A stretch of 64,000 bases of DNA from assembly GCF_014268585.2 (NCBI RefSeq), contig NZ_CP077092.1:5121501-5185500 (forward strand). Reading direction: 5' to 3'. Source of the DNA: Pseudomonas iranensis. Lineage in GTDB: Bacteria; Pseudomonadota; Gammaproteobacteria; Pseudomonadales; Pseudomonadaceae. The notes beneath the pieces were generated by a model. That model was not told the origin of the DNA. It was given only the letters and a program-made list of their open reading frames with translations, and searched no databases. Position numbers and translations under genes: made by a program. Position 1 is the first letter of the stretch; each line of letters starts with the position of its first letter. Positions 1 through 64,000 of this stretch are shown in pieces.

Positions 1-30
1 CAGGTTTGTTTTAACAGTCGATGTAGTCAT
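1..30 (-). CDS. rlmN: RlmN, 23S rRNA/tRNA adenine-C2 methyltransferase (5' end only)
   Basis: Only the first ten codons lie in the window. Reading leftward from an ATG at 30-28 gives MTTSTVKTNL, which matches the start of Pseudomonas RlmN as I know it. A purine-rich AGGTG lies just upstream. RlmN is a radical-SAM enzyme that methylates C2 of an adenine in 23S rRNA and in some tRNAs, and it normally follows ndk in Pseudomonas. Position and sequence agree, but ten residues is very little, so the call depends mainly on synteny. Confidence 0.7.
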   Translation of the reverse strand, partial: MTTSTVKTNL

Positions 31-58
31 GGATTCACCTTCACTCTGCAAGCAATGC

Positions 59-484
59 TTAGCGAGTGGTTACTTCAGTAGCTGCGAAGAAGTAAGCGAT
101 TTCGCGAGCGGCAGCAGCTTCGGAGTCCGAACCGTGAACGGCGTTGGCGTCGATCGATTCAGCGAAGTCAGCACGGATGGTGCCGGCAGCAGCTTCTTTA
201 GGGTTGGTAGCGCCCATCAGCTCACGGTTGCGAGCGATAGCGTTTTCGCCTTCCAGAACCTGAACGACAACCGGACCGGAAGTCATGAAAGCAACCAGGT
301 CACCGAAGAAACCGCGCTCGCTGTGCTCAGCGTAGAAGCCTTCGGCTTCGGCTTTGGACAGTTGCTTCAGTTTCGAAGCTACAACGCGCAGGCCAGCGTC
401 TTCGAAGCGAGTGGTGATCTTGCCGATCACGTTTTTAGCAACGGCGTCAGGCTTGATGATGGAGAAAGTACGTTGAACAGCCAT
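59..484 (-). CDS. ndk: Nucleoside diphosphate kinase
   Basis: Cytoplasmic enzyme that transfers the gamma phosphate of ATP to nucleoside diphosphates through a phospho-histidine intermediate, balancing NTP and dNTP pools. The 141-residue protein has the family length and begins [15 protein letters not shown], with the KPD motif conserved near the N-terminus. The active-site histidine lies in the NAVHGSD segment near residue 117. The gene follows iscX after an apparent terminator, so it is probably transcribed partly on its own, with rlmN 28 bases downstream. Recognition is secure. Confidence 0.97.
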
Positions 485-510
485 GGTGTAACTCCAGAAA
501 CGGTAATTTG

Positions 511-543
511 CGAAAAATTAAACCCGCGAATTATACGCGGGTT
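511..543 (-). terminator. Hairpin terminator after iscX, with a TATAAT inside it
   Basis: The arms AACCCGCG (521-528) and CGCGGGTT (536-543) pair perfectly. On the minus strand the hairpin is followed by a T-rich run, as expected of an intrinsic terminator ending the isc operon. The loop-side sequence on the minus strand reads TATAAT (529-534), about 45-50 bases upstream of the ndk start, so it could also act as the -10 box of an ndk promoter. No good -35 box is visible 17 bases upstream. The terminator is well supported; the promoter role is speculative. Confidence 0.65.
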
Positions 544-571
544 CTTGGGTATTGCCTAACCTGCGAGACGA

Positions 572-772
572 TCAGTCCAATTCTGCGGCCCAGAGCTCCT
601 GAACCGCTTCGAGCACCTTCTCGCCGACCCGGCCAGAAGTAGCATCGAAGTCAGGCAGTTCAAGAATCATCTGCTGCAAACGGACAAAACCTACAGAATA
701 CGGGTCGAGTCCCTCATGGGCCTCGGCCAGCTCTTCTGCAATGCGTTGAACATCATTCCAACCGTAGCTCAT
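572..772 (-). CDS. iscX: IscX, Fe-S assembly accessory protein
   Basis: Small acidic protein of 66 residues (MSYGWNDVQRIAEEL...), matching the IscX/YfhJ family in length and sequence. It binds IscS and iron and modulates cysteine desulfurase activity. It is the last gene of the isc operon, 14 bases after fdx, and is followed by a hairpin terminator. The family's winged-helix fold is consistent with the DPYSVGFVRLQQMILELPDF core. Recognition is secure. Confidence 0.95.
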   Translation of the reverse strand: MSYGWNDVQRIAEELAEAHEGLDPYSVGFVRLQQMILELPDFDATSGRVGEKVLEAVQELWAAELD

Positions 773-786
773 GACAGTCTTACCAG

Positions 787-1128
787 TCAGTGCGGCGCTT
801 CGGCCGCATGGTTAAGCGAATATTTCGGAATCTCGACGGTGAGGTCTTCCTCACCGACGATGGCCTGGCAAGCCAGACGCGATTGCGCTTCCAGGCCCCA
901 GGCACGGTCGAGGAAGTCCTCTTCCAGCTCGTCGGCCTCTTCCAGCGAGTCGAAACCCTCGCGGATGATGCAGTGGCACGTGGTGCAGGCGCAGACGCCG
1001 CCGCACGCGCTTTCCATCTCGATATGGTGTTCGTGGGCCAGTTCGAGAATCGATGTGCCGGGCGCAGCCTCGACCACCATGCCTTCAGGGCAGAACTTCT
1101 CGTGGGGCAGAAAAATGACCTGCGGCAT
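787..1128 (-). CDS. fdx: ISC [2Fe-2S] ferredoxin
   Basis: Electron carrier of the ISC pathway, thought to supply electrons for cluster assembly on IscU. The 113-residue protein carries cluster ligands C42, C48, C51 and C87 in the CGGVCACTTC segment and in the later RLACQAIV segment. These are the same positions as in E. coli Fdx. The start codon shares one base with the hscA stop, indicating translational coupling. iscX follows 14 bases downstream. Confidence 0.97.
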   Translation of the reverse strand: MPQVIFLPHEKFCPEGMVVEAAPGTSILELAHEHHIEMESACGGVCACTTCHCIIREGFDSLEEADELEEDFLDRAWGLEAQSRLACQAIVGEEDLTVEIPKYSLNHAAEAPH

Positions 1129-2993
1129 CAGATATCCTCGATTTCATTCAGGTTGCGCCCCGACAGAGCGGCTTTCACCGTCAGATCCATGCGGCGGGCA
1201 GCAAAAGCATCGGTCACTTGCGACAGACGTTTGGTCTGCTGCTCGATGGCGTAACCATCGGTACCTTTCATCAGTTCGGCCAGTTCCTGCATTTGCAGTT
1301 CGATGACCATGCGCTCTTCGGCGTCGAGCAGACGCTCGCCATCGGCCTCCAGCGCGCCCTGCACCGCTTCGAGCAGGCGCTGGGCATCGACTTGCTGCTC
1401 ACGCAGAACGCGGGCGACCTTGTCGTCATTGGCGTGCTGGAACGAATCCTTGAGCATCTTGGCGATTTCGCCATCGGTCAGACCATAGGAAGGTTTGACC
1501 TGAATGCTCGCTTCAACGCCCGAACCCAACTCACGGGCAGACACGCTGAGCAGACCGTCGGCGTCGACCTGGAAGGTCACGCGAATTTTCGCTGCACCGG
1601 CCACCATTGCCGGAATGCCGCGCAATTCAAAGCGCGCCAGAGAGCGGCAATCGCTGATCAGCTCGCGCTCACCCTGCAAGACGTGGATCGCCATGGCCGA
1701 CTGGCCGTCTTTATAGGTGGTGAAGTCCTGGGCGCGGGCGACGGGGATGGTGGTGTTGCGCGGAATCACCTTTTCCATCAGACCGCCCATGGTTTCCAAA
1801 CCAAGGGACAGCGGAATCACGTCGAGCAGCAGCAGTTCGCCGCCATCGCGTTTGTTGCCAGCCAGCGTATCAGCCTGGATCGCGGCCCCGATGGCCACCA
1901 CTTGATCCGGGTCGATTTCCGTCAATGGCTGACGACCGAAGGCTTCGGCAACGGCTTCACGAACACGTGGCACGCGGGTCGAACCGCCGACCATGACCAC
2001 AGCGTGGACGTCTTCCAGTTCAATACCGGAATCGCGAACGGCGCGGCGGCAGGCTTTCAGGCTGCGCGCGACCATCGGCTCGATCAGCGCATCGAAGGCT
2101 TCGCGGGTCAGCTGTGCTTTCCAGTCGCCGTAAGCCACTTCCACACTGGCCGCATCGGTCAGGGCCTCTTTGGCCGCGCAGGCGGTTTGCAGCAGATTGC
2201 GTTGCGCGCCCGGGTCGAGATCGGCAGAGAGGCCAGCGCTCTCGATGATCCAGCCGGCAATCGCGTGATCGAAGTCATCGCCGCCCAGCGCACTGTCGCC
2301 GCCGGTGGCCAGAACCTCGAAAACGCCGCCAGTCAGACGCAGAATGGAAATATCGAAAGTGCCGCCACCCAGGTCGTAGATCGCCACCAGACCTTCAGCG
2401 TGTTGATCCAGACCATACGCCACAGCAGCAGCGGTCGGCTCATTGAGCAGACGCAACACGTTCAGACCGGCGAGCTTGGCCGCATCTTTGGTGGCCTGAC
2501 GCTGCGCATCGTCGAAGTAGGCAGGAACGGTGATCACCGCGCCAACCAGTTCGCCACCCAAGGTCGCCTCAGCGCGCTGACGCAGGACCTTGAGGATATC
2601 GGCGGAGACTTCAACCGGGCTTTTCGGGCCTTGCACGGTGTCGATGAACGGCATGTGCGATTCGCCACCGACAAAGCGGTACGGCAGTTGTTCGCCCAAT
2701 TGCTTGACGTCGGACAGACCACGACCCATCAAGCGCTTGACCGAGAGCACGGTGTTCAGGGGATCGGAGGCTGCTGCCAGCTTGGCGGACTCACCGACTT
2801 CGACGCGGTCGGCGTGATAACGCACGGCGGACGGCAGGATGACCTGCCCGTTGGCGTCGGCCAGCGGTTCGGAAAGACCACTGCGCAGCGCAGCGACCAG
2901 CGAATTTGTAGTACCCAAGTCGATGCCCACAGCCAGACGACGCTGGTGCGGTTGAGGACTTTGGCCGGGTTCGGCGATCTGCAGTAGAGCCAT
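1128..2993 (-). CDS. hscA: HscA, Hsp70-type chaperone for Fe-S assembly
   Basis: Specialised DnaK-like ATPase of 621 residues that, with HscB, binds the LPPVK motif of IscU and promotes cluster release to acceptor proteins. The N-terminal nucleotide-binding domain shows [14 protein letters not shown], the phosphate loop [14 protein letters not shown], and the [12 protein letters not shown] segment. The linker and substrate-binding domain follow from about residue 390. It lies between hscB and fdx in the usual isc order and overlaps fdx by one base. A very long open frame on the opposite strand here is a codon-bias shadow. Confidence 0.97.
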
Positions 2994-3043
2994 GGTGATC
3001 AGGTCTTGTCTGTCTGTCAGCGTGCAATCAGGGCAGCACTGGA

Positions 3044-3565
3044 TTAATCGTCGAGGCGCTCTTCCAGCTGGCGCACTTCGTAGGTGAGCTTGTCGAGGAA
3101 CTGCATGCGCCGCATCAGGCGTTCGGCCTGCTCGCGTTGCGCTGCATCATCCCAACAGGCTGCGAAGCTTTCGTTGAGCTGTTCCTGAGCCGCCTTCAAG
3201 CGACGCTTGAATACCGCGACACCGTCGAGGTCGGCACTGTCCTGCAGATCTTCGAGCTCTTCGCGCCATTGCATCTGCTGCAGAAGGAATTCGGGATCGT
3301 GGACAGTGACTTCCATCGGCACTTCGTGCCCGCTGATTTTCAGCAGGTAGCGTGCGCGCTGGGCCGGGCTCTTGAGCGTCTGGTACGCGTCGTTGAGCCG
3401 CGCCGATTGCTCGAGCGCCGAGCGCTGCTCGCGTTCGGATGCATCGGCAAAACGGTCAGGATGGACGCCGCGCGCCAACTCACGGTAGCGCGTGGCCAAC
3501 TGCTCGAGATCCAGGCGGAAGCTCGGTTGCAGCTCGAATAAAGCGAAATGACAAGGAATACCCAC
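3044..3565 (-). CDS. hscB: HscB, J-domain co-chaperone
   Basis: J-protein that recruits IscU to HscA and stimulates its ATPase. I place the start at a GTG (3565-3563), giving 173 residues beginning (M)[15 protein letters not shown], which is the usual N-terminus and length. A further 13 in-frame codons upstream run to 3604 but would overlap iscA and do not resemble the family. The J-domain HPD motif is present (GVHPDRFAD), and the C-terminal part is helical as in the IscU-binding domain. It lies 8 bases after iscA. Confidence 0.95.
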
Positions 3566-3573
3566 GACCAGCC

Positions 3574-3897
3574 TCAGATGTTGAAGCTTTCGCCGCAGCC
3601 ACATTCACCGCGCACGTTGGGGTTGTTGAACTTGAAGCCTTCGTTCAACCCTTCCTTGACGAAGTCGAGCTCGGTGCCATCCAGGTAGGCCAGGCTTTTC
3701 GGGTCGATGATCACCTTTTCGCCGTGACTCTCGAACACCTGATCCTCCGCCACTACCTCGTCGACAAACTCCAGCACGTACGCAAGGCCGGAACAGCCTG
3801 TGGTGCGAACACCCAGACGAATCCCTTCACCTTTGCCGCGCCCGTCGAGGGAGCGCCGCACGTGTCGAGCAGCCGCTTCTGTCATGCTGATAGCCAT
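3574..3897 (-). CDS. iscA: IscA, A-type Fe-S carrier
   Basis: A-type carrier of 107 residues that accepts iron or clusters and passes them to apo-proteins. The three conserved cysteines are visible: C35 in RTTGCSGL, and C99 and C101 in the C-terminal GECGCGES. The gene is between iscU (34 bases upstream) and hscB (8 bases downstream to its GTG), the standard operon position. Confidence 0.97.
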
Positions 3898-3931
3898 CGT
3901 TGACTCCTTACTCGTCGCCGAATCTTGAAAT

Positions 3932-4318
3932 TCAGATCAAGCCTTTCTTCTGCTTGTAGTCGCGAACAGCCGCTTTGATAGCGTCTTCTGCGAGCACGGA
4001 GCAGTGGATTTTCACTGGCGGCAAAGCCAGTTCTTCGGCCAGCTGAGTGTTCTTGATGGTTTCGGCTTCGTCCAGAGTCTTGCCCTTCATCCACTCGGTA
4101 GCGAGGGAGCTAGAGGCGATTGCCGAACCGCAACCGTAGGTCTTGAACTTGGCGTCTTCGATAACGCCCTGATCGTTGACCTTGATCTGCAGACGCATCA
4201 CGTCGCCGCACGCCGGAGCGCCGACCATGCCGGTGCCGACATCAGGATCTTCCGCGTTCATCTTGCCGACGTTGCGCGGGTTTTCGTAGTGGTCGATGAC
4301 CTTTTCGCTGTAAGCCAT
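3932..4318 (-). CDS. iscU: IscU, Fe-S cluster scaffold
   Basis: Scaffold on which [2Fe-2S] clusters are built from IscS-derived sulfur. With the start at ATG 4318-4316 the protein has 128 residues ([16 protein letters not shown]...), the family length. An in-frame codon three positions upstream is possible but unlikely. Cysteine C37 (GAPACGDV), the second cysteine in KTYGCGSAI and the third in KIHCSVL are conserved, as is the HscA-recognition motif LPPVK just before the last cysteine. Confidence 0.97.
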
Positions 4319-4418
4319 GATTCTCAATCCTCACTCATCAGGGCCGCTCTTGAGACCCTGCAACTGCGCTGCGTTAACGCCGCGTCGCTACAGGATCTGT
4401 ATCCGGCGGCTTCTATAG

Positions 4419-5633
4419 TTAGTGTGCCGCCCACTCGATTTTCGATATATCGACGCCGTCTTTGTACATGTCCCACAGCGGCGACAGAGCGCGCAGCTTG
4501 GTAACGGCCTCGCAGACTTTCTGCGCGGCGTAGTCGATTTCTTCTTCGGTGGTGAAACGGCCGAAGGTAAAGCGGATCGAGCTGTGTGCCAGTTCGTCGT
4601 TGCGGCCCAGGGCGCGCAGTACGTACGAAGGCTCCAGCGACGCCGAGGTGCAGGCCGAACCGGACGATACCGCCAGATCCTTGAGCGCCATGATCAGCGA
4701 CTCGCCTTCAACGTAGTTGAAGCTCAGGTTCAGGTTGTGCGGAACGCGGGCGGTCAGGCTGCCGTTGACGTACAGCTCTTCCAGGTGCTCGACCTGCTTG
4801 TAGAAGCGATCGCTCAAGGCTTTGATGCGCACGTTTTCGGCAGCCATGTCTTCCTTGGCTACGCGGAACGCTTCGCCCATGCCGACGATCTGGTGGGTCG
4901 CCAGGGTGCCGGAACGCATGCCGCGCTCGTGACCGCCGCCGTGCATGGTCGCTTCGATGCGCACACGCGGCTTGCGGCTGACGTACAGCGCGCCGATGCC
5001 TTTAGGGCCATAAGTCTTGTGGGCGGAGAACGACATCATGTCGACTTTCAGCTTCTGCAGGTCGATCTCGACCTTGCCAGTGGACTGAGCCGCGTCGACA
5101 TGGAACAGCACGCCTTTGGCGCGCAGCATCTCGCCGATGGCAGCGATGTCGTTGATGGTGCCGATTTCGTTGTTGACGTGCATCACCGACACCAGAATGG
5201 TGTCTTCGCGCAGTGCGGCGTCAATCATTGCCGGGGTGATCAGACCGTCTTCGGTCGGCTCGAGGTAAGTCACTTCGAAGCCTTCACGCTCCAGCTGGCG
5301 CATGGTGTCGAGGACAGCCTTGTGCTCGATCTTGCTGGTGATCAGGTGCTTGCCCTTGGAGGCGTAGAAATGTGCCGCGCCCTTGATCGCCAGGTTGTCG
5401 GATTCGGTGGCACCGGAGGTCCAGACGATTTCACGCGGGTCGGCGTTGACCAGATCGGCCACCTGACGACGGGCGTTTTCGACGGACTCTTCAGCCTTCC
5501 AGCCGAACACGTGGGAGCGGGACGCCGGGTTACCGAAGTTTCCGTCGACCAGCAGGCATTCACTCATTTTCTGCGCAACGCGCGGATCAACCGGGGTGGT
5601 TGCAGAGTAATCAAGGTAAATCGGCAATTTCAT
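4419..5633 (-). CDS. iscS: IscS, cysteine desulfurase
   Basis: PLP-dependent enzyme that converts cysteine to alanine and carries the sulfur as a persulfide for Fe-S clusters, thio-tRNA and other products. Its 404 residues begin [16 protein letters not shown]. The PLP lysine is in [12 protein letters not shown] (about residue 206), and the persulfide cysteine is in [16 protein letters not shown] (about residue 328), typical of group I desulfurases. The gene follows iscR by 50 bases and precedes iscU by 100 bases, under IscR control. Confidence 0.98.
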
Positions 5634-5683
5634 GGACTATCTCCTAAATCAGGGCTGGCGTGCCGCGGGTAGCTCTTCGGCTG

Positions 5684-6175
5684 TCATTCGACGGCGGACG
5701 CTTCAATCTTGTCCAGGCGTGGCGCCTTGCTGCTGCAACGGCGCTGGTCCTGACGCTGGGCCACTTCTTGTACCTCACGGCGAGTCACAAGGTCGGCCAA
5801 GCTGATACCGCTCAGAAATTCGTGAATCTGCAGGCTCAAGTCGCACCACAGATGATGGGTCAGGCAGGTATCACCGGAATGGCAATCGCCCTGGCCCTGG
5901 CACTTGGTGGCATCGACCGATTCGTTCACCGCATCGATCACCTGGGCGACCTGGATGCCCTGCATGTCGCGGGACAACTGGTAGCCACCACCCGGACCGC
6001 GAACGCTGGAAACCAGGTTGCTGCGGCGCAGCTTGGCGAACAGCTGCTCGAGGTAGGACAGCGAGATGCCTTGGCGCTCGGAGATATCGGCCAGAGACAC
6101 CGGCCCGTGCTGCGCGTGCAACGCCAGGTCAAGCATGGCGGTCACGGCGTATCGGCCTTTTGTAGTCAGTCGCAT
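5684..6175 (-). CDS. iscR: IscR, [2Fe-2S] Rrf2-family regulator of Fe-S assembly
   Basis: Transcription factor of 163 residues, first gene of the isc operon. The N-terminal winged helix ([20 protein letters not shown]...) is typical of Rrf2 proteins. Cluster ligands C92, C98, C104 and H107 are present in the [17 protein letters not shown] segment. In E. coli the cluster-bound form represses isc, so the operon is induced when clusters are scarce. The sequence upstream (6216-6265) has two adjacent sites resembling the type 1 IscR consensus, supporting autoregulation here. Confidence 0.97.
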
Positions 6176-6207
6176 GGACAGTTACCACGGAGTTCGGAAT
6201 GGGCGGG

Positions 6208-6265
6208 AGTATGCAATTCCCGAGCATTTAAGTCAACTATAAGACCTAGTGCTTTAGTCGGGTTT
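6208..6265 (-). promoter_or_regulatory. isc promoter with two tandem type 1 IscR-like sites
   Basis: On the minus strand a -35 box TTGACT (6236-6231), a 17-base spacer and a -10 box CATACT (6213-6208) precede iscR. A 25-base site at 6216-6240 fits the type 1 IscR consensus closely: ATAGTTGACT in the left half, then CTCGG and AAT on the right. It overlaps the -35 box and spacer. A second, poorer site (6241-6265, core CCGACT) abuts it upstream, as in E. coli. The promoter geometry is seen directly; binding is inferred from the known consensus. Confidence 0.75.
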
Positions 6266-6335
6266 ACCCGCAAAAGAGCGCGCGCACTATAGCAAAGACG
6301 GGCTGCGGACAGCCAGCGCAACCGCGTGATCGATC

Positions 6336-6400
6336 TTCGCGAGCAGGCTCGCTCCCACATTGGAATGCATTGCTCTTGTGGGAGCGAGCCTGCTCGCGAA
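6336..6400. repeat. REP-type inverted pair downstream of cysE
   Basis: Two inverted copies of a 24-base element containing GTGGGAGCGAGCCTGC lie at 6336-6359 and 6377-6400, separated by 17 bases. The same element occurs at 9.0, 25.2, 31.6, 38.9 and 48.9 kb. Lying just past the cysE stop, the hairpin could stabilise or end the trmJ-cysE message. Confidence 0.9.
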
Positions 6401-6415
6401 AAGCAGCGCCGCGGT

Positions 6416-7195
6416 TCAGCCGGCTTTCGATTCGTCCTTGCCTTTGACGCAAGCGAAGTCCTCTTCACGCAGCTCAGGCAGATCTTTCGCACAGTAATTG
6501 CTGCCCAGATCCTTCAGCGCGCCGCACATGCCTTCCAGACGCCCGTCCACCGCTTGCAGATGATCGAGCAACTGGCCGATGGCGCGGGCCACCGGGTCGG
6601 GCATGTCTTCGCTGACACCGTAGGCATCGAAACCGATCTTTTCCGCCATGGCTTTGCGCTTGGCGTCCTGCTCTTCATCGGTCTTGACGATGATCCGCCC
6701 CGGAATCCCCACCACAGTGGCGCCGGGCGGCACTTCCTTGGTGACCACAGCGTTGGAGCCGACTTTGGCGCCTGCACCCACCGTGAACGGACCGAGAACC
6801 TTGGCCCCGGCACCGACTACAACGCCGTCTCCGAGAGTCGGGTGGCGCTTGCCTTTGTTCCAACTGGTGCCGCCGAGGGTCACGCCTTGATAGATGGTGA
6901 CGTCGTCGCCGATCTCGGCGGTTTCACCAATGACGATGCCCATGCCGTGATCGATGAAGAAACGCCGACCTATCTTGGCACCCGGATGAATCTCGATCCC
7001 GGTCAGCCAGCGACCGAAGTTCGACACCAGCCGCGCCAGCCATTTCAGTTCGTTGCGCCAGAGCATGCCGGCCAGACGATGAATCCAGATCGCATGCATG
7101 CCGGGGTAGCAGGTCAGGACTTCAAAAGCGTTACGCGCCGCCGGGTCTCGATGGAATACGCTCTGGATATCTTCACGCAAACGCTCAAACATCAT
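6416..7195 (-). CDS. cysE: Serine O-acetyltransferase
   Basis: Acetylates serine with acetyl-CoA to O-acetylserine, the precursor for cysteine and hence for IscS substrate. The 259-residue protein has a short helical N-terminus, then a left-handed beta helix of hexapeptide repeats ([11 protein letters not shown] to [13 protein letters not shown], about residues 65-165), with the catalytic region [13 protein letters not shown]-terminal extension of about 90 residues, rich in charged residues, follows. It starts one base after the trmJ stop, and iscR lies beyond a repeat, an association common in proteobacteria. Confidence 0.95.
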
Positions 7196-7966
7196 TCAAT
7201 CCTTCCGCTTTAGAAGCTCGCCACGGGCCGCTTTCTGGGTTTCCGTGAGGATGCCACGCAAAATATTCATTTCCGCCCGACTGACCGAGCTGCGTCCGTA
7301 CAACCGGCGCAGGCGCGCCATCAAGTGCCGTGGTTTTTCCGGGTCGAGGAATTCGATGGCAACCAGCGTCTGCTCCAGGTGCTCATAGAATCGCTCCAGC
7401 TCATCCATGGTCGCCAGCTCGGCGCTTTTCACCGAGGCCACTTCTTCTTTCTCAACCTTGCTCGGCTGACCCTGTGCAGCCAGCCAGGCCATGCGCACTT
7501 CATAACTCAATACCTGCACCGCCGCCCCGAGGTTCAGCGAACTGAACGTCGGGTCGGAAGGGATGTGCACGTGAAAGTGACATCGCTGCAGCTCTTCATT
7601 GGTCAGGCCGGAGTCTTCACGGCCGAACACCAAAGCAATCTCCGCGCCCTGCCCGGCTTCCTCGACCACCTTGTTGCCGCATTCGCGCGGGTCCAGCAGT
7701 GGCCAGGGAATGCGCCGGTCGCGGGCGCTGGTGCCGAGCACCAGATTGCAGCCGACCAGAGCATCTTCCAAGGTGGCGACGACTTGCGCGTTTTCAAGGA
7801 TGTCACCGGCACCGGAGGCGCGGGCGTCGGCCTCGTGGTGCGGGAAGACCCGCGGTTCGACCAGCACCAGTCGCGACAGACCCATGTTTTTCATGGCGCG
7901 CGCGGCCCCGCCGATGTTGCCGGGGTGGCTGGTGTTGACCAGGACGACACGAATGTTCTGCAGCAA
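7196..7966 (-). CDS. trmJ: TrmJ, tRNA 2'-O-methyltransferase (position 32)
   Basis: SPOUT-class methyltransferase that modifies the ribose of C32 or U32 in the anticodon loop of several tRNAs using S-adenosylmethionine. The 256 residues begin MLQNIRVVLVNTSHPGNIGGAARAMKNMG, the family signature. The knotted SAM-binding region appears as VFGREDSGLTNEE and PSDPTFSSLNLGAAVQ. It is divergent from suhB and directly abuts cysE. Confidence 0.95.
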   Translation of the reverse strand: MLQNIRVVLVNTSHPGNIGGAARAMKNMGLSRLVLVEPRVFPHHEADARASGAGDILENAQVVATLEDALVGCNLVLGTSARDRRIPWPLLDPRECGNKVVEEAGQGAEIALVFGREDSGLTNEELQRCHFHVHIPSDPTFSSLNLGAAVQVLSYEVRMAWLAAQGQPSKVEKEEVASVKSAELATMDELERFYEHLEQTLVAIEFLDPEKPRHLMARLRRLYGRSSVSRAEMNILRGILTETQKAARGELLKRKD

Positions 7967-8047
7967 GGGAGGCGCTCTCGGACACAGGAAAGGGGGGCAA
8001 ATCTTACAGAACAGCCTACCGTTAAGCTATGAAAGCGAACAGCGTCC

Positions 8048-8075
8048 TTCACCTGAAGAAAAGTTCTGATAGAAT
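8048..8075 (+). promoter_or_regulatory. Probable sigma-70 promoter of suhB
   Basis: TTCACC (8048-8053), a 16-base spacer and TAGAAT (8070-8075) form a plausible -35/-10 pair about 36 bases before the suhB ATG. A ribosome site TTAGGTGA lies at 8097-8104. No experimental support is visible. Confidence 0.5.
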
Positions 8076-8111
8076 GCGCGGCTTTCTTTAACAACCTTAG
8101 GTGACACATCC

Positions 8112-8930
8112 ATGCAGCCCATGCTGAATATCGCGCTGCGCGCCGCCCGCAGCGCCAGTGAACTGATCTTCCGCTCCATCGAGCGCCTGGATACCATCAA
8201 GGTCGACGAAAAAGACGCCAAGGATTACGTATCCGAGGTCGATCGCGCCGCTGAACAGAAAATCATCGATGCCCTGCGCAAGGCTTACCCGAATCACTCG
8301 ATTCAGGGTGAAGAAACCGGCCTGCACGCTGGCACCGGCATCGAAGGCGAAGAGTACCTGTGGATCATCGATCCGCTGGACGGCACCACCAACTTCCTCC
8401 GTGGCATTCCGCACTTTGCAGTGAGCATTGCCTGCAAATATCGTGGTCGCCTGGAACACGCAGTGGTTCTGGACCCGGTCCGCCAGGAAGAATTCACCGC
8501 CAGCCGTGGTCGCGGCGCTCAACTGAACGGTCGTCGCCTGCGCGTCAGTGGTCGCACCAGCCTCGACGGCGCTCTGCTCGGCACTGGGTTCCCGTTCCGT
8601 GACGACCAGATGGACAACCTCGACAACTACCTCGGCATGTTCCGCGCCCTGGTTGGCCAGACTGCCGGCATCCGCCGCGCCGGTTCGGCGAGCCTGGACC
8701 TGGCTTACGTGGCTGCCGGTCGTTTCGATGCGTTCTGGGAATCGGGCCTGTCCGAGTGGGACATGGCTGCAGGCGCCCTGCTGATTCAAGAAGCCGGCGG
8801 CCTGGTGAGCGATTTCACCGGCGGTCACGACTTCCTGGAAAAAGGCCACATCGTTGCCGGCAACACCAAATGCTTCAAGGCAGTGCTGACGGCGATCCAG
8901 CCGCACCTGCCGGCCTCGCTGAAGCGCTAA
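8112..8930 (+). CDS. suhB: SuhB, inositol monophosphatase family / antitermination factor
   Basis: Magnesium-dependent phosphatase-fold protein of 272 residues. In E. coli SuhB hydrolyses inositol monophosphate, and it also joins the rRNA antitermination complex with NusA, NusB and NusG. The metal-binding motifs are clear: GEETG near residue 66, WIIDPLDGTTNFLRG (about 84-98), and SEWDMAAGALLIQEAGG near residue 215. It is a single gene, divergent from trmJ, with its own terminator. Confidence 0.95.
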   Translation: MQPMLNIALRAARSASELIFRSIERLDTIKVDEKDAKDYVSEVDRAAEQKIIDALRKAYPNHSIQGEETGLHAGTGIEGEEYLWIIDPLDGTTNFLRGIPHFAVSIACKYRGRLEHAVVLDPVRQEEFTASRGRGAQLNGRRLRVSGRTSLDGALLGTGFPFRDDQMDNLDNYLGMFRALVGQTAGIRRAGSASLDLAYVAAGRFDAFWESGLSEWDMAAGALLIQEAGGLVSDFTGGHDFLEKGHIVAGNTKCFKAVLTAIQPHLPASLKR

Positions 8931-8945
8931 GCTTTACGCGAAACC

Positions 8946-8972
8946 AAAAAGCACCCTTCGGGGTGCTTTTTT
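8946..8972 (+). terminator. Intrinsic terminator of suhB
   Basis: The stem AAAGCACCC / GGGTGCTTT around a TTCGG loop is followed by a run of seven or more T residues, 16 bases after the suhB stop. This is a classic rho-independent terminator. Confidence 0.9.
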
Positions 8973-9003
8973 TGTGCCTGCAATTCCAAACAGCACAATT
9001 CCC

Positions 9004-9091
9004 TGTGGGAGCGAGCCTGCTCGCGAATGGGCGTGCCAGCAAAGTAAATATCAACTGGTAGACCGTATTCGCGAGCAGGCTCGCTCGCACA
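9004..9091. repeat. REP-type inverted pair
   Basis: Inverted copies of the GTGGGAGCGAGCCTGC element at 9004-9027 and 9068-9091. The right copy has a C-to-G change (CTCGCA rather than CTCCCA on the plus strand). The pair lies between two terminators of convergent genes. Confidence 0.9.
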
Positions 9092-9126
9092 GGTGAGAAT
9101 CGCGCGCTGCCCTGAATCGCGGGTAT

Positions 9127-9156
9127 AAAAAAAGCACCCCGCAGGGTGCTTCTTTT
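9127..9156 (-). terminator. Terminator of the glycine-zipper gene
   Basis: The arms AAGCACCC and GGGTGCTT flank a short CGCA loop. On the minus strand the hairpin is followed by seven T residues, 16 bases after the stop of the gene at 9172-9720. A-rich flanks on both sides mean it could work in either direction. Confidence 0.85.
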
Positions 9157-9171
9157 CACAACCGTAAATCC

Positions 9172-9720
9172 TTACTGAGCCGGCTCATTCTGCGACAGGA
9201 TCAGCTTGCCTTCCTTGTCGACCGGAATCTGGTTGCCCGGATCGCGATCCATCCGCACTTTGCCTTCCTTGCCATCAAGCGAGTAACGCACATCGTAACC
9301 GACGACCTTGTCGCTGATGTCATTGACCGTGTTGCAGCGGGTTTGCGTGGTGGTGTAGGTGTCACGCTCCTGCATGCCCTCCTGCACCTTGTTGCCCGCA
9401 TAACCGCCACCGACCGCACCGGCCACCGTGGCAATCTTCTTGCCGGTACCGCCGCCAATCTGGTTGCCCAGCAAACCACCGGCCAGCGCGCCGACCACGG
9501 TACCGGCGATCTGGTGTTGATCTTTTACCGGTGCCTGACGGGTCACCGTTACATCCTTGCATACTTCACGTGGAGTCTTGATCTGTGTCTTGACCGGCTC
9601 AACGGCTAATACTTGCGCATACTCAGGGCCGCTTTTAACCAGGCTGTAGGTGGCAACAGCACCCCCGGCTGTGACACCGACAGCACCCAATACCGCACCA
9701 ACCAGCAACGACTTGTTCAC
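9172..9720 (-). CDS. Glycine-zipper (2TM) envelope protein
   Basis: Protein of 182 residues with a hydrophobic N-terminus (MNKSLLVGAVLGAVGVTAGGAVATYSL) that could be a signal peptide or membrane anchor; there is no lipobox cysteine. Residues about 70-115 form a glycine-zipper segment (VVGALAGGLLGNQIGGGTGK...) of the type found in SlyB-like outer-membrane proteins. Two cysteines (in REVCKDV and TRCNTV) could form a disulfide. The C-terminal region DVRYSLDGKEGKVRMDRDPG is common to this family. Function is not established; a role in envelope integrity is an inference. Confidence 0.75.
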   Translation of the reverse strand: MNKSLLVGAVLGAVGVTAGGAVATYSLVKSGPEYAQVLAVEPVKTQIKTPREVCKDVTVTRQAPVKDQHQIAGTVVGALAGGLLGNQIGGGTGKKIATVAGAVGGGYAGNKVQEGMQERDTYTTTQTRCNTVNDISDKVVGYDVRYSLDGKEGKVRMDRDPGNQIPVDKEGKLILSQNEPAQ

Positions 9721-9779
9721 ATGAACCTCCTGACCATCACATGCGGGACACGCCCGCGCTTCTCCCAGCCTTGGAGCAC

Positions 9780-9813
9780 AAAAAAAGGCGCGAGTTCAAC
9801 TCGCGCCTTTTGT
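9780..9813 (-). terminator. Terminator after secF
   Basis: The perfect arms AAAGGCGCGAGTT and AACTCGCGCCTTT are followed on the minus strand by a T run (complement of 9781-9786). It lies about 30 bases after the secF stop and ends the queA-tgt-yajC-secD-secF transcript. Confidence 0.9.
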
Positions 9814-9841
9814 TGGCTGACAGCCGGGAAATCGCTGACCG

Positions 9842-10756
9842 TTATGGACGTTCGTCGACTTCCTTATCGGTGTTGGCCGGAGGAATCAGATCCTCGGTGG
9901 TCAGGTTCAGCCAGATCAGCACCACGTTGGCGATGTAGATCGACGAGTAGGTACCCGCCAGTACACCGATGAACAGTGCGATGGAGAAACCGAACAGGTT
10001 GTCGCCACCGAAGAACAGCAGCGCCGCGATCGCCAGCAGAGTGGAGATCGAGGTCGCCATGGTGCGCAGCAGGGTCTGGGTGGTCGAGATGTTGATGTTC
10101 TCGATCAGCGTCGCCTTGCGCAGCACGCGGAAGTTCTCACGCACCCGGTCGAAAACCACGATGGTGTCGTTCAGCGAGTAACCGATGATCGCCAGCACCG
10201 CTGCCAGCACTGTCAGATCGAAAGTGATCTGGAAGTACGAGAGGATACCCACGGTCACGATCACGTCGTGGATCAGCGAGACAATGGCGCCGACCGCAAA
10301 CTTCCACTGAAAGCGGAACGCCAGGTAGATCAGGATGCCGCCGAGCGCCAGCAGCATGCCGAGGCCGCCCTGGTCGCGCAGCTCTTCACCGACCTGTGGG
10401 CCGACGAACTCGACACGCTTGACCGTAGCCGGGTTGTCACCGCCGACCTTTTGAAGCGCTTCCGCTACTTGATGGCCCAACTGCGGGTCTTCACCCGGCA
10501 TGCGCACCAGCAGATCGGTGGTCGCACCGAAGTTCTGCACCACGGCTTCGTGATAACCGGAAGTCGCCAGTTGCTCGCGCACCTTGGTGACGTCGGCCGG
10601 ACGCTCGTAGGTCAGCTCGATGAGCGTACCGCCGGTGAAGTCCAGGCCCCAGTTCATGCCCTTGGTGGCGACACTGAACAAGGCAATGACGGTAAGCAGC
10701 AATGTGACGCCGAACGCGAAGTTGCGAACGCCCATGAAGTTGATTGTACGTAACAT
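9842..10756 (-). CDS. secF: SecF, protein export membrane subunit
   Basis: Inner-membrane subunit which with SecD uses the proton gradient to aid late steps of Sec translocation. The 304 residues begin MLRTINFMGVRNFAFGV and have a first transmembrane helix, a periplasmic domain (about 35-125) and five further helices of RND type. The GYSLNDTIVVFDRVREN motif typical of SecF lies around residue 195. It follows secD by 9 bases. Confidence 0.97.
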   Translation of the reverse strand: MLRTINFMGVRNFAFGVTLLLTVIALFSVATKGMNWGLDFTGGTLIELTYERPADVTKVREQLATSGYHEAVVQNFGATTDLLVRMPGEDPQLGHQVAEALQKVGGDNPATVKRVEFVGPQVGEELRDQGGLGMLLALGGILIYLAFRFQWKFAVGAIVSLIHDVIVTVGILSYFQITFDLTVLAAVLAIIGYSLNDTIVVFDRVRENFRVLRKATLIENINISTTQTLLRTMATSISTLLAIAALLFFGGDNLFGFSIALFIGVLAGTYSSIYIANVVLIWLNLTTEDLIPPANTDKEVDERP

Positions 10757-10765
10757 GGCAGCCCC

Positions 10766-12634
10766 TTAAATCCACAACTTCTTGAAGTCACGTCCGCCAA
10801 AGATCAGGTTGACCATTGCGCGGGTCACCATGATGGCCGTGAACATCGAGGTAAAGATCCCGAGGGACATCGTCACTGCGAACCCCTTCACCGGGCCGGT
10901 GCCCATGGCGAAGAGAATGCCGCCGACCAGCAACGTGGTCAGGTTGGCGTCGAGAATCGCGGTGAATGCCCGGCCGAAGCCTTCGTTGATTGCCCGCTGC
11001 ACAGTCATGCCAGCGGCGATCTCTTCACGAATCCGCGAGAAGATCAGTACGTTGGCGTCGACCGCCATACCCATCGTCAGGACGATACCGGCGATACCCG
11101 GCAGGGTCAGCGTGGCGCCCAGCAAGGACATCAACGCCAGCAGCAGCACCATGTTCACCGCCAGAGCGACGGTGGCGATGACGCCGAAGAAGCGGTAGAT
11201 GGCGATGATGAACAGCGATACGAACAGCATGCCCCACAGGGAAGCATCGATACCTTTGGTGATGTTGTCAGCACCCAGGCTCGGACCGATTGTGCGCTCT
11301 TCAGCGAAGTACATCGGTGCAGCCAGACCACCGGCACGCAGCAGCAGCGCCAGTTCGGACGACTCGCCCTGACCGTTCAGGCCAGTGATGCGGAATTGCG
11401 CACCCAGCGGCGACTGAATGGTCGCCAGGCTGATGATCTTCTTCTCTTCCTTGAACGTCTGCACCGCAACGTCTTTCTCGACGCCATCAACCACTTGCTT
11501 GGTGTAAGTGGTGACCGGACGCTGTTCGATGAAGATCACCGCCATGCTGCGACCGACGTTGGAACGGGTCGCGCGGCTCATCAGCTCGCCACCATGACCA
11601 TCCAGACGGATGTTCACTTCAGGCGTGCCGTGCTCGCCGAAACCGGCCTTGGCGTCGGTGACCTGGTCACCGGTGATGATCAGGCCACGCTCGATCTGCG
11701 CTGGCGGACGGTTGCCTTCGCGGAATTCGAACGATTCGGAAGTGGCTTTCGAAGCGCCCGGCTCGGCGGCCAGACGGAACTCAAGGTTGGCCGTCTTGCC
11801 GAGAATACGCTTGGCTTCGGCAGTGTCCTGCACGCCCGGCAGCTCAACCACGATGCGGTTGGCGCCCTGACGCTGCACGATCGGTTCGGCAACACCCAGC
11901 TCGTTGACGCGGTTACGTACCGTGGTCAGGTTCTGCTTGATGGAGTATTCACGGATTTCCGCCAGCTTGGCCGGGGTCATCGCCAGACGCAGCACCGGTT
12001 GACCGTTGAGGTCGGCCGGAACAATGTCGAAATCGTTGAAATTCTTGCGGATCAGCGCACGGGCCTGTTCGCGGGAATCTTCATCGCTGAAGCCCAACTG
12101 AATGGCACCGCCCAGTTGCGGCAGGCTGCGATAGCGCAGCTTCTCTTTGCGCAGCAGGCTCTTGACGTCGCCTTCGTAGACTTTCAGGCGCGCATCGAGG
12201 GCTTTGTCCATGTCCACTTCGAGCAGGAAGTGCACACCACCGGACAAGTCCAGACCCAGCTTCATCGGGTGCGCACCGAGGTTGCGCAGCCATTGCGGGG
12301 TGGTCTGTGCCAGGTTCAGCGCGACGACGTAGTCATCACCCAATGCCTTGCGTACAACGTCCTTGGCCGGCAGCTGATCTTCAGCCTTGCTCAGACGGAT
12401 CAGACCGCCCTTGCCGCCCGCCGTCAGCGTAGCCGCCTTGACGTTGATGCCGGACTCTTTCAGCGCTGTGCTGACGCGAGCCAGATCGGCGTCATTGACC
12501 TGCAGAGCCGTGCTGGCGCCGCTGATCTGAATCGCCGGGTCATCGGGGTAAAGATTGGGAGCGGAATAAATCAGACCGATCGCCAGCACCGCCAGGATCA
12601 GAATGTATTTCCACAGAGGGTATTTGTTCAGCAT
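10766..12634 (-). CDS. secD: SecD, protein export membrane subunit
   Basis: Partner of SecF, 622 residues. The start is taken at ATG 12634 (MLNKYPLWKYILILAV...), although a GTG lies one codon upstream. An N-terminal helix is followed by a large periplasmic domain with the LGLDLSGGVHFLLEVDMD motif (about residue 120), then the C-terminal membrane domain with TLPGIAGIVLTMGMAVDANV, the region bearing the conserved acidic residue for proton coupling. It sits between yajC and secF as usual. Confidence 0.97.
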   Translation of the reverse strand: MLNKYPLWKYILILAVLAIGLIYSAPNLYPDDPAIQISGASTALQVNDADLARVSTALKESGINVKAATLTAGGKGGLIRLSKAEDQLPAKDVVRKALGDDYVVALNLAQTTPQWLRNLGAHPMKLGLDLSGGVHFLLEVDMDKALDARLKVYEGDVKSLLRKEKLRYRSLPQLGGAIQLGFSDEDSREQARALIRKNFNDFDIVPADLNGQPVLRLAMTPAKLAEIREYSIKQNLTTVRNRVNELGVAEPIVQRQGANRIVVELPGVQDTAEAKRILGKTANLEFRLAAEPGASKATSESFEFREGNRPPAQIERGLIITGDQVTDAKAGFGEHGTPEVNIRLDGHGGELMSRATRSNVGRSMAVIFIEQRPVTTYTKQVVDGVEKDVAVQTFKEEKKIISLATIQSPLGAQFRITGLNGQGESSELALLLRAGGLAAPMYFAEERTIGPSLGADNITKGIDASLWGMLFVSLFIIAIYRFFGVIATVALAVNMVLLLALMSLLGATLTLPGIAGIVLTMGMAVDANVLIFSRIREEIAAGMTVQRAINEGFGRAFTAILDANLTTLLVGGILFAMGTGPVKGFAVTMSLGIFTSMFTAIMVTRAMVNLIFGGRDFKKLWI

Positions 12635-12699
12635 CACGCCGCCCGTTATGAACGCGGGGCGCCTTGCGCGCCCCGTCGATTGAGTAGAAGTTGTTGCTC

Positions 12700-13038
12700 T
12701 TAGATCGCTTTCAGCGTGCCTTTTGGCAGCGTGGCGGCGATGGCGCCTTTCTGGAACTTCATTTCCACGGTGTCGGACACTTCCAGAACCACGAAGTCAT
12801 CGGCAACCTTGGTGATCTTGCCGGCGATGCCGCCAGTGGTCACGACTTCGTCGCCCTTCTGCAGGCTGCTCAGCAGGTTCTTCTGCTCTTTGGCGCGCTT
12901 GGCCTGTGGACGCCAGATCATCAGGTAGAAGATGACCAGGAAGCCGACCAGGAAAATCCACTCGAAGCCGCCGCCCATTGGGCTTGCAGCAGCCGGTGCA
13001 GCTGCGTCAGCCATGGCGTTAGAGATAAAAAAGCTCAT
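12700..13038 (-). CDS. yajC: YajC, Sec translocon accessory subunit
   Basis: Single-span membrane protein of 112 residues that associates with SecDF and SecYEG. It starts MSFFISNAMADAAAPAAASP, with a transmembrane helix at about 28-45 (WIFLVGFLVIFYLMIW), then RPQAKRAKE and the conserved cytoplasmic domain with GDEVVTTGGIAGKI. It lies between tgt and secD. Confidence 0.96.
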   Translation of the reverse strand: MSFFISNAMADAAAPAAASPMGGGFEWIFLVGFLVIFYLMIWRPQAKRAKEQKNLLSSLQKGDEVVTTGGIAGKITKVADDFVVLEVSDTVEMKFQKGAIAATLPKGTLKAI

Positions 13039-13081
13039 TTAGCACTCCAGTTGCAAATGTTGAATCTTGGGGTCAGAAAAC

Positions 13082-15276
<2,195 letters not shown>

Positions 15277-15342
15277 GATGGGGTTCGTCTAGCAGGGCCG
15301 GAAAGTCTAGCGGAAATATCGAAAATTGACCATGAAACGTGA

Positions 15343-15371
15343 TTGACCAACGGTAATCACCTCTCTATACT
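15343..15371 (+). promoter_or_regulatory. Sigma-70 promoter of tRNA-Leu
   Basis: TTGACC (15343-15348), a spacer of exactly 17 bases and TATACT (15366-15371) make a strong consensus promoter. It ends 13 bases before the first base of the tRNA, so transcription should start a few bases upstream of the mature 5' end. Confidence 0.85.
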
Positions 15372-15384
15372 TCGCCGCCATTGA

Positions 15385-15469
15385 GCCCTGATGGCGGAAT
15401 TGGTAGACGCGGCGGATTCAAAATCCGTTTTCGAAAGGAGTGGGAGTTCGAGTCTCCCTCGGGGCACCA
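15385..15469 (+). tRNA. tRNA-Leu (anticodon CAA, reads UUG)
   Basis: The 85-base class II tRNA ends in an encoded CCA. The acceptor stem pairs GCCCTGA with TCGGGGC, with one G-T pair. The anticodon stem is GCGGA/TCCGT around the loop TTCAAAA, which places CAA at positions 34-36. A long variable arm and a TTCGAGT T-loop are present. It is transcribed alone, with a promoter upstream and a terminator directly after. Confidence 0.97.
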
Positions 15470-15478
15470 ACACAGAGA

Positions 15479-15511
15479 AAAAGGTCTTGCGAAAGCAAGG
15501 CCTTTTTTTTC
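15479..15511 (+). terminator. Terminator of tRNA-Leu
   Basis: AAGGTCTTGC and GCAAGGCCTT pair around GAAA, with one G-T pair, followed by eight T residues. It lies 10 bases after the CCA end. Confidence 0.92.
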
Positions 15512-15592
15512 GTCTGGTGGAAAGTGGTTGGTGCCTATCTGGCCTTCCTACCCAAGATCAAATCAGTTCCCGAAATCGGACGTGTGCCCACC

Positions 15593-15823
15593 CTACTCCT
15601 TGACTGCAAACATCCGATCAGCAATCTCCCGCCCCCGCTCCAACCCTTCCTCCGTCAACCATATCGATTTGTTCCGGTTCACCGGATTACTGATCAAACC
15701 CTGTTCGTGCAAGCGGTTCATGATCTCGAAGTCATAGCCCTTCCACGCATTGCCAGCGTCGGAGCTATAGGCTGCCAGGAGAGCAAGGACGGCGTCGTCG
15801 ATCAGTTTCATGTCGTATTCCAT
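15593..15823 (-). CDS. Small DUF6429-like protein
   Basis: Protein of 76 residues beginning MEYDMKLIDDAVLALLAAYS; an alternative start is the internal methionine at residue 5. The core AWKGYDFEIMNRLHEQGLIS...WLTEEGLERG resembles a winged-helix fold and the uncharacterised DUF6429 family as I remember it. It stands alone, convergent with the tRNA gene. Function is unknown. Confidence 0.7.
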   Translation of the reverse strand: MEYDMKLIDDAVLALLAAYSSDAGNAWKGYDFEIMNRLHEQGLISNPVNRNKSIWLTEEGLERGREIADRMFAVKE

Positions 15824-16032
15824 GATGGTCGCTCCGCTGATGTTCAGTGTTTGTAATCAAAGCGTCGTATCAAAGTGGATGTCAATGCTGCGCGAGCTTG
15901 TAGGTTTTAGATGCCCGATTGCTGGTTGCCTCGACTGCGATCCCCGCCCGTATAATCACGCCCGCACGGCAAACCTCCTCTGGCGTTTTGCGCATTGGTT
16001 TCAAGCCTTCCACTTCACTGACAGACATCCCC

Positions 16033-16362
16033 ATGGAAACCTCACTGGAAACCGTCGCCCTCTTCTCCCTCAAACTCGCCTACGAAGAAGAAGGCCTGAG
16101 CCCGATCCTGCGCGATGACATGGTCATGGGCGATTATCAGAAAGACGTTTTCGAGTTACTGGTGAAACGCGGCGATGTCGAGGCCATTCAGTTCAAGATG
16201 AACGAATGCCTGAACCTGGCGCTGGATGCCTTGGGTGGGGTCGAAAAGCCGTTGGGGCGGGAGTTGCGCAAGTTGTCGGCGGAGTTGGCTCAGGCGCGGT
16301 CGGTGGAGCAGCTGGGTCAGCCGCTGCTCGCGCTGAAGGGGTATCTGCGCGACATTCTTTGA
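16033..16362 (+). CDS. Hypothetical protein, 109 residues
   Basis: I choose the ATG at 16033 (METSLETVALFSLKLAYEEEG); the open frame extends further upstream but without a Pseudomonas-like protein start. The protein is acidic and mostly helical in appearance, with no signal peptide, membrane helix or known motif. Its C-terminal third (LSAELAQARSVEQLGQPLLA) could form a short coiled coil. I do not recognise the family. It is convergent with the exported protein at 16398-17147. Confidence 0.6.
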   Translation: METSLETVALFSLKLAYEEEGLSPILRDDMVMGDYQKDVFELLVKRGDVEAIQFKMNECLNLALDALGGVEKPLGRELRKLSAELAQARSVEQLGQPLLALKGYLRDIL

Positions 16363-16397
16363 GTGGTGCGCTACAGCCATGCCGCTATCTCGTCCGA

Positions 16398-17147
16398 TCA
16401 GCGACGAGCTTTCAGTACTCGAATATCCGTTGGAAAGCCGTCAGCGCCAGCCAGTTTTTTCCAGCCCATGTATTGAAACTCACCATTGGGATCAATGTAG
16501 TCGCCCTTCTCTGCCTGCCCGCCGCCAACTATCGCGACACGCTTCACTTCGCCGCAGCCGCCATCCGATGGTCGCACCGTGTAGATCACATAGGGCTTCA
16601 CGTATTGCGTGGCGCGGAAGTATTGGCCGCAGATTTCGTCGACGGTGATGAGCATGGTTTTCAGGCGGGCTTCGCCGTCGGTGTCTTCGTGCAGTTTCAG
16701 GAAGGAGATGTCGCCGACGTCGCTGTAGCCGAGAGAACGGGCGCGTTGGTAGGCGGGGGAGTTCTGGTGTGCAATTCTGCCTTCCTCCACACCGCGTTGC
16801 ATTTGCGCGGCGAACTCGGCTTTGCCTTGGGCCAGGGTTGCCTCGGCGTGGGCGGCGACGTTTTCGCAGTGGGCGTACTCGCTGGAGTCGAGGTGTTGCG
16901 GTAGCAGGTTGAGGCGGCGCTCGTTCATGGAGGCGAGGCTGTCTTGCAGGCCCGACGTGGCTGCATAGGCAGCGGAGACGCGACCGCTCTGGACGTCGGC
17001 GATTGTCTCCTGCATCCGCTGGCAATTGGCGAGGTAGTAATTCCAGCTGGCTTGCGGGTGTTCTTTCGCGAAGCAGAAGGCTGGGGTAATGGAGATGGCA
17101 AGGGTGAGAGCGCCGAGTAGTTGCAGCAAACGGGTTGTGGAAAACAT
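16398..17147 (-). CDS. Exported hypothetical protein
   Basis: Protein of 249 residues with a clear signal peptide (MFSTTRLLQLLGALTLAISITPAFC region, cleavage probably near residue 27). The mature part has several cysteines (NCQRM, HCENV, EICGQ, GGCGE) which could pair in the periplasm, and ends PTDIRVLKARR. I do not recognise a domain. It is divergent from the membrane-protein pair at 17.3-18.5 kb and shares their 115-base upstream region, but nothing else links them. Confidence 0.65.
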   Translation of the reverse strand: MFSTTRLLQLLGALTLAISITPAFCFAKEHPQASWNYYLANCQRMQETIADVQSGRVSAAYAATSGLQDSLASMNERRLNLLPQHLDSSEYAHCENVAAHAEATLAQGKAEFAAQMQRGVEEGRIAHQNSPAYQRARSLGYSDVGDISFLKLHEDTDGEARLKTMLITVDEICGQYFRATQYVKPYVIYTVRPSDGGCGEVKRVAIVGGGQAEKGDYIDPNGEFQYMGWKKLAGADGFPTDIRVLKARR

Positions 17148-17184
17148 GGGTAGTCCATTACAGAGAAGGCATGGCGGGACGCTA

Positions 17185-17203
17185 CTATTTTGCTATCGTG
17201 CCG
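17185..17203 (+). repeat. Duplicated promoter-like element, copy 1
   Basis: CTATTTTGCTATCGTGCCG lies 78 bases before the ATG at 17263. The same 19 bases, with one difference, recur at 17642-17660 before the paralogous gene at 17729. GCTATC could be part of a -10 region. The conservation suggests that upstream DNA was duplicated together with the gene. Confidence 0.6.
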
Positions 17204-17262
17204 TCCACTCTCTACAGGCGAGCAAGTTGCCGCCTCTGTCTCGTAGCCAGGAAAGAAATCCG

Positions 17263-17628
17263 ATGGATGCTGTGTTGTGTTTGGTAGTCATGGCTGCAAT
17301 GTGGTTCTGGGTGGTGCGACAGCGCGGGCACTGGAATCTGTTGTTGGCAAACCTCGCCGGAGCGGGCAGCGCTGTGGTGGCGGGCATTGTCTTCACGCTG
17401 CTTTACGACGGGCTGTTCGGCACCACCATGGCAGCGCCGGGACTGCATAATAGCCTGGTGGTGTTCATGACCAGCGCGGGCGTTCTGGCGGGTGTGTGGT
17501 TGTGGATCGCCAAACGTCGTCAGCCAGCGCATCCGGTTGCACGTCAACTGCTCGCGGGCGCCTGTGGCGTTGCCGCAGGCATGGTCACGTTGATTTTTCT
17601 GGCGGCGAATTATTTTCCGCAACCGTAG
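17263..17628 (+). CDS. Small membrane protein, tandem paralogue A
   Basis: Start taken at ATG 17263, preceded by GAAAGAAAT, giving 121 residues. There are three or four hydrophobic helices: MDAVLCLVVMAAMWFWVV at the N-terminus, then NLAGAGSAVVAGIVFTLLY, LVVFMTSAGVLAGVWLW and LLAGACGVAAGMVTLIFLA. The first 45 residues share W-x-W-V-V-(R/K)-x-R-G-x-W-N with the next gene. No known family is recognised, and the function is unknown. Confidence 0.65.
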   Translation: MDAVLCLVVMAAMWFWVVRQRGHWNLLLANLAGAGSAVVAGIVFTLLYDGLFGTTMAAPGLHNSLVVFMTSAGVLAGVWLWIAKRRQPAHPVARQLLAGACGVAAGMVTLIFLAANYFPQP

Positions 17629-17641
17629 CCGGACGGCGCGT

Positions 17642-17660
17642 CTATTTTGCTATCTTGCCG
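17642..17660 (+). repeat. Duplicated promoter-like element, copy 2
   Basis: CTATTTTGCTATCTTGCCG, 18 of 19 bases identical to 17185-17203, located 87 bases before the ATG of the paralogue at 17729. Confidence 0.6.
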
Positions 17661-17728
17661 CGCATCGTCGGGGCTTGCTGATCGTCTCGCGCCGCGCTTG
17701 GATTGTTGAAAGGTAAGGAAAGGATCAA

Positions 17729-18463
17729 ATGGAGTTTTTGCGTTTTCTGGCGTTCGTCGCTGTCTGGGGTTTCATGTGGCGCTGGGTGGTGAAGAACCGC
17801 GGCAGCTGGAATATTTTCTACGGCAACATCGTTGGCGCGGCGGGTGGGTTCATTGTCGGGCTGGTGATGTTGTCGATCACCTTTTCGCTGTTTCCTTCGT
17901 CGCTCGATCACGAGGCGCAGGCGCAAAACACGCCAGTCGTCGAGTCGACCTCTGTACTGCCTGACGCCGAGGCAGTCACGCCCGCCACCGAACTGAAAGA
18001 TGCGACGGTTTTTGCTGCCATCGAAGCGGATGACAAGCCTTCCCCGCCGGACTCCGCACTGTTGCCGAATAACGTCAGCCGAGCGCCGAAATCAATGGCG
18101 GTACAGACGGTGCTGAATCAGAGCGACTACGAGGGTCGCATGGCCCTGGCCGCGCTGAACAAGAAGTTGCGCGGCGACGCACAGGCCGACAAGTCGATGA
18201 TCGCGTATGTCATGTGCAGCCCGTTTGTCACCAGCACCCTGCGTTATCCCGCTTCGGCGCGTTTTGCCGACAGCAAAGCGCTGGTCAGCCATCGCTACAA
18301 GGATCAGGTCTACAGCTTCAGCAACAGCGTCACTGCGCGCAACATGAATGGCGACGATGTCACCTACCGTTTTGATTGCTCCGTGCAGGAATTGCCACGG
18401 GTTGATGCGACGGCTGGGGAGTGGCGTTTGCTGGCGCTGAAACTGCAAAAAGCCGACTCTTAA
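17729..18463 (+). CDS. Membrane-anchored protein, tandem paralogue B
   Basis: Protein of 244 residues. Residues 1-55 repeat the N-terminal architecture of the preceding gene (FMWRWVVKNRGSWNIFYGN, then a second helix GAAGGFIVGLVMLSITFSL). A low-complexity, proline- and alanine-rich linker follows to about residue 120, then a C-terminal globular domain (DKSMIAYVMCSPFVTSTLRYPASARFA...) with two cysteines. Topology suggests the C-terminal domain lies on one face of the inner membrane. I recognise no family. An AAGGTAAGGAAAGG stretch gives a strong ribosome site. Confidence 0.65.
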   Translation: MEFLRFLAFVAVWGFMWRWVVKNRGSWNIFYGNIVGAAGGFIVGLVMLSITFSLFPSSLDHEAQAQNTPVVESTSVLPDAEAVTPATELKDATVFAAIEADDKPSPPDSALLPNNVSRAPKSMAVQTVLNQSDYEGRMALAALNKKLRGDAQADKSMIAYVMCSPFVTSTLRYPASARFADSKALVSHRYKDQVYSFSNSVTARNMNGDDVTYRFDCSVQELPRVDATAGEWRLLALKLQKADS

Positions 18464-18534
18464 GGCTGATTTAAGGGATCAAGGCGCCGGCTGCGCTATC
18501 ATCGCCGGCCTGTGCGCCTTGAACTTTATCCTCA

Positions 18535-20454
18535 ATGTTTCCAACACCCGATAACCTGATCTCGCTGCCTCCCGTCCTGGCCGGCCCGCTGCTGCGGCGG
18601 CTGGAGCCGACGCGCGTAGTGCTGTGGCTAGTGGGCTCGCGTGAACTGTCGCTGACCTTGCGCCTGCAAGGTGTAGGAGATATTCCGCTCGACTCAGAGA
18701 AATGCACGGTCATTGCCGTAGGCCGTCATGCGTTCGTGCATCTGATCGACGTTCAACTTGAAAGCGCCCTGCCCTGCGACACGTTTATCGCTTACGACCT
18801 GCTGATCGATGACGCCATCGGTATGGCTGAGTGGGCGCCTCATCTGCTTTACCCCGGCGCTACCTGCGCGAACCTCGTCGTGCGTTCGCGGATCGAGCAA
18901 TTGCTCCACGGCTCCTGCCGCAAGCCGCATCATCCGGCAACCGATGGTTTGCTCTGCGTCGATCAATTGCTGGCCGACGAAACCGATGCGCAACGGCGCC
19001 CGGCGCTGCTGATGATGAGCGGTGATCAGGTCTATGCCGACGACGTTGCCGGGCCGATGCTGCGGGCGATTCATGCCCTTATCGAGCGTCTGGGTCTGTT
19101 CGATGAGCACCTTGACGGTGCCGTGGTCAGCGACAGCGCCAAGCTCTATCAACACCCGGCCAGCTACTACCACCGTGCGGATTTGTTACCGGCGCTAGAG
19201 AGCAACGAGACCTTGCGCGAGCGATTTTTCGGTGGCGCGCGTAAGCCGATTTTCACCAGCAGCAGTGCCGACAATCACCTGGTGACATTCGCCGAAGTCA
19301 TGGCCATGTACATGCTGGTGTGGTCGCCGACGCCGTGGTCGCTGATCAATCCGAGCGCGCCGACGCTGACGCCGGAACGCCGCAAGCGCTACCACCTCGA
19401 GCAGACGCGCATCGATGCCTTCAAGACGGGCCTGGGCAACGTCGCGCGGGCGCTGGCGCATCTGCCGAGCCTGATGATTTTCGATGACCACGACATCACC
19501 GATGACTGGAATCTTTCTGCGCAGTGGGAGGAAACCGCCTACGGCCATCCGTTCTCCAAACGCATCATCGGCAACGCGCTGATTGCTTATCTGTTGTGTC
19601 AGGGCTGGGGCAACAATCCGGATGCCTTCAAAGGAATGCTGGAGCAGACCGCGCAACTGAGCGCCAGTGGCGACGACGGCTATCTGGACATGCCGGTGCA
19701 GGACAATCTGATTGATCAGTTGCTGCGTTTTCAGCAGTGGCATTTCGTATTGCCGAGCACTCCGGCACTGGTGGTGATCGACACGCGCACCCGGCGCTGG
19801 CGCAGCGAGATGGCGCTCAAGCAACCATCGGGCCTGCTCGACTGGGAAGCCTTGAGCGAACTGCAACAGGAACTGCTCGATCACCCTTCGGCAATCATCG
19901 TGTCGCCGGCGCCGATCTTCGGCGTCAAGCTGATTGAAACCGTGCAGAAGGTGTTCAGCTGGTGCGGTTATCCGCTGCTGGTCGACGCGGAAAACTGGAT
20001 GGCCCATCGCGGCGCGGCACAGGTGATCCTGAACATTTTCCGACACTCGCGCACACCGGGGAACTACGTGGTGCTGTCCGGCGATGTGCATTATTCCTTC
20101 GTCTACGAAGTCCTGATCCGCCACCGCAAGGCCGGCCCACGGATCTGGCAGATCACCAGCAGCGGCATCAAGAACGAGTTCCCGCCAACGCTGCTGGAAT
20201 GGTTCGACCGCCTCAACCGCTGGCTCTACTCACCGCGCTCGCCATTGAACTGGTTCACCAAACGCCGCCTGATGCGCATCGTCCCGTATACGCCGGAACA
20301 TGCCGAGGCCGGGGAGCGGCTGTGGAATTCGGCGGGGATTGGACAGGTGTTTTTCAATGAACAGGGGCAACCGAGCGAGATTGTTCAGCACAACTCGAAT
20401 GGGGCGGAGAAGACGAGGATGCTGGCGCCGGAGTTGGGAGATGGGCCAGACTGA
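18535..20454 (+). CDS. PhoD-like metallophosphatase family protein
   Basis: Protein of 639 residues with the motif set of PhoD-type phosphatases: GSCRKPHH (about 125), a metal-binding MSGDQVYADD (about 162), IFDDHDITDDWN (about 315) and VLSGDVHYSF (about 515). The known PhoD enzyme is an exported phosphodiesterase/phosphatase; here no Tat or Sec signal is seen, so this version is probably cytoplasmic. Pseudomonas genomes carry similar uncharacterised proteins. The substrate cannot be told from sequence. It appears to be a single gene. Confidence 0.8.
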   Translation: MFPTPDNLISLPPVLAGPLLRRLEPTRVVLWLVGSRELSLTLRLQGVGDIPLDSEKCTVIAVGRHAFVHLIDVQLESALPCDTFIAYDLLIDDAIGMAEWAPHLLYPGATCANLVVRSRIEQLLHGSCRKPHHPATDGLLCVDQLLADETDAQRRPALLMMSGDQVYADDVAGPMLRAIHALIERLGLFDEHLDGAVVSDSAKLYQHPASYYHRADLLPALESNETLRERFFGGARKPIFTSSSADNHLVTFAEVMAMYMLVWSPTPWSLINPSAPTLTPERRKRYHLEQTRIDAFKTGLGNVARALAHLPSLMIFDDHDITDDWNLSAQWEETAYGHPFSKRIIGNALIAYLLCQGWGNNPDAFKGMLEQTAQLSASGDDGYLDMPVQDNLIDQLLRFQQWHFVLPSTPALVVIDTRTRRWRSEMALKQPSGLLDWEALSELQQELLDHPSAIIVSPAPIFGVKLIETVQKVFSWCGYPLLVDAENWMAHRGAAQVILNIFRHSRTPGNYVVLSGDVHYSFVYEVLIRHRKAGPRIWQITSSGIKNEFPPTLLEWFDRLNRWLYSPRSPLNWFTKRRLMRIVPYTPEHAEAGERLWNSAGIGQVFFNEQGQPSEIVQHNSNGAEKTRMLAPELGDGPD

Positions 20455-20623
20455 AACCAGATCTGAGCATAGGTGGAGGGCCCGGCAACGGGCACTCCAC
20501 CTGCTGACAATTACAGCAGATAAGGATTACAAGCCTCTCGGAAACGTCTCCGAAGTGCTTAAGTGATACTGGGCGCAATCACAGTCGACCTCGCTGTGTA
20601 CCAACCACTCGCAGGCCCACATC

Positions 20624-20815
20624 ATGCAAACCATCACCTTCAGCAAAACCACAGCTCACCTGGCCTTGTCGATGGACCAAGCAACCAATGATCGCGAACC
20701 GTTGCTGATTACCAGGCGCGGTGCCGAACCGGTTGTGATGATAGGTCTGACTGACTATGAGTCACTTTTGCGGACAGTCAATTCGCTGTCCTTACCAGAC
20801 ACTCCGCAGCAGTGA
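20624..20815 (+). CDS. Orphan Phd/YefM-family antitoxin, short
   Basis: Protein of 63 residues resembling the DNA-binding N-terminal domain of YefM/Phd antitoxins: MQTITFSKTTAHLALSMDQA, then PLLITRRGAEPVVMIGLTDYESL. Family members are usually near 80-90 residues and continue with a toxin-binding tail. Here the frame ends soon after the dimerisation core, and the stop touches the stop of the convergent aminotransferase gene, so no RelE/YoeB-type toxin follows. It may be a remnant or a solitary repressor. Confidence 0.75.
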   Translation: MQTITFSKTTAHLALSMDQATNDREPLLITRRGAEPVVMIGLTDYESLLRTVNSLSLPDTPQQ

Positions 20816-21997
20816 TTATGCAGATAGGGCTGACGACAACGCCCGCCCAACCCCTCTGACAATCATCCCTACCTCGCGCTCATCAATCGTCAGCGGCGGC
20901 AGCAACCTGATGGTCTTGCCACGAGTCACGTTGATCAACAAGCCGTGATCCCGCGCGGCGATCAGCGTCAGGTCGCGCACCGGTTGTTTCAGCTCGATGC
21001 CGATCATCAGGCCCTGCCCCCGGATTGCCAGCACGTTCGGGTTGTCTGCCAATTCGGCGCGCAAGCGTTCCAGCAGCCGTGCGCCCTGCACCCGCGCATT
21101 CTCCAGCAGGCCTTGCTCTTCGATGATGTCCAGCACCGTGCAGCCAACCCGACAGGCCAGCGGATTGCCACCGAAGGTGCTGCCATGGCTGCCCGGGGTG
21201 AACAGGTCGGCCGCGCGGCCACGGGCCAGGCAGGCGCCGATCGGCACGCCATTGCCAAGGCCTTTGGCCAGGGTCATGACATCGGGCACGATGCCTTCGT
21301 GTTGAAAGGCGAACCACTGCCCGGTACGGCCGATGCCGGTCTGGATTTCATCGAGCATCAGCAGCCACGCGTGGCGATTGCACAGGTCGCGCAGGGCCTT
21401 GAGATAACCCGGCGGCGCGATTTGTACGCCGCTTTCGCCCTGAATCGGCTCGACCAGAATCGCCACGATGCGCGCGCCGTGTTTGCGTTGTATTTGCTCC
21501 AGCGCGGCGAGATCGCCGAAAGGCACTTTGACGAAATCCCCCGGCAGTTCGTTGAAGCCCAGGCGCACCGCCGGGCCATCGCTGGCAGACAGCGTGCCGA
21601 GGGTGCGGCCATGAAACGCGTTGGCCATGACCACCACCAGCGGCTGCTCGATGCCTTTGCGCCAGCCGTACAGACGCGCCAGTTTCAGTGCCGTCTCGTT
21701 CGCTTCGGCGCCGGAGTTGTTGAAGAACGCGCGCTCCATCCCCGACAACGCCGTCAGCCGTTTGGCCAGTTGTTGCTGCCAGTCGATGCTGTACAGGTTT
21801 GAGGTGTGCAGCAGCAGCCCCGCTTGCTCACTGATCGCCGCGACGATGCGCGGATGCGAGTGGCCGACATTGGTCACTGCCACACCGGCAACGGCATCCA
21901 GATATTCGCGCCCCGCCTGATCCCACAGGCGCGTGCCCAGGCCCTTGGTGAAACTCAGGGCCAGGGGTTGGTAGGTGTTCATCAGGGCGGCGGTCAT
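20816..21997 (-). CDS. Class III PLP aminotransferase, ArgD-like
   Basis: Acetylornithine/ornithine-type aminotransferase. Start taken at ATG 21997 ([19 protein letters not shown]), giving 393 residues; an ATG five codons upstream (22012) is an alternative. Motifs are [32 protein letters not shown] and the PLP lysine in [10 protein letters not shown] (about residue 240). It is likely a paralogue of the main argD. It is divergent from a LysR regulator 102 bases away (ATG to ATG), which probably controls it. The true substrate is uncertain. Confidence 0.88.
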
Positions 21998-22099
21998 GAC
22001 GCGAAACTCCATTGCAGGTCGGTGTATTTGCAGTATGGTTAGCCACCTGAGCTGGATAAACTCGGAAAAACTTCAATCATTTAAAAGCCGAGCTTGATA

Positions 22100-23026
22100 A
22101 TGGATTTGTTTCAGTCGATGGGCGTGTACGTCAAAGTGGTCGAAACCGGGAGCATGACGGCCGCCGCTGCGAAGTGCGAAATGTCGACGACGATGGTAGG
22201 CAATCATCTGCGCGCGCTGGAGCAACGGCTCGGCGTGCAACTGCTGCAACGCACCACGCGGCGCCAGCGCCTGACCGAATTCGGCAGCGTCTATTATCAG
22301 CGCTGCCTGGAAGTGCTCGGCTTGGTGGCCGATTCCGAACGCCTTGCCGAACAAGCGTCGGACGAGCCGCGCGGCTTGCTGCGTATCACCGCGCCGCTGA
22401 CCTTCGGCGTCGAACGACTGACCCCGGCCCTCAGCGAATATTCCTTGCTCTATCCGCAAGTGAAGCTTGACGTGGTGCTGACCAACGGCCGTCCGGATCT
22501 GCTGGAGAACGGCCTCGATGTCGCATTCCGCCTAGGCAATTTCGACCAATCCAACCTGATCGCCCGGCCTTTGATCGACTACACCCTGACGGTCTGCGCC
22601 TCCCCCGAATACATCGCGCGGCGCGGCATGCCGCACACGCCACAGGATTTGCAGCAACACGATTGCCTGTCCTTCGCCTACCCGGCTGGGGATGACTGGC
22701 AGTCGGTGGAAAAACGCTGGCGTCTGAGCGGCCCGGAAGGTGAAGTCCTCGTCGACGTCAGCGGGCCGATGCTGATCAACAGCTCCGCCGGTCTGCACCA
22801 GGCGGCGCGCAACGGCATGGGCATCATGATGCTGCCCGACGCGCTGGTGGAACAGGATCTGCGCGACGGCAAACTGGTCAGGGTAATGACGGACTACCAA
22901 CCGCCGAGCAGGCCGATGCATCTGTTGTATGCGCAGGATCGCTATCGATTGCCGAAGCTGAGACGCTTTGTCGAGTTTGCGATGCGTACTTGGGGCAAAT
23001 CTGACGCTGGGCGTTCAACAATCTGA
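22100..23026 (+). CDS. LysR-family transcriptional regulator
   Basis: Protein of 308 residues; start taken at ATG 22100 (MDLFQSMGVYVKVVETGSMTAAAA), with a TTG two codons upstream also possible. Residues 1-60 form the LysR helix-turn-helix (RLGVQLLQRTTRRQRLTEFG follows it) and residues about 90-295 the substrate-binding domain. It is close to the DsdC/CrgA-like group that begins MDxFxxM. Divergence from the ArgD-like gene suggests that gene as its target. The effector is unknown. Confidence 0.9.
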   Translation: MDLFQSMGVYVKVVETGSMTAAAAKCEMSTTMVGNHLRALEQRLGVQLLQRTTRRQRLTEFGSVYYQRCLEVLGLVADSERLAEQASDEPRGLLRITAPLTFGVERLTPALSEYSLLYPQVKLDVVLTNGRPDLLENGLDVAFRLGNFDQSNLIARPLIDYTLTVCASPEYIARRGMPHTPQDLQQHDCLSFAYPAGDDWQSVEKRWRLSGPEGEVLVDVSGPMLINSSAGLHQAARNGMGIMMLPDALVEQDLRDGKLVRVMTDYQPPSRPMHLLYAQDRYRLPKLRRFVEFAMRTWGKSDAGRSTI

Positions 23027-23041
23027 AAAGGAGTTCAACCC

Positions 23042-23446
23042 ATGCGAAACACTCTCAACGTACGTAACCTGCGTCCCGATGAAACAGAGTTGGCACGGCT
23101 GTTTCTCGGCAAGCATGGCTGGAGTCATCGCACTGGCGATGCAGAATCGTTCGCTCGCCTGATTCAAAACTCACAGCGCACGGCTGTGGCCATTCAGGGC
23201 GAGCAGATTGTCGGTTTCGCCCGTGGCATCACCGACGAATTGTCCAATGGTTACCTGTCGATGGTAGTGGTCGATGATCGCCATCGGCGCAAAGGAATCG
23301 GGCGGGCACTGGTGGAGTACGTCATGGGTGACAACCCGGACATCACCTGGGTGCTGCGCGCTGGACGCGAAGGCGCTGAAGCTTTTTTCGCCGGCCTGGG
23401 CTTCGAGAAGTCCGTGATTGCCATGGAACGTCAGCGCCGCAAATAG
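23042..23446 (+). CDS. GNAT-family N-acetyltransferase
   Basis: Protein of 134 residues with the GNAT fold. The acetyl-CoA-binding motif A appears as MVVVDDRHRRKGIGRALVEYVMG (about residues 77-99) after a beta strand ending in DELSNGYLS. It follows the LysR gene by 15 bases with a good GGAG ribosome site and may be co-transcribed with it. The acceptor substrate is unknown. Confidence 0.88.
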   Translation: MRNTLNVRNLRPDETELARLFLGKHGWSHRTGDAESFARLIQNSQRTAVAIQGEQIVGFARGITDELSNGYLSMVVVDDRHRRKGIGRALVEYVMGDNPDITWVLRAGREGAEAFFAGLGFEKSVIAMERQRRK

Positions 23447-23579
23447 CGCACGGTGGAAAATTCCCGACCACCAGACCGTTGCTCCGTGACAACGCCGCGC
23501 CGCTCCCCTAAATTAGTCGGCCTGAAAAAGACCTCGTGCTTTCTCGCCTCAACTCAAGTTAAAAAGTAGTGAAATTTCA

Positions 23580-24281
23580 ATGTCCGATTTCAACACCGCT
23601 GAATCCGTAGTCACCCAGTCGTCCAAAGCGGAATACGAAAACTCCATCAATCTTTCACAACACCTGCCACAAGCCAAAATCATCAGCGAGATGGTCCTCG
23701 ACGCGTTCCAGTCGACCCGCGAGAGCGACCAGATCCGTGAATTGCGTGCGGCGATCCGTCAGGCGCATGACAGTTTTGATGACGACAAGGCGTACGAGCT
23801 GATGGGCGAACTCAAGCGCCTGAAAGACGCCGAGGCAGCGGACATCGCCGCGCTGGAAGACCTGAGCAGCAAGTTCTCGATCGGGCGCATTCTGTCCTGC
23901 TTCAAGGACGATCCGGCGTTTCAGGAAATCGTTTATGGTCTGGCGCTGAAAGTGCTGAATCAGACCCATCAGGCGATCAGCAATCCGAGCGGCGGCAAGA
24001 GCAAGGCCGCCAAAAAGAAAGAAGTGGAAATCTTCACCATCAGCAAGGACGGCGCCAGCGTGACCCTGCCAATGCGCACGCCGCGTTCGCGCCTGAATGT
24101 TGATCGTGAGGCACTGGAATTCCTCGGTTTCACCTTCGTCGGTGAAGGCGATGAAGCCGAGCTGGAGAGCGAAACCTTCGTCGATAACGCCGGTACGGAA
24201 CAGGCGGTGAACCGCAAGAACATCATCACCGCACTGCAGCAGCAGACGGCGTTTGATGGTTACAGCATCGCGGCGCAGTAA
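23580..24281 (+). CDS. Hypothetical protein with coiled coil and basic linker
   Basis: Protein of 233 residues, not recognised. Residues about 50-100 (QIRELRAAIRQAHDSFDDDKAYELMGELKRLKDAEAAD, only partly listed here by key ends) look like a charged coiled coil. A basic linker near residues 136-150 (GGKSKAAKKKEVE) precedes a compact C-terminal region beginning EIFTISKDGASVTLPMRTPR. No signal peptide or membrane helix is seen. The coiled-coil, basic-linker, small-domain layout is like that of MvaT/H-NS proteins, but the sequence does not match them, so this is only a resemblance. It has its own terminator. Confidence 0.6.
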   Translation: MSDFNTAESVVTQSSKAEYENSINLSQHLPQAKIISEMVLDAFQSTRESDQIRELRAAIRQAHDSFDDDKAYELMGELKRLKDAEAADIAALEDLSSKFSIGRILSCFKDDPAFQEIVYGLALKVLNQTHQAISNPSGGKSKAAKKKEVEIFTISKDGASVTLPMRTPRSRLNVDREALEFLGFTFVGEGDEAELESETFVDNAGTEQAVNRKNIITALQQQTAFDGYSIAAQ

Positions 24282-24300
24282 TCTGCCAAGCGCTTGTGAA

Positions 24301-24335
24301 AAAGCCCCGCACTGAGATTCAGGCGGGGCTTTTTG
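24301..24335 (+). terminator. Terminator after the 23580 gene
   Basis: AAAGCCCCGC and GCGGGGCTTTTT pair around a 12-base loop and end in a T run, 20 bases after the stop codon. Confidence 0.9.
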
Positions 24336-24372
24336 TTGTCCGGCTTGTGATTCGTGAGGAGGCGAAAATCGT

Positions 24373-24536
24373 CGCCCCTCATCGGAACGCCGCCCGCCCA
24401 GCCCTCTCCCGAGGTAAAGGGAGCCGACTTGTGTGATTTTCAAACCTGAGTTCGGCTCGGTATTTCAGGTCGGCGTATATCTTGAGAGCCCCTCAGTCAG
24501 TCCCCTCTCCCTCCGGGAGAGGGTTAGGGTGAGGGC
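24373..24536. repeat. Large palindromic repeat, CCCTCTCCC/GGGAGAGGG family, copy 1
   Basis: Outer arms rich in CCCTCTCCC (24374-24421) and GGGAGAGGGTTAGGGTGAGG (right arm, within 24502-24535) enclose about 80 bases containing TTCAGGTCGG. A second copy with the same layout, including the internal TTCAGGTCGG, lies at 35851-36029. This is a non-coding intergenic repeat seen widely in Pseudomonas. Confidence 0.8.
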
Positions 24537-24553
24537 AAACCGCTAACCCCCCC

Positions 24554-25044
24554 TCAAGCCGAAGGATGCAACGCCGCAATCATGTCCACTTCAATCGCCG
24601 CATTCTTCGGCAACTGATACACGCCGATGGTCGTGCGCGTATGCCGTCCGGCATCGCCCAGCACATGGCTGAACACGTCCGAAGCGCCGTTGGCCACTTC
24701 GCTCAGGTCGACAAAGTCAGCAGTCGACTTCACATACACCGTGACCCGCAACAACGCGCGAATCTTGTCCAGCGAACCGACCGCATCGACGATCAGCGCC
24801 AGGCAACGCATGGCGCTGATGCTCGCCGCTGCTTGTGCATCCTTGAGGTTCAGTTCCAGCCCCACGCGACCGGGATAGAGAATCTTGCCATTGACCCGCG
24901 GCACCATCCCGCTGATGTACAGCTCGTCGTGATGACGATCAGCGGCGCGTAATTGCCACCGGCGGTGTTCTCGCCATAGATGTCGTAGTTGAGTTCTTCA
25001 GCCAGGGCGATAAAGCGCTCATCGCAGGTCATCCGTTCGGTCAT
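24554..25044 (-). pseudogene. RidA-family protein gene with a one-base frameshift
   Basis: Two frames together make one RidA (YjgF/UK114) protein. Codons from ATG 25044 give MTERMTCDERFIALAEELNY to NYAPLIV; then, after a one-base gap between 24934 and 24935, the other frame continues HDELYISGMVPRVNGKIL and runs to the stop at 24554 (...EVDMIAALHPSA). One added base before CAT would restore about 163 residues. RidA proteins remove reactive enamine/imine intermediates of PLP enzymes. A sequencing error is as possible as a real mutation. Confidence 0.8.
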
Positions 25045-25168
25045 TGCGCCCAGCCTTTTGATCAATGCACGGGTTGAGACAGTCGAGCACCGAAGGATGG
25101 CTTGGAGCTACTACTGTCGGGGTTGGATCCGAATCTAGGTCTTTTACCGAATGGCCGCAACCGCAAAC

Positions 25169-25192
25169 TGTGGGAGCGAGCCTGCTCGCGAA
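25169..25192. repeat. Single REP-type element
   Basis: One unpaired 24-base copy of the GTGGGAGCGAGCCTGC element, identical to the plus-oriented arms at 6377 and 38937. It sits in the gap between the broken RidA gene and cyoE. The rest of that gap (25045-25226) shows no gene. Confidence 0.9.
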
Positions 25193-25226
25193 TGGCAGCA
25201 CCCCGAACGAGCATATTTCAACCAAC

Positions 25227-25264
25227 AAAAAACCCCGCACATCTCTCAACGTGCGGGGTTTTTT
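25227..25264 (-). terminator. Terminator of the cyo operon
   Basis: AACCCCGCAC and GTGCGGGGTT pair around 10 bases, with A and T runs on both sides, so it can act in both directions. It lies 16 bases after the cyoE stop. Confidence 0.9.
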
Positions 25265-25280
25265 CTGAAGCTTGCAAACC

Positions 25281-26168
25281 TTACGGCGCGTACGTCAGCA
25301 ACAGCTCTGTCGGCACCTTGAAGTCCAGGGACATCATGACGCTCAACGCAGTGATGGTGAAGATCGAGAACACGAACAGCTTGCGTGCCCAGACGGTGTC
25401 ATCGACTGCCTTGTAGCCGGTCCAGGCCATGTACAGCCAGTACATGCCCATGGCGGCGGCGACGGCGAGGTAGCTCATGCCGGCGTAGCCGCTGAAGGTC
25501 AGCATCAAGGTCGCCACGAGGAACGCCAGGATGTAGAGCAGGATGTGCTTCTTCGCCACTTGAATGCCGCGTTTCACTGGCAGCACCGGAATCGATGCGG
25601 CCAGGTAATCGTTGAAACGGAAAATCGCGATGGCGTAGGAATGCGGCATCTGCCACAGGCTGAACATCACCAGCAGGGTCAGTGCGGCCATGTCGAAGCT
25701 GTTGGTCACGGCAACGTAACCGATCACTGGCGGCATGGCGCCCGACAGACTGCCCACCAGCGTGCCGTGAACCGACTTGCGCTTGAGGTACAGGCTGTAG
25801 AAGCCGACGTAGATGATGAAGCCGATTACTGCGAACAAGGCAGCCAACGGGTTGGCCACCTTGTACAACAAGGCAACGCCGAGAACACCCAGAATGGTCG
25901 CGTAAACCAGGGCCAGTTTCAGGGAGATGAGGCCCTGGACCAGCACACGGTTCTTGGTGCGTTCCATCTTCAGGTCGATGTCGCGGTCGATGCAGTTGTT
26001 GAACACGCAACCGGAGGCCACGACCAGGGAAGTACCGATCATGGCGGCCAGAAACACCGCCAGATCGACATGCCCTTTCGAGGCCAGGAAGAACCCGCCT
26101 GCCACAGAAAGCACGTTACCGAAAATGATCCCCGGTTTGGTGATTTGGATAAAGTGCTTGAGCGACAT
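25281..26168 (-). CDS. cyoE: CyoE, heme O synthase
   Basis: Polytopic prenyltransferase of 295 residues that adds a farnesyl group to protoheme to give heme O for the bo3 oxidase. The aspartate-rich prenyl-diphosphate site is [18 protein letters not shown] (about residues 58-75), and a second polar loop [15 protein letters not shown] lies near 190. Multiple transmembrane helices fit the UbiA superfamily. It is the last gene of cyoABCDE, 10 bases after cyoD. Confidence 0.97.
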
Positions 26169-26178
26169 CGGGTCTACC

Positions 26179-26514
26179 TCACTTCGCCATCATGTACGTG
26201 TGGATGCTGAACATGATCCACAGCGACAGGCCAACCAGCAGCACGATCACGATCGCCGTAAAGACGAATGCGATCACGTTGTTACGCTGTGCAATGGAAC
26301 GGTCCAGGTGCAGGAAGTAATACAGGTGAACGATCACCTGGATCACTGCGAACAGCAGAACGATTGCCAGCGTCGTCGACTTCGGCAGGGTCGGGTACAT
26401 CACCAGACCGAACGGAATGACGGTCAGGATTACCGACAGGATGAAGCCGATGGCGTACGACTTGACGCTGCCGTGGCCAGCATCGTGGCTGTCATGGGAG
26501 TGTGCGTTAGCCAT
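26179..26514 (-). CDS. cyoD: CyoD, cytochrome o ubiquinol oxidase subunit IV
   Basis: Small subunit of 111 residues with a histidine-rich N-terminus ([16 protein letters not shown]) and three transmembrane helices. It is needed for assembly of the copper centre in the E. coli enzyme. The start overlaps the cyoC stop by one base. Confidence 0.96.
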
Positions 26515-27137
26515 TACAGAGTCCCCATCAGGTAAACAACGGTGAAGACGCAGATCCAGACCACGTCCAGGAAGTGCCAGAACAGGCTCAGGCAGCTCAG
26601 ACGGGTCTTGTTGGTCGACGTCAGGCCATGCTTGTTGACCTGATACATCATGATGCCCATCCAGATCAGACCGGCCGAAACGTGCAGACCGTGGGTACCG
26701 ACCAGGGTGAAGAACGCCGACAGGAAGCCCGAACGGCTAGGACCGAAGCCCTCGGAGATCAGCAGGTGGAACTCGTTGATCTCCATGGCGATGAAGCCCG
26801 CGCCGAGCAGGAAGGTCATGAACAACCAGCCCAGGACCGCCTGCTTCTTGCCCTTGTACAACGCCAGCATGGCGAAGCCGTAGGTGATCGAACTGAACAA
26901 CAGCAGAGCGGTTTCGCCCAGCACGTAAGGCAGTTCGAAGATCTCGTGGCCCGACGGGCCACCGGCAACGTTGTTTACCAGTACTGCGTACACCGCGAAG
27001 ATCGACGCAAACAGAATGCAGTCGGTCATCAGGTAGAGCCAGAAACCGTATACGGTCATCTCGCCCGAGTCGTGGTGATGGTCATCGTGCCCATGGTCAC
27101 CATGGGCGTGTCCAACATTGGTCACTAAGTTCGACAT
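26514..27137 (-). CDS. cyoC: CyoC, cytochrome o ubiquinol oxidase subunit III
   Basis: Subunit III of 207 residues with five transmembrane helices. The cytoplasmic N-terminus is rich in histidine ([18 protein letters not shown]), as in Pseudomonas homologues. The [15 protein letters not shown] motif near residue 145 is typical of the heme-copper oxidase subunit III family. It lies 3 bases after cyoB. Confidence 0.97.
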
Positions 27138-27140
27138 GGT

Positions 27141-29171
27141 TTAAGCCTGTTCCAACGAGGTTTCAACACGGGTGGCATTGGCCGGGATTTTCCCTGCCGC
27201 GACCAGACGCTTGTGCTGCTCGGCTTCGATACGCTCGATCGTTTCAACCGGAACCATATAGCCCTGGTCGTCACGTGCAGCGTGGATCACGAAGTAAACG
27301 ACGGTGCCCACCAGGCTCGCGATCGCCAGCCACCAGATGTGCCAGATCATCGCGAAACCGAAGACGGTCAACAGCGCGCCCATCACCACGCCAGTAGCGG
27401 TGTTGTTCGGCATGTGGATCGGCTCGTACTTGGCCGGACGCTGGTACGCAGTACCGTTTTCCTTGGCTTCGGTGAACGGGTCGATGCAGTCAGCCTTAGG
27501 CAGCACAGCGAAGTTGTAGAACGGTGGTGGCGACGAGGTCGACCATTCCAGGGTGTGTGCATTCCACGGGTCACCGTGATCGCAAACGTTCTCTGGCTTG
27601 TTGCGGTCACGCACACTGACGTACAGCTGGATCAGTTGGCAGGCGATACCTACAGCAATCATCACCGCACCGAACATGGCAACGTACAGGTACGGTACCC
27701 ACTCAGGGTTGGTGGTGGCGTTCAGACGACGGGTCATGCCCATGAAGCCCAGTGCATAGAGCGGCATGAACGCGACGAAGAAGCCCGAGATCCAGAACCA
27801 GAACGCTGCTTTACCCCAGCCTTCGTGCAGCTTGAAGCCGAACGCTTTCGGGAAGTAGAACGCGAAGCCAGCGATGTAACCGAATACCGCACCGCCGATG
27901 ATCACGTTGTGGAAGTGCGCGATCACGAACAGGCTGTTGTGCAGCACGAAGTCAGCACCCGGGATGGCCAGCAGTACGCCGGTCATGCCGCCGATGGCGA
28001 AGGTCACCATGAAGCCCAGAGTCCACATGACTTGGCTGGTGAAGCGCAGACGGCCCTGGTAGATGGTGAACAGCCAGTTGAACAGCTTCACACCCGTCGG
28101 GATGGAAATCAGCATCGTCGCCAGACCGAAGAAGGCGTTGACGCTTGCACCCGAACCCATGGTGAAGAAGTGGTGCAGCCAGACCATGAAGCCCAGTACC
28201 GAGATCGCGCCCGAGGCGTAGATCATCGAGTGGTGGCCGAACAGTTTCTTGCCGGTGAAGGCCGAGATCACTTCCGAGAAGATGCCGAAGGCCGGCAGGA
28301 TCAGGATGTAAACCTCAGGGTGGCCCCACGCCCAGAACAGGTTGACGTACATCATCGGATTGCCACCAAGTTCATTGGTGAAAATGTGGAAATCCATGTA
28401 ACGGTCAAGGGTCAGCAGTGCCAGGGTAGCGGTCAGGATCGGGAACGAAGCCACGATCAGAACGTTTGCCCAGGTGCAGGTCCAGGTGAAGATCGGCATG
28501 TCCATCAGTTTCATGCCAGGGGTACGCATTTTCAGTACGGTCGCGAGGAAGTTGACCCCGGTTAACGTCGTACCCAATCCGGATAGCTGTAGCGCCCAGA
28601 TGTAGTAATCCATACCCACGCCAGGGCTGTATTGCAGACCCGACAGCGGCGGATACGCAACCCAACCGGTCTTGGCGAATTCACCGATACCCAGCGACAG
28701 GTTGATCAGCACAACGCCGGACACCAGCAGCCAGAAGCTCAGGGAGTTCAGGAACGGGAACGCAACGTCACGCGCGCCGATCTGCAGCGGCACTGCAAGG
28801 TTCATCAGGCCGGTGAAGAATGGCATCGCCATGAAGATGATCATGATCACACCGTGAGCGGTGAAGATCTGGTCATAGTGTTCAGGTGGCAGGTAGCCAG
28901 GCGAACCCTCGGTGGCCATGGCCAGCTGGGTACGCATCATGATCGCGTCGGCAAAACCGCGCAGCAGCATGACCATGGCGACGATGATGTACATCACGCC
29001 GATTTTCTTGTGGTCGACCGAAGTCAGCCATTCGGTCCACAGGTACGTCCACTTCTTGAAGTAAGTGATCGCAGCGAACAGCGCCAGACCACCGAGGGCG
29101 ATCATGGCGATGGTCACCATCACGATCGGCTCGTGGAATGGGACTGCTTCCCAACTTAATTTACCAAACAT
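27141..29171 (-). CDS. cyoB: CyoB, cytochrome o ubiquinol oxidase subunit I
   Basis: Catalytic subunit of 676 residues holding low-spin heme b and the heme o3-CuB centre where oxygen is reduced and protons are pumped. Conserved heme-copper motifs are seen: [11 protein letters not shown] (heme b ligand), [17 protein letters not shown] (CuB and the His-Tyr region), LHHFFTMG (two CuB histidines) and [13 protein letters not shown] (heme ligands). It follows cyoA by 3 bases. Confidence 0.98.
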
Positions 29172-29174
29172 CGT

Positions 29175-30116
29175 TTACTCCTCTGCCCCGGCAGCTGAAT
29201 GCGAACCCGCGTCAATATCCGTGGCCGCCACTTCTTTCTCTTTCTTCTCGTGCTTCAGCGGCTTGCCCGGCTTCATACCTTCGTACTTGTCGACGATGAT
29301 CTGGAACTGGTTCGGCGTGACCGACGAGTAGAGTTCGACTGGGTTGTTCTGGCTCGGTTTGGCCAGGGCCGCGTATTCAGCCTGATCAAGCTGTTTAGGC
29401 GACTTCTTGACTTCACTTACCCAGGCGTCGAAATCTTCCTGAGTGGTGGAGATAGCCTTGAATTTCATACCGGTGAAACCGGCACCGCTGTAGTTGGCGG
29501 AGATACCGTCCATTTCAGCGTTGCGGTCAGCGATCAGGTGCAGCTTGGTCTGCATGCCCGCCATCGCGTAGATCTGGCCGCCCAGGCCCGGGATGAAGAA
29601 CGAGTTCATCACGGCGTCGGAGGTGATCTTGAAGTTGATTGGCGTGTGCGCCGGGAACACGATCTTGTTGACCGTGGCAATGCCTTGTTCCGGGTAGATG
29701 AACAGCCACTTCCAGTCCAGCGCGACGACTTCGATGGTCACCGGCTTGACGTCAGACTCGATCGGACGATACGGGTCCAGCTCGTGAGTCGAGATGTAAG
29801 TGATGTAGCCCAGGGCGATGATGATCAGCACCGGGATGGTCCATACGGCCACTTCGATCTTGGTCGAGTGCGACCACTTCGGCGTGTAGACGGCGTTCTT
29901 GTTCGAAGCGCGGTACTTCCAGGCAAACAGGAAGGTCATGACGATGACCGGCACGACGACCAACAGCATCAGCAGCGTGGCGGTGATGATCAGGTTGCGC
30001 TGTTCCAGGCCGACCTGGCCCGTTGGATTGAGCAAGGTCATGTTGCAGCCTCCCAGCAACAACGTGCCGAGCAGCGGCACTAGGCCTAGTAATCTGGGGT
30101 ACCTGTTTTTACTCAT
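29175..30116 (-). CDS. cyoA: CyoA, cytochrome o ubiquinol oxidase subunit II (lipoprotein)
   Basis: Subunit II of 313 residues. I start at ATG 30116 (MSKNRYPRLLGLVPLLG), which places a lipobox LGGC with the lipidated cysteine at residue 24; an upstream in-frame start at 30170 would bury that signal. Two transmembrane helices follow (about 45-70 and 90-110), then the periplasmic cupredoxin-like domain, which lacks the CuA ligands as in quinol oxidases. First gene of the operon. Confidence 0.96.
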   Translation of the reverse strand: MSKNRYPRLLGLVPLLGTLLLGGCNMTLLNPTGQVGLEQRNLIITATLLMLLVVVPVIVMTFLFAWKYRASNKNAVYTPKWSHSTKIEVAVWTIPVLIIIALGYITYISTHELDPYRPIESDVKPVTIEVVALDWKWLFIYPEQGIATVNKIVFPAHTPINFKITSDAVMNSFFIPGLGGQIYAMAGMQTKLHLIADRNAEMDGISANYSGAGFTGMKFKAISTTQEDFDAWVSEVKKSPKQLDQAEYAALAKPSQNNPVELYSSVTPNQFQIIVDKYEGMKPGKPLKHEKKEKEVAATDIDAGSHSAAGAEE

Positions 30117-30944
30117 CTCACGACCTCTAAAGCAGCTTGCGCAATGCAGTTGGGTTTTGATCGCCAACACTTCACCCTGCCAAGGGTTGGCATTTTCTTT
30201 GGATTGAATAAGGGCCGCCCGTCGCGCGTCTCACGCTCGACAAAACCTTGGGACAGCGTTCAGTTCTTATTCGAATTCGTGGTCAAAGGCCTTGTTACAG
30301 ACCAATTCCATTTGGTGCGGAAAATTGGAAAGGCACCGACACCAGGGTGTCTCGAAAACCTCGCGGCTCGCTCGACACCCGACCTCCTGATCAGTTCCTT
30401 GATAAAGGCTGAACAGCGTCGGGAATTCAGTGCGGGCGATTGTAGATAGGTAGCGCCCTATACACCATGTCTTATCCCGAAATAATTTTTATCACTCAGA
30501 GCAACAATCCATCGCCATTTTTGCAAAAGTTGCGCAAGTTATCGAAAGCGTTTCTCAATAAAAGCAGCAAAATCCGTCAGCAAAACCGCCTCAAATCAGA
30601 CAGCTCTGCACCCGATCTACAAACGCTGGAGCGGCGCAAAGCCCGATATTCCAAGGGCTTCGTCCATCTGCCGGCGCCTGTTAAAACTGCCTGCTCTGGT
30701 ACGTCCGTGCTGAAGCCCGAAAACGCTGAAACTGGCCAATGTTTTTATGTAACAGTCGGCCAATCCGCCGCATCCCGAGTCCCTGCGACAGCCCCTGTGT
30801 GACAACATGTCGCACATTTGCCGCACGCTTCATTGCCGTTCGTCACGGTGTTTTCACAAACGCTCTGAAATGCAAAACGCCCCGATTTTCAGCAGCGAAA
30901 ATCGGGGCATTTTGTTTATCGGCAGCTCTGCCGAGAAGTTGACT
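30117..30944. other. Long non-coding interval between cyoA and dsbB
   Basis: About 830 bases with no gene I can support. Parts of 30470-30620 are A/T-rich. An open frame at 30467-30802 (plus strand) has no recognisable protein features. The interval must hold the cyo promoter; a TACAAT on the minus strand (30444-30439) could be a -10, but no good -35 is seen. Nearby ATAGG-TAGCGC-CCTAT (about 30446-30461) forms a small inverted repeat. The dsbB terminator is at its right edge. Confidence 0.5.
30879..30909 (-). terminator. Terminator of dsbB
   Basis: GCCCCGATTTTC and GAAAATCGGGGC pair perfectly around a 6-base loop, with short T runs at both ends. It lies about 36 bases past the dsbB stop on the minus strand. 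Confidence 0.85.
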
Positions 30945-31454
30945 TCAGTGCAGCGCTTTTCGATTACGCGAAGTCAGCAGAGGCACCAGAATGACCACCA
31001 GCACGAACGCCACCAGCGCCCATTGCGCCAGCGACAGGCCGAGGATCGGCGGATACGGCGTCGAGCAGAAACCGTCAACCCGGAAGCCCAGCGGGAAGAT
31101 CTTCGCCAGCGGCAGATCATCGACAATCGGCTGCAGCACATCGACGCCACAGCTCACCGCCGGATAGAACTGCGTATAGACGTGATGCCCGGCCACACCG
31201 GCCCCGGCGATCGCACAGATCACCACCAGCGTCTCGAACACGGTGATGCTGCGACGGCTGCGCATGCCCGCACCAATGAAGGCGAACAGTGCAATCAGCA
31301 ACAGTGCATAGCGCTGCAGGATGCACAGCGGGCAAGGTGCTTCGCCGAGCACGACCTGCATGTAAAGTGCGCCGCCGATCAACGCCAGGCAGATGATCCC
31401 CAGCAACACCAGATAGCGCCGCTCACGCCCCAACCGCATCGTTTCCTCGCTCAT
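30945..31454 (-). CDS. dsbB: DsbB-type disulfide bond formation protein
   Basis: Inner-membrane quinone reductase of 169 residues that reoxidises DsbA. Four transmembrane helices are visible. The first redox pair is in PCPLCILQRY (about residues 41-44), and the second pair lies in the periplasmic loop (VSCGVDVL and DGFCSTP). The RxxQ-type quinone region around ILQRYALL is conserved. It is a single gene between the cyo and hmp loci. Confidence 0.94.
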   Translation of the reverse strand: MSEETMRLGRERRYLVLLGIICLALIGGALYMQVVLGEAPCPLCILQRYALLLIALFAFIGAGMRSRRSITVFETLVVICAIAGAGVAGHHVYTQFYPAVSCGVDVLQPIVDDLPLAKIFPLGFRVDGFCSTPYPPILGLSLAQWALVAFVLVVILVPLLTSRNRKALH

Positions 31455-31583
31455 TGCCTTTCCTTTGTAAGTCCATGGTCCAGCCGGCCGGCGGCTGAAA
31501 TTGTCGCAAGTCTACACCGGGGCAATAAACGATAGAGCGGTTAAGGAATGATTAACCAACATGGCTTTGCGGCGCGCAGAAGA

Positions 31584-31654
31584 TTCGCGTGCAGGCTCGC
31601 TCCCACCGGACCTGCGTCGAACGCAAATCCGGTGGGAGCGAGCCTGCTCGCGAA
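31584..31654. repeat. REP-type inverted pair downstream of hmp
   Basis: Inverted copies of the GTGGGAGCGAGCCTGC element at 31584-31607 (one change, CGTGC for CGAGC) and 31631-31654. The pair ends 20 bases past the hmp stop. Confidence 0.88.
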
Positions 31655-31674
31655 CGAGACAACTCGGTCTCGGA

Positions 31675-32856
31675 TCACTCCAGAGCAGCAGCCGGGCCGA
31701 AGAACTCGTAACGGCTCTGTTTCTCCGGAACGCCCAACGCTTTCAGATGCCGCTTGATCGCGCCCATGAACCCTTTCGGTCCGAGGAAGTACGCATCGAC
31801 ATCGCGCTGTACCGGCAGCCACTGGCCGAGCAGTTCTTCGTTGAGCAGGCCAACCTTGTCCGCCGCCGGGCTGACGCCATCCTCTTCGGCGTAGCAATAG
31901 AAGCGCTTGAGTTGCGGATGACGCGCCGCGAGCCCATCGACCCAGTCGCGGAACGCATGGACGCTGCCATTGCGCGCGCAGTGGATAAAGTGCACCGGAC
32001 GTTCGGTGGCCAGCGCGGCTTCCAGCATCGCCAGCGTCGGGGTGATGCCGACGCCGCCGCTGATCAGCACCAGCGGCTTGTCGCTGGCCGCCAGGGTGAA
32101 TTCGCCCGACGGCGGGAACAGTTGGATGCTCGCGCCGACGTGCAGTTGATCATGCAGGTAGTTGGACGCGCGACCATTCGGTTCACGCTTGACGCTGATG
32201 CGGTACTGACCGTTATTGGCCAGTGCCGAGAGCGAATAGTTGCGGCGGATTTCTTCGCCGTCGAGGATCAGCTTCATGCCGATGTACTGACCCGGTTCGG
32301 CCGCAAGAATCAGCCCTTTGTCTGCCGGTTCGAAGTAGAACGAGGTGATTTCCGCGCTCTCCTGCACTTTCCCCGCGACGATGAATTCCCGCGCACCGCG
32401 CCAGCCGCCGACGGCGTGTTCCTTCTGGTCATAGATCGCGGTTTCCGCGCCGATCAGGATGTCGGCCAGTTGCCCGTACGCAGCGCCCCAGGCACTCATC
32501 ACCTCAGGCGTGGCGATCTCTTCGCCGAGCACTTCGGAAATGGCGCGCAGCAGGCAGCTGCCGACGATCGGGTAATGCTCCGGCAGAATCTGTAGAGCGA
32601 CGTGTTTGTTGATGATTTTCGCCACCAGATCGCCCAACTGGTCGAGTTGATCGATGTGCCGGGCGTACATCAGCACGCCGTTGGCCAAGGCACGCGGCTG
32701 ATCGCCACTGGCCTGATGCGCCTGGTTGAACAGTGGGCGCACCTGCGGGTATTCGGAGAGCATCATGCGGTAGAAATGCGTGATCAACGCCTCGCCGCCG
32801 CTTTCCAGCAGAGGCACGGTGGATTTGATGATGGCACGATCCTGGACGCTAAGCAT
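31675..32856 (-). CDS. hmp: Flavohemoglobin, nitric oxide dioxygenase
   Basis: Converts NO and O2 to nitrate using NAD(P)H, protecting the cell from nitrosative stress. The 393-residue protein has an N-terminal globin domain (about 1-138; the proximal histidine is in ILPEHYPIVG), an FAD domain with RRNYSLSAL (about 205), and an NAD-binding domain with LISGGVGITPTLAML (about 268). It is divergent from norR across a 166-base control region with NorR-like sites, so NorR is very probably its activator. In P. aeruginosa the equivalent pair is fhp/fhpR. Confidence 0.97.
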   Translation of the reverse strand: MLSVQDRAIIKSTVPLLESGGEALITHFYRMMLSEYPQVRPLFNQAHQASGDQPRALANGVLMYARHIDQLDQLGDLVAKIINKHVALQILPEHYPIVGSCLLRAISEVLGEEIATPEVMSAWGAAYGQLADILIGAETAIYDQKEHAVGGWRGAREFIVAGKVQESAEITSFYFEPADKGLILAAEPGQYIGMKLILDGEEIRRNYSLSALANNGQYRISVKREPNGRASNYLHDQLHVGASIQLFPPSGEFTLAASDKPLVLISGGVGITPTLAMLEAALATERPVHFIHCARNGSVHAFRDWVDGLAARHPQLKRFYCYAEEDGVSPAADKVGLLNEELLGQWLPVQRDVDAYFLGPKGFMGAIKRHLKALGVPEKQSRYEFFGPAAALE

Positions 32857-32898
32857 AAAAGTAACTCCTGCGCTTTCTTGAAAGATTGCCTTGGGGAT

Positions 32899-32914
32899 AT
32901 CAGCTTTCGTGCCA
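32899..32914 (-). promoter_or_regulatory. Possible sigma-54 promoter of hmp
   Basis: The minus strand reads TGGCACG-AAAG-CTGAT about 45-60 bases upstream of the hmp ATG. The -24 element is perfect, but the -12 element lacks the usual GC (GA instead). Because NorR proteins activate sigma-54 RNA polymerase, the location is right. The imperfect -12 lowers confidence. Confidence 0.5.
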
Positions 32915-32955
32915 ACTAATTAATCGTTTAAATTCAATGAGTTGAGATGCGCATA

Positions 32956-33011
32956 GTCATTTAGACACAAATGAACGTATAGTCATCTCGACTACACCTT
33001 GTCTCTTTGAC
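32956..33011. promoter_or_regulatory. Three NorR-like binding sites (GT-N7-AC)
   Basis: GTCATTTAGAC (32956-32966), GTCATCTCGAC (32982-32992) and GTCTCTTTGAC (33001-33011) each fit the GT-N7-AC enhancer consensus known for NorR, and share TC at the left and GAC at the right. They lie 42-97 bases upstream of the hmp -24 element, and the last ends 11 bases before the norR ATG, allowing both activation of hmp and autoregulation. Confidence 0.75.
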
Positions 33012-33022
33012 TACAAAAAATC

Positions 33023-34585
33023 ATGACCGCTAAATCCTTGCTTACCGCCCTGCTGCCTCTGGTCGCCGACCTCTCCCGCGAACTGCCCGAAGGTGAGCGC
33101 TACCGGCGCCTCCTCGAGGCCATGCGCGCCTTGTTGCCTTGCGATGCCGCCGCGTTGTTGCGTCTGGATGGCGAATCATTGGTGCCGCTGGCGGTAGACG
33201 GCTTGAGTACCGACACCCTCGGGCGCCGCTTCAAGGTCAGCGAGCATCCGCGTTTTGAAATCCTGCTGGCCGGCGCCGGGCCGACGCGCTTCGCTGCCGA
33301 CAGCGACCTGCCCGATCCTTATGACGGTTTGGTCGATGGCCTCGACGATCACCTCGAAGTTCACGACTGCCTCGGCTGTCCTTTATTCGTCGATGAAAAA
33401 CTCTGGGGCCTGATCACCCTCGACGCGCTGGACCCCGAGCGTTTCGAGCCGATCGAACTCGACGCCCTGCAAGCCTTCGCCAGCCTCGCCTCGGCCACAG
33501 TCAATGCGGCCGAACGCATCGAACGGCTGGCCACTCGTGCCGAGGACGAACATCAGCGCGCCGAGGTTTACCGTCAGGCCAGCGGCCAGCAGAACCGCGA
33601 AATGATCGGCCAGAGCAAAGCGCACAAACGTCTGGTGGAAGAAATCAATCTGGTCGGCGGCAGCGACCTGACCGTTCTGATCACCGGCGAAACCGGCGTC
33701 GGCAAAGAGCTGGTCGCCCAAGCCATTCACGCTGCTTCCGCGCGCGCCGACAAACCGATCATCAGCCTCAACTGCGCCGCGCTCCCCGACACGCTGGTGG
33801 AAAGCGAACTGTTCGGCCACGTGCGCGGCGCCTTCACCGGCGCCACCAGCGACCGCCGCGGCAAGTTCGAACTGGCCAACGGCGGCACGTTGTTTCTTGA
33901 CGAAGTTGGCGAGCTGTCGCTGACGGTCCAGGCCAAGTTGCTGCGCGTATTGCAGAGCGGTCAGTTGCAGCGCCTGGGCTCGGACAAGGAGCATCAGGTC
34001 GACGTGCGTCTGATTGCCGCGACCAATCGCGATCTGGCCGAAGAAGTGCGCAGCGGTCGCTATCGTGCCGACTTCTATCACCGCTTGAGCGTGTACCCGC
34101 TGCGGGTGCCGGCCCTGCGCGATCGCGGGCGCGACGTGTTGCTGCTCAGTGGCTTCTTTCTCGAGCAGAACCGCTCACGCATGGGCCTCAATAGCCTGCG
34201 TTTGAACAGTGATGCTCAGGAAGCGCTGCTCGCCTATACCTGGCCGGGCAATGTCCGCGAGCTGGAGCATTTGATCGGGCGCAGTGCGCTGAAGGCGTTG
34301 GGCAACTGCAAAGTGCGGCCGAAAATTTTGAGTCTGAGCGCGGCGGATCTGGATCTGCCCCGTGAGGTTGTGAATAACGTGGTTGCGCCTGCCAATGCAG
34401 ATTTGGCTAATGTGATGCCGATGATCGGTGGTGATTTGCGCAGTGCCACCGATGAGTTTCAGCGGCGCCTGATCAGTGCAGCGCTGGAGCGTCATCAGGA
34501 TAACTGGGCGAGTGCGGCCCGGGAGTTGGGGGTGGATCGGGCGAATCTGGGGCGGATGGCCAAACGACTAGGCATGAAGAGCTAA
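33023..34585 (+). CDS. norR: NorR, NO-responsive sigma-54 activator
   Basis: Protein of 520 residues. An N-terminal GAF domain (about 20-165) would hold the NO-sensing non-heme iron. The central AAA+ domain has Walker A GETGVGKE (about 221), the sigma-54 contact loop GAFTGA (about 268) and Walker B GGTLFLDEVGEL (about 288). A C-terminal Fis-type helix-turn-helix (NWASAARELGVDRANLGRMA) binds DNA. The stop lies 3 bases from the end of an IS element, but the coding sequence is intact. The divergent hmp gene is its likely target. Confidence 0.95.
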   Translation: MTAKSLLTALLPLVADLSRELPEGERYRRLLEAMRALLPCDAAALLRLDGESLVPLAVDGLSTDTLGRRFKVSEHPRFEILLAGAGPTRFAADSDLPDPYDGLVDGLDDHLEVHDCLGCPLFVDEKLWGLITLDALDPERFEPIELDALQAFASLASATVNAAERIERLATRAEDEHQRAEVYRQASGQQNREMIGQSKAHKRLVEEINLVGGSDLTVLITGETGVGKELVAQAIHAASARADKPIISLNCAALPDTLVESELFGHVRGAFTGATSDRRGKFELANGGTLFLDEVGELSLTVQAKLLRVLQSGQLQRLGSDKEHQVDVRLIAATNRDLAEEVRSGRYRADFYHRLSVYPLRVPALRDRGRDVLLLSGFFLEQNRSRMGLNSLRLNSDAQEALLAYTWPGNVRELEHLIGRSALKALGNCKVRPKILSLSAADLDLPREVVNNVVAPANADLANVMPMIGGDLRSATDEFQRRLISAALERHQDNWASAARELGVDRANLGRMAKRLGMKS

Positions 34586-34596
34586 AAGTGCAGTGG

Positions 34597-35442
34597 TCAA
34601 CTAATTCCGGACACCTCGATAGGTGGTTTTGACGCCATCGCCCGCTCATAGACGGTCGGTGGCAGATAGCCCAGTTTCGAGTGCAGCCGTTCGTTGTTGT
34701 AAAACCCAACGATGTACTCGGTGATGTCGCGGATCGCTTCAGCATGGTTCGCGTAGTCACGTCGCCATACCCGTTCCATTTTCAAACTCAGGAAGAAGCG
34801 CTCCATCACGGCATTGTCCCAGCAATTACCTTTACGGCTCATGCTCTGCTGCATGTCGTTTCTTGCCAATAACTCTCTGTAAGTTGCGCTCGCGTATTGG
34901 CTGCCACGATCCGAGTGGGCAATCAGTCCTGGCGGTGGTTGACGTTGCGCGATGGCCAGCTGCATTGCGGTGCACACCAGCTCTGCCGGCATGTTGGGAG
35001 CCATCGACCAGCCCACGATCTTGCGTGAAAACAAGTCCAATACCACGGCCAGGTACAGCCAGCCACTGCGGGTGCGGATGTAGGTGATGTCAGCCACCCA
35101 TGCCTTGTTTGGTGCCGCTGGATCAAATTTTCGGTTCAGCACATTCCCAGCAATCGGCAGGTCATGATTGCTATCGGTCGTGTGTACAAACTTGCGCTTC
35201 CATGCCGAGCGTAGGCCGTTGGCACGCATCAGACGGCGGATTTTATACAGCCCAACAGACAAGCCTTTGCCACGCAAAGCGTCGCGCAATGGGCGGCTGC
35301 CGTAGCAGCCACCACTCTCGGCAAAAGAAGCCTTGAGCTGCACAACGACAGGGCAACTCTGCCGAACGGGCGCATCAACCCGCTTCTGAGACTCATAGAA
35401 GCCCGAACGGCTAATGCTCAGTAGTCGACAGACATGTGCCAC
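34597..35442 (-). CDS. IS3-family transposase OrfB (DDE integrase)
   Basis: From the GTG at 35442 the protein has 281 residues (MAHVCRLLSISRSGFYESQ...). The rve integrase core shows the DDE triad: WVADITYIRT, HSDRGSQYAS and NAVMERFFLSLKME, with the K/R following the glutamate. The frame stays open upstream to the AAAAAAG signal (reading [19 protein letters not shown]), so the active product is most likely an OrfAB fusion made by a -1 frameshift. Confidence 0.93.
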   Translation of the reverse strand: MAHVCRLLSISRSGFYESQKRVDAPVRQSCPVVVQLKASFAESGGCYGSRPLRDALRGKGLSVGLYKIRRLMRANGLRSAWKRKFVHTTDSNHDLPIAGNVLNRKFDPAAPNKAWVADITYIRTRSGWLYLAVVLDLFSRKIVGWSMAPNMPAELVCTAMQLAIAQRQPPPGLIAHSDRGSQYASATYRELLARNDMQQSMSRKGNCWDNAVMERFFLSLKMERVWRRDYANHAEAIRDITEYIVGFYNNERLHSKLGYLPPTVYERAMASKPPIEVSGIS

Positions 35443-35483
35443 TGAGTAAGCCTTCTCTTGCAGCTGCCGAACCAGTCGATACC

Positions 35484-35810
<327 letters not shown>

Positions 35811-35850
35811 CTATCGGGGTGTCCGGGGAAATTAGACCACTGCAAAGCAC

Positions 35851-36029
35851 ACCCTCACCCTAGCCCTCTCCCAGAGGGAGAGGGGACTGATTGGGGGATA
35901 TTGAAGAATTCCACTGACGTGAAAGATTTCTTCCGAATTCATAATCGACTCGGTCGTTCAGGTCGGTGTAAAACGCCAGACACCTCCGTCGGCCCCCTCT
36001 ACCTCTGGGAGAGGGCTGGGGTGAGGGGC
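35851..36029. repeat. Large palindromic repeat, CCCTCTCCC/GGGAGAGGG family, copy 2
   Basis: Left arm 35852-35885 (contains CCCTCTCCCAGAGGGAGAGG) and right arm 35993-36028 (contains CTCTGGGAGAGGGCTGGGG) enclose about 107 bases with TTCAGGTCGG as in copy 1 (24373-24536). It begins 6 bases beyond the IS end. The remaining bases to cheV (36030-36160) show no gene. Confidence 0.8.
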
Positions 36030-36160
36030 AGTGATAGAGAGAACAGCGATCAACTAAAGCCGACTACCCGACAACTAACCTAAAGCCCATCCCTTTAACG
36101 CCGATAACACGGCATCAAAGGTTTCTGGCGATTTCCACTCTCGCCCCACAGAAGGTTCTT

Positions 36161-37063
36161 ATGTCTTCCACCAAAGCCCGCGCAGATTCACTTTCGCTTC
36201 TGCTGTTTACCTTGCGCAGCGGCAAGCTGATGGCGATCAACCTGCTGAAAGTCAGTGAAATCATCCCCTGCCCGCCGCTGACCAAGCTGCCTGAGTCGCA
36301 TCCGCACGTCAAAGGCATCGCCTCCCTGCGCGGTGCATCGCTGTCGGTGATCGACCTCAGCCGCGCGATCGGCGAGCGGCCGCTGGAAGATCCCAACGGT
36401 GGCTGCCTGATCGTCACCGATGTCAGCCGTTCCAAGCAGGGTCTGCATGTGCAGGCGGTGAGCAAGATCGTCCATTGCCTGACCACCGACATCAAGCCGC
36501 CACCGTTCGGCTCCGGCGGCTCGCGCGCCTACATCACCGGCGTGACCTCGGTGGACGGCACGCTGGTACAGGTGCTGGACATCGAAAAAGTCATCCACAG
36601 CATTGCCCCGGCGCAGATCGAAATGGCGCCGACCGACCTGACCATGGAAGACGCTGAAGTGCTCGGCAACGCGCGCATTCTGGTGGTCGATGACAGCCAG
36701 GTGGCCCTGCAGCAATCGGTGCACACCCTGCGCAACCTCGGCCTGCAATGCCACACCGCGCGCAGTGCCAAGGAAGCCATCGACTGCCTGCTCGACCTGC
36801 AAGGCACCGCGCAGCAGATCAACCTGATCGTCTCCGACATCGAGATGTCGGAAATGGACGGCTACGCCTTCACCCGCACCCTGCGCGAGACCCCGGACTT
36901 TGCGCACTTGTACGTCTTGCTGCACACCTCCCTCGACAGCGCGATGAACAGTGAAAAGGCCCGGCTGGCCGGTGCCAATGCGGTGCTGACCAAGTTCTCC
37001 TCGCCTGAGCTGACCCAACGCCTGATCGAAGCCGCCAAACACGTCGCGGCGAACGGGCACTGA
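36161..37063 (+). CDS. cheV: CheV, CheW-receiver chemotaxis coupling protein
   Basis: Protein of 300 residues with an N-terminal CheW domain (about 10-160; SLLLFTLRSGKLMAINLLKV, PHVKGIASLRG) that links receptors to CheA, and a C-terminal receiver domain (about 175-298). The receiver has the acidic pair in ILVVDDSQVAL, the phospho-acceptor aspartate in LIVSDIEMSEMDG, and the lysine near VLTKFSSPEL. Phosphorylation is thought to tune adaptation. It is followed after 3 bases by a GNAT gene. Confidence 0.95.
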   Translation: MSSTKARADSLSLLLFTLRSGKLMAINLLKVSEIIPCPPLTKLPESHPHVKGIASLRGASLSVIDLSRAIGERPLEDPNGGCLIVTDVSRSKQGLHVQAVSKIVHCLTTDIKPPPFGSGGSRAYITGVTSVDGTLVQVLDIEKVIHSIAPAQIEMAPTDLTMEDAEVLGNARILVVDDSQVALQQSVHTLRNLGLQCHTARSAKEAIDCLLDLQGTAQQINLIVSDIEMSEMDGYAFTRTLRETPDFAHLYVLLHTSLDSAMNSEKARLAGANAVLTKFSSPELTQRLIEAAKHVAANGH

Positions 37064-37066
37064 GTC

Positions 37067-37549
37067 TTGGCCGAGACGTTTTGCTTTTTGCTGCGCCGCG
37101 ACTTGAGTGGGGTTCTGCCGGATGCGCAGTGGCCGGAGGGGATTGAGCTGTCCGTCTACCGCGAGGAGCTGGCGCCGGCGGTGCATCAGTTGATGCAGCT
37201 CGGACAGCTGGAAGGTGGCGGTCGAGTGCCGTCACTGCACGACTGGCGTCAGCGCTTTGCCAGCGACCCTGAATACGATCCAGCATTGTGTTTCGTGGCC
37301 TGCGATGCCGAGGGCGTGGTGGGCGTGGCGCAGTGCTGGACCAGTGCCTATATCAAGAATCTGGTGGTGCATCCGCGAATGCAAGGCCGGGGGCTTGGGC
37401 GGGCGTTGTTGCTGCATGCCTTCAGCGTCTTTCAACAGCGCCGCGAGGGGTTTGTCGATTTGCGGGTTCTGGAGGACAACCTGCGGGCGCGGCGGTTGTA
37501 TGAGAGTGTCGGGATGTGTGTGGTCCGCCGGGAATTGGTGCCGAACTGA
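37067..37549 (+). CDS. GNAT-family N-acetyltransferase, second
   Basis: Protein of 160 residues with a TTG start 3 bases after the cheV stop; no ATG exists before residue 40, so TTG is the only reasonable start and implies coupling. The acetyl-CoA motif is IKNLVVHPRMQGRGLGRALLL (about residues 95-115), and VLEDNLRARRLYESVGM is the typical C-terminal GNAT strand-helix. The substrate is unknown. Confidence 0.85.
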   Translation: MAETFCFLLRRDLSGVLPDAQWPEGIELSVYREELAPAVHQLMQLGQLEGGGRVPSLHDWRQRFASDPEYDPALCFVACDAEGVVGVAQCWTSAYIKNLVVHPRMQGRGLGRALLLHAFSVFQQRREGFVDLRVLEDNLRARRLYESVGMCVVRRELVPN

Positions 37550-37556
37550 TCAAAGT

Positions 37557-37628
37557 CAAAAGATCGCAGCCTCCGTCCTACAGGAAACCGCATTTCCATG
37601 TAGGAGCTGCCGAAGGCTGCGATCTTTT
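37557..37628. repeat. Inverted repeat, AAAAGATCGCAGCC family, copy 1
   Basis: Left arm 37557 onward (AAAGATCGCAGCCTCCGTCC, shortened) and right arm ending at 37628 (TGTAGGAGCTGCCGAAGGCT then GCGATCTTTT). The right arm is identical to that of the perfect copy at 50605-50681. Located between the GNAT gene and an exported protein. Confidence 0.85.
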
Positions 37629-37698
37629 AGCGGTGCCCCAGGCAACAAAACTCTTCAGGCAGACTCAAACCTTGGCCATAACCAAGGATGCCCCAACC

Positions 37699-38025
37699 AT
37701 GAAAGCCATCACCCTGGCCCTGCTCAGCCTCACCGCCCTGGCCTCCCAGGCCCACGCCTCCAGCCCCGACGCCTGGGCCGCCTACGACAAAACAGTGCTC
37801 GCCAGTTGCACGAAGACCAGCGGGCTGAAAAACGTAAAACCGGTCGGCACGCCCGCGCAATTCGACGACCGCGTCGGTTACACCGCCGTTCTGCTGCAAG
37901 GCCAATACCCGCAAAAACACATGAAAGGCCAGCAAGGCAGCGAGCTGTGCCTGTACAACAAACAGTCGAAAACCGCGTTCGTCACCGAGTGGGATTCGAT
38001 TCGCCCGACCGCCAAATATCAGTGA
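37699..38025 (+). CDS. Small exported protein
   Basis: Start taken at ATG 37699 (MKAITLALLSLTALASQAHAS), giving 108 residues with a classic signal peptide cleaved after AHA (about residue 20). The mature part of about 88 residues has two cysteines (LASCTKTSG and SELCLYNK) which could form a disulfide. Conserved-looking ends DAWAAYDKTVL and VTEWDSIRPTAKY are present. I recognise no function. Confidence 0.72.
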   Translation: MKAITLALLSLTALASQAHASSPDAWAAYDKTVLASCTKTSGLKNVKPVGTPAQFDDRVGYTAVLLQGQYPQKHMKGQQGSELCLYNKQSKTAFVTEWDSIRPTAKYQ

Positions 38026-38108
38026 ATGGCGCACAACTTGCTTCGATCCGGCCCTGTGCGGTGGTTTTCCGCCACCGTTTCACACCCTGATTGAAGAAAG
38101 ATCGCTCA

Positions 38109-38858
38109 ATGAATACGACGTTTTCCTGCGTAGGTTGCGGCAAATGCTGCACCGACCACCATGTCCCGCTGACGCTCGCCGAAGCCCGCATGTGGGCGGC
38201 CGATGGCGGTCAGGTGATCGTGCTGGTCGAGGCATTTCTCGGCAATGGCCTGGGCCTGCCGGCGCAGCAGCGCGAACATGCCGAGCGCCGTTCGGCAGTG
38301 GTCCGCAGTGGCACTGCCGATGCTCATGTGGCGATCACCTTTGCCGCCTACAACGTCGGCCCCTGTCGGAATCTTGACGACGACAAGCGCTGCCGAATCT
38401 ACGAGCGCCGCCCGCTGGTGTGCCGGATTTACCCGGCGGAAATCAATCCGCACATCCCGCTCAATCCAGCTGCCAAGGATTGCCCGCCAGAGTCGTGGGA
38501 GCAGGGGCCGGAGTTGATTGTGGGAGGCGAGCTGGTTGATCGGGAACTGGTTGAGCTGATCCAGCGTTCGCGTCAGGCGGATCGGGATGACATCAAACTC
38601 AAGGATGCGATCTGCGCAACGTTGGGAATTCGCACCACGGCGCTCAAGGGCGACGGGTTCACCGCGTACTTGCCGAACATGGATGCGTTTGCAGCAGTGA
38701 TCGACCAAGTGAGCGCGCAACCGCTGGCGGCGCAAACCAGTGAATGGCTGTTTCATTTGTCCGGCGATGACGTGGCCGGACAGGTACTGGCTGCGGGTGG
38801 GCAGGTGGTGACGGAACCGGCGCAGACTTATGCGTTCATTTCATTGCGCGCGGCTTGA
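38109..38858 (+). CDS. YkgJ-like cysteine-cluster protein
   Basis: Protein of 249 residues; start at ATG 38109 (MNTTFSCVGCGKCCTDHHVPL), with a TTG six codons upstream less likely. The cysteine pattern CxxCxxCC at residues 7-14, PCRNLDDDKRCRIYERRPLVCRIYP and DCPPESW match the YkgJ/UPF0153 family, proposed to bind zinc or an Fe-S cluster. The role is not established. Confidence 0.82.
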   Translation: MNTTFSCVGCGKCCTDHHVPLTLAEARMWAADGGQVIVLVEAFLGNGLGLPAQQREHAERRSAVVRSGTADAHVAITFAAYNVGPCRNLDDDKRCRIYERRPLVCRIYPAEINPHIPLNPAAKDCPPESWEQGPELIVGGELVDRELVELIQRSRQADRDDIKLKDAICATLGIRTTALKGDGFTAYLPNMDAFAAVIDQVSAQPLAAQTSEWLFHLSGDDVAGQVLAAGGQVVTEPAQTYAFISLRAA

Positions 38859-38888
38859 TCTGATATTTGTGCTGTAGCGGATGTCGCT

Positions 38889-38960
38889 TTCGCGAGCAGG
38901 CTCGCTCCCACAGGTTTGGGTTCTACACAAATCCAATGTGGGAGCGAGCCTGCTCGCGAA
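38889..38960. repeat. REP-type inverted pair
   Basis: Inverted perfect copies of the GTGGGAGCGAGCCTGC element at 38889-38912 and 38937-38960, between convergent genes, where the hairpin could serve as a bidirectional transcript end. Confidence 0.92.
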
Positions 38961-38992
38961 GAGGCCAGCACAAGCACCATCGCTTTCCGATG

Positions 38993-39232
38993 TCAGCGCT
39001 TGCCCATCGACCGACGCGTGCCCGGCGGCGCCATGCCCGGGGTTTTGGTGTGGCCATTCTTCGCGCCATTCTTGTACCACGGCTGATTCGAGCCTTTCGC
39101 CGAAGCCAGCTCGCCCGGCTTGAACGGGAACTTGAACGCCGGGATCTCGGCCTTGGTTTCGCTGGCGTCAGCCACTTCAGCCGGGACGTCGCTCACAGCG
39201 TCGTCAACCGGTGGTTGGGTCGGGGAAGTCAT
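38993..39232 (-). CDS. Small hypothetical protein, disordered
   Basis: Protein of 79 residues with no signal or membrane helix. The N-terminal half (PPVDDAVSDVPAEVADASET) is acidic and low-complexity. The C-terminal half ends KNGAKNGHTKTPGMAPPGTR-RSMGKR and is basic. It looks intrinsically disordered. Similar short proteins are common in Pseudomonas as far as I recall; function unknown. Confidence 0.65.
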   Translation of the reverse strand: MTSPTQPPVDDAVSDVPAEVADASETKAEIPAFKFPFKPGELASAKGSNQPWYKNGAKNGHTKTPGMAPPGTRRSMGKR

Positions 39233-39371
39233 AAAAGCTCCGGGAACAAAAAGTCGGCCCGATCAGAGAGCCGCAAAGGCGCGCAGTATACCTGTGCGCT
39301 CTGGCTCGGCATCTGAAGATTTGCGCGATGCGCTGAATGGCTGCCTGGCACTGACACTGCGTGATGATATT

Positions 39372-39791
39372 TCAGTTCATGCGATGCTGAACGTCACTCA
39401 ACAATTGCGAGGTGCTCTCCAGCAACTGCTCAAGAAGCGCGTCATCTTCATCCATATAGCCTTCATATTCGGCGAGATTGCGCCGCTCGTGGCATAGCGC
39501 AAACAATCGCACCTGAACCTTGCTGCTTTGAGTGGTATGGATCAGGCACTGGAATACCAGATAGCGCTTGTCCGATCGATAGCCACTCAAGCGAAGAGCT
39601 GTCAGCGCCAGCGCGTGAGCGGCGTTGTAGGCCAAATCGAACCGGCTGGAAAACGACAGTGTGCAAGTGTGCGCATCCTTGAGCCTGTCCAAAGCCGATC
39701 GCATCAGACCTTCACACTCCTTGCGGTCAGGTGGCTCCGCTTTCAGTACACCGCTACGTAGAAGATTCTCCAGACTCTCGTTGCTGCCCAT
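39372..39791 (-). CDS. HEPN-like protein, putative effector of MNT module
   Basis: All-helical protein of 139 residues resembling HEPN domains: helix pattern RFDLAYNAAHALALTALRLSG (about 50-70, key residues D52, Y55, H59) and the later ALCHERRNLAEYEG (about 99-111). Classic HEPN toxins carry R-x4-6-H; here the site is R103-R104-N105...E108-Y109, so the histidine is absent. Its first 38 bases overlap the nucleotidyltransferase gene, indicating coupling. In known pairs the HEPN protein is the RNase toxin; here that activity is uncertain. Confidence 0.72.
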   Translation of the reverse strand: MGSNESLENLLRSGVLKAEPPDRKECEGLMRSALDRLKDAHTCTLSFSSRFDLAYNAAHALALTALRLSGYRSDKRYLVFQCLIHTTQSSKVQVRLFALCHERRNLAEYEGYMDEDDALLEQLLESTSQLLSDVQHRMN

Positions 39792-40383
39792 CCTTGGACT
39801 CCAAAGGGTTTGCCCCTGACAGATCGATTTTTTCCTGCTGCATCACTCGCATGACAAAACTGTTCTGTGCCGCCAGCTTCCTGGCCCAGTCTTGCGGGGT
39901 GTATAGCGTCGGGTTGATGGGACGCCCCAATTGCTCCTCCAACGGCATGAGTCGCTCCATCAACTCACTGTAGTGCAGACCTTCGCCAATCAGCATGAGA
40001 TCTATGTCACTGAGTGTGTTCGCCGAGTTTTTGGCGATGGAGCCATACACAAACGCCCACGTGATCTGTTCGGCAAACGGTTCTAATGCCTGACGAAGAG
40101 GCTCGGCAAAACCGAATGTCTTGCGCGTGATGCCCAGAAGCTCCGCGTAAATAGGACATGCGGGATTGGCCTGGTAATGGGTCTGGTTACCCACTCGAGT
40201 CATGCTGAGGATCCCGGCTCTTTGCAATCGATCGAGTTCACGCATCAGGCCGCCTTTGCCAACCTGTGCCCAGCGCACAATTTCGTTGGCGTAGAACGTC
40301 TGGTCAGGCTTGCCGAACAACAATCCCAACACTTTTTGCTGGGTGGCGGTGAACAGGGCTTCGCTTAAAGAAAGGTTTTCCAC
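39754..40383 (-). CDS. Winged-helix/minimal nucleotidyltransferase fusion, putative antitoxin
   Basis: Protein of 209 residues with a GTG start at 40383 (VENLSLSEALFTATQQKVLGL); no clear ribosome site is seen and no other start lies nearby. Residues about 1-85 form a winged helix (TFYANEIVRWAQVGKGGLMRELDRL). Residues about 105-165 are a minimal nucleotidyltransferase with G114-S115 and D126-x-D128 (FVYGSIAKNSANTLSDIDLM). The third acidic residue seems replaced (INPTLYTP). MNT partners of HEPN toxins neutralise them, in some cases by AMPylation. G+C is lower than in flanking genes. Confidence 0.78.
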   Translation of the reverse strand: MENLSLSEALFTATQQKVLGLLFGKPDQTFYANEIVRWAQVGKGGLMRELDRLQRAGILSMTRVGNQTHYQANPACPIYAELLGITRKTFGFAEPLRQALEPFAEQITWAFVYGSIAKNSANTLSDIDLMLIGEGLHYSELMERLMPLEEQLGRPINPTLYTPQDWARKLAAQNSFVMRVMQQEKIDLSGANPLESKDGQQRESGESST

Positions 40384-40399
40384 TGGCGCAAACCGAAGA

Positions 40400-40435
40400 G
40401 TCCCAAAACAGGAACGATAGGTCCCTTTTAGGGAC
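40400..40435. promoter_or_regulatory. Two operator-like palindromes, 21 bases apart
   Basis: GTCCC-AAAACA-GGAAC (40400-40415) and the perfect GTCCC-TTTTA-GGGAC (40421-40435) lie just upstream of the winged-helix/MNT gene. Their left ends are exactly 21 bases apart, two helical turns, so proteins would bind the same face. They probably serve the gene's own DNA-binding domain for autoregulation. This is inference from symmetry and position. Confidence 0.6.
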
Positions 40436-40522
40436 TTATCAACTCAACGGTAATCGCAGCCAGAGCAATTAACGTCGGAAACTGACAATCCTGACAGCCA
40501 GGCGTCACCCTGCCGACCGCCT

Positions 40523-40541
40523 GACCGGTTTATAACTGGTC
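40523..40541. promoter_or_regulatory. Palindrome upstream of the RND operon
   Basis: GACCGGTT-TAT-AACTGGTC is a near-perfect inverted repeat (one mismatch pair) 33 bases before the adaptor ATG. It could be an operator or part of the promoter for the efflux operon. No -35/-10 pair is obvious. Confidence 0.4.
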
Positions 40542-40574
40542 AATCTGCCCAAACTCCAGACTTCGGCGCCGCGC

Positions 40575-41735
40575 ATGTCCATCCAGAAAAACAAAATCCT
40601 GCTGGCCACTCTCCTGATTCTGCTGGCAGCCGCCGGCCTGTGGTTCGCGCTCAAGCCAGCGCCGACCAAACTGGCCAGTCCGACCGCCATCCCGGTACGC
40701 GTCGTAACGGTCAGCGCCAAAGACGTGCCGCGTTACACCAGCGGCATCGGCTCGGTGCTGTCGCTGCACAGCGTGGTGGTGCGTCCGCAGATCGACGGGA
40801 TCCTGACGAAAATTCTGGTCAAGGAAGGTCAGCTGGTCAAAGCAGGCGACCTGCTCGCCACCATCGACGATCGCTCGATCCGCGCCAGCCTCGACCAGGC
40901 CCGGGCGCAGTTGGGCGAGAGTCAGGCGCAGTTGCAGGTCGCGCTGGTCAATCTCAAGCGCTACAAACTGCTCAGCGTCGACGACGGCGTATCGAAACAG
41001 ACCTTCGACCAGCAGCAAGCGCTGGTCAATCAGCTCAAAGCCACCGCGCAAGGCAATCAGGCCTCGATTGATGCGGCGCAGGTGCAACTGTCCTACACGC
41101 AGATTCGCTCTCCGGTTACTGGGCGCGTCGGTATTCGTACGGTCGATGAAGGCAACTTCCTGCGCATGACCGACACCCAAGGCCTGTTCACCGTCACGCA
41201 GATCGACCCGATCGCCGTCGAGTTCTCCCTGCCGCAGCAGATGCTGCCGACCCTGCAGAGTCTGATCAGCGATCCGCAACGCGCCCCGGTCAAGGCGTAC
41301 ATCGGAGCCGATACTGATGGCGAAACCGGCAATCTGCTCGGCGAAGGTCAGCTGACCCTGATCGACAATCAGATCAACGCCAACACTGGCACCATCCGCG
41401 CCAAGGCCGAATTCGCCAATGCCAGCCAGAAGCTCTGGCCGGGTTTGCTGGTGACGGTAAAAATTCAGACGGCTGTGGATAAAGATGCGCTGGTGGTTCC
41501 GCCCACCGTCGTACAGCGTGGCCTCGAACAACACTTTGTTTACCGCGTGAAGGACGACAAGGTCGAGGCGGTGCCGGTGCAAATGGTTTATCAGGGCAGC
41601 GGCCAGGACATCATCAAAGGTGTCAACGCTGGTGACGTCCTGGTGACCGATGGCCAGTCGCGACTCAAACCGGGCTCGAGCGTGCAAGTCATGAGCGAGC
41701 CAGCGCAAGTGGTGCAGGCGGAGCCGAAGCCATGA
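40575..41735 (+). CDS. RND efflux periplasmic adaptor (MdtA-like)
   Basis: Membrane-fusion protein of 386 residues. An N-terminal hydrophobic anchor (LLATLLILLAAAGLWFAL, about 8-26) without a lipobox cysteine is followed by the biotin-lipoyl half-motifs (VVVRPQIDGILTKILVKEGQ and SYTQIRSPVTGRVGIRTVDE), a helical hairpin (about 100-160) and beta-barrel. It connects the pump to an outer-membrane channel; none is encoded here, so a shared TolC/OprM-type protein is likely. The stop overlaps the pump start as ATGA. Confidence 0.92.
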   Translation: MSIQKNKILLATLLILLAAAGLWFALKPAPTKLASPTAIPVRVVTVSAKDVPRYTSGIGSVLSLHSVVVRPQIDGILTKILVKEGQLVKAGDLLATIDDRSIRASLDQARAQLGESQAQLQVALVNLKRYKLLSVDDGVSKQTFDQQQALVNQLKATAQGNQASIDAAQVQLSYTQIRSPVTGRVGIRTVDEGNFLRMTDTQGLFTVTQIDPIAVEFSLPQQMLPTLQSLISDPQRAPVKAYIGADTDGETGNLLGEGQLTLIDNQINANTGTIRAKAEFANASQKLWPGLLVTVKIQTAVDKDALVVPPTVVQRGLEQHFVYRVKDDKVEAVPVQMVYQGSGQDIIKGVNAGDVLVTDGQSRLKPGSSVQVMSEPAQVVQAEPKP

Positions 41736-44700
41736 ACTCGCACAAAGGCATATCGACCTGGTGCATCGATCACCCGGTGGCGACGATTTTGCTGACGTTC
41801 GCTCTGGTACTGGTCGGCGTAATTGCCTTCCCGCGTTTGCCGATTGCGCCACTGCCGGAAGCGGAATTTCCTACGATCCAGGTCTCGGCACAGTTGCCCG
41901 GCGCCAGCCCCGACACCATGGCTTCCTCAGTGGCCACGCCGCTGGAGGTGCAATTCAGCGCCATCCCCGGCATGACCCAGATGACCTCCAGCAGCGCGCT
42001 GGGCTCAACTCTGCTGACCTTGCAGTTCACCCTTGAGAAAAGCATCGACACCGCCGCCCAGGAAGTACAGGCGGCGATCAACACCGCCGCCGGCAAGTTG
42101 CCCAAAGACATGCCGACGCTGCCAACATGGAAGAAGGTCAATCCGGCCGACAGCCCGGTGCTGATTCTCAGTGTCAGCTCGACACAGATGCCCGGCACCG
42201 AACTCAGCGACCTGGTGGAAACCCTGCTGTCGCGTCAGATCAGTCAGGTCGACGGCGTCGGCCAGATCAACATCACCGGTCAGCAACGTCCGGCGATTCG
42301 CGTACAAGCCTCGGCGGACAAACTCGCGGCCATCGGCCTGACGCTGGCCGACATTCGGCTGGCGATCCAGCAAACCAGCCTTAATCTGGCCAAAGGTGCG
42401 TTGTACGGCGAATCGAGTATCTCGACGCTGTCGACCAACGACCAGCTGTTCCACCCCGAGGACTACAGCCAACTCATCGTTTCCTACAAGGATGGCGCCC
42501 CGGTTCACCTGCGTGATGTCGCCAAAGTCGTCAACGGTGCGGAAGATGCCTACGTGCAGGCCTGGGCCGGTGATCGCCCCGGTGTGAATCTGGTGATTTT
42601 CCGCCAGCCCGGCGCCAACATCGTTGAAACCGTCGACCGCATTCAGGCCGCCCTGCCCGGCCTCGAAGCGATGCTGCCGGCCTCGGTGCAGGTGAAAACC
42701 CTGATCGACCGCACGCAGACCATCCGCGCCTCACTGCATGAAGTCGAAATCACCTTGCTCATCGCGATCCTGCTGGTGGTCGCGGTGATGGCGCTGTTCC
42801 TGCGCCAGTTGTCGGCGACGCTGATTGTCTCGGCGGTGCTCGGCGTCTCGCTGATCGCCAGTTTCGCCCTGATGTACATCCTCGGCTTCAGCCTGAACAA
42901 CCTGACGCTGGTGGCGATTGTCGTCGCGGTCGGCTTCGTCGTGGACGATGCGATCGTGGTGGTGGAAAACATCCATCGCCATCTCGAGGCCGGCGACGAT
43001 ATGCGCGAGGCGGCGATCAAGGGGGCCGGCGAGATTGGCTTCACCGTCGTTTCGATCAGTTTCTCACTGGTGGCGGCGTTCATTCCGCTGCTGTTCATGG
43101 GCGGTGTGGTCGGGCGCCTTTTCAAGGAATTCGCCCTGACCGCGACTTCGACGATCATGATTTCCGTGGTGGTGTCGCTGACCCTGGCGCCAACCCTTGC
43201 CGCGCTGTTTATGCGTAAGCCGGTACATCACGCCAACGCCAAACCCGGTTTCAGCGAACGCCTGCTCGGCTGGTACGAAAAGGGCCTGCGCAGCGCCCTC
43301 GACCACCAGAAACTGATGATTGGTGTATTTGGCCTTTCGCTGGCGTTGGCGGTCGCCGGGTACATTTTCATTCCCAAGGGGTTCTTCCCGGTGCAGGACA
43401 CCGGGTTCGTCCTCGGCACCACCGAAGCCGCTGCGGATATTTCCTACGGCGACATGGTGAAAAAACACTTGGCGATGGCCGAAATCGTCGCGGCCGATCC
43501 GGCGGTGCAGGCCTTCTCGCACTCGGTCGGGGTGTCCGGCAGCAACCAGACCATCGCCAACGGGCGCTTCTGGATCGCCCTGAAAAAACGTGGCGATCGT
43601 GATGTCAGCGCCAGCCAGTTCATTGATCGCATCCGCCCGCAACTGATGAAAGTCCCCGGCATCGTCCTGTATCTGCGCGCCGGGCAGGACATCAACCTAA
43701 GCTCCGGCCCCAGCCGTGCGCAGTACCAATACGTACTCAAGAGCAACGACGGCGCGACCCTCGCCACCTGGACCCAGCGCCTGACCGAAAAACTGCGCAG
43801 CAATCCGGCATTCCGCGACATATCCAATGACTTGCAACTGGGCGGCAGCATCACTCACATCAGCATCGACCGCAGCGCCGCCGCGCGTTTCGGCCTGACC
43901 GCCAGCGATGTCGACGAGGCGCTGTACGATGCATTCGGCCAACGGCAGATCAATGAATTCCAGACCCAGGTCAACCAGTACAACGTGATTCTGGAACTGG
44001 ATACCAAACAGCGCGGCAAGGCCGAAAGCCTCAACTATTTCTACCTGCGCTCGCCACTGAGCGGCGAGATGGTGCCGCTGTCGGCGCTGGCAAGGTTTGA
44101 CGCGCCAACCATCGGCCCGCTGTCGATTGCTCACGACGGCATGTTCCCCGCCGCCAACATGTCATTCAACCTCGCCCCCGGCGTGGCATTGGGCGATGCG
44201 GTGATTCAGCTCAATCAGGCCAAGGCCGAGATCGGCATGCCCACCGCGATCAGCGGAAATTTCCAGGGCGCGGCGCAGGCGTTCCAGAGTTCGCTGGCCA
44301 GCCAGCCGTGGCTGATTCTGGCGGCGCTGGTGGCGGTGTACATCATTCTCGGCGTGCTTTATGAAAGCTTCGTGCATCCGCTGACGATCATTTCGACCCT
44401 GCCGGCGGCAGGTCTGGGCGCGGTGATCATGCTGTGGATCTGCGGCCAGGACTTTTCGATCATGGCGTTGATCGGCCTGGTGCTGCTGATCGGTATCGTC
44501 AAGAAGAACGGCATCCTGATGATCGACTTCGCGCTTGAAGCGCAGCGCCAGCGTGGCCTGCCGCCGCAGGAGGCGATTTTCGAGGCGTGCATCACCCGGT
44601 TCCGGCCGATCATCATGACCACCCTCGCCGCCCTGCTCGGCGCATTGCCGCTGATGCTCGGCTACGGCACCGGCGCCGAATTGCGCCAGCCGTTGGGCAT

Positions 44701-44833
44701 TGCCGTGGTCGGTGGTTTGCTGGTCAGCCAGATGCTGACGCTGTTTACCACTCCGGTCATATACTTGTGGCTTGAGCGGCTGTTCCACCGGCCCAAACCT
44801 GCGCCTGTAGCGGCGTTGGCGACCACAGACTGA
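41732..44833 (+). CDS. RND multidrug efflux permease (MdtB/MdtC-like)
   Basis: Inner-membrane proton/drug antiporter of 1033 residues with the 12-helix, two-loop RND plan. TM4 contains the proton-relay aspartate pair in VGFVVDDAIVVVENIH (about 395-410). The N-terminus reads WCIDHPVATILLTFALVLVG, and a late segment is LIGIVKKNGILMIDFALEAQ. It is closest in feel to the MdtBC/AcrB HAE1 drug-efflux class rather than to metal pumps. It forms an operon with the adaptor, with the two-component genes 9 bases downstream. Confidence 0.94.
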   Translation: MNSHKGISTWCIDHPVATILLTFALVLVGVIAFPRLPIAPLPEAEFPTIQVSAQLPGASPDTMASSVATPLEVQFSAIPGMTQMTSSSALGSTLLTLQFTLEKSIDTAAQEVQAAINTAAGKLPKDMPTLPTWKKVNPADSPVLILSVSSTQMPGTELSDLVETLLSRQISQVDGVGQINITGQQRPAIRVQASADKLAAIGLTLADIRLAIQQTSLNLAKGALYGESSISTLSTNDQLFHPEDYSQLIVSYKDGAPVHLRDVAKVVNGAEDAYVQAWAGDRPGVNLVIFRQPGANIVETVDRIQAALPGLEAMLPASVQVKTLIDRTQTIRASLHEVEITLLIAILLVVAVMALFLRQLSATLIVSAVLGVSLIASFALMYILGFSLNNLTLVAIVVAVGFVVDDAIVVVENIHRHLEAGDDMREAAIKGAGEIGFTVVSISFSLVAAFIPLLFMGGVVGRLFKEFALTATSTIMISVVVSLTLAPTLAALFMRKPVHHANAKPGFSERLLGWYEKGLRSALDHQKLMIGVFGLSLALAVAGYIFIPKGFFPVQDTGFVLGTTEAAADISYGDMVKKHLAMAEIVAADPAVQAFSHSVGVSGSNQTIANGRFWIALKKRGDRDVSASQFIDRIRPQLMKVPGIVLYLRAGQDINLSSGPSRAQYQYVLKSNDGATLATWTQRLTEKLRSNPAFRDISNDLQLGGSITHISIDRSAAARFGLTASDVDEALYDAFGQRQINEFQTQVNQYNVILELDTKQRGKAESLNYFYLRSPLSGEMVPLSALARFDAPTIGPLSIAHDGMFPAANMSFNLAPGVALGDAVIQLNQAKAEIGMPTAISGNFQGAAQAFQSSLASQPWLILAALVAVYIILGVLYESFVHPLTIISTLPAAGLGAVIMLWICGQDFSIMALIGLVLLIGIVKKNGILMIDFALEAQRQRGLPPQEAIFEACITRFRPIIMTTLAALLGALPLMLGYGTGAELRQPLGIAVVGGLLVSQMLTLFTTPVIYLWLERLFHRPKPAPVAALATTD

Positions 44834-44842
44834 GGCAGGGTC

Positions 44843-45520
44843 ATGCGCGTTCTGATTATCGAAGACGAAGAAAAAACCGCGGATTATCTGCACCGTGGCC
44901 TGACCGAACAGGGCTACACCGTCGACCTTGCCCGCGACGGTGTCGAAGGCCTGCATCTGGCGCTGGAATGCGACCACGCCGTGATCGTCCTCGACGTCAT
45001 GCTGCCGGGGCTCGATGGCTTCGGCGTACTGCGCGCATTACGTGCGCGCAAGCAGACCCCGGTGATCATGCTCACCGCCCGCGAGCGCGTCGAAGATCGG
45101 ATAAAGGGCCTGCGCGACGGCGCCGACGATTACCTCGGCAAACCGTTTTCCTTCCTTGAACTGGTCGCTCGCCTGCAAGCGCTGACCCGGCGCAGCGGCG
45201 GCCATGAACCGGTGCAAGTGAGCATCGCCGACCTGTGGATCGATTTGATCAGCCGCAAAGCCACCCGCGCCGGCACGCGCCTGGATCTGACCGCGAAAGA
45301 ATTCTCCCTGCTCAGCGTGCTCGCCCGTCGCCAGGGCGAAATCCTTTCGAAGACCGCAATCGCGGAAATGGTCTGGGACATCAATTTCGACAGTGACGCC
45401 AACGTCGTCGAAGTCGCGATCAAACGCCTGCGCGCCAAGCTCGACGGCCCGTTCAACGAAAAGCTGCTGCACACCATTCGCGGCATGGGTTATGTGCTGG
45501 AGAGCCGTGGTGTCCAGTAA
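44843..45520 (+). CDS. OmpR-family response regulator, heavy-metal type
   Basis: Protein of 225 residues. The receiver has acidic residues in IIEDEEKTADYL and the phospho-acceptor D51 in VLDVMLPGLDG. The C-terminal winged helix binds DNA (LTAKEFSLLSVLARRQGEILSKTAIAEMVWDINFDSDANVVEVAIKRLR; key ends only). It resembles the CopR/CzcR/IrlR group, although the neighbouring pump looks like a drug exporter. It probably controls the operon it sits in. Confidence 0.92.
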   Translation: MRVLIIEDEEKTADYLHRGLTEQGYTVDLARDGVEGLHLALECDHAVIVLDVMLPGLDGFGVLRALRARKQTPVIMLTARERVEDRIKGLRDGADDYLGKPFSFLELVARLQALTRRSGGHEPVQVSIADLWIDLISRKATRAGTRLDLTAKEFSLLSVLARRQGEILSKTAIAEMVWDINFDSDANVVEVAIKRLRAKLDGPFNEKLLHTIRGMGYVLESRGVQ

Positions 45521-46874
45521 CTCGATTGCCTTGCGCCTGAGCGGCATGTTCACGCTGGTGGCGCTGGTGGTGTTTCTGTTGATTGGCGGCGCGCTGTATC
45601 AGCAGGTCGACAAGGGCTTGGGATTGTTGCCCGAAGCCGAGCTGGATGCGCGTTACAGCGTGCTCGAATCCACCGTCGGCCGTTACGGCACGCCGGAGCA
45701 TTGGGTGAAGATCAACAACAAGCTCAAGCTGCTCGGCGAAGAAGACAAGCGCATCAGTTTCTGGATCAGCAGCGGTGATCCGCGCTACGAATACGGCAAC
45801 CTTACCCCGCAGATCCGTGCCGCCATCAATGGCCCGTTGGGCATGCACGATCTGCAACTGCCCGATCAACCCTATCCGCTGAAAGTGCTGGTCAGTCAGT
45901 TCCCCGCCAAGGACCAGCGCCCGCCGCTGCGCTTCATGATCGGCATCGCCACCGAGACGCTGCATCAGACCCAGCATCACTTGCTCATCGCCCTGATCAG
46001 TCTGGCGATTGTCGGGGTGCTGCTGGCCTCTGCATTGGGCTATTGGGTCGCAAGAATCGGTCTGAAGCCGTTGATCAAACTATCGCAGGAAGCCCAGCGT
46101 CTGGCCCCACCGCTGCGCGCCGGACGCTTGCGCCTGTCGCCGCTGCCGCCGGAACTGGAACAGTTTGTCGAGTCGTTCAACTCGACCCTGGAACGGGTCG
46201 AACTGGCCTATTCACGGCTGGAATCATTCAACGCCGACGTCGCCCATGAACTGCGCTCGCCGCTGACCAACCTGATCGGCCAGACCCAGGTCGCACTGAC
46301 TCGCGGGCGCTCCGCCGAACACTATTTCGAAGTGCTGCAATCGAACCTCGAAGAGCTGGAGCGGCTGCGTTCGATCATCAACGACATGCTGTTTCTGGCC
46401 AGCGCCGATCAGGGCAACAAGGCGACCAAACTGACCTCGACGTCATTGGCTGATGAGGTGGCGACGACGCTGGACTATCTGGATTTCATCCTTGAAGACG
46501 CGCAGGTTGAAGTGCAGGTCAGAGGAGATGCGCAGGTGCAGATCGAGGTCGCGCATTTGCGCCGGGCGCTGATCAATTTGCTCAGCAACGCGGTGCAGCA
46601 CACCGAACCGGGTCAAGTGATCGAGGTGCGCATCGAGGTTGAAGAACATCAGGTGAGCATTGGCGTAGCCAATCCCGGGTCGCCGATTGCCAGCGAGCAT
46701 CTGCCGAGGTTGTTCGAGCGGTTTTATCGGGTCGATGCCTCGCGCAGCAACAGCGGCAATAACCACGGGCTGGGGCTGGCGATCGTCAAGGCGATTGCGC
46801 TGATGCATGGCGGGGATGTGTTTGTGCGCAGTGACCGGGGCATGAACACCTTCGGCATTCACCTTCCGGTCTGA
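45510..46874 (+). CDS. Sensor histidine kinase, heavy-metal type
   Basis: Start taken at GTG 45510, 5 bases after GGAGAG and overlapping the regulator by 11 bases; GTG 45507 is the alternative. This gives 454 residues. Two transmembrane helices (about 8-28 and 150-180) flank a periplasmic sensor, then a HAMP-like segment. The phospho-acceptor histidine is in NADVAHELRSPLTNLIGQ (about 245), the N box near LINLLSNAVQHTE, and the G box in NNHGLGLAIVKAIA. It is the partner of the preceding regulator; the signal is unknown. Confidence 0.92.
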   Translation: MSSNSIALRLSGMFTLVALVVFLLIGGALYQQVDKGLGLLPEAELDARYSVLESTVGRYGTPEHWVKINNKLKLLGEEDKRISFWISSGDPRYEYGNLTPQIRAAINGPLGMHDLQLPDQPYPLKVLVSQFPAKDQRPPLRFMIGIATETLHQTQHHLLIALISLAIVGVLLASALGYWVARIGLKPLIKLSQEAQRLAPPLRAGRLRLSPLPPELEQFVESFNSTLERVELAYSRLESFNADVAHELRSPLTNLIGQTQVALTRGRSAEHYFEVLQSNLEELERLRSIINDMLFLASADQGNKATKLTSTSLADEVATTLDYLDFILEDAQVEVQVRGDAQVQIEVAHLRRALINLLSNAVQHTEPGQVIEVRIEVEEHQVSIGVANPGSPIASEHLPRLFERFYRVDASRSNSGNNHGLGLAIVKAIALMHGGDVFVRSDRGMNTFGIHLPV

Positions 46875-46888
46875 ATGCTCAGCCAAGC

Positions 46889-47023
46889 CCTGTGGCGAGG
46901 GGATTTATCCCCGCTCGACTGCGCAGCAGTCGCAAATCCTGTGCACAAGGTCCAAGAATCTTTGAGGCTGGAATTCTTGGGGCCGCTTCGCAGCCCAACG
47001 GGGATAAATCCCCTCGCCACAGG
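46889..47023. repeat. Palindromic repeat, CCTGTGGCGAGGGG family
   Basis: Perfect 24-base inverted arms at 46889-46912 and 47000-47023, both containing GGCGAGGGGATTTATCCC, separated by 87 bases that themselves hold a shorter inverted pair (CCAAGAATC / GGAATTCTTGG). It lies 15 bases past the sensor kinase stop and may end the operon. Confidence 0.88.
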
Positions 47024-47173
47024 CCACCATCACGCACAGACCGGGTTGTTACCCGTGCCGATCTTTGCTTTTGCTGTAACAGTCATTTATGAAAATCACG
47101 CTGTTTCCCAACGCGCGGCAACCTTATCTTTGCCCGCACCAAACAGCACTCGCCAAGCGAGAAGGTTTTCAAG

Positions 47174-47395
47174 ATGTCCAACAGTATGGGTATTGCCAGC
47201 GCATTCGTTTTGTCCTCATTGATCCTGTCGCCGATGGCGATGGCTGAAGAATCGCAAGCGTTCGTGGCGCACAACGTCGCTCGTGCGCAGGCATTCGATC
47301 AGCATCAGGCCGAAGTGATGGCCAGGGCTCAAGACGCGACGCAATCCCCGCAGGCCGCTACTTCCCAGGCTCAAGCGTTCGAGAAAGACAGCTGA
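47174..47395 (+). CDS. Small secreted peptide, 73 residues
   Basis: MSNSMGIASAFVLSSLILSPMAMAE gives a signal peptide with cleavage after AMA (about residue 24). The mature peptide of about 49 residues is rich in Ala and Gln (QAFVAHNVARAQAFDQHQAE; ATSQAQAFEKDS) with no cysteine. It looks helical and partly amphipathic. Its own terminator follows. No family is recognised. Confidence 0.65.
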   Translation: MSNSMGIASAFVLSSLILSPMAMAEESQAFVAHNVARAQAFDQHQAEVMARAQDATQSPQAATSQAQAFEKDS

Positions 47396-47461
47396 GTCTC
47401 ACCGCGAAAGGTTTCCCTCGACGCGGTTGTTTGGCTCTTCCCGTTCAACCGTCGTCACTCC

Positions 47462-47489
47462 AGGCCGCTGCCATTCAGCGGCCTTTTTT
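47462..47489 (+). terminator. Terminator after the small secreted peptide
   Basis: AGGCCGCTG and CAGCGGCCT pair around CCATT and are followed by six T residues, about 67 bases after the stop codon. Confidence 0.88.
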
Positions 47490-47589
47490 CGTTGTGGTCT
47501 GAAAGCCGCCTGGTGCGTCTGTAACAACAAGAAACATCAAGCCGCTCATGAAACAGAGCGGCCCGCTGACCCAAGGAGCCCCACCACAC

Positions 47590-48906
47590 GTGTTTTACCC
47601 TGTCCGCCTCACCCCGCTGTTCATTGCAATTGCCGCAACGATTGCCCCCGCTGTCCACGCCGATGAGCCTGCCCAACAGGGCTTCGTCGCAGGCTCGAGC
47701 CTCAACCTCAACGCCCGCAACTACTACATGAATCGCAACCGCTTGCAGAAGGCCGACGACAATATCGAGTGGGGTCAGGGTTTTCTCGGCGTGTTCCAGT
47801 CCGGCTACACCGAAGGCACGGTCGGCTTCGGCGTCGATGCTCACGCCATGCTCGGCCTGAAACTCGACGGTGGTGGCGGTACCGACGGTTCGAGCATCCT
47901 GCCGATCAGCGATGGCAACGGCAAAGCGCCGGGCTCGTTCTCCACCGCAGGCGGGACGTTGAAGATGCGCGCCTTCGATACCGAGTTGAAGGCCGGTGAT
48001 CTGTTCCTCACCAACCCGGTCATCGCCGGCGGCGACACGCGGATGCTGCCGCAGACCTTTCGTGGCATCAGCCTGAGCAACCACAGCTTCGACGGCTGGC
48101 TGATCGAAGGTGGCCAGGCCAGTTTCACCAAACCCTATAACCAGAGTGGTCATACCCGAATCGGAACGTCATACGGCACCCTCGCCGACGGCGACGAAAG
48201 CCAGCACCTGAACTGGGCCGGTGTGGCCTGGAGCGGCGTTGAGGGCCTGACCAGCAGTCTTTACGCGTCCGAGCTCAAGGACATCTGGAACCAGTACTAC
48301 TACGACCTTGACTACACCTGGCAACTGAACGATCTGGTCAGCCTCAACCCGGGCCTGCACTTCTATCACACGCAAGACACCGGTGATGCGCTGCTCGGCG
48401 ATATCGACAACAACACCTGGAGCACGCATCTCACCGTCGGCATCGGCAGTCACAGCGTTACCGCCGCCTATCAGCGGGTCAACGGAAATACGCCGTTCGA
48501 CTACATCAGCCAAGGCGACAGCGTTTATCTGGACAACTCTCAGCAATACTCGGACTTCAACGGCCCGAACGAACGCTCGTGGAAGCTGAAATACGCTTAC
48601 GACTTCACCGGTGTCGGCATCCCCGGCCTGACTTCGGCGCTGTCTTATTCACGCGGCACGTTGGACCTGACCAAAGCCGACCCTAACAGCGCAGGCTATT
48701 CGAGCTGGTACAGCGCCGATGGCCGCAACGCCAAGCATTGGGAACGCGACATCGATTTGCAGTACGTCGTACAAAGCGGCCACGCCAAAGACCTCGCGGT
48801 GCGCCTGCAATGGGCCACCAACCGTGGCGGCAACGGCTACGGCGTGATTGATTCGGATACAGATGAATACCGCGTGATCATCGACTACCCGGTCAACGTC
48901 TTCTAA
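47590..48906 (+). CDS. OprD-family outer-membrane porin
   Basis: Substrate-specific channel of 438 residues. I choose GTG 47590 because AAGGAG at 47573-47578 precedes it and the result starts with a normal signal peptide ([20 protein letters not shown], cleaved after VHA); an ATG at 47548 is open in frame but adds a non-signal tail. The mature part ([49 protein letters not shown] at the C-terminus) matches the OprD/OccD-OccK family. The transported substrate is unknown. Confidence 0.9.
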
Positions 48907-48943
48907 GATCGGCGCTGCGTTTTTCAGACCCTGTGATTTCCCC

Positions 48944-49033
48944 TGTGGGAGCGAGCCTGCTCGCGAACGCGGTTGATCCATCAACATTGATGTTGAATGG
49001 CACACCGCTTTCGCGAGCAGGCTCGCTCCCACA
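48944..49033. repeat. REP-type inverted pair after the porin gene
   Basis: Inverted perfect copies of the GTGGGAGCGAGCCTGC element at 48944-48967 and 49010-49033, between the porin gene and the cyclase gene. Confidence 0.92.
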
Positions 49034-49091
49034 AGGTTGTCCGGCGTCAGCCCTACTAAGCTTACGAAACCACTCCTACCGACAGCCCATC

Positions 49092-50600
49092 ATGATCGCC
49101 AGCCGCACGCCTTCCATCACAGGCCTTACCGGTCGCCCCGAGCGCCTGCTGATCCTCGGCAGCCTGCTGACCGTGATTGCGATGGTGTGCATCGTCACCT
49201 TCCTGCTGATCCGCGAGTACGCCAGTGCGCAGGAAGTCGCCACGCGCCGCGCCACGACCATCGCGCAATTGATCGATGCCGATGTGCTGCGCACCGTCGA
49301 GCTGTACGACCTGACGCTGCAAGGGCTGATCGCCGCCGCTCAGCGTGACGACCTGCAGAACGTCTCGCCGCAGATCCGTCATCTGGCGCTGTTCGATCGC
49401 TCTGCCACCGCGCGCTTCAAGGGCGACATCCTCCTGCTCGACAAGCATGGCGAGGTGATCGCCGATTCCTCGCGCATCGAAGCGAAACCGGGCAATTTCG
49501 CCGACCGCGATTATTTTCTCGCTCACGCATTCAACCGCGATATCGGCATGTTCATCAGCCGTCCGTTCAAGACCCGCTGCGATTGCGAAGAGGCCGACCA
49601 GTGGCGCATCAGCTTCAGCCGGCGCATCTCCTCGCAGACCGGTGAATTCCTCGGCGTGGCGGTGGCGTCGCTGAAACTCGACTATTTCGACGACCTGTTC
49701 AAAAGCCTCGACATCGGCACCGACAGTACGTTGAACATCATCAACAGCGATGGCGTGCTGCTTGCGCAGAAGCCGTATCTGCAGAGCGATTCGGTCGGCA
49801 AGAGTTTCGGCAACCGCCCCAATGTCGTGCGGATTCTCAACGATCGCGATGGCAGCGGCAGTTTCACCAGCACTTCGAGCATGGATGAACAGCGGCGGCT
49901 CTACACCTACTCGCGGGTCGGCAATCTGCCGTTGACCGTGATGGTCGCACTGTCCAGCGATGAAGTGTTCGGCACCTGGCGGCGCACGGCGATTTTGATC
50001 AGCGTCGCCACCGGTGTGCTGTGCGCGGGCCTGCTGTGGCTGACCTGGCTGCTCGCCCGGGAGCTGCGCTTGCGCCATCGCGCCGAACGCGAACTGGCGC
50101 AACTGGCTGCCACCGATGATCTGACCGGCGTAGCCAACCGGCGCATGCTCGATCAGACCCTGCGCCACGAATGGTTCCGCGCCCAGCGCTCGGGCCAGCC
50201 GCTGTCGGTGATGATGATCGATGCCGACCACTTCAAGGCCTTCAATGATCGCCATGGCCATCAGGCTGGGGATCAAGTCTTGCGTGAACTGGCCAAGGTA
50301 ATCACCGCGAACGTGCGGCGCCCGGCGGATCTGGTCGCGCGGTATGGCGGTGAAGAGTTTTCGGTGATTCTCGCCGAGACCGACAGCGCAGGAGCGCAGC
50401 AGATCGCCGAGCAGATTCGCCAGGCTGTGGAAAACTTGCCCTGGGTCGAAGGCGCTGAGCGGGCGATGACCGTGAGTATCGGTATCGCCACCTGGACATC
50501 GGCGAGCGAGATGACACTGGAGCAATTACTGTTTGCGGCGGACAAGGCGCTGTATCAGGCCAAGGAAGGCGGGCGTAATCGCGTTGTAGTGTCAGTTTAA
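49092..50600 (+). CDS. Membrane diguanylate cyclase with Cache-type sensor
   Basis: Start at ATG 49092 gives 502 residues. TM1 (about 19-41) and TM2 (about 298-318) flank a periplasmic domain of about 250 residues (LLDKHGEVIADSS, FISRPFKT) of the double-Cache type. The cytoplasmic GGDEF domain has the active-site variant GGEEF (about 418-422), with an intact inhibitory RxxD (RPAD) five residues before it. It should make cyclic di-GMP and be feedback-inhibited. The ligand is unknown. Confidence 0.92.
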   Translation: MIASRTPSITGLTGRPERLLILGSLLTVIAMVCIVTFLLIREYASAQEVATRRATTIAQLIDADVLRTVELYDLTLQGLIAAAQRDDLQNVSPQIRHLALFDRSATARFKGDILLLDKHGEVIADSSRIEAKPGNFADRDYFLAHAFNRDIGMFISRPFKTRCDCEEADQWRISFSRRISSQTGEFLGVAVASLKLDYFDDLFKSLDIGTDSTLNIINSDGVLLAQKPYLQSDSVGKSFGNRPNVVRILNDRDGSGSFTSTSSMDEQRRLYTYSRVGNLPLTVMVALSSDEVFGTWRRTAILISVATGVLCAGLLWLTWLLARELRLRHRAERELAQLAATDDLTGVANRRMLDQTLRHEWFRAQRSGQPLSVMMIDADHFKAFNDRHGHQAGDQVLRELAKVITANVRRPADLVARYGGEEFSVILAETDSAGAQQIAEQIRQAVENLPWVEGAERAMTVSIGIATWTSASEMTLEQLLFAADKALYQAKEGGRNRVVVSV

Positions 50601-50604
50601 AGTC

Positions 50605-50681
50605 AAAAGATCGCAGCCTTCGGCAGCTCCTACATCTGGAATGCGTTCCCCTGTAGGAGCTGCCGAAGGCTGCGATCTTTT
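50605..50681. repeat. Inverted repeat, AAAAGATCGCAGCC family, perfect copy
   Basis: Thirty-base arms (50605-50634 and 50652-50681) pair perfectly, starting AAAAGATCGCAGCCTTCGGC, around a 17-base loop. It begins 5 bases past the cyclase stop, so it probably caps that transcript. Confidence 0.92.
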
Positions 50682-50702
50682 GCTTTTGAAAGGGCATAAA
50701 AA

Positions 50703-50731
50703 AAGGCCATCCGAGGATGGCCTTCAAAAAA
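50703..50731 (-). terminator. Terminator of lpxC and the division cluster
   Basis: AAGGCCATCC and GGATGGCCTT pair around GA, with a T-rich run on the minus-strand side. It lies about 25 bases past the lpxC stop. Confidence 0.88.
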
Positions 50732-50748
50732 CTAGAGAGGTTTTTTAC

Positions 50749-51696
<948 letters not shown>

Positions 51697-51772
51697 TCAA
51701 CAAAGGCTGGCGATGATAGCAGACCATGCCTTTGCTGAACACCAATCACCTTCATAGCCCTGATACATTCCA

Positions 51773-52969
51773 TCAATCGGCCTGACGACGCAGGAATGCC
51801 GGAATGTCCAGGTAGTCCAGGTCATCCTGCGGATTCATCTTCGCGGCAGCCGCAGCACCGGCCTGAGCCTGGTTGCGCATGACGGTCGGACGGTCCAGAT
51901 CACGGTAGTTCACCGCTGGCTGCTCCTGACGGGCCGGAGCCGGTTGTTGCACCTGCGCCGAAGCCATCGAGGTGTGAACGGTGTTGTCGATAACCTTCAC
52001 AGGCTTCTCGATTTTCGCGCCCAGACCGGTGGCAACCACGGTTACGTGCAGCTCGTCGCGCATGTCCGGATCGATAACGGTACCGACCTTGACCATCGCG
52101 TGCTCGGAAGCAAAGGCTTCGATGATCGAACCAACGTCGGAGTACTCACCCAGGGACAGGTCAGGACCGGCGGTGATGTTCACCAGAATGCCGCGCGCGC
52201 CTTGCAGGTTGACGTCTTCCAGCAGCGGGTTGCGGATTGCCGCTTCGGTTGCTTCACGTGCACGGTTCGGACCGCTGGCGCAGCCAGTGCCCATCATCGC
52301 CATGCCCATTTCGCTCATCACGGTGCGTACGTCGGCGAAGTCGACGTTGATCATGCCCGGACGCTTGATGATGTCGGAGATACCGCGAACGGCACCGGCC
52401 AGAACATCGTCAGCCTTGGCGAAAGCCGACAAGAGGCTTGCGTCTTTGCCGAGGATGGTCAGCAGTTTTTCGTTCGGAATGGTGATCAGCGAGTCAACGC
52501 TTTCCGAAAGCATGCGAATGCCTTCGTCGGCGATCTGCATACGCTTGCGGCCTTCGAACGGGAACGGACGGGTAACGACCGCAACGGTCAGAATGCCCAT
52601 TTCCTTGGCCACTTCAGCGATGATCGGCGCTGCACCGGTACCGGTACCGCCGCCCATGCCGGTGGTGATGAACACCATGTTGGTGCCGGCCAGCACTTCA
52701 GCGATGCGCTCGCGGTCTTCCAGAGCGGCTTGACGGCCGACCTCAGGATTGGCGCCGGCGCCCAGGCCTTTGGTCACGCCGGTGCCCAGTTGCAGGATGG
52801 TCCGCGCGCCGATGTTTTTCAGCGCTTGAGCATCGGTGTTGGCGCAGATGAACTCAACGCCTTCGATGTTGCTCTTGACCATGTGATTGACAGCGTTGCC
52901 GCCGCCACCGCCGACACCGATAACTTTGATTACCGGGCTTGCGGGGATGTTGTCTACGAGTTCGAACAT
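51773..52969 (-). CDS. ftsZ: FtsZ, tubulin-like division GTPase
   Basis: Forms the cytokinetic ring. The 398-residue protein has the GTP-binding glycine loop GGGTGTGA (about 107-114), the T7 loop region with NVDFADVRTVMSEMG, a variable linker rich in Gln/Ala/Pro, and the C-terminal peptide DYLDIPAFLRRQAD that binds FtsA and ZipA. It follows ftsA by 68 bases. Confidence 0.99.
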   Translation of the reverse strand: MFELVDNIPASPVIKVIGVGGGGGNAVNHMVKSNIEGVEFICANTDAQALKNIGARTILQLGTGVTKGLGAGANPEVGRQAALEDRERIAEVLAGTNMVFITTGMGGGTGTGAAPIIAEVAKEMGILTVAVVTRPFPFEGRKRMQIADEGIRMLSESVDSLITIPNEKLLTILGKDASLLSAFAKADDVLAGAVRGISDIIKRPGMINVDFADVRTVMSEMGMAMMGTGCASGPNRAREATEAAIRNPLLEDVNLQGARGILVNITAGPDLSLGEYSDVGSIIEAFASEHAMVKVGTVIDPDMRDELHVTVVATGLGAKIEKPVKVIDNTVHTSMASAQVQQPAPARQEQPAVNYRDLDRPTVMRNQAQAGAAAAAKMNPQDDLDYLDIPAFLRRQAD

Positions 52970-53037
52970 TTTCCCTCTCCTTACATTCTCTAGTTTTTTC
53001 GCCTACTGCTGTTTGTAGCGGTGTTGCGGTAAAGCTT

Positions 53038-54297
53038 TTAAAAATTGCCCTGAACCCACTTTTTCAGTCGGTCCAGCAGCGGCGCCTGAGGCTCTTCGCT
53101 GCTGTAGCTGTCGCGGCTGCCGATGCCGGAGAACGAAACTCCATCGGACTGCTTTTGCAGGCCGTACATCAACAACCCGACGCCAGTGGAATAAATCGGG
53201 TTGCGCACCACGTCATCCAGACCTTTCACGCCATGCGGCACACCGAGGCGCACCGGCATGTGGAAGATCTCTTCGGCCAGTTCAGTGGCGCCTTCCATTT
53301 TCGAGGTACCGCCGGTGAGCACGATGCCCGCCGGGATCAGGTCTTCGTAGCCGCTGCGACGCAGCTCGGCCTGGATCAGGGTGAACAGTTCGTCGTAACG
53401 CGGCTCGACCACTTCGGCCAGGGCCTGACGCGACAGTTCGCGCGGTGGACGGTCGCCAACGCTCGGCACCTTGATGGTTTCGCCGGCACCGGCCAGTTTC
53501 GCCAGGGCGCAGGCGTAACGGATCTTGATCTCTTCGGCGTACTGGGTCGGAGTGCGCAACGCCATGGCGATGTCGTTGGTCACTTGATCACCGGCAATCG
53601 GGATCACCGCGGTGTGACGGATCGCGCCTTCGGTGAAGATCGCGATGTCGGTGGTGCCGCCGCCGATGTCGACCAGGCACACGCCCAGTTCTTTCTCGTC
53701 GTCGGTCAGCACCGAGTAGGCCGAGGCCAGTTGCTCGAGAATGATGTCGTCGATTTCCAGACCGCAGCGACGCACGCATTTTTCAATGTTCTGAGCAGCG
53801 TTGACGGCGCAGGTGACCACGTGAACCTTGGCTTCCAGACGCACGCCGGACATGCCCAGCGGCTCGCGCACGCCTTCCTGGTTATCGATCACGTAATCCT
53901 GCGGCAGGGTGTGCAGCACGCGCTGGTCAGCCGGGATCGCCACGGCCTGGGCGGCGTCGAGTACACGCTCAAGGTCCGCCGAGCTGACTTCGCGATCACG
54001 GATCGCAACGATGCCGTGGGAATTCAGGCTGCGGATGTGATTGCCGGCCACGCCGACGAACGCCGAGTGAATGCGGCAGCCGGCCATCAGTTGGGCTTCT
54101 TCGATCGCGCGCTGGATCGACTGCACGGTGGATTCGATGTTGACCACCACGCCCTTCTTCAGGCCGCGGGACGGATGCGTGCCGATCCCGACGATTTCCA
54201 GCTGGCCGTCGTCCGCGACCTCGCCTACCAGCGCCACCACTTTGGAGGTGCCGATATCCAGACCGACGATCATTTTGCCGCTTTGCACGTTTGCCAT
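53038..54297 (-). CDS. ftsA: FtsA, actin-like membrane anchor of FtsZ
   Basis: Protein of 419 residues with actin-fold ATPase motifs (MIVGLDIGTSKVVALVGEV at the N-terminus, LVDIGGGTTDIAIF near 205, GIVLTGGTSKMEG near 330). The C-terminal amphipathic helix (LDRLKKWVQGNF) tethers it to the membrane. It lies between ftsQ (15 bases) and ftsZ. Confidence 0.98.
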   Translation of the reverse strand: MANVQSGKMIVGLDIGTSKVVALVGEVADDGQLEIVGIGTHPSRGLKKGVVVNIESTVQSIQRAIEEAQLMAGCRIHSAFVGVAGNHIRSLNSHGIVAIRDREVSSADLERVLDAAQAVAIPADQRVLHTLPQDYVIDNQEGVREPLGMSGVRLEAKVHVVTCAVNAAQNIEKCVRRCGLEIDDIILEQLASAYSVLTDDEKELGVCLVDIGGGTTDIAIFTEGAIRHTAVIPIAGDQVTNDIAMALRTPTQYAEEIKIRYACALAKLAGAGETIKVPSVGDRPPRELSRQALAEVVEPRYDELFTLIQAELRRSGYEDLIPAGIVLTGGTSKMEGATELAEEIFHMPVRLGVPHGVKGLDDVVRNPIYSTGVGLLMYGLQKQSDGVSFSGIGSRDSYSSEEPQAPLLDRLKKWVQGNF

Positions 54298-54312
54298 GGG
54301 TCCTGCCTCTTC

Positions 54313-55179
54313 TTAATTCTTTGCGACAGCGGGTTGGGCTGTCGTCGGCGCTACGGGTTCCCGCCAGCCAACAGCGAGGCCGTTGGCGTAGCGCAGATCG
54401 ATGCGCGCAATGTTCGTAATCTGCTCTTTCAGCGTCTTGTCATAGATGGCGATGAAGCGGCGCATCTTTTCCACCAGGTTGCCGCGTCCCAGCAGCAACT
54501 CGATGCCGGGGCCGGAACTGCCGGCACCGGTGGTCAGGAACCAGCTGCCGCGTTCACGCAATTCCAGGCGTGCAATCGAAAAACCCAGCGGGCGCAACAT
54601 CTGGCTCAGCACCTGATACTGCTGCATCACCTGCTGCTGAGCCCGTTGTGGGCCGAACAGCTGCGGCAGGTGTTCATAATTCGCCAGTTCCTTGGGCGTG
54701 AACGCCTGGCCCTGGTTGTTGAGCAACGACTCGTCGCCCCAACGCGCCACCGGCAATTGCTCTTCGAGGCGGATCACTACCTGATCCGGCCACACCCGAC
54801 GCACTTCGGCGTGGGCGATCCAAGGCATCTGCTCAAGCTCGGTACGCATACCGGCGAGGTCGATGGTGAAGAAGCTCGACGCCACGAACGGCGCGATCCG
54901 CTGCTGCACCGCCTGCTGGCTGATGTAACTCAGGTCGCCCTGCACCGCGACCTTGCTGATCGGCCGGTCGGCGTACGGCAGCAGACGCTGCGCGCCTTCG
55001 TAGGTGCCAAAGCCCAGCGCCACCAGCAGCACTGGCCAGAACAGGCTTTTCAGAAAGCTGAAATTGGCTTTCGGCAGGCGCGCGGACATCGGCTCTTTCG
55101 CCACCATTCGGCTGGCACCCCGCGGCACCGGCTTGCGGCCGGGTGCGGGTGGCTGATGTCTGAGATGAGCGCCTTGCAT
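54313..55179 (-). CDS. ftsQ: FtsQ, divisome membrane protein
   Basis: Start taken at ATG 55179 ([20 protein letters not shown]), giving 288 residues and a 4-base gap from ddlB; a longer frame from 55218 would overlap ddlB. A basic cytoplasmic tail is followed by one helix ([18 protein letters not shown], about 45-62), then the POTRA domain ([20 protein letters not shown]) and the beta domain that binds FtsBL. Confidence 0.95.
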
Positions 55180-55183
55180 GGTC

Positions 55184-57607
<2,424 letters not shown>

Positions 57608-57615
<8 letters not shown>

Positions 57616-58678
57616 GGGCCACCTCCAGACAGGTATCGACCACGCTACGGGTGGCATCGGGTTTGGCCAGTCGGCGGGCCGCTTGGGCCATTGCTTCGAG
57701 TCGTTGCGGTTGCATCAAGACCTCTGTCAGGCGCGCGGCAAGATCCGCGGCACCAGTCGTTCTTTGCGGCATCAGGAAGGCAGCGCCTTCGCGGGCCAAA
57801 TAATCGGCGTTGCGGGTCTGGTGATCGTCGATCGCGTGGGGCAAAGGCACCAGCATCGAGGGCAGACCGGCGGCCGCCAGCTCACTGATGGTCAACGCGC
57901 CAGCGCGGCACACCACTAGGTCAGCCCAGCCATAGGCCTGGGCCATGTCTTTGATGAACGGCTGCACCTGCGCTTCCACACCCACGGCGCGGTAACGCTC
58001 GGCAGTCACTTCATCGTGATTTTTGCCGGCCTGATGAAACACTTCCGGGCGCAAATCGGCAGCGACTTGGGCCAGGGCTTCAGGCAGCAATTTGTTCAAC
58101 GGTTCTGCGCCCAGGCTGCCGCCAAGGATCAGCAAACGCGCTTTGCGCCCGGCCAGCGCCGGTCGCGATGTGTCGAGGAACAGCTCGCTGCGCACCGGAT
58201 TACCGGTGGTACGGCGGCTGTCCGACAGAGTAAAGGTGTCGGGGAACGCTTCACACACTCGGGCGGCGAACGGCACCAGCAACCGATTGGCGGTGCCGGC
58301 GACAGCGTTCTGCTCGTGAACGATCACCGGCACGCCGGCCAGTTTCGCAGCAAGACCACCAGGGCCGGTCACATAACCGCCGAAGCCGACCACGCACACC
58401 GGTTTCAGACGGCGCATGATCGCCCGCGCCTGCCACACCGATTTCAGCAGCATCAGCGGCGCCTTGAGCAGCGACAGCTTGCCCTTGCCGCGCAAACCGC
58501 TGGCGTTGATCCGGTGCAGTTCAAGCCCTGCCGCCGGAACCAGTTCGTTTTCGATCCCGCGTGGCGTGCCGAGCCAGTGCACGGTGTAGCCGCGCGCCTG
58601 AAACTCGCGGGCACAGGCCAGCGCCGGGAACACGTGGCCGCCGGTACCGCCGGCCATGATCAATACATTAGCGCCCAT
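57608..58678 (-). CDS. murG: MurG, lipid II GlcNAc transferase
   Basis: Peripheral membrane glycosyltransferase of 356 residues that adds GlcNAc to lipid I. The N-terminal glycine-rich loop is [19 protein letters not shown] and the second domain has [14 protein letters not shown] and the sugar-nucleotide region [18 protein letters not shown]. It overlaps ftsW by 11 bases and murC by 8. Confidence 0.98.
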
Positions 58679-59885
58679 GAGTCGGCTCCTCGGCGAAGTC
58701 GCTCTCCTGGAATTCCATCTCTTCGCTGCCCAGGTGGGTTCGACTCTCCCACTCGATGCGCAGCAACAGGCCGAGACAGGCGCAGCAGATCACCAGCGAG
58801 CTGCCGCCGTAACTGAGGAACGGCAAGGTCAGCCCCTTGGTTGGCAGCAGGCCGACGTTCACACCGATGTTGATCAGGAACTGACCAATCCACAGGAACG
58901 ACAAGCCGTAAGCCACGTAAGCGGCAAAGAACTGCTTGGCCTTCTCCGCCCACAGGCCGATGTACATGCCGCGAATACACACGAACACGAACAGCGCGAC
59001 GGTGCACAGCGAACCCACCGCACCGAGTTCTTCGGCGAGTACCGAGAACACGAAGTCGGTATGCGCTTCCGGCAGGTAGAACTGCTTCTGCACGCTGTTG
59101 CCCAGGCCGACGCCCAGCCACTCGCCGCGACCAAACGCGATCAAGGCCTGCGACAACTGATAACCGGCGCCGAACTGGTCGGCCCACGGGTCGGCGAAGT
59201 TGGTCAGACGCGCCATTCGATAGGGCTGCATCTGGATCAGCAAAACCACCGCGCCGACCGCCAGTACCACCATCAGCGAGAAACGGAACAGTCCGACCCC
59301 GCCAAGAAACAGCATCGCCGCCGCGGCGCCCATCATGACTACGGTGGCACCGAAGTCCGGCTCCATCAGCAACAGACCGGCCATCGGCAGCAGAACGATG
59401 AACGGCTTGAAGAAGCCCATCCAGCTCTCGCGCACTTCTTTCTGCCGGCGCACCAGATACCCGGCGAGGTAGATCACCACGAACACCTTGGCGATTTCCG
59501 ACGGCTGCACGTTGAAGAAGCTGAAACCGATCCAGCGCATCGAACCGTTCACTTCGCGACCGATGCCGGGAATGATCACCATCACCAGCAGGCCGAACGC
59601 ACCGATCAGCATCATCCAGCCGAGGCGCTGCCAAGTGGCGATCGGGATCATCATGGTGACAATGCACGCGCCCAGACCCAGCACCACATAGATAAGGTGG
59701 CGAATCATGTAATACAGCGGACTGCCCGACTGCGCCGCCGCCACTTCGGTGGACGCCGAAGCGATCATGATCAGGCCGAGACCAAGCAGCGCCAGGCAAC
59801 CGGCGAGCATCGGGAAGTCGAGGTCGATGCCACGCCCGGTGATCAGCGGCGACGGGTACGGCTTGATGATGTTTCTCAGGTTCAT
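58668..59885 (-). CDS. ftsW: FtsW, septal peptidoglycan polymerase (SEDS)
   Basis: Start at ATG 59885 (MNLRNIIKPYPSPLITGRG) gives 405 residues; the frame is open further upstream but inside murD. Ten transmembrane helices fit the SEDS family. Conserved features include the long extracellular loop after PDFGATVVMMG and the PTKGLTLPFLSYGGSSLV signature near the end. Start overlaps murD as ATGA. Confidence 0.97.
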   Translation of the reverse strand: MNLRNIIKPYPSPLITGRGIDLDFPMLAGCLALLGLGLIMIASASTEVAAAQSGSPLYYMIRHLIYVVLGLGACIVTMMIPIATWQRLGWMMLIGAFGLLVMVIIPGIGREVNGSMRWIGFSFFNVQPSEIAKVFVVIYLAGYLVRRQKEVRESWMGFFKPFIVLLPMAGLLLMEPDFGATVVMMGAAAAMLFLGGVGLFRFSLMVVLAVGAVVLLIQMQPYRMARLTNFADPWADQFGAGYQLSQALIAFGRGEWLGVGLGNSVQKQFYLPEAHTDFVFSVLAEELGAVGSLCTVALFVFVCIRGMYIGLWAEKAKQFFAAYVAYGLSFLWIGQFLINIGVNVGLLPTKGLTLPFLSYGGSSLVICCACLGLLLRIEWESRTHLGSEEMEFQESDFAEEPTHGR

Positions 59886-61228
59886 GCCAGTTCCTCCACA
59901 GCGCGGACGAACTGGTGACCACGGTCTTCGTAATTCTTGAACATGTCGAAACTGGCGCAGGCCGGCGACAGCAGCACCACATCGCCCGGTTGGGCAGCGG
60001 CGCGGCATTGCGCAACAGCGTCGATCAGCGAGCTCGCGCGAATCAGCGGTACGGCGTCGCCAATGGCCGCGCCGATCTTGTCGGAGTCGCGGCCCATCAG
60101 CACCACAGCGCGGCAGTTGGCCGCCACCGGATCACGCAGATCATTGAATTCGGCGCCTTTGCCGTCGCCGCCAGCGATCAGAATGACCTTGCCATCGATG
60201 TCCGCACCGAGGCCTTCGATGGCGGCCAGAGCGGCGCCAACGTTGGTGGCTTTGGAATCGTTGTAATAGGCCACGCCGTCGAGATCGCGCACCCACTGGC
60301 AGCGATGCTCAAGGCCGGCAAACGTACGCAATGCAGAGAGCATGGCGTCGAACGGCAGGCCCACCGCGTGACCCAGTGCCAATGCGGCGAGAGCGTTGGA
60401 CTGGTTGTGCGCGCCGCGAATCTTCAGTTCACGCACCGGCATCAGGTTCTGGAATTCGAAGGCGAGGTACTTCTCGCCGTCTTCTTCGCGAATGCCGAAC
60501 GCTTTGAAATCCGGTTTGCTCAGGCCAAAGGTCCAGCATGGCTGACCTTCACCGATCAATGGACGGCTCAGGGCATCCTGACGGTTGACCACAAACTGCT
60601 TCGCGCCCCGGAAGATCCGGTGCTTGGCCAGGTGATAGGCCGGCAGACCGCTGTAGCGATCCATGTGGTCTTCGCTGATGTTCAGTACGGTGGCGACCTC
60701 GGCGTTGAGCTGGTCGGTGGTTTCCAGCTGGAAACTCGACAACTCCATTACGTACAACTCGACATCATCGCTGAGCAGATCCAGCGCCGGGGTGCCGAGG
60801 TTGCCGCCAACGGCGACGCGCTTGCCGGCAGCAGCCGCCATCTCGCCGACCAGAGTAGTGACGGTGCTTTTCGCGTTGGAACCGGTGATCGCGACGATCG
60901 GCGCCCGCGCGTTACGCGCGAACAGCTCGATGTCGCCGGACATTTTCACGCCACGGGCTGCGGCGGCTTGCAGGGCCGGGGTCGCCAGCGCCAGGCCGGG
61001 GCTCACGTAGAGCTCGTCGGCACGGCAGAGGAATTCGACGTCCAGCTCGCCACAACGCACTTCCACGTGCGGATAGTCACGCTTGAGCGTGGCCAGTTCC
61101 GGTGGATTGTCCCGCGTGTCGGCCACAGCAAACGACGTGCCCCGGTTCGCCAGGAAGCGAACCAGGGACATGCCGCTCTTGCCGAGGCCGACAACGATGC
61201 GGAAGTGGTCAGAAGCGATCAGAGACAC
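59882..61228 (-). CDS. murD: MurD, UDP-MurNAc-L-Ala--D-glutamate ligase
   Basis: Adds D-glutamate to the precursor. The 448-residue protein has an N-terminal FRIVVGLGKSGMSLVRFL domain, the ATP loop ITGSNAKSTVTTLVGEM (about 112-128) and WVRDLDGVAYYNDSKATNVG, typical of Mur ligases. It lies 5 bases after mraY. Confidence 0.98.
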   Translation of the reverse strand: MSLIASDHFRIVVGLGKSGMSLVRFLANRGTSFAVADTRDNPPELATLKRDYPHVEVRCGELDVEFLCRADELYVSPGLALATPALQAAAARGVKMSGDIELFARNARAPIVAITGSNAKSTVTTLVGEMAAAAGKRVAVGGNLGTPALDLLSDDVELYVMELSSFQLETTDQLNAEVATVLNISEDHMDRYSGLPAYHLAKHRIFRGAKQFVVNRQDALSRPLIGEGQPCWTFGLSKPDFKAFGIREEDGEKYLAFEFQNLMPVRELKIRGAHNQSNALAALALGHAVGLPFDAMLSALRTFAGLEHRCQWVRDLDGVAYYNDSKATNVGAALAAIEGLGADIDGKVILIAGGDGKGAEFNDLRDPVAANCRAVVLMGRDSDKIGAAIGDAVPLIRASSLIDAVAQCRAAAQPGDVVLLSPACASFDMFKNYEDRGHQFVRAVEELA

Positions 61229-61233
61229 TCGTT

Positions 61234-62316
61234 CTACCTCAGCTTCAGGGTGGCAAGGCCGACCAGGACGAGAATCACGGTGATGATCCAGAAACGGACG
61301 ATCACGCGCGGCTCGGGCCAGCCCTTGAGTTCAAAGTGGTGGTGAATCGGCGCCATGCGGAACACACGGCGACCGGTCAGCTTAAAGGAGGCAACCTGAA
61401 TGACCACTGACAGGGTTTCCATCACGAACACGCCGCCCATGATGAACAGGACGATTTCCTGACGGACGATCACCGCGATGGTGCCCAGTGCCGCGCCGAG
61501 TGCCAGGGCACCGACGTCGCCCATGAACACTTGCGCCGGATAGGTGTTGAACCAGAGGAAACCGAGACCGGCACCGATCAGCGCACCGCAGAACACGATC
61601 AATTCGCCTGCGCCGGGCACGTAAGGGATCAGCAGGTACTCGGCGAATTTCACGTTACCCGACAGGTAGCAGAAAATCCCCAGGCCGCCGCCGACCATCA
61701 CGGTTGGCATGATCGCCAGGCCGTCGAGGCCGTCAGTCAGGTTGACCGCGTTGCTCGAACCGACAATCACGAAGTAGGTCAGCACGATGAAACCGGCGCC
61801 CAGCGGAATGCTGTAGTCCTTGAGCATCGGCAGGATCAGCGTGGTTTCCACCGGCGTCGCGGCAGTCATATAAAGGAAGATCGCTGCGCCGAGGCCGAAC
61901 ACCGACTGCCAGAAGTACTTCCAGCGGCTCGGCAGGCCACGGGAGTTCTTCTCGATGACTTTGCGGTAATCGTCGACCCAGCCGATGGCGCCGAACAGCA
62001 GGGTCACCAGCAGCACTACCCAGACGTAGCGATTGCTCAGGTCAGCCCAGAGCAGAGTGCTGACGCCGATCGAAGACAGAATCAGCGCGCCACCCATGGT
62101 CGGCGTGCCGGATTTGGACAGGTGCGATTGCGGGCCGTCGTTACGTACCGATTGGCCGATTTGACGGTTCTGCAGAGTACGGATCATCCACGGGCCATAG
62201 CACAGCGACAAGACCAGCGCGGTCAGCACACCGAGAATCCCGCGCAGGGTCAGGTACTGGAAGACCGCGAAGCCTTTGTAGAACTGTTGCAGATACTCCG
62301 CTAGCAGCAGCAGCAT
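61234..62316 (-). CDS. mraY: MraY, phospho-MurNAc-pentapeptide transferase
   Basis: Membrane enzyme of 360 residues that moves phospho-MurNAc-pentapeptide to undecaprenyl phosphate, making lipid I. Start at ATG 62316 ([19 protein letters not shown]) shares one base with the murF stop (TAATG). Motifs: WVDDYRKV with two aspartates, [17 protein letters not shown], and [13 protein letters not shown]. About ten helices. Confidence 0.98.
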
Positions 62317-63683
62317 TAATGTTTCTCCAGACTGGACCCGCACAGAGCCGCAACGATGTTTTCCATCGCTGCGCTGCGCGAACCCTTGATCAAAATGGTG
62401 GTGTTTGTGTCCTGCTCGGCGGCGAGGGCCTGGATCAGCTCGGCCTGGGTGCCGAAGTGCTGCGCCTGCTCACCGAAAGCGTTTACGGCGTGGACCATGT
62501 TCGGCCCGACCGCGTAAAGCGCGGAAACCTTGCCTCGGGCGTACTCGCCCACGTCGCGGTGCCCCTGCTCCGCCCAGTCGCCCAACTCGCCGATATCTCC
62601 GAGCACCAGGACGGTGCGGCCGGAAAAGCCGGCGAGTATATCAACGGCCGCGCACATCGAGGTGGGGTTTGCGTTGTAGGTGTCATCGATCACGCGCATG
62701 CCGTTTTTCGCCAGTTGCGCGACGGTGCGGCCCTTGACCGGTTGCACCGCGCCGAGGCCGGTGGCGATGCCGAACAGCGACACGCCCAAGGCGTGCGCAG
62801 CAGCAGCGGCAGCCAGGGCATTGGCGACGTTATGGGTACCGAGCAGGTTCAGTTGCACGCGCTCACTGCCTTCAGGCGTGTGCAGATTGAACGCCGGGCA
62901 ACCACGGGCATCAGTGGCCAGATCGCTGGCATGGAAATTCGCCTCGCTGTTGCTCAGGGCGAAGGTCAGCACCTGACGACCGGCAGCGCGGGTCTTCCAG
63001 ATACCGAAAGCCTTGTCATCGAGGTTGAGCACGGCGATGCCATCGGCGGCCAGACCCTCGATGATTTCGCCTTTGGCTTCGACGATTTTTTCCGGACCGC
63101 CGAACTCACCGACGTGAGCGGTGCCGGCGTTGTTCAGGATCGCTACGTGCGGCTTGGTCAGCCCGACGGTGTAGGCGATTTCACCGAGACGCGAGGCGCC
63201 CAGTTCGATCACGGCCGAGGTGTGCTCCGGCGCCAGTTCGATCAGGGTCAGCGGGACGCCGAGGTCGTTGTTCAGGTTGCCACGGGTCGCCAGCACCGGA
63301 CCGCGCGTGCGCAGGATGCTCGCGAGCATTTCCTTGACCGTGGTCTTGCCACTGGAACCGGTCACCGCCGCCACTGGCTGGGTGAACGCAGCACGGTTCA
63401 ACGCGCCGAGTTGGCCCAGCGCCTGACGGGTGTCCTTGACCAGCAATTGCGGCAACGCGCTGTCGGCGACTTCGCGCTCGACCAGTGCCGCCACGGCGCC
63501 TTTACCGGCAACGTCGTTCAGATAATCATGACCGTCGAAACGCGGGCCGGTCAGGGCGATGAACAACTGGCCGGCCTGGATCGCCCGACTGTCGATGCTG
63601 ACGCCGTCGAAACTCGCGTCAGCGCCGATCAAACGGGCTTCGAGTGCGTTGGTCAGTTCGCTGAGTGTCAGGGCCTTAAGCAT
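62316..63683 (-). CDS. murF: MurF, D-Ala-D-Ala-adding ligase
   Basis: Joins D-Ala-D-Ala to the tripeptide precursor. The 455-residue protein has the ATP loop [18 protein letters not shown] (about 107-124) and [13 protein letters not shown] in the third domain. It overlaps murE by 8 bases and mraY by 1. Confidence 0.98.
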
Positions 63684-64000
63684 GGGCCACCTCCCACGCG
63701 GTCAGGGCGCGATCGGCCTCGACCAGATCGGAAAACGCATGGCGCACGCCGTTGATTTCCTGATAGTCCTCGTGACCTTTGCCGGCCAGCACAATGACGT
63801 CATCAGCGGTTGCGCCAGCAATCAATTGCGCAATGGCCTGGCCGCGACCGGCGACGAAAGTGACTTTATCCACAGCGCTGAAACCGGCGCGGATGTCGTC
63901 GAAAATCACCGCAGGATCTTCGGTGCGGGGATTGTCGTCGGTCACCAGCACTTGGTCGGCCAGACGCTCGACCACTTCGGCCATCAACGGACGTTTGCCG
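63676..64000 (-). CDS. murE: MurE, mDAP-adding ligase (3' end only)
   Basis: The gene runs off the right edge. The visible 107 or so C-terminal residues begin GKRPLMAEVVERLADQ and contain VTDDNPRTEDPAVIFDDI, the DNPR motif which in MurE marks use of meso-diaminopimelate, and VIVLAGKGHEDYQEI. The start lies outside the window. Confidence 0.97.
   Translation of the reverse strand, partial: GKRPLMAEVVERLADQVLVTDDNPRTEDPAVIFDDIRAGFSAVDKVTFVAGRGQAIAQLIAGATADDVIVLAGKGHEDYQEINGVRHAFSDLVEADRALTAWEVAHA

Follow-up and report, generated by a model that had tools for sequence, protein, structure and literature searches.

A mobile winged-helix nucleotidyltransferase/HEPN-fold gene pair in Pseudomonas iranensis, with a predicted self-operator and the layout of a toxin-antitoxin module

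Introduction

In AbiE systems, the winged helix and the nucleotidyltransferase are separate proteins, AbiEi being a winged-helix antitoxin and repressor and AbiEii a nucleotidyltransferase toxin, and there is no HEPN partner, unlike what we propose below for the gene pair A-B. The AbiE operon is bicistronic and brings together a winged-helix autorepressor antitoxin and a pol-beta-type nucleotidyltransferase (PMC3985639; articles are cited here for those parts of them that concern the point made); in A, a winged helix and a nucleotidyltransferase domain are combined in one protein.

HepT/MntA pairs, described in Shewanella (SO_3166/SO_3165, PMC7641770) and Legionella (PMC11586414), also possess the GSX10DXD motif, the HEPN fold and a conserved tyrosine, and in Shewanella the minimal nucleotidyltransferase (MNT) gene comes first and the HEPN gene second, as in A-B (PMC3710099). 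In contrast to HepT/MntA, A has an added winged helix and a predicted operator, its third catalytic Asp appears to be replaced, and B lacks the RX4HXY motif. A second group of relatives is formed by class II HEPN/MNT pairs (PF05168/PF01909; structures 2hsb and 9xbd), which provide the HEPN structures nearest to B by profile, 2hsb being also the nearest by fold. Like B, class II pairs retain the Tyr and have no RX4H at that place; the toxicity tests in the corresponding section of the same article are described for class I HEPN/MNT pairs (PMC7641770). The pair studied here differs from class II by the winged helix added to A, and by B falling under the Pfam HEPN cut-off.

Closest of all is the candidate defence family PDC-M05, a nucleotidyltransferase plus a HEPN-domain protein, which is enriched in archaea (59% of detected instances) and present in bacteria too, and whose antiviral role is still to be confirmed (PMC12988326). 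The portions of that article considered here do not mention an operator, a promoter, an order of decay or altered catalytic residues. In Burkholderia cenocepacia K56-2 under phage infection, PDC-M05A is among the defence loci with raised transcription, and the entire PDC operon is altered (PMC12584637). A literature search, by title or abstract start, found no report on the operator or autoregulation of such a pair; subscription papers lay mostly outside this search, so that absence is unproven. One candidate related pair (PMC10714953) turned out, from the part of the article considered, to be BrnT-like and unrelated.

Results

The gene pair is a member of PDC-M05

The window, i.e. the whole stretch of 64,000 nucleotides of the P. 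iranensis genome that was analysed, contains the following pair:

40383-39754, minus strand: gene A, 209 aa, GTG start; winged helix at about residues 1-90 and minimal nucleotidyltransferase at about residues 100-180; PDC-M05A
39791-39372, minus strand: gene B, 139 aa, ATG start; all-helical, predicted HEPN fold; PDC-M05B
39754-39791, minus strand: 38-base overlap between the end of A and the start of B, the same overlap being present in 48 of 80 related loci

Both reading frames and the 38 bases that they share are as described in an earlier, sequence-only reading of this DNA. That reading had also seen in A a winged helix fused to an MNT domain, and this was borne out. Pfam searches with A gave Polbeta at 30.1 bits (cut-off 26.9) and NTP_transf_2 (PF01909) at 22.3 bits (cut-off 21), and the family profile of A matched ArsR/MarR-type winged helices as well as MNT structures in the PDB. 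With B, a Pfam search returned zero family matches. In the profile comparison of both proteins with the HEPN and MNT families, which had been proposed as a check, A matches the MNT family PF01909 above cut-off, but B stays below the cut-off of the HEPN family PF05168. The PF01909 match of A, together with a Tyr in B without RX4H at the motif place, are class II features.

With the PADLOC models, A was recognised as PDC-M05A (E 4.9e-88 over residues 1-197) and B as PDC-M05B (E 3.1e-64 over residues 4-137), the two models being matched by adjacent, overlapping genes. The pair is therefore a member of a catalogued candidate family, and not a new kind of system. Among named copies, those of Pseudomonas sp. 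Choline-02u-1 and P. siliginis are closest, with 99% identity in A. The Pfam matches of A, the PDC-M05A/B matches and the recurrence in other species all indicate that A and B are not a chance pair of open reading frames.

Relatives were collected as follows. A phylum-wide search with the PADLOC family matched 304 of 398 genomes, mostly through short MNT-only or HTH-only matches; 15 among the matches listed have E<1e-30, and only such matches were accepted as relatives, so that loci L048-L062 were dropped. A non-redundant set of 45 loci (A below 80% identity) was drawn from 150 loci, 80 of which had been chosen by A.

A predicted double operator overlaps the promoter and varies with the recognition helix

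Two sites were found upstream of A:

40400-40435, minus strand: double inverted repeat GTCCC-5-GGGAC / TTCCT-5-GGGAC, with 6 bases between the two; predicted self-operator of A
40414-40442, minus strand: predicted sigma-70 promoter TTGATA-17-TATCGT, bracketing the first inverted repeat

The centres of the two inverted repeats are 21 bp apart, and the whole site is 36 bp long. The promoter is the one promoter-like site found in a scan of 39300-40600, where 0.4 were expected from shuffles, and, counted from the centre of the first repeat, the best -10 element is at +6 or +9 in 25 of 34 relatives. Among the 150 redundant loci (80 chosen by A), the best double inverted repeat has a 21-bp period in 141, versus 37 of 150 in a control made of one plain shuffle per locus; the geometry used (period 21, spacer 5 or 7) was fixed after the data had been seen. 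Compared with 100 dinucleotide shuffles each, 38 of the 45 non-redundant upstream regions were significant at p<=0.05 and 31 at p<=0.01. An operator did not rise above its own shuffles in the 7 other loci of the 45 (L041, L043, L045, L047, L194, L195 and L197). Scores of at least 17 were reached in 34 of 45 loci, against 2 of 90 control regions taken inside A or further upstream, one of which scored 19.

The bases of the half-site follow the presumed recognition helix (helix 3) of A. Helix xGKGSLxR goes with GTCCC or TTCCC (GTCTC in L100), xGxGAVQR with ACCC or GCCC, GxGAVH with TTCCC (L196 and L200), GSASLQR with TGCCA or TGCTA, and xGTL with TGC- or TAGC-type sites. The sites of L036, L043, L173, L178, L193 and L195 escaped the automatic register and were read by eye, and no clear site is seen in L041 and L047. 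Operator distance and recognition-helix distance are correlated (r 0.61), and the correlation between half-site and recognition helix persists once MNT-domain distance is removed (partial Mantel r 0.40, p 0.0002, n=41, the 4 loci scoring below 16 being left out).

The genome of the window (6.07 Mb) was scanned for the operator with at most 3 of 20 mismatches. It was found at one place, matched on both strands, and a reversed control pattern gave 0 and 3 matches, which implies that a lone 3-mismatch match in the genome would mean little. As the operator has this one place, a regulon in this genome was rejected. From the arrangement of operator and promoter, which is what such a protein should show, we infer an autorepressor of a single operon. 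Very probably, A silences its own operon by way of this double palindrome, which in distant relatives has varied together with the protein, and the earlier suggestion that A could serve as a repressor is thereby supported at the level of sequence. If the module represses itself, a rise in PDC-M05A transcription during infection, as described (PMC12584637, in the part cited), would be expected.

In 7 of 80 loci, additional operator copies with no more than 2 of 20 mismatches lie close to the module. Three Pseudomonas loci (L092, L095 and L098) have a second complete double operator, with 1-2 of 20 mismatches, which immediately precedes the first and stands at about -110 relative to the start of A. 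In three others the extra copy lies just behind B, at +1012 (L104) or +1056 (L105 and L112) from the start of A, and in L107 it is at -255, some 200 bp upstream, with flanking bases resembling those of L104. The copies in these last four loci may be the scar of an older copy of the module, or a decoy. L118 apparently retains about one half-site of the operator, immediately ahead of the start codon, and its B is broken as well.

The nucleotidyltransferase domain of A appears to lack its third carboxylate

Two places in the MNT domain deserve attention:

40000-40044, minus strand: GSX10DXD motif (residues 114-128 of A), kept by all 45 non-redundant relatives
39913-39915, minus strand: Asn157 codon of A; the profile alignment to 9xbd_E puts this residue opposite the third catalytic Asp of MNTs

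In MntA, the third metal-binding carboxylate is D71 (PMC7641770, in the part cited). At the position of A that aligns with the third catalytic Asp, the 45 non-redundant relatives have N (41), S (2) or H (2), while Arg154 (45/45) and Pro158 (44/45) are conserved close by. Aligned by reading, Asn157 corresponds to the Asp of PVDLLDL in Pseudomonas MntA proteins; comparing A and MntA by profile gave an alignment of 36 columns, and the third carboxylate fell outside this aligned part. The MntA equivalog NF047752, a single-domain MNT, scores 24.6 bits on A versus a cut-off of 60. These alignments suggest that another residue has taken the place of the third catalytic carboxylate in A.

B is predicted to have a HEPN fold, with an altered motif

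The AlphaFold2 model of B is all-helical, with a mean pLDDT of 95.1. When it was compared to the PDB with Foldseek, the best match was the HEPN protein 2hsb (TM 0.69/0.75, probability 1.00, E 9.7e-3), no PDB match reaching E<=0.001. Ranks 2 to 16 included a human sacsin HEPN domain, an archaeal HEPN homologue, HepT/MntA chains, 1wwp, which is listed as HEPN in the relevant part of PMC3710099, and 1ufb, whose structure title is silent on HEPN. A profile built from 40 B proteins, run against 177,635 PDB sequences, gave just two matches at E<=10, both of them HEPN proteins (2hsb and 9xbd chain A) and both weak (E 0.12 and 0.39; 0.014 and 0.16 with a 17-row profile). With PF05168, 2 of the 40 members match weakly, below cut-off (best E 0.0096), and the window's protein does not match; a genome search for PF05168 gave a match in 1 of 26 genomes. 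Taken together, profile, model and fold comparison point to a HEPN fold for B, as had been proposed from its helical character.

The candidate active-site residues are the following:

39459-39482, minus strand: RN-x(3)-Y-x-G motif of B, residues 104-111, standing on the HEPN-motif place of class II structures in the profile alignment
39489-39509, minus strand: RX4-6H-type match of B, R95-x5-H101, immediately ahead of the RN motif, present in 30 of 40 relatives

In the 40-row alignment of B, R104, N105 and G111 are invariant and Y109 is present in 39 rows; two positions before the Tyr, within the RN-x3-Y-x-G context, stands A, G, S, I, T or E. The profile alignment places RN-x3-Y on the R..DY of 2hsb and 9xbd, and R95-H101 is not on that motif. 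None of the 40 relatives has an H at R104+5 to +7, which means that the RX4HXY of HepT is absent. As regards the preceding match, R95 with an H at positions 100-102 is found in 31 of 40 B proteins, the window's included, and R95 and/or H101 are absent in 9 of 40 (a sister group of L022, L023, L024, L037, L039, L041 and L047, plus L198 and L199). R95-x5-H101 could serve as an RNase site in some members of the family, or it could be structural. The folds and GSX10DXD agree with the analogy to known MNT-HEPN pairs drawn in the sequence-only reading; against a direct carry-over of their mechanism stand a B without RX4HXY and an apparently replaced third carboxylate in A.

The module is mobile

G+C content is 54.0% in A and 54.3% in B, compared to 61.1% in the gene of the neighbouring RND adaptor and 59.9% over the window. 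The contrast noted from single lines of sequence is real, but the line at about 72% quoted for the RND adaptor was atypical of this gene. In 77 of 80 related loci, the G+C of A is below that of the flanking DNA. The site is moreover empty in a close relative:

39341-40477: segment missing from relative G033, comprising the module, its promoter and about 30 bases on each side; flanks 95-97% identical

In G033, 218 other bases replace this segment. We conclude that the module is mobile, as it occupies several sites, is missing from its site in a close relative and has a lower G+C, and the transfer suggested earlier on the basis of G+C is upheld.

Small repeats and a short reading frame were seen around the site. 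The 218 replacement bases (locus L163, G033:C2) contain an inverted repeat, CTCCCTCTCC...GGGGAGAGGG, which is REP-like as judged by eye. Next to the module's site in the window, 38880-38960 holds inverted copies of a GCGAGCAGGCTCGCTCCCACA-type sequence, which we take to resemble Pseudomonas REP elements. On the minus strand at 38990-39232 lies a small open reading frame of about 80 aa starting with MTSPTQPPVDD, and a closely similar one is found downstream of the module in L003.

When the 80 loci and the window were clustered by single linkage of their 6-kb flanks, 17 upstream and 16 downstream clusters resulted, one locus per side being omitted for want of flank. The two largest had 50/47 and 10 members, the larger being possibly chained and the window belonging to the latter. 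The window's site beside the RND adaptor is common to 9 of 80 loci, as judged from shared flanking genes. A was matched in 18 of 72,556 plasmid records and in none of 50,697 phage records; viral contigs gave 45 and 78 pattern matches, none of which encodes a relative. A phage-borne element was rejected, as no phage record matched, and the rarity on plasmids and absence from phages lend little weight to an addiction or phage-borne role. In 4 plasmid copies examined out of the 18 records, B adjoins A each time, and 3 are near integrase genes. On a Cupriavidus plasmid (L200, NZ_CP032520.1, 328603-334172), the pair is directly beside a MazEF-type pair and near a phage-type integrase.

Ten neighbour proteins, out of 44 selected open reading frames from 12 loci, were compared with PADLOC at E<=1e-10. 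One of them matched, an Mrr-type nuclease beside L133, and a defence-island setting was rejected on this basis. Pfam named 6 of the 10 (EAL, RNase E/G, Mrr, glutathionylspermidine synthase, luciferase-like and MscS) and gave nothing for the other 4.

A and B recur together, and B appears to be lost first

B lies directly downstream of A in 42 of the 45 non-redundant loci, among which L185 and L189 hold parts of B only; no B was found downstream of A in L045, L046 and L122. The distances of A and B are strongly correlated (Mantel r 0.88, n=40, p 0.0002). The census suggested in the sequence-only reading thus shows a pair recurring together at different genomic sites. That reading had named two outcomes that would speak against it, a B without a HEPN fold and genes that do not co-occur, and neither came true.

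In 393 genomes of the genus, A was matched in 68 and B in 59 (this sample overlaps the 149-genome sample). A was intact in 65, i.e. the 68 minus the fragmented G123, G981 and G1058. Internal stops suspected in A of G063, G064 and G138 were dismissed, as they were the proteins' own ends. Among the 65 genomes with A intact, 45 have an intact B as well; in the other 20, B is damaged or absent:

A intact, B damaged or absent, first ten: G005, G020, G088, G120, G135, G138, G861, G893, G911, G915
A intact, B damaged or absent, second ten: G940, G944, G972, G1003, G1027, G1030, G1031, G1061, G1064, G1066

Lesions of B include an in-frame deletion (G861), an early stop (G020) and a stop near the start with a shorter frame open behind it (G120). 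In G028, G122 and G1054, a divergent B was counted as intact from partial alignments, and from ORF length for two of them; the status of most other intact B genes was judged from the table rows of the match listing. An intact B without an intact A was not found in the 393 genomes, the search for B having used close relatives, so that a divergent B without A could have escaped, and B lies 3' of A. Remnants of B without a match to A were seen in G838 and G844.

A is longer than B, and unselected damage should therefore strike A more often. The 20 losses of B share lesions and are not 20 independent events; for 10 independent losses, each with a length-weighted chance of 0.40, our own arithmetic gives a probability of about 1e-4. 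The operator was kept, with 0-3 of 20 mismatches, in all 18 scanned loci where A is intact and B damaged or absent, G020 and G944 being outside the scan; of the other two loci scanned, G1054, a divergent relative that has B, scored 7, and G844, where A is lacking, scored 8. Loss of B with A kept is the pattern expected if B harms cells that have no A, and the best reading of the gene pattern is that B would be a toxin and A an autorepressing antitoxin. That many genomes keep A without B may mean that A has a use of its own, or that the losses are young. Among the 80 named loci, B has an open reading frame of at least 120 aa in 66; these loci were chosen by A and hence do not test the order of decay.

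Discussion

The observation made in the sequence-only reading is confirmed, and its interpretation is partly supported and largely sound. We consider it probable that the pair is a self-contained, mobile module of the toxin-antitoxin type, in which A would repress the operon and neutralise B, a HEPN-fold growth inhibitor. Dimers of A would bind the two inverted repeats, two helical turns apart, on their own promoter, and bound A would repress the A-B operon, a step for which the sequence makes a strong case. Gene order, co-inheritance and decay pattern suggest that A also binds and neutralises B. Were A lost or titrated, for instance during phage infection, B would be released and the operon derepressed. 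Neutralisation would most likely occur by complex formation, possibly with a nucleotide at the GSX10DXD site; AMPylation of Tyr109 of B, in the fashion of type VII systems, is possible, and less likely because A appears to be missing the third carboxylate.

The same residues bear on the reading of the pair as a type VII system proper, where A would AMPylate Tyr109 of B using ATP, as MntA does on HepT, and B would be an RNase. GSX10DXD in all 45 relatives of A, the Tyr conserved at the HEPN motif of 39 of 40 B proteins, the nearby R-x5-H of 30 of 40 (window included), the HepT chains near B in Foldseek and the Tyr retained in published class II pairs (PMC7641770, in the part cited) all suit such a scheme. 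We nevertheless hold it to be unlikely, given a B that has no RX4HXY and in which R95/H101 is missing at one or both places in 9 of 40 relatives, and an A that apparently has the position of MntA D71 replaced in 45 of 45 and scores 24.6 bits when the MntA equivalog cut-off is 60. One may go further and suppose that neither type VII hallmark works, the nucleotidyltransferase domain of A, deprived of its third carboxylate, acting not as an enzyme but as a nucleotide-binding sensor that controls whether A binds its operator and whether a HEPN-fold toxin, active without a HepT-type RNase site, is set free. This we regard as decidedly unlikely; if it were true, the pairing of helix 3 and half-site would amount to a readable DNA-recognition code for the family. 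That the roles are reversed, A being a nucleotidyltransferase toxin of the AbiEii/MenT kind and B an antitoxin or substrate-binding partner, is highly improbable: A does have the active-site motif of these enzymes, and AbiE and MenT are published nucleotidyltransferase systems (PMC3985639 and PMC10435456, in the parts cited), but 20 of 65 genomes retain A although their B is damaged or absent, the converse was not found, and A stands first in the operon and carries the operator.

The retention of A and of its operator without B can also be read as the sign of a domesticated, nucleotide-sensing regulator, the HEPN-like B tuning its own expression or a small regulon, with no toxin pair at all. 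The altered catalytic signatures and the additional operators close to the module (7 of 80 loci) would fit with this, but the operator has a single place in the genome of the window, where no regulon is visible, and a patchy gene (68 of 393 genomes) found at several sites and with a low G+C is unlike a core regulator; we find this reading very doubtful. An anti-phage role by abortive infection, where release of B would abort the infection, is compatible with the toxin-antitoxin module that we favour, and would be its purpose. It is quite possible, if somewhat less than probable: the family is a PADLOC defence candidate with a patchy and mobile occurrence, and transcription of PDC-M05A rises during infection in one host (PMC12584637, in the part cited), but the direct neighbours are mostly not defence genes (1 PADLOC match in 10), and the antiviral role is described as unconfirmed in the passages of PMC12988326 that deal with it.

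What is new here is a predicted self-operator that changes with its protein, an order of decay that points to B as the toxin, and catalytic signatures that appear altered relative to the much-studied HEPN-MNT mechanism. If B were toxic, the pair would offer a worked example for class II HEPN proteins, the corresponding section of PMC7641770 describing toxicity tests on class I only. For PDC-M05, the toxin-antitoxin reading now provides a concrete hypothesis, which names B as the toxin, A as antitoxin and repressor, 40400-40435 as the operator, the bases that A would read in it, and the residues that would be altered.
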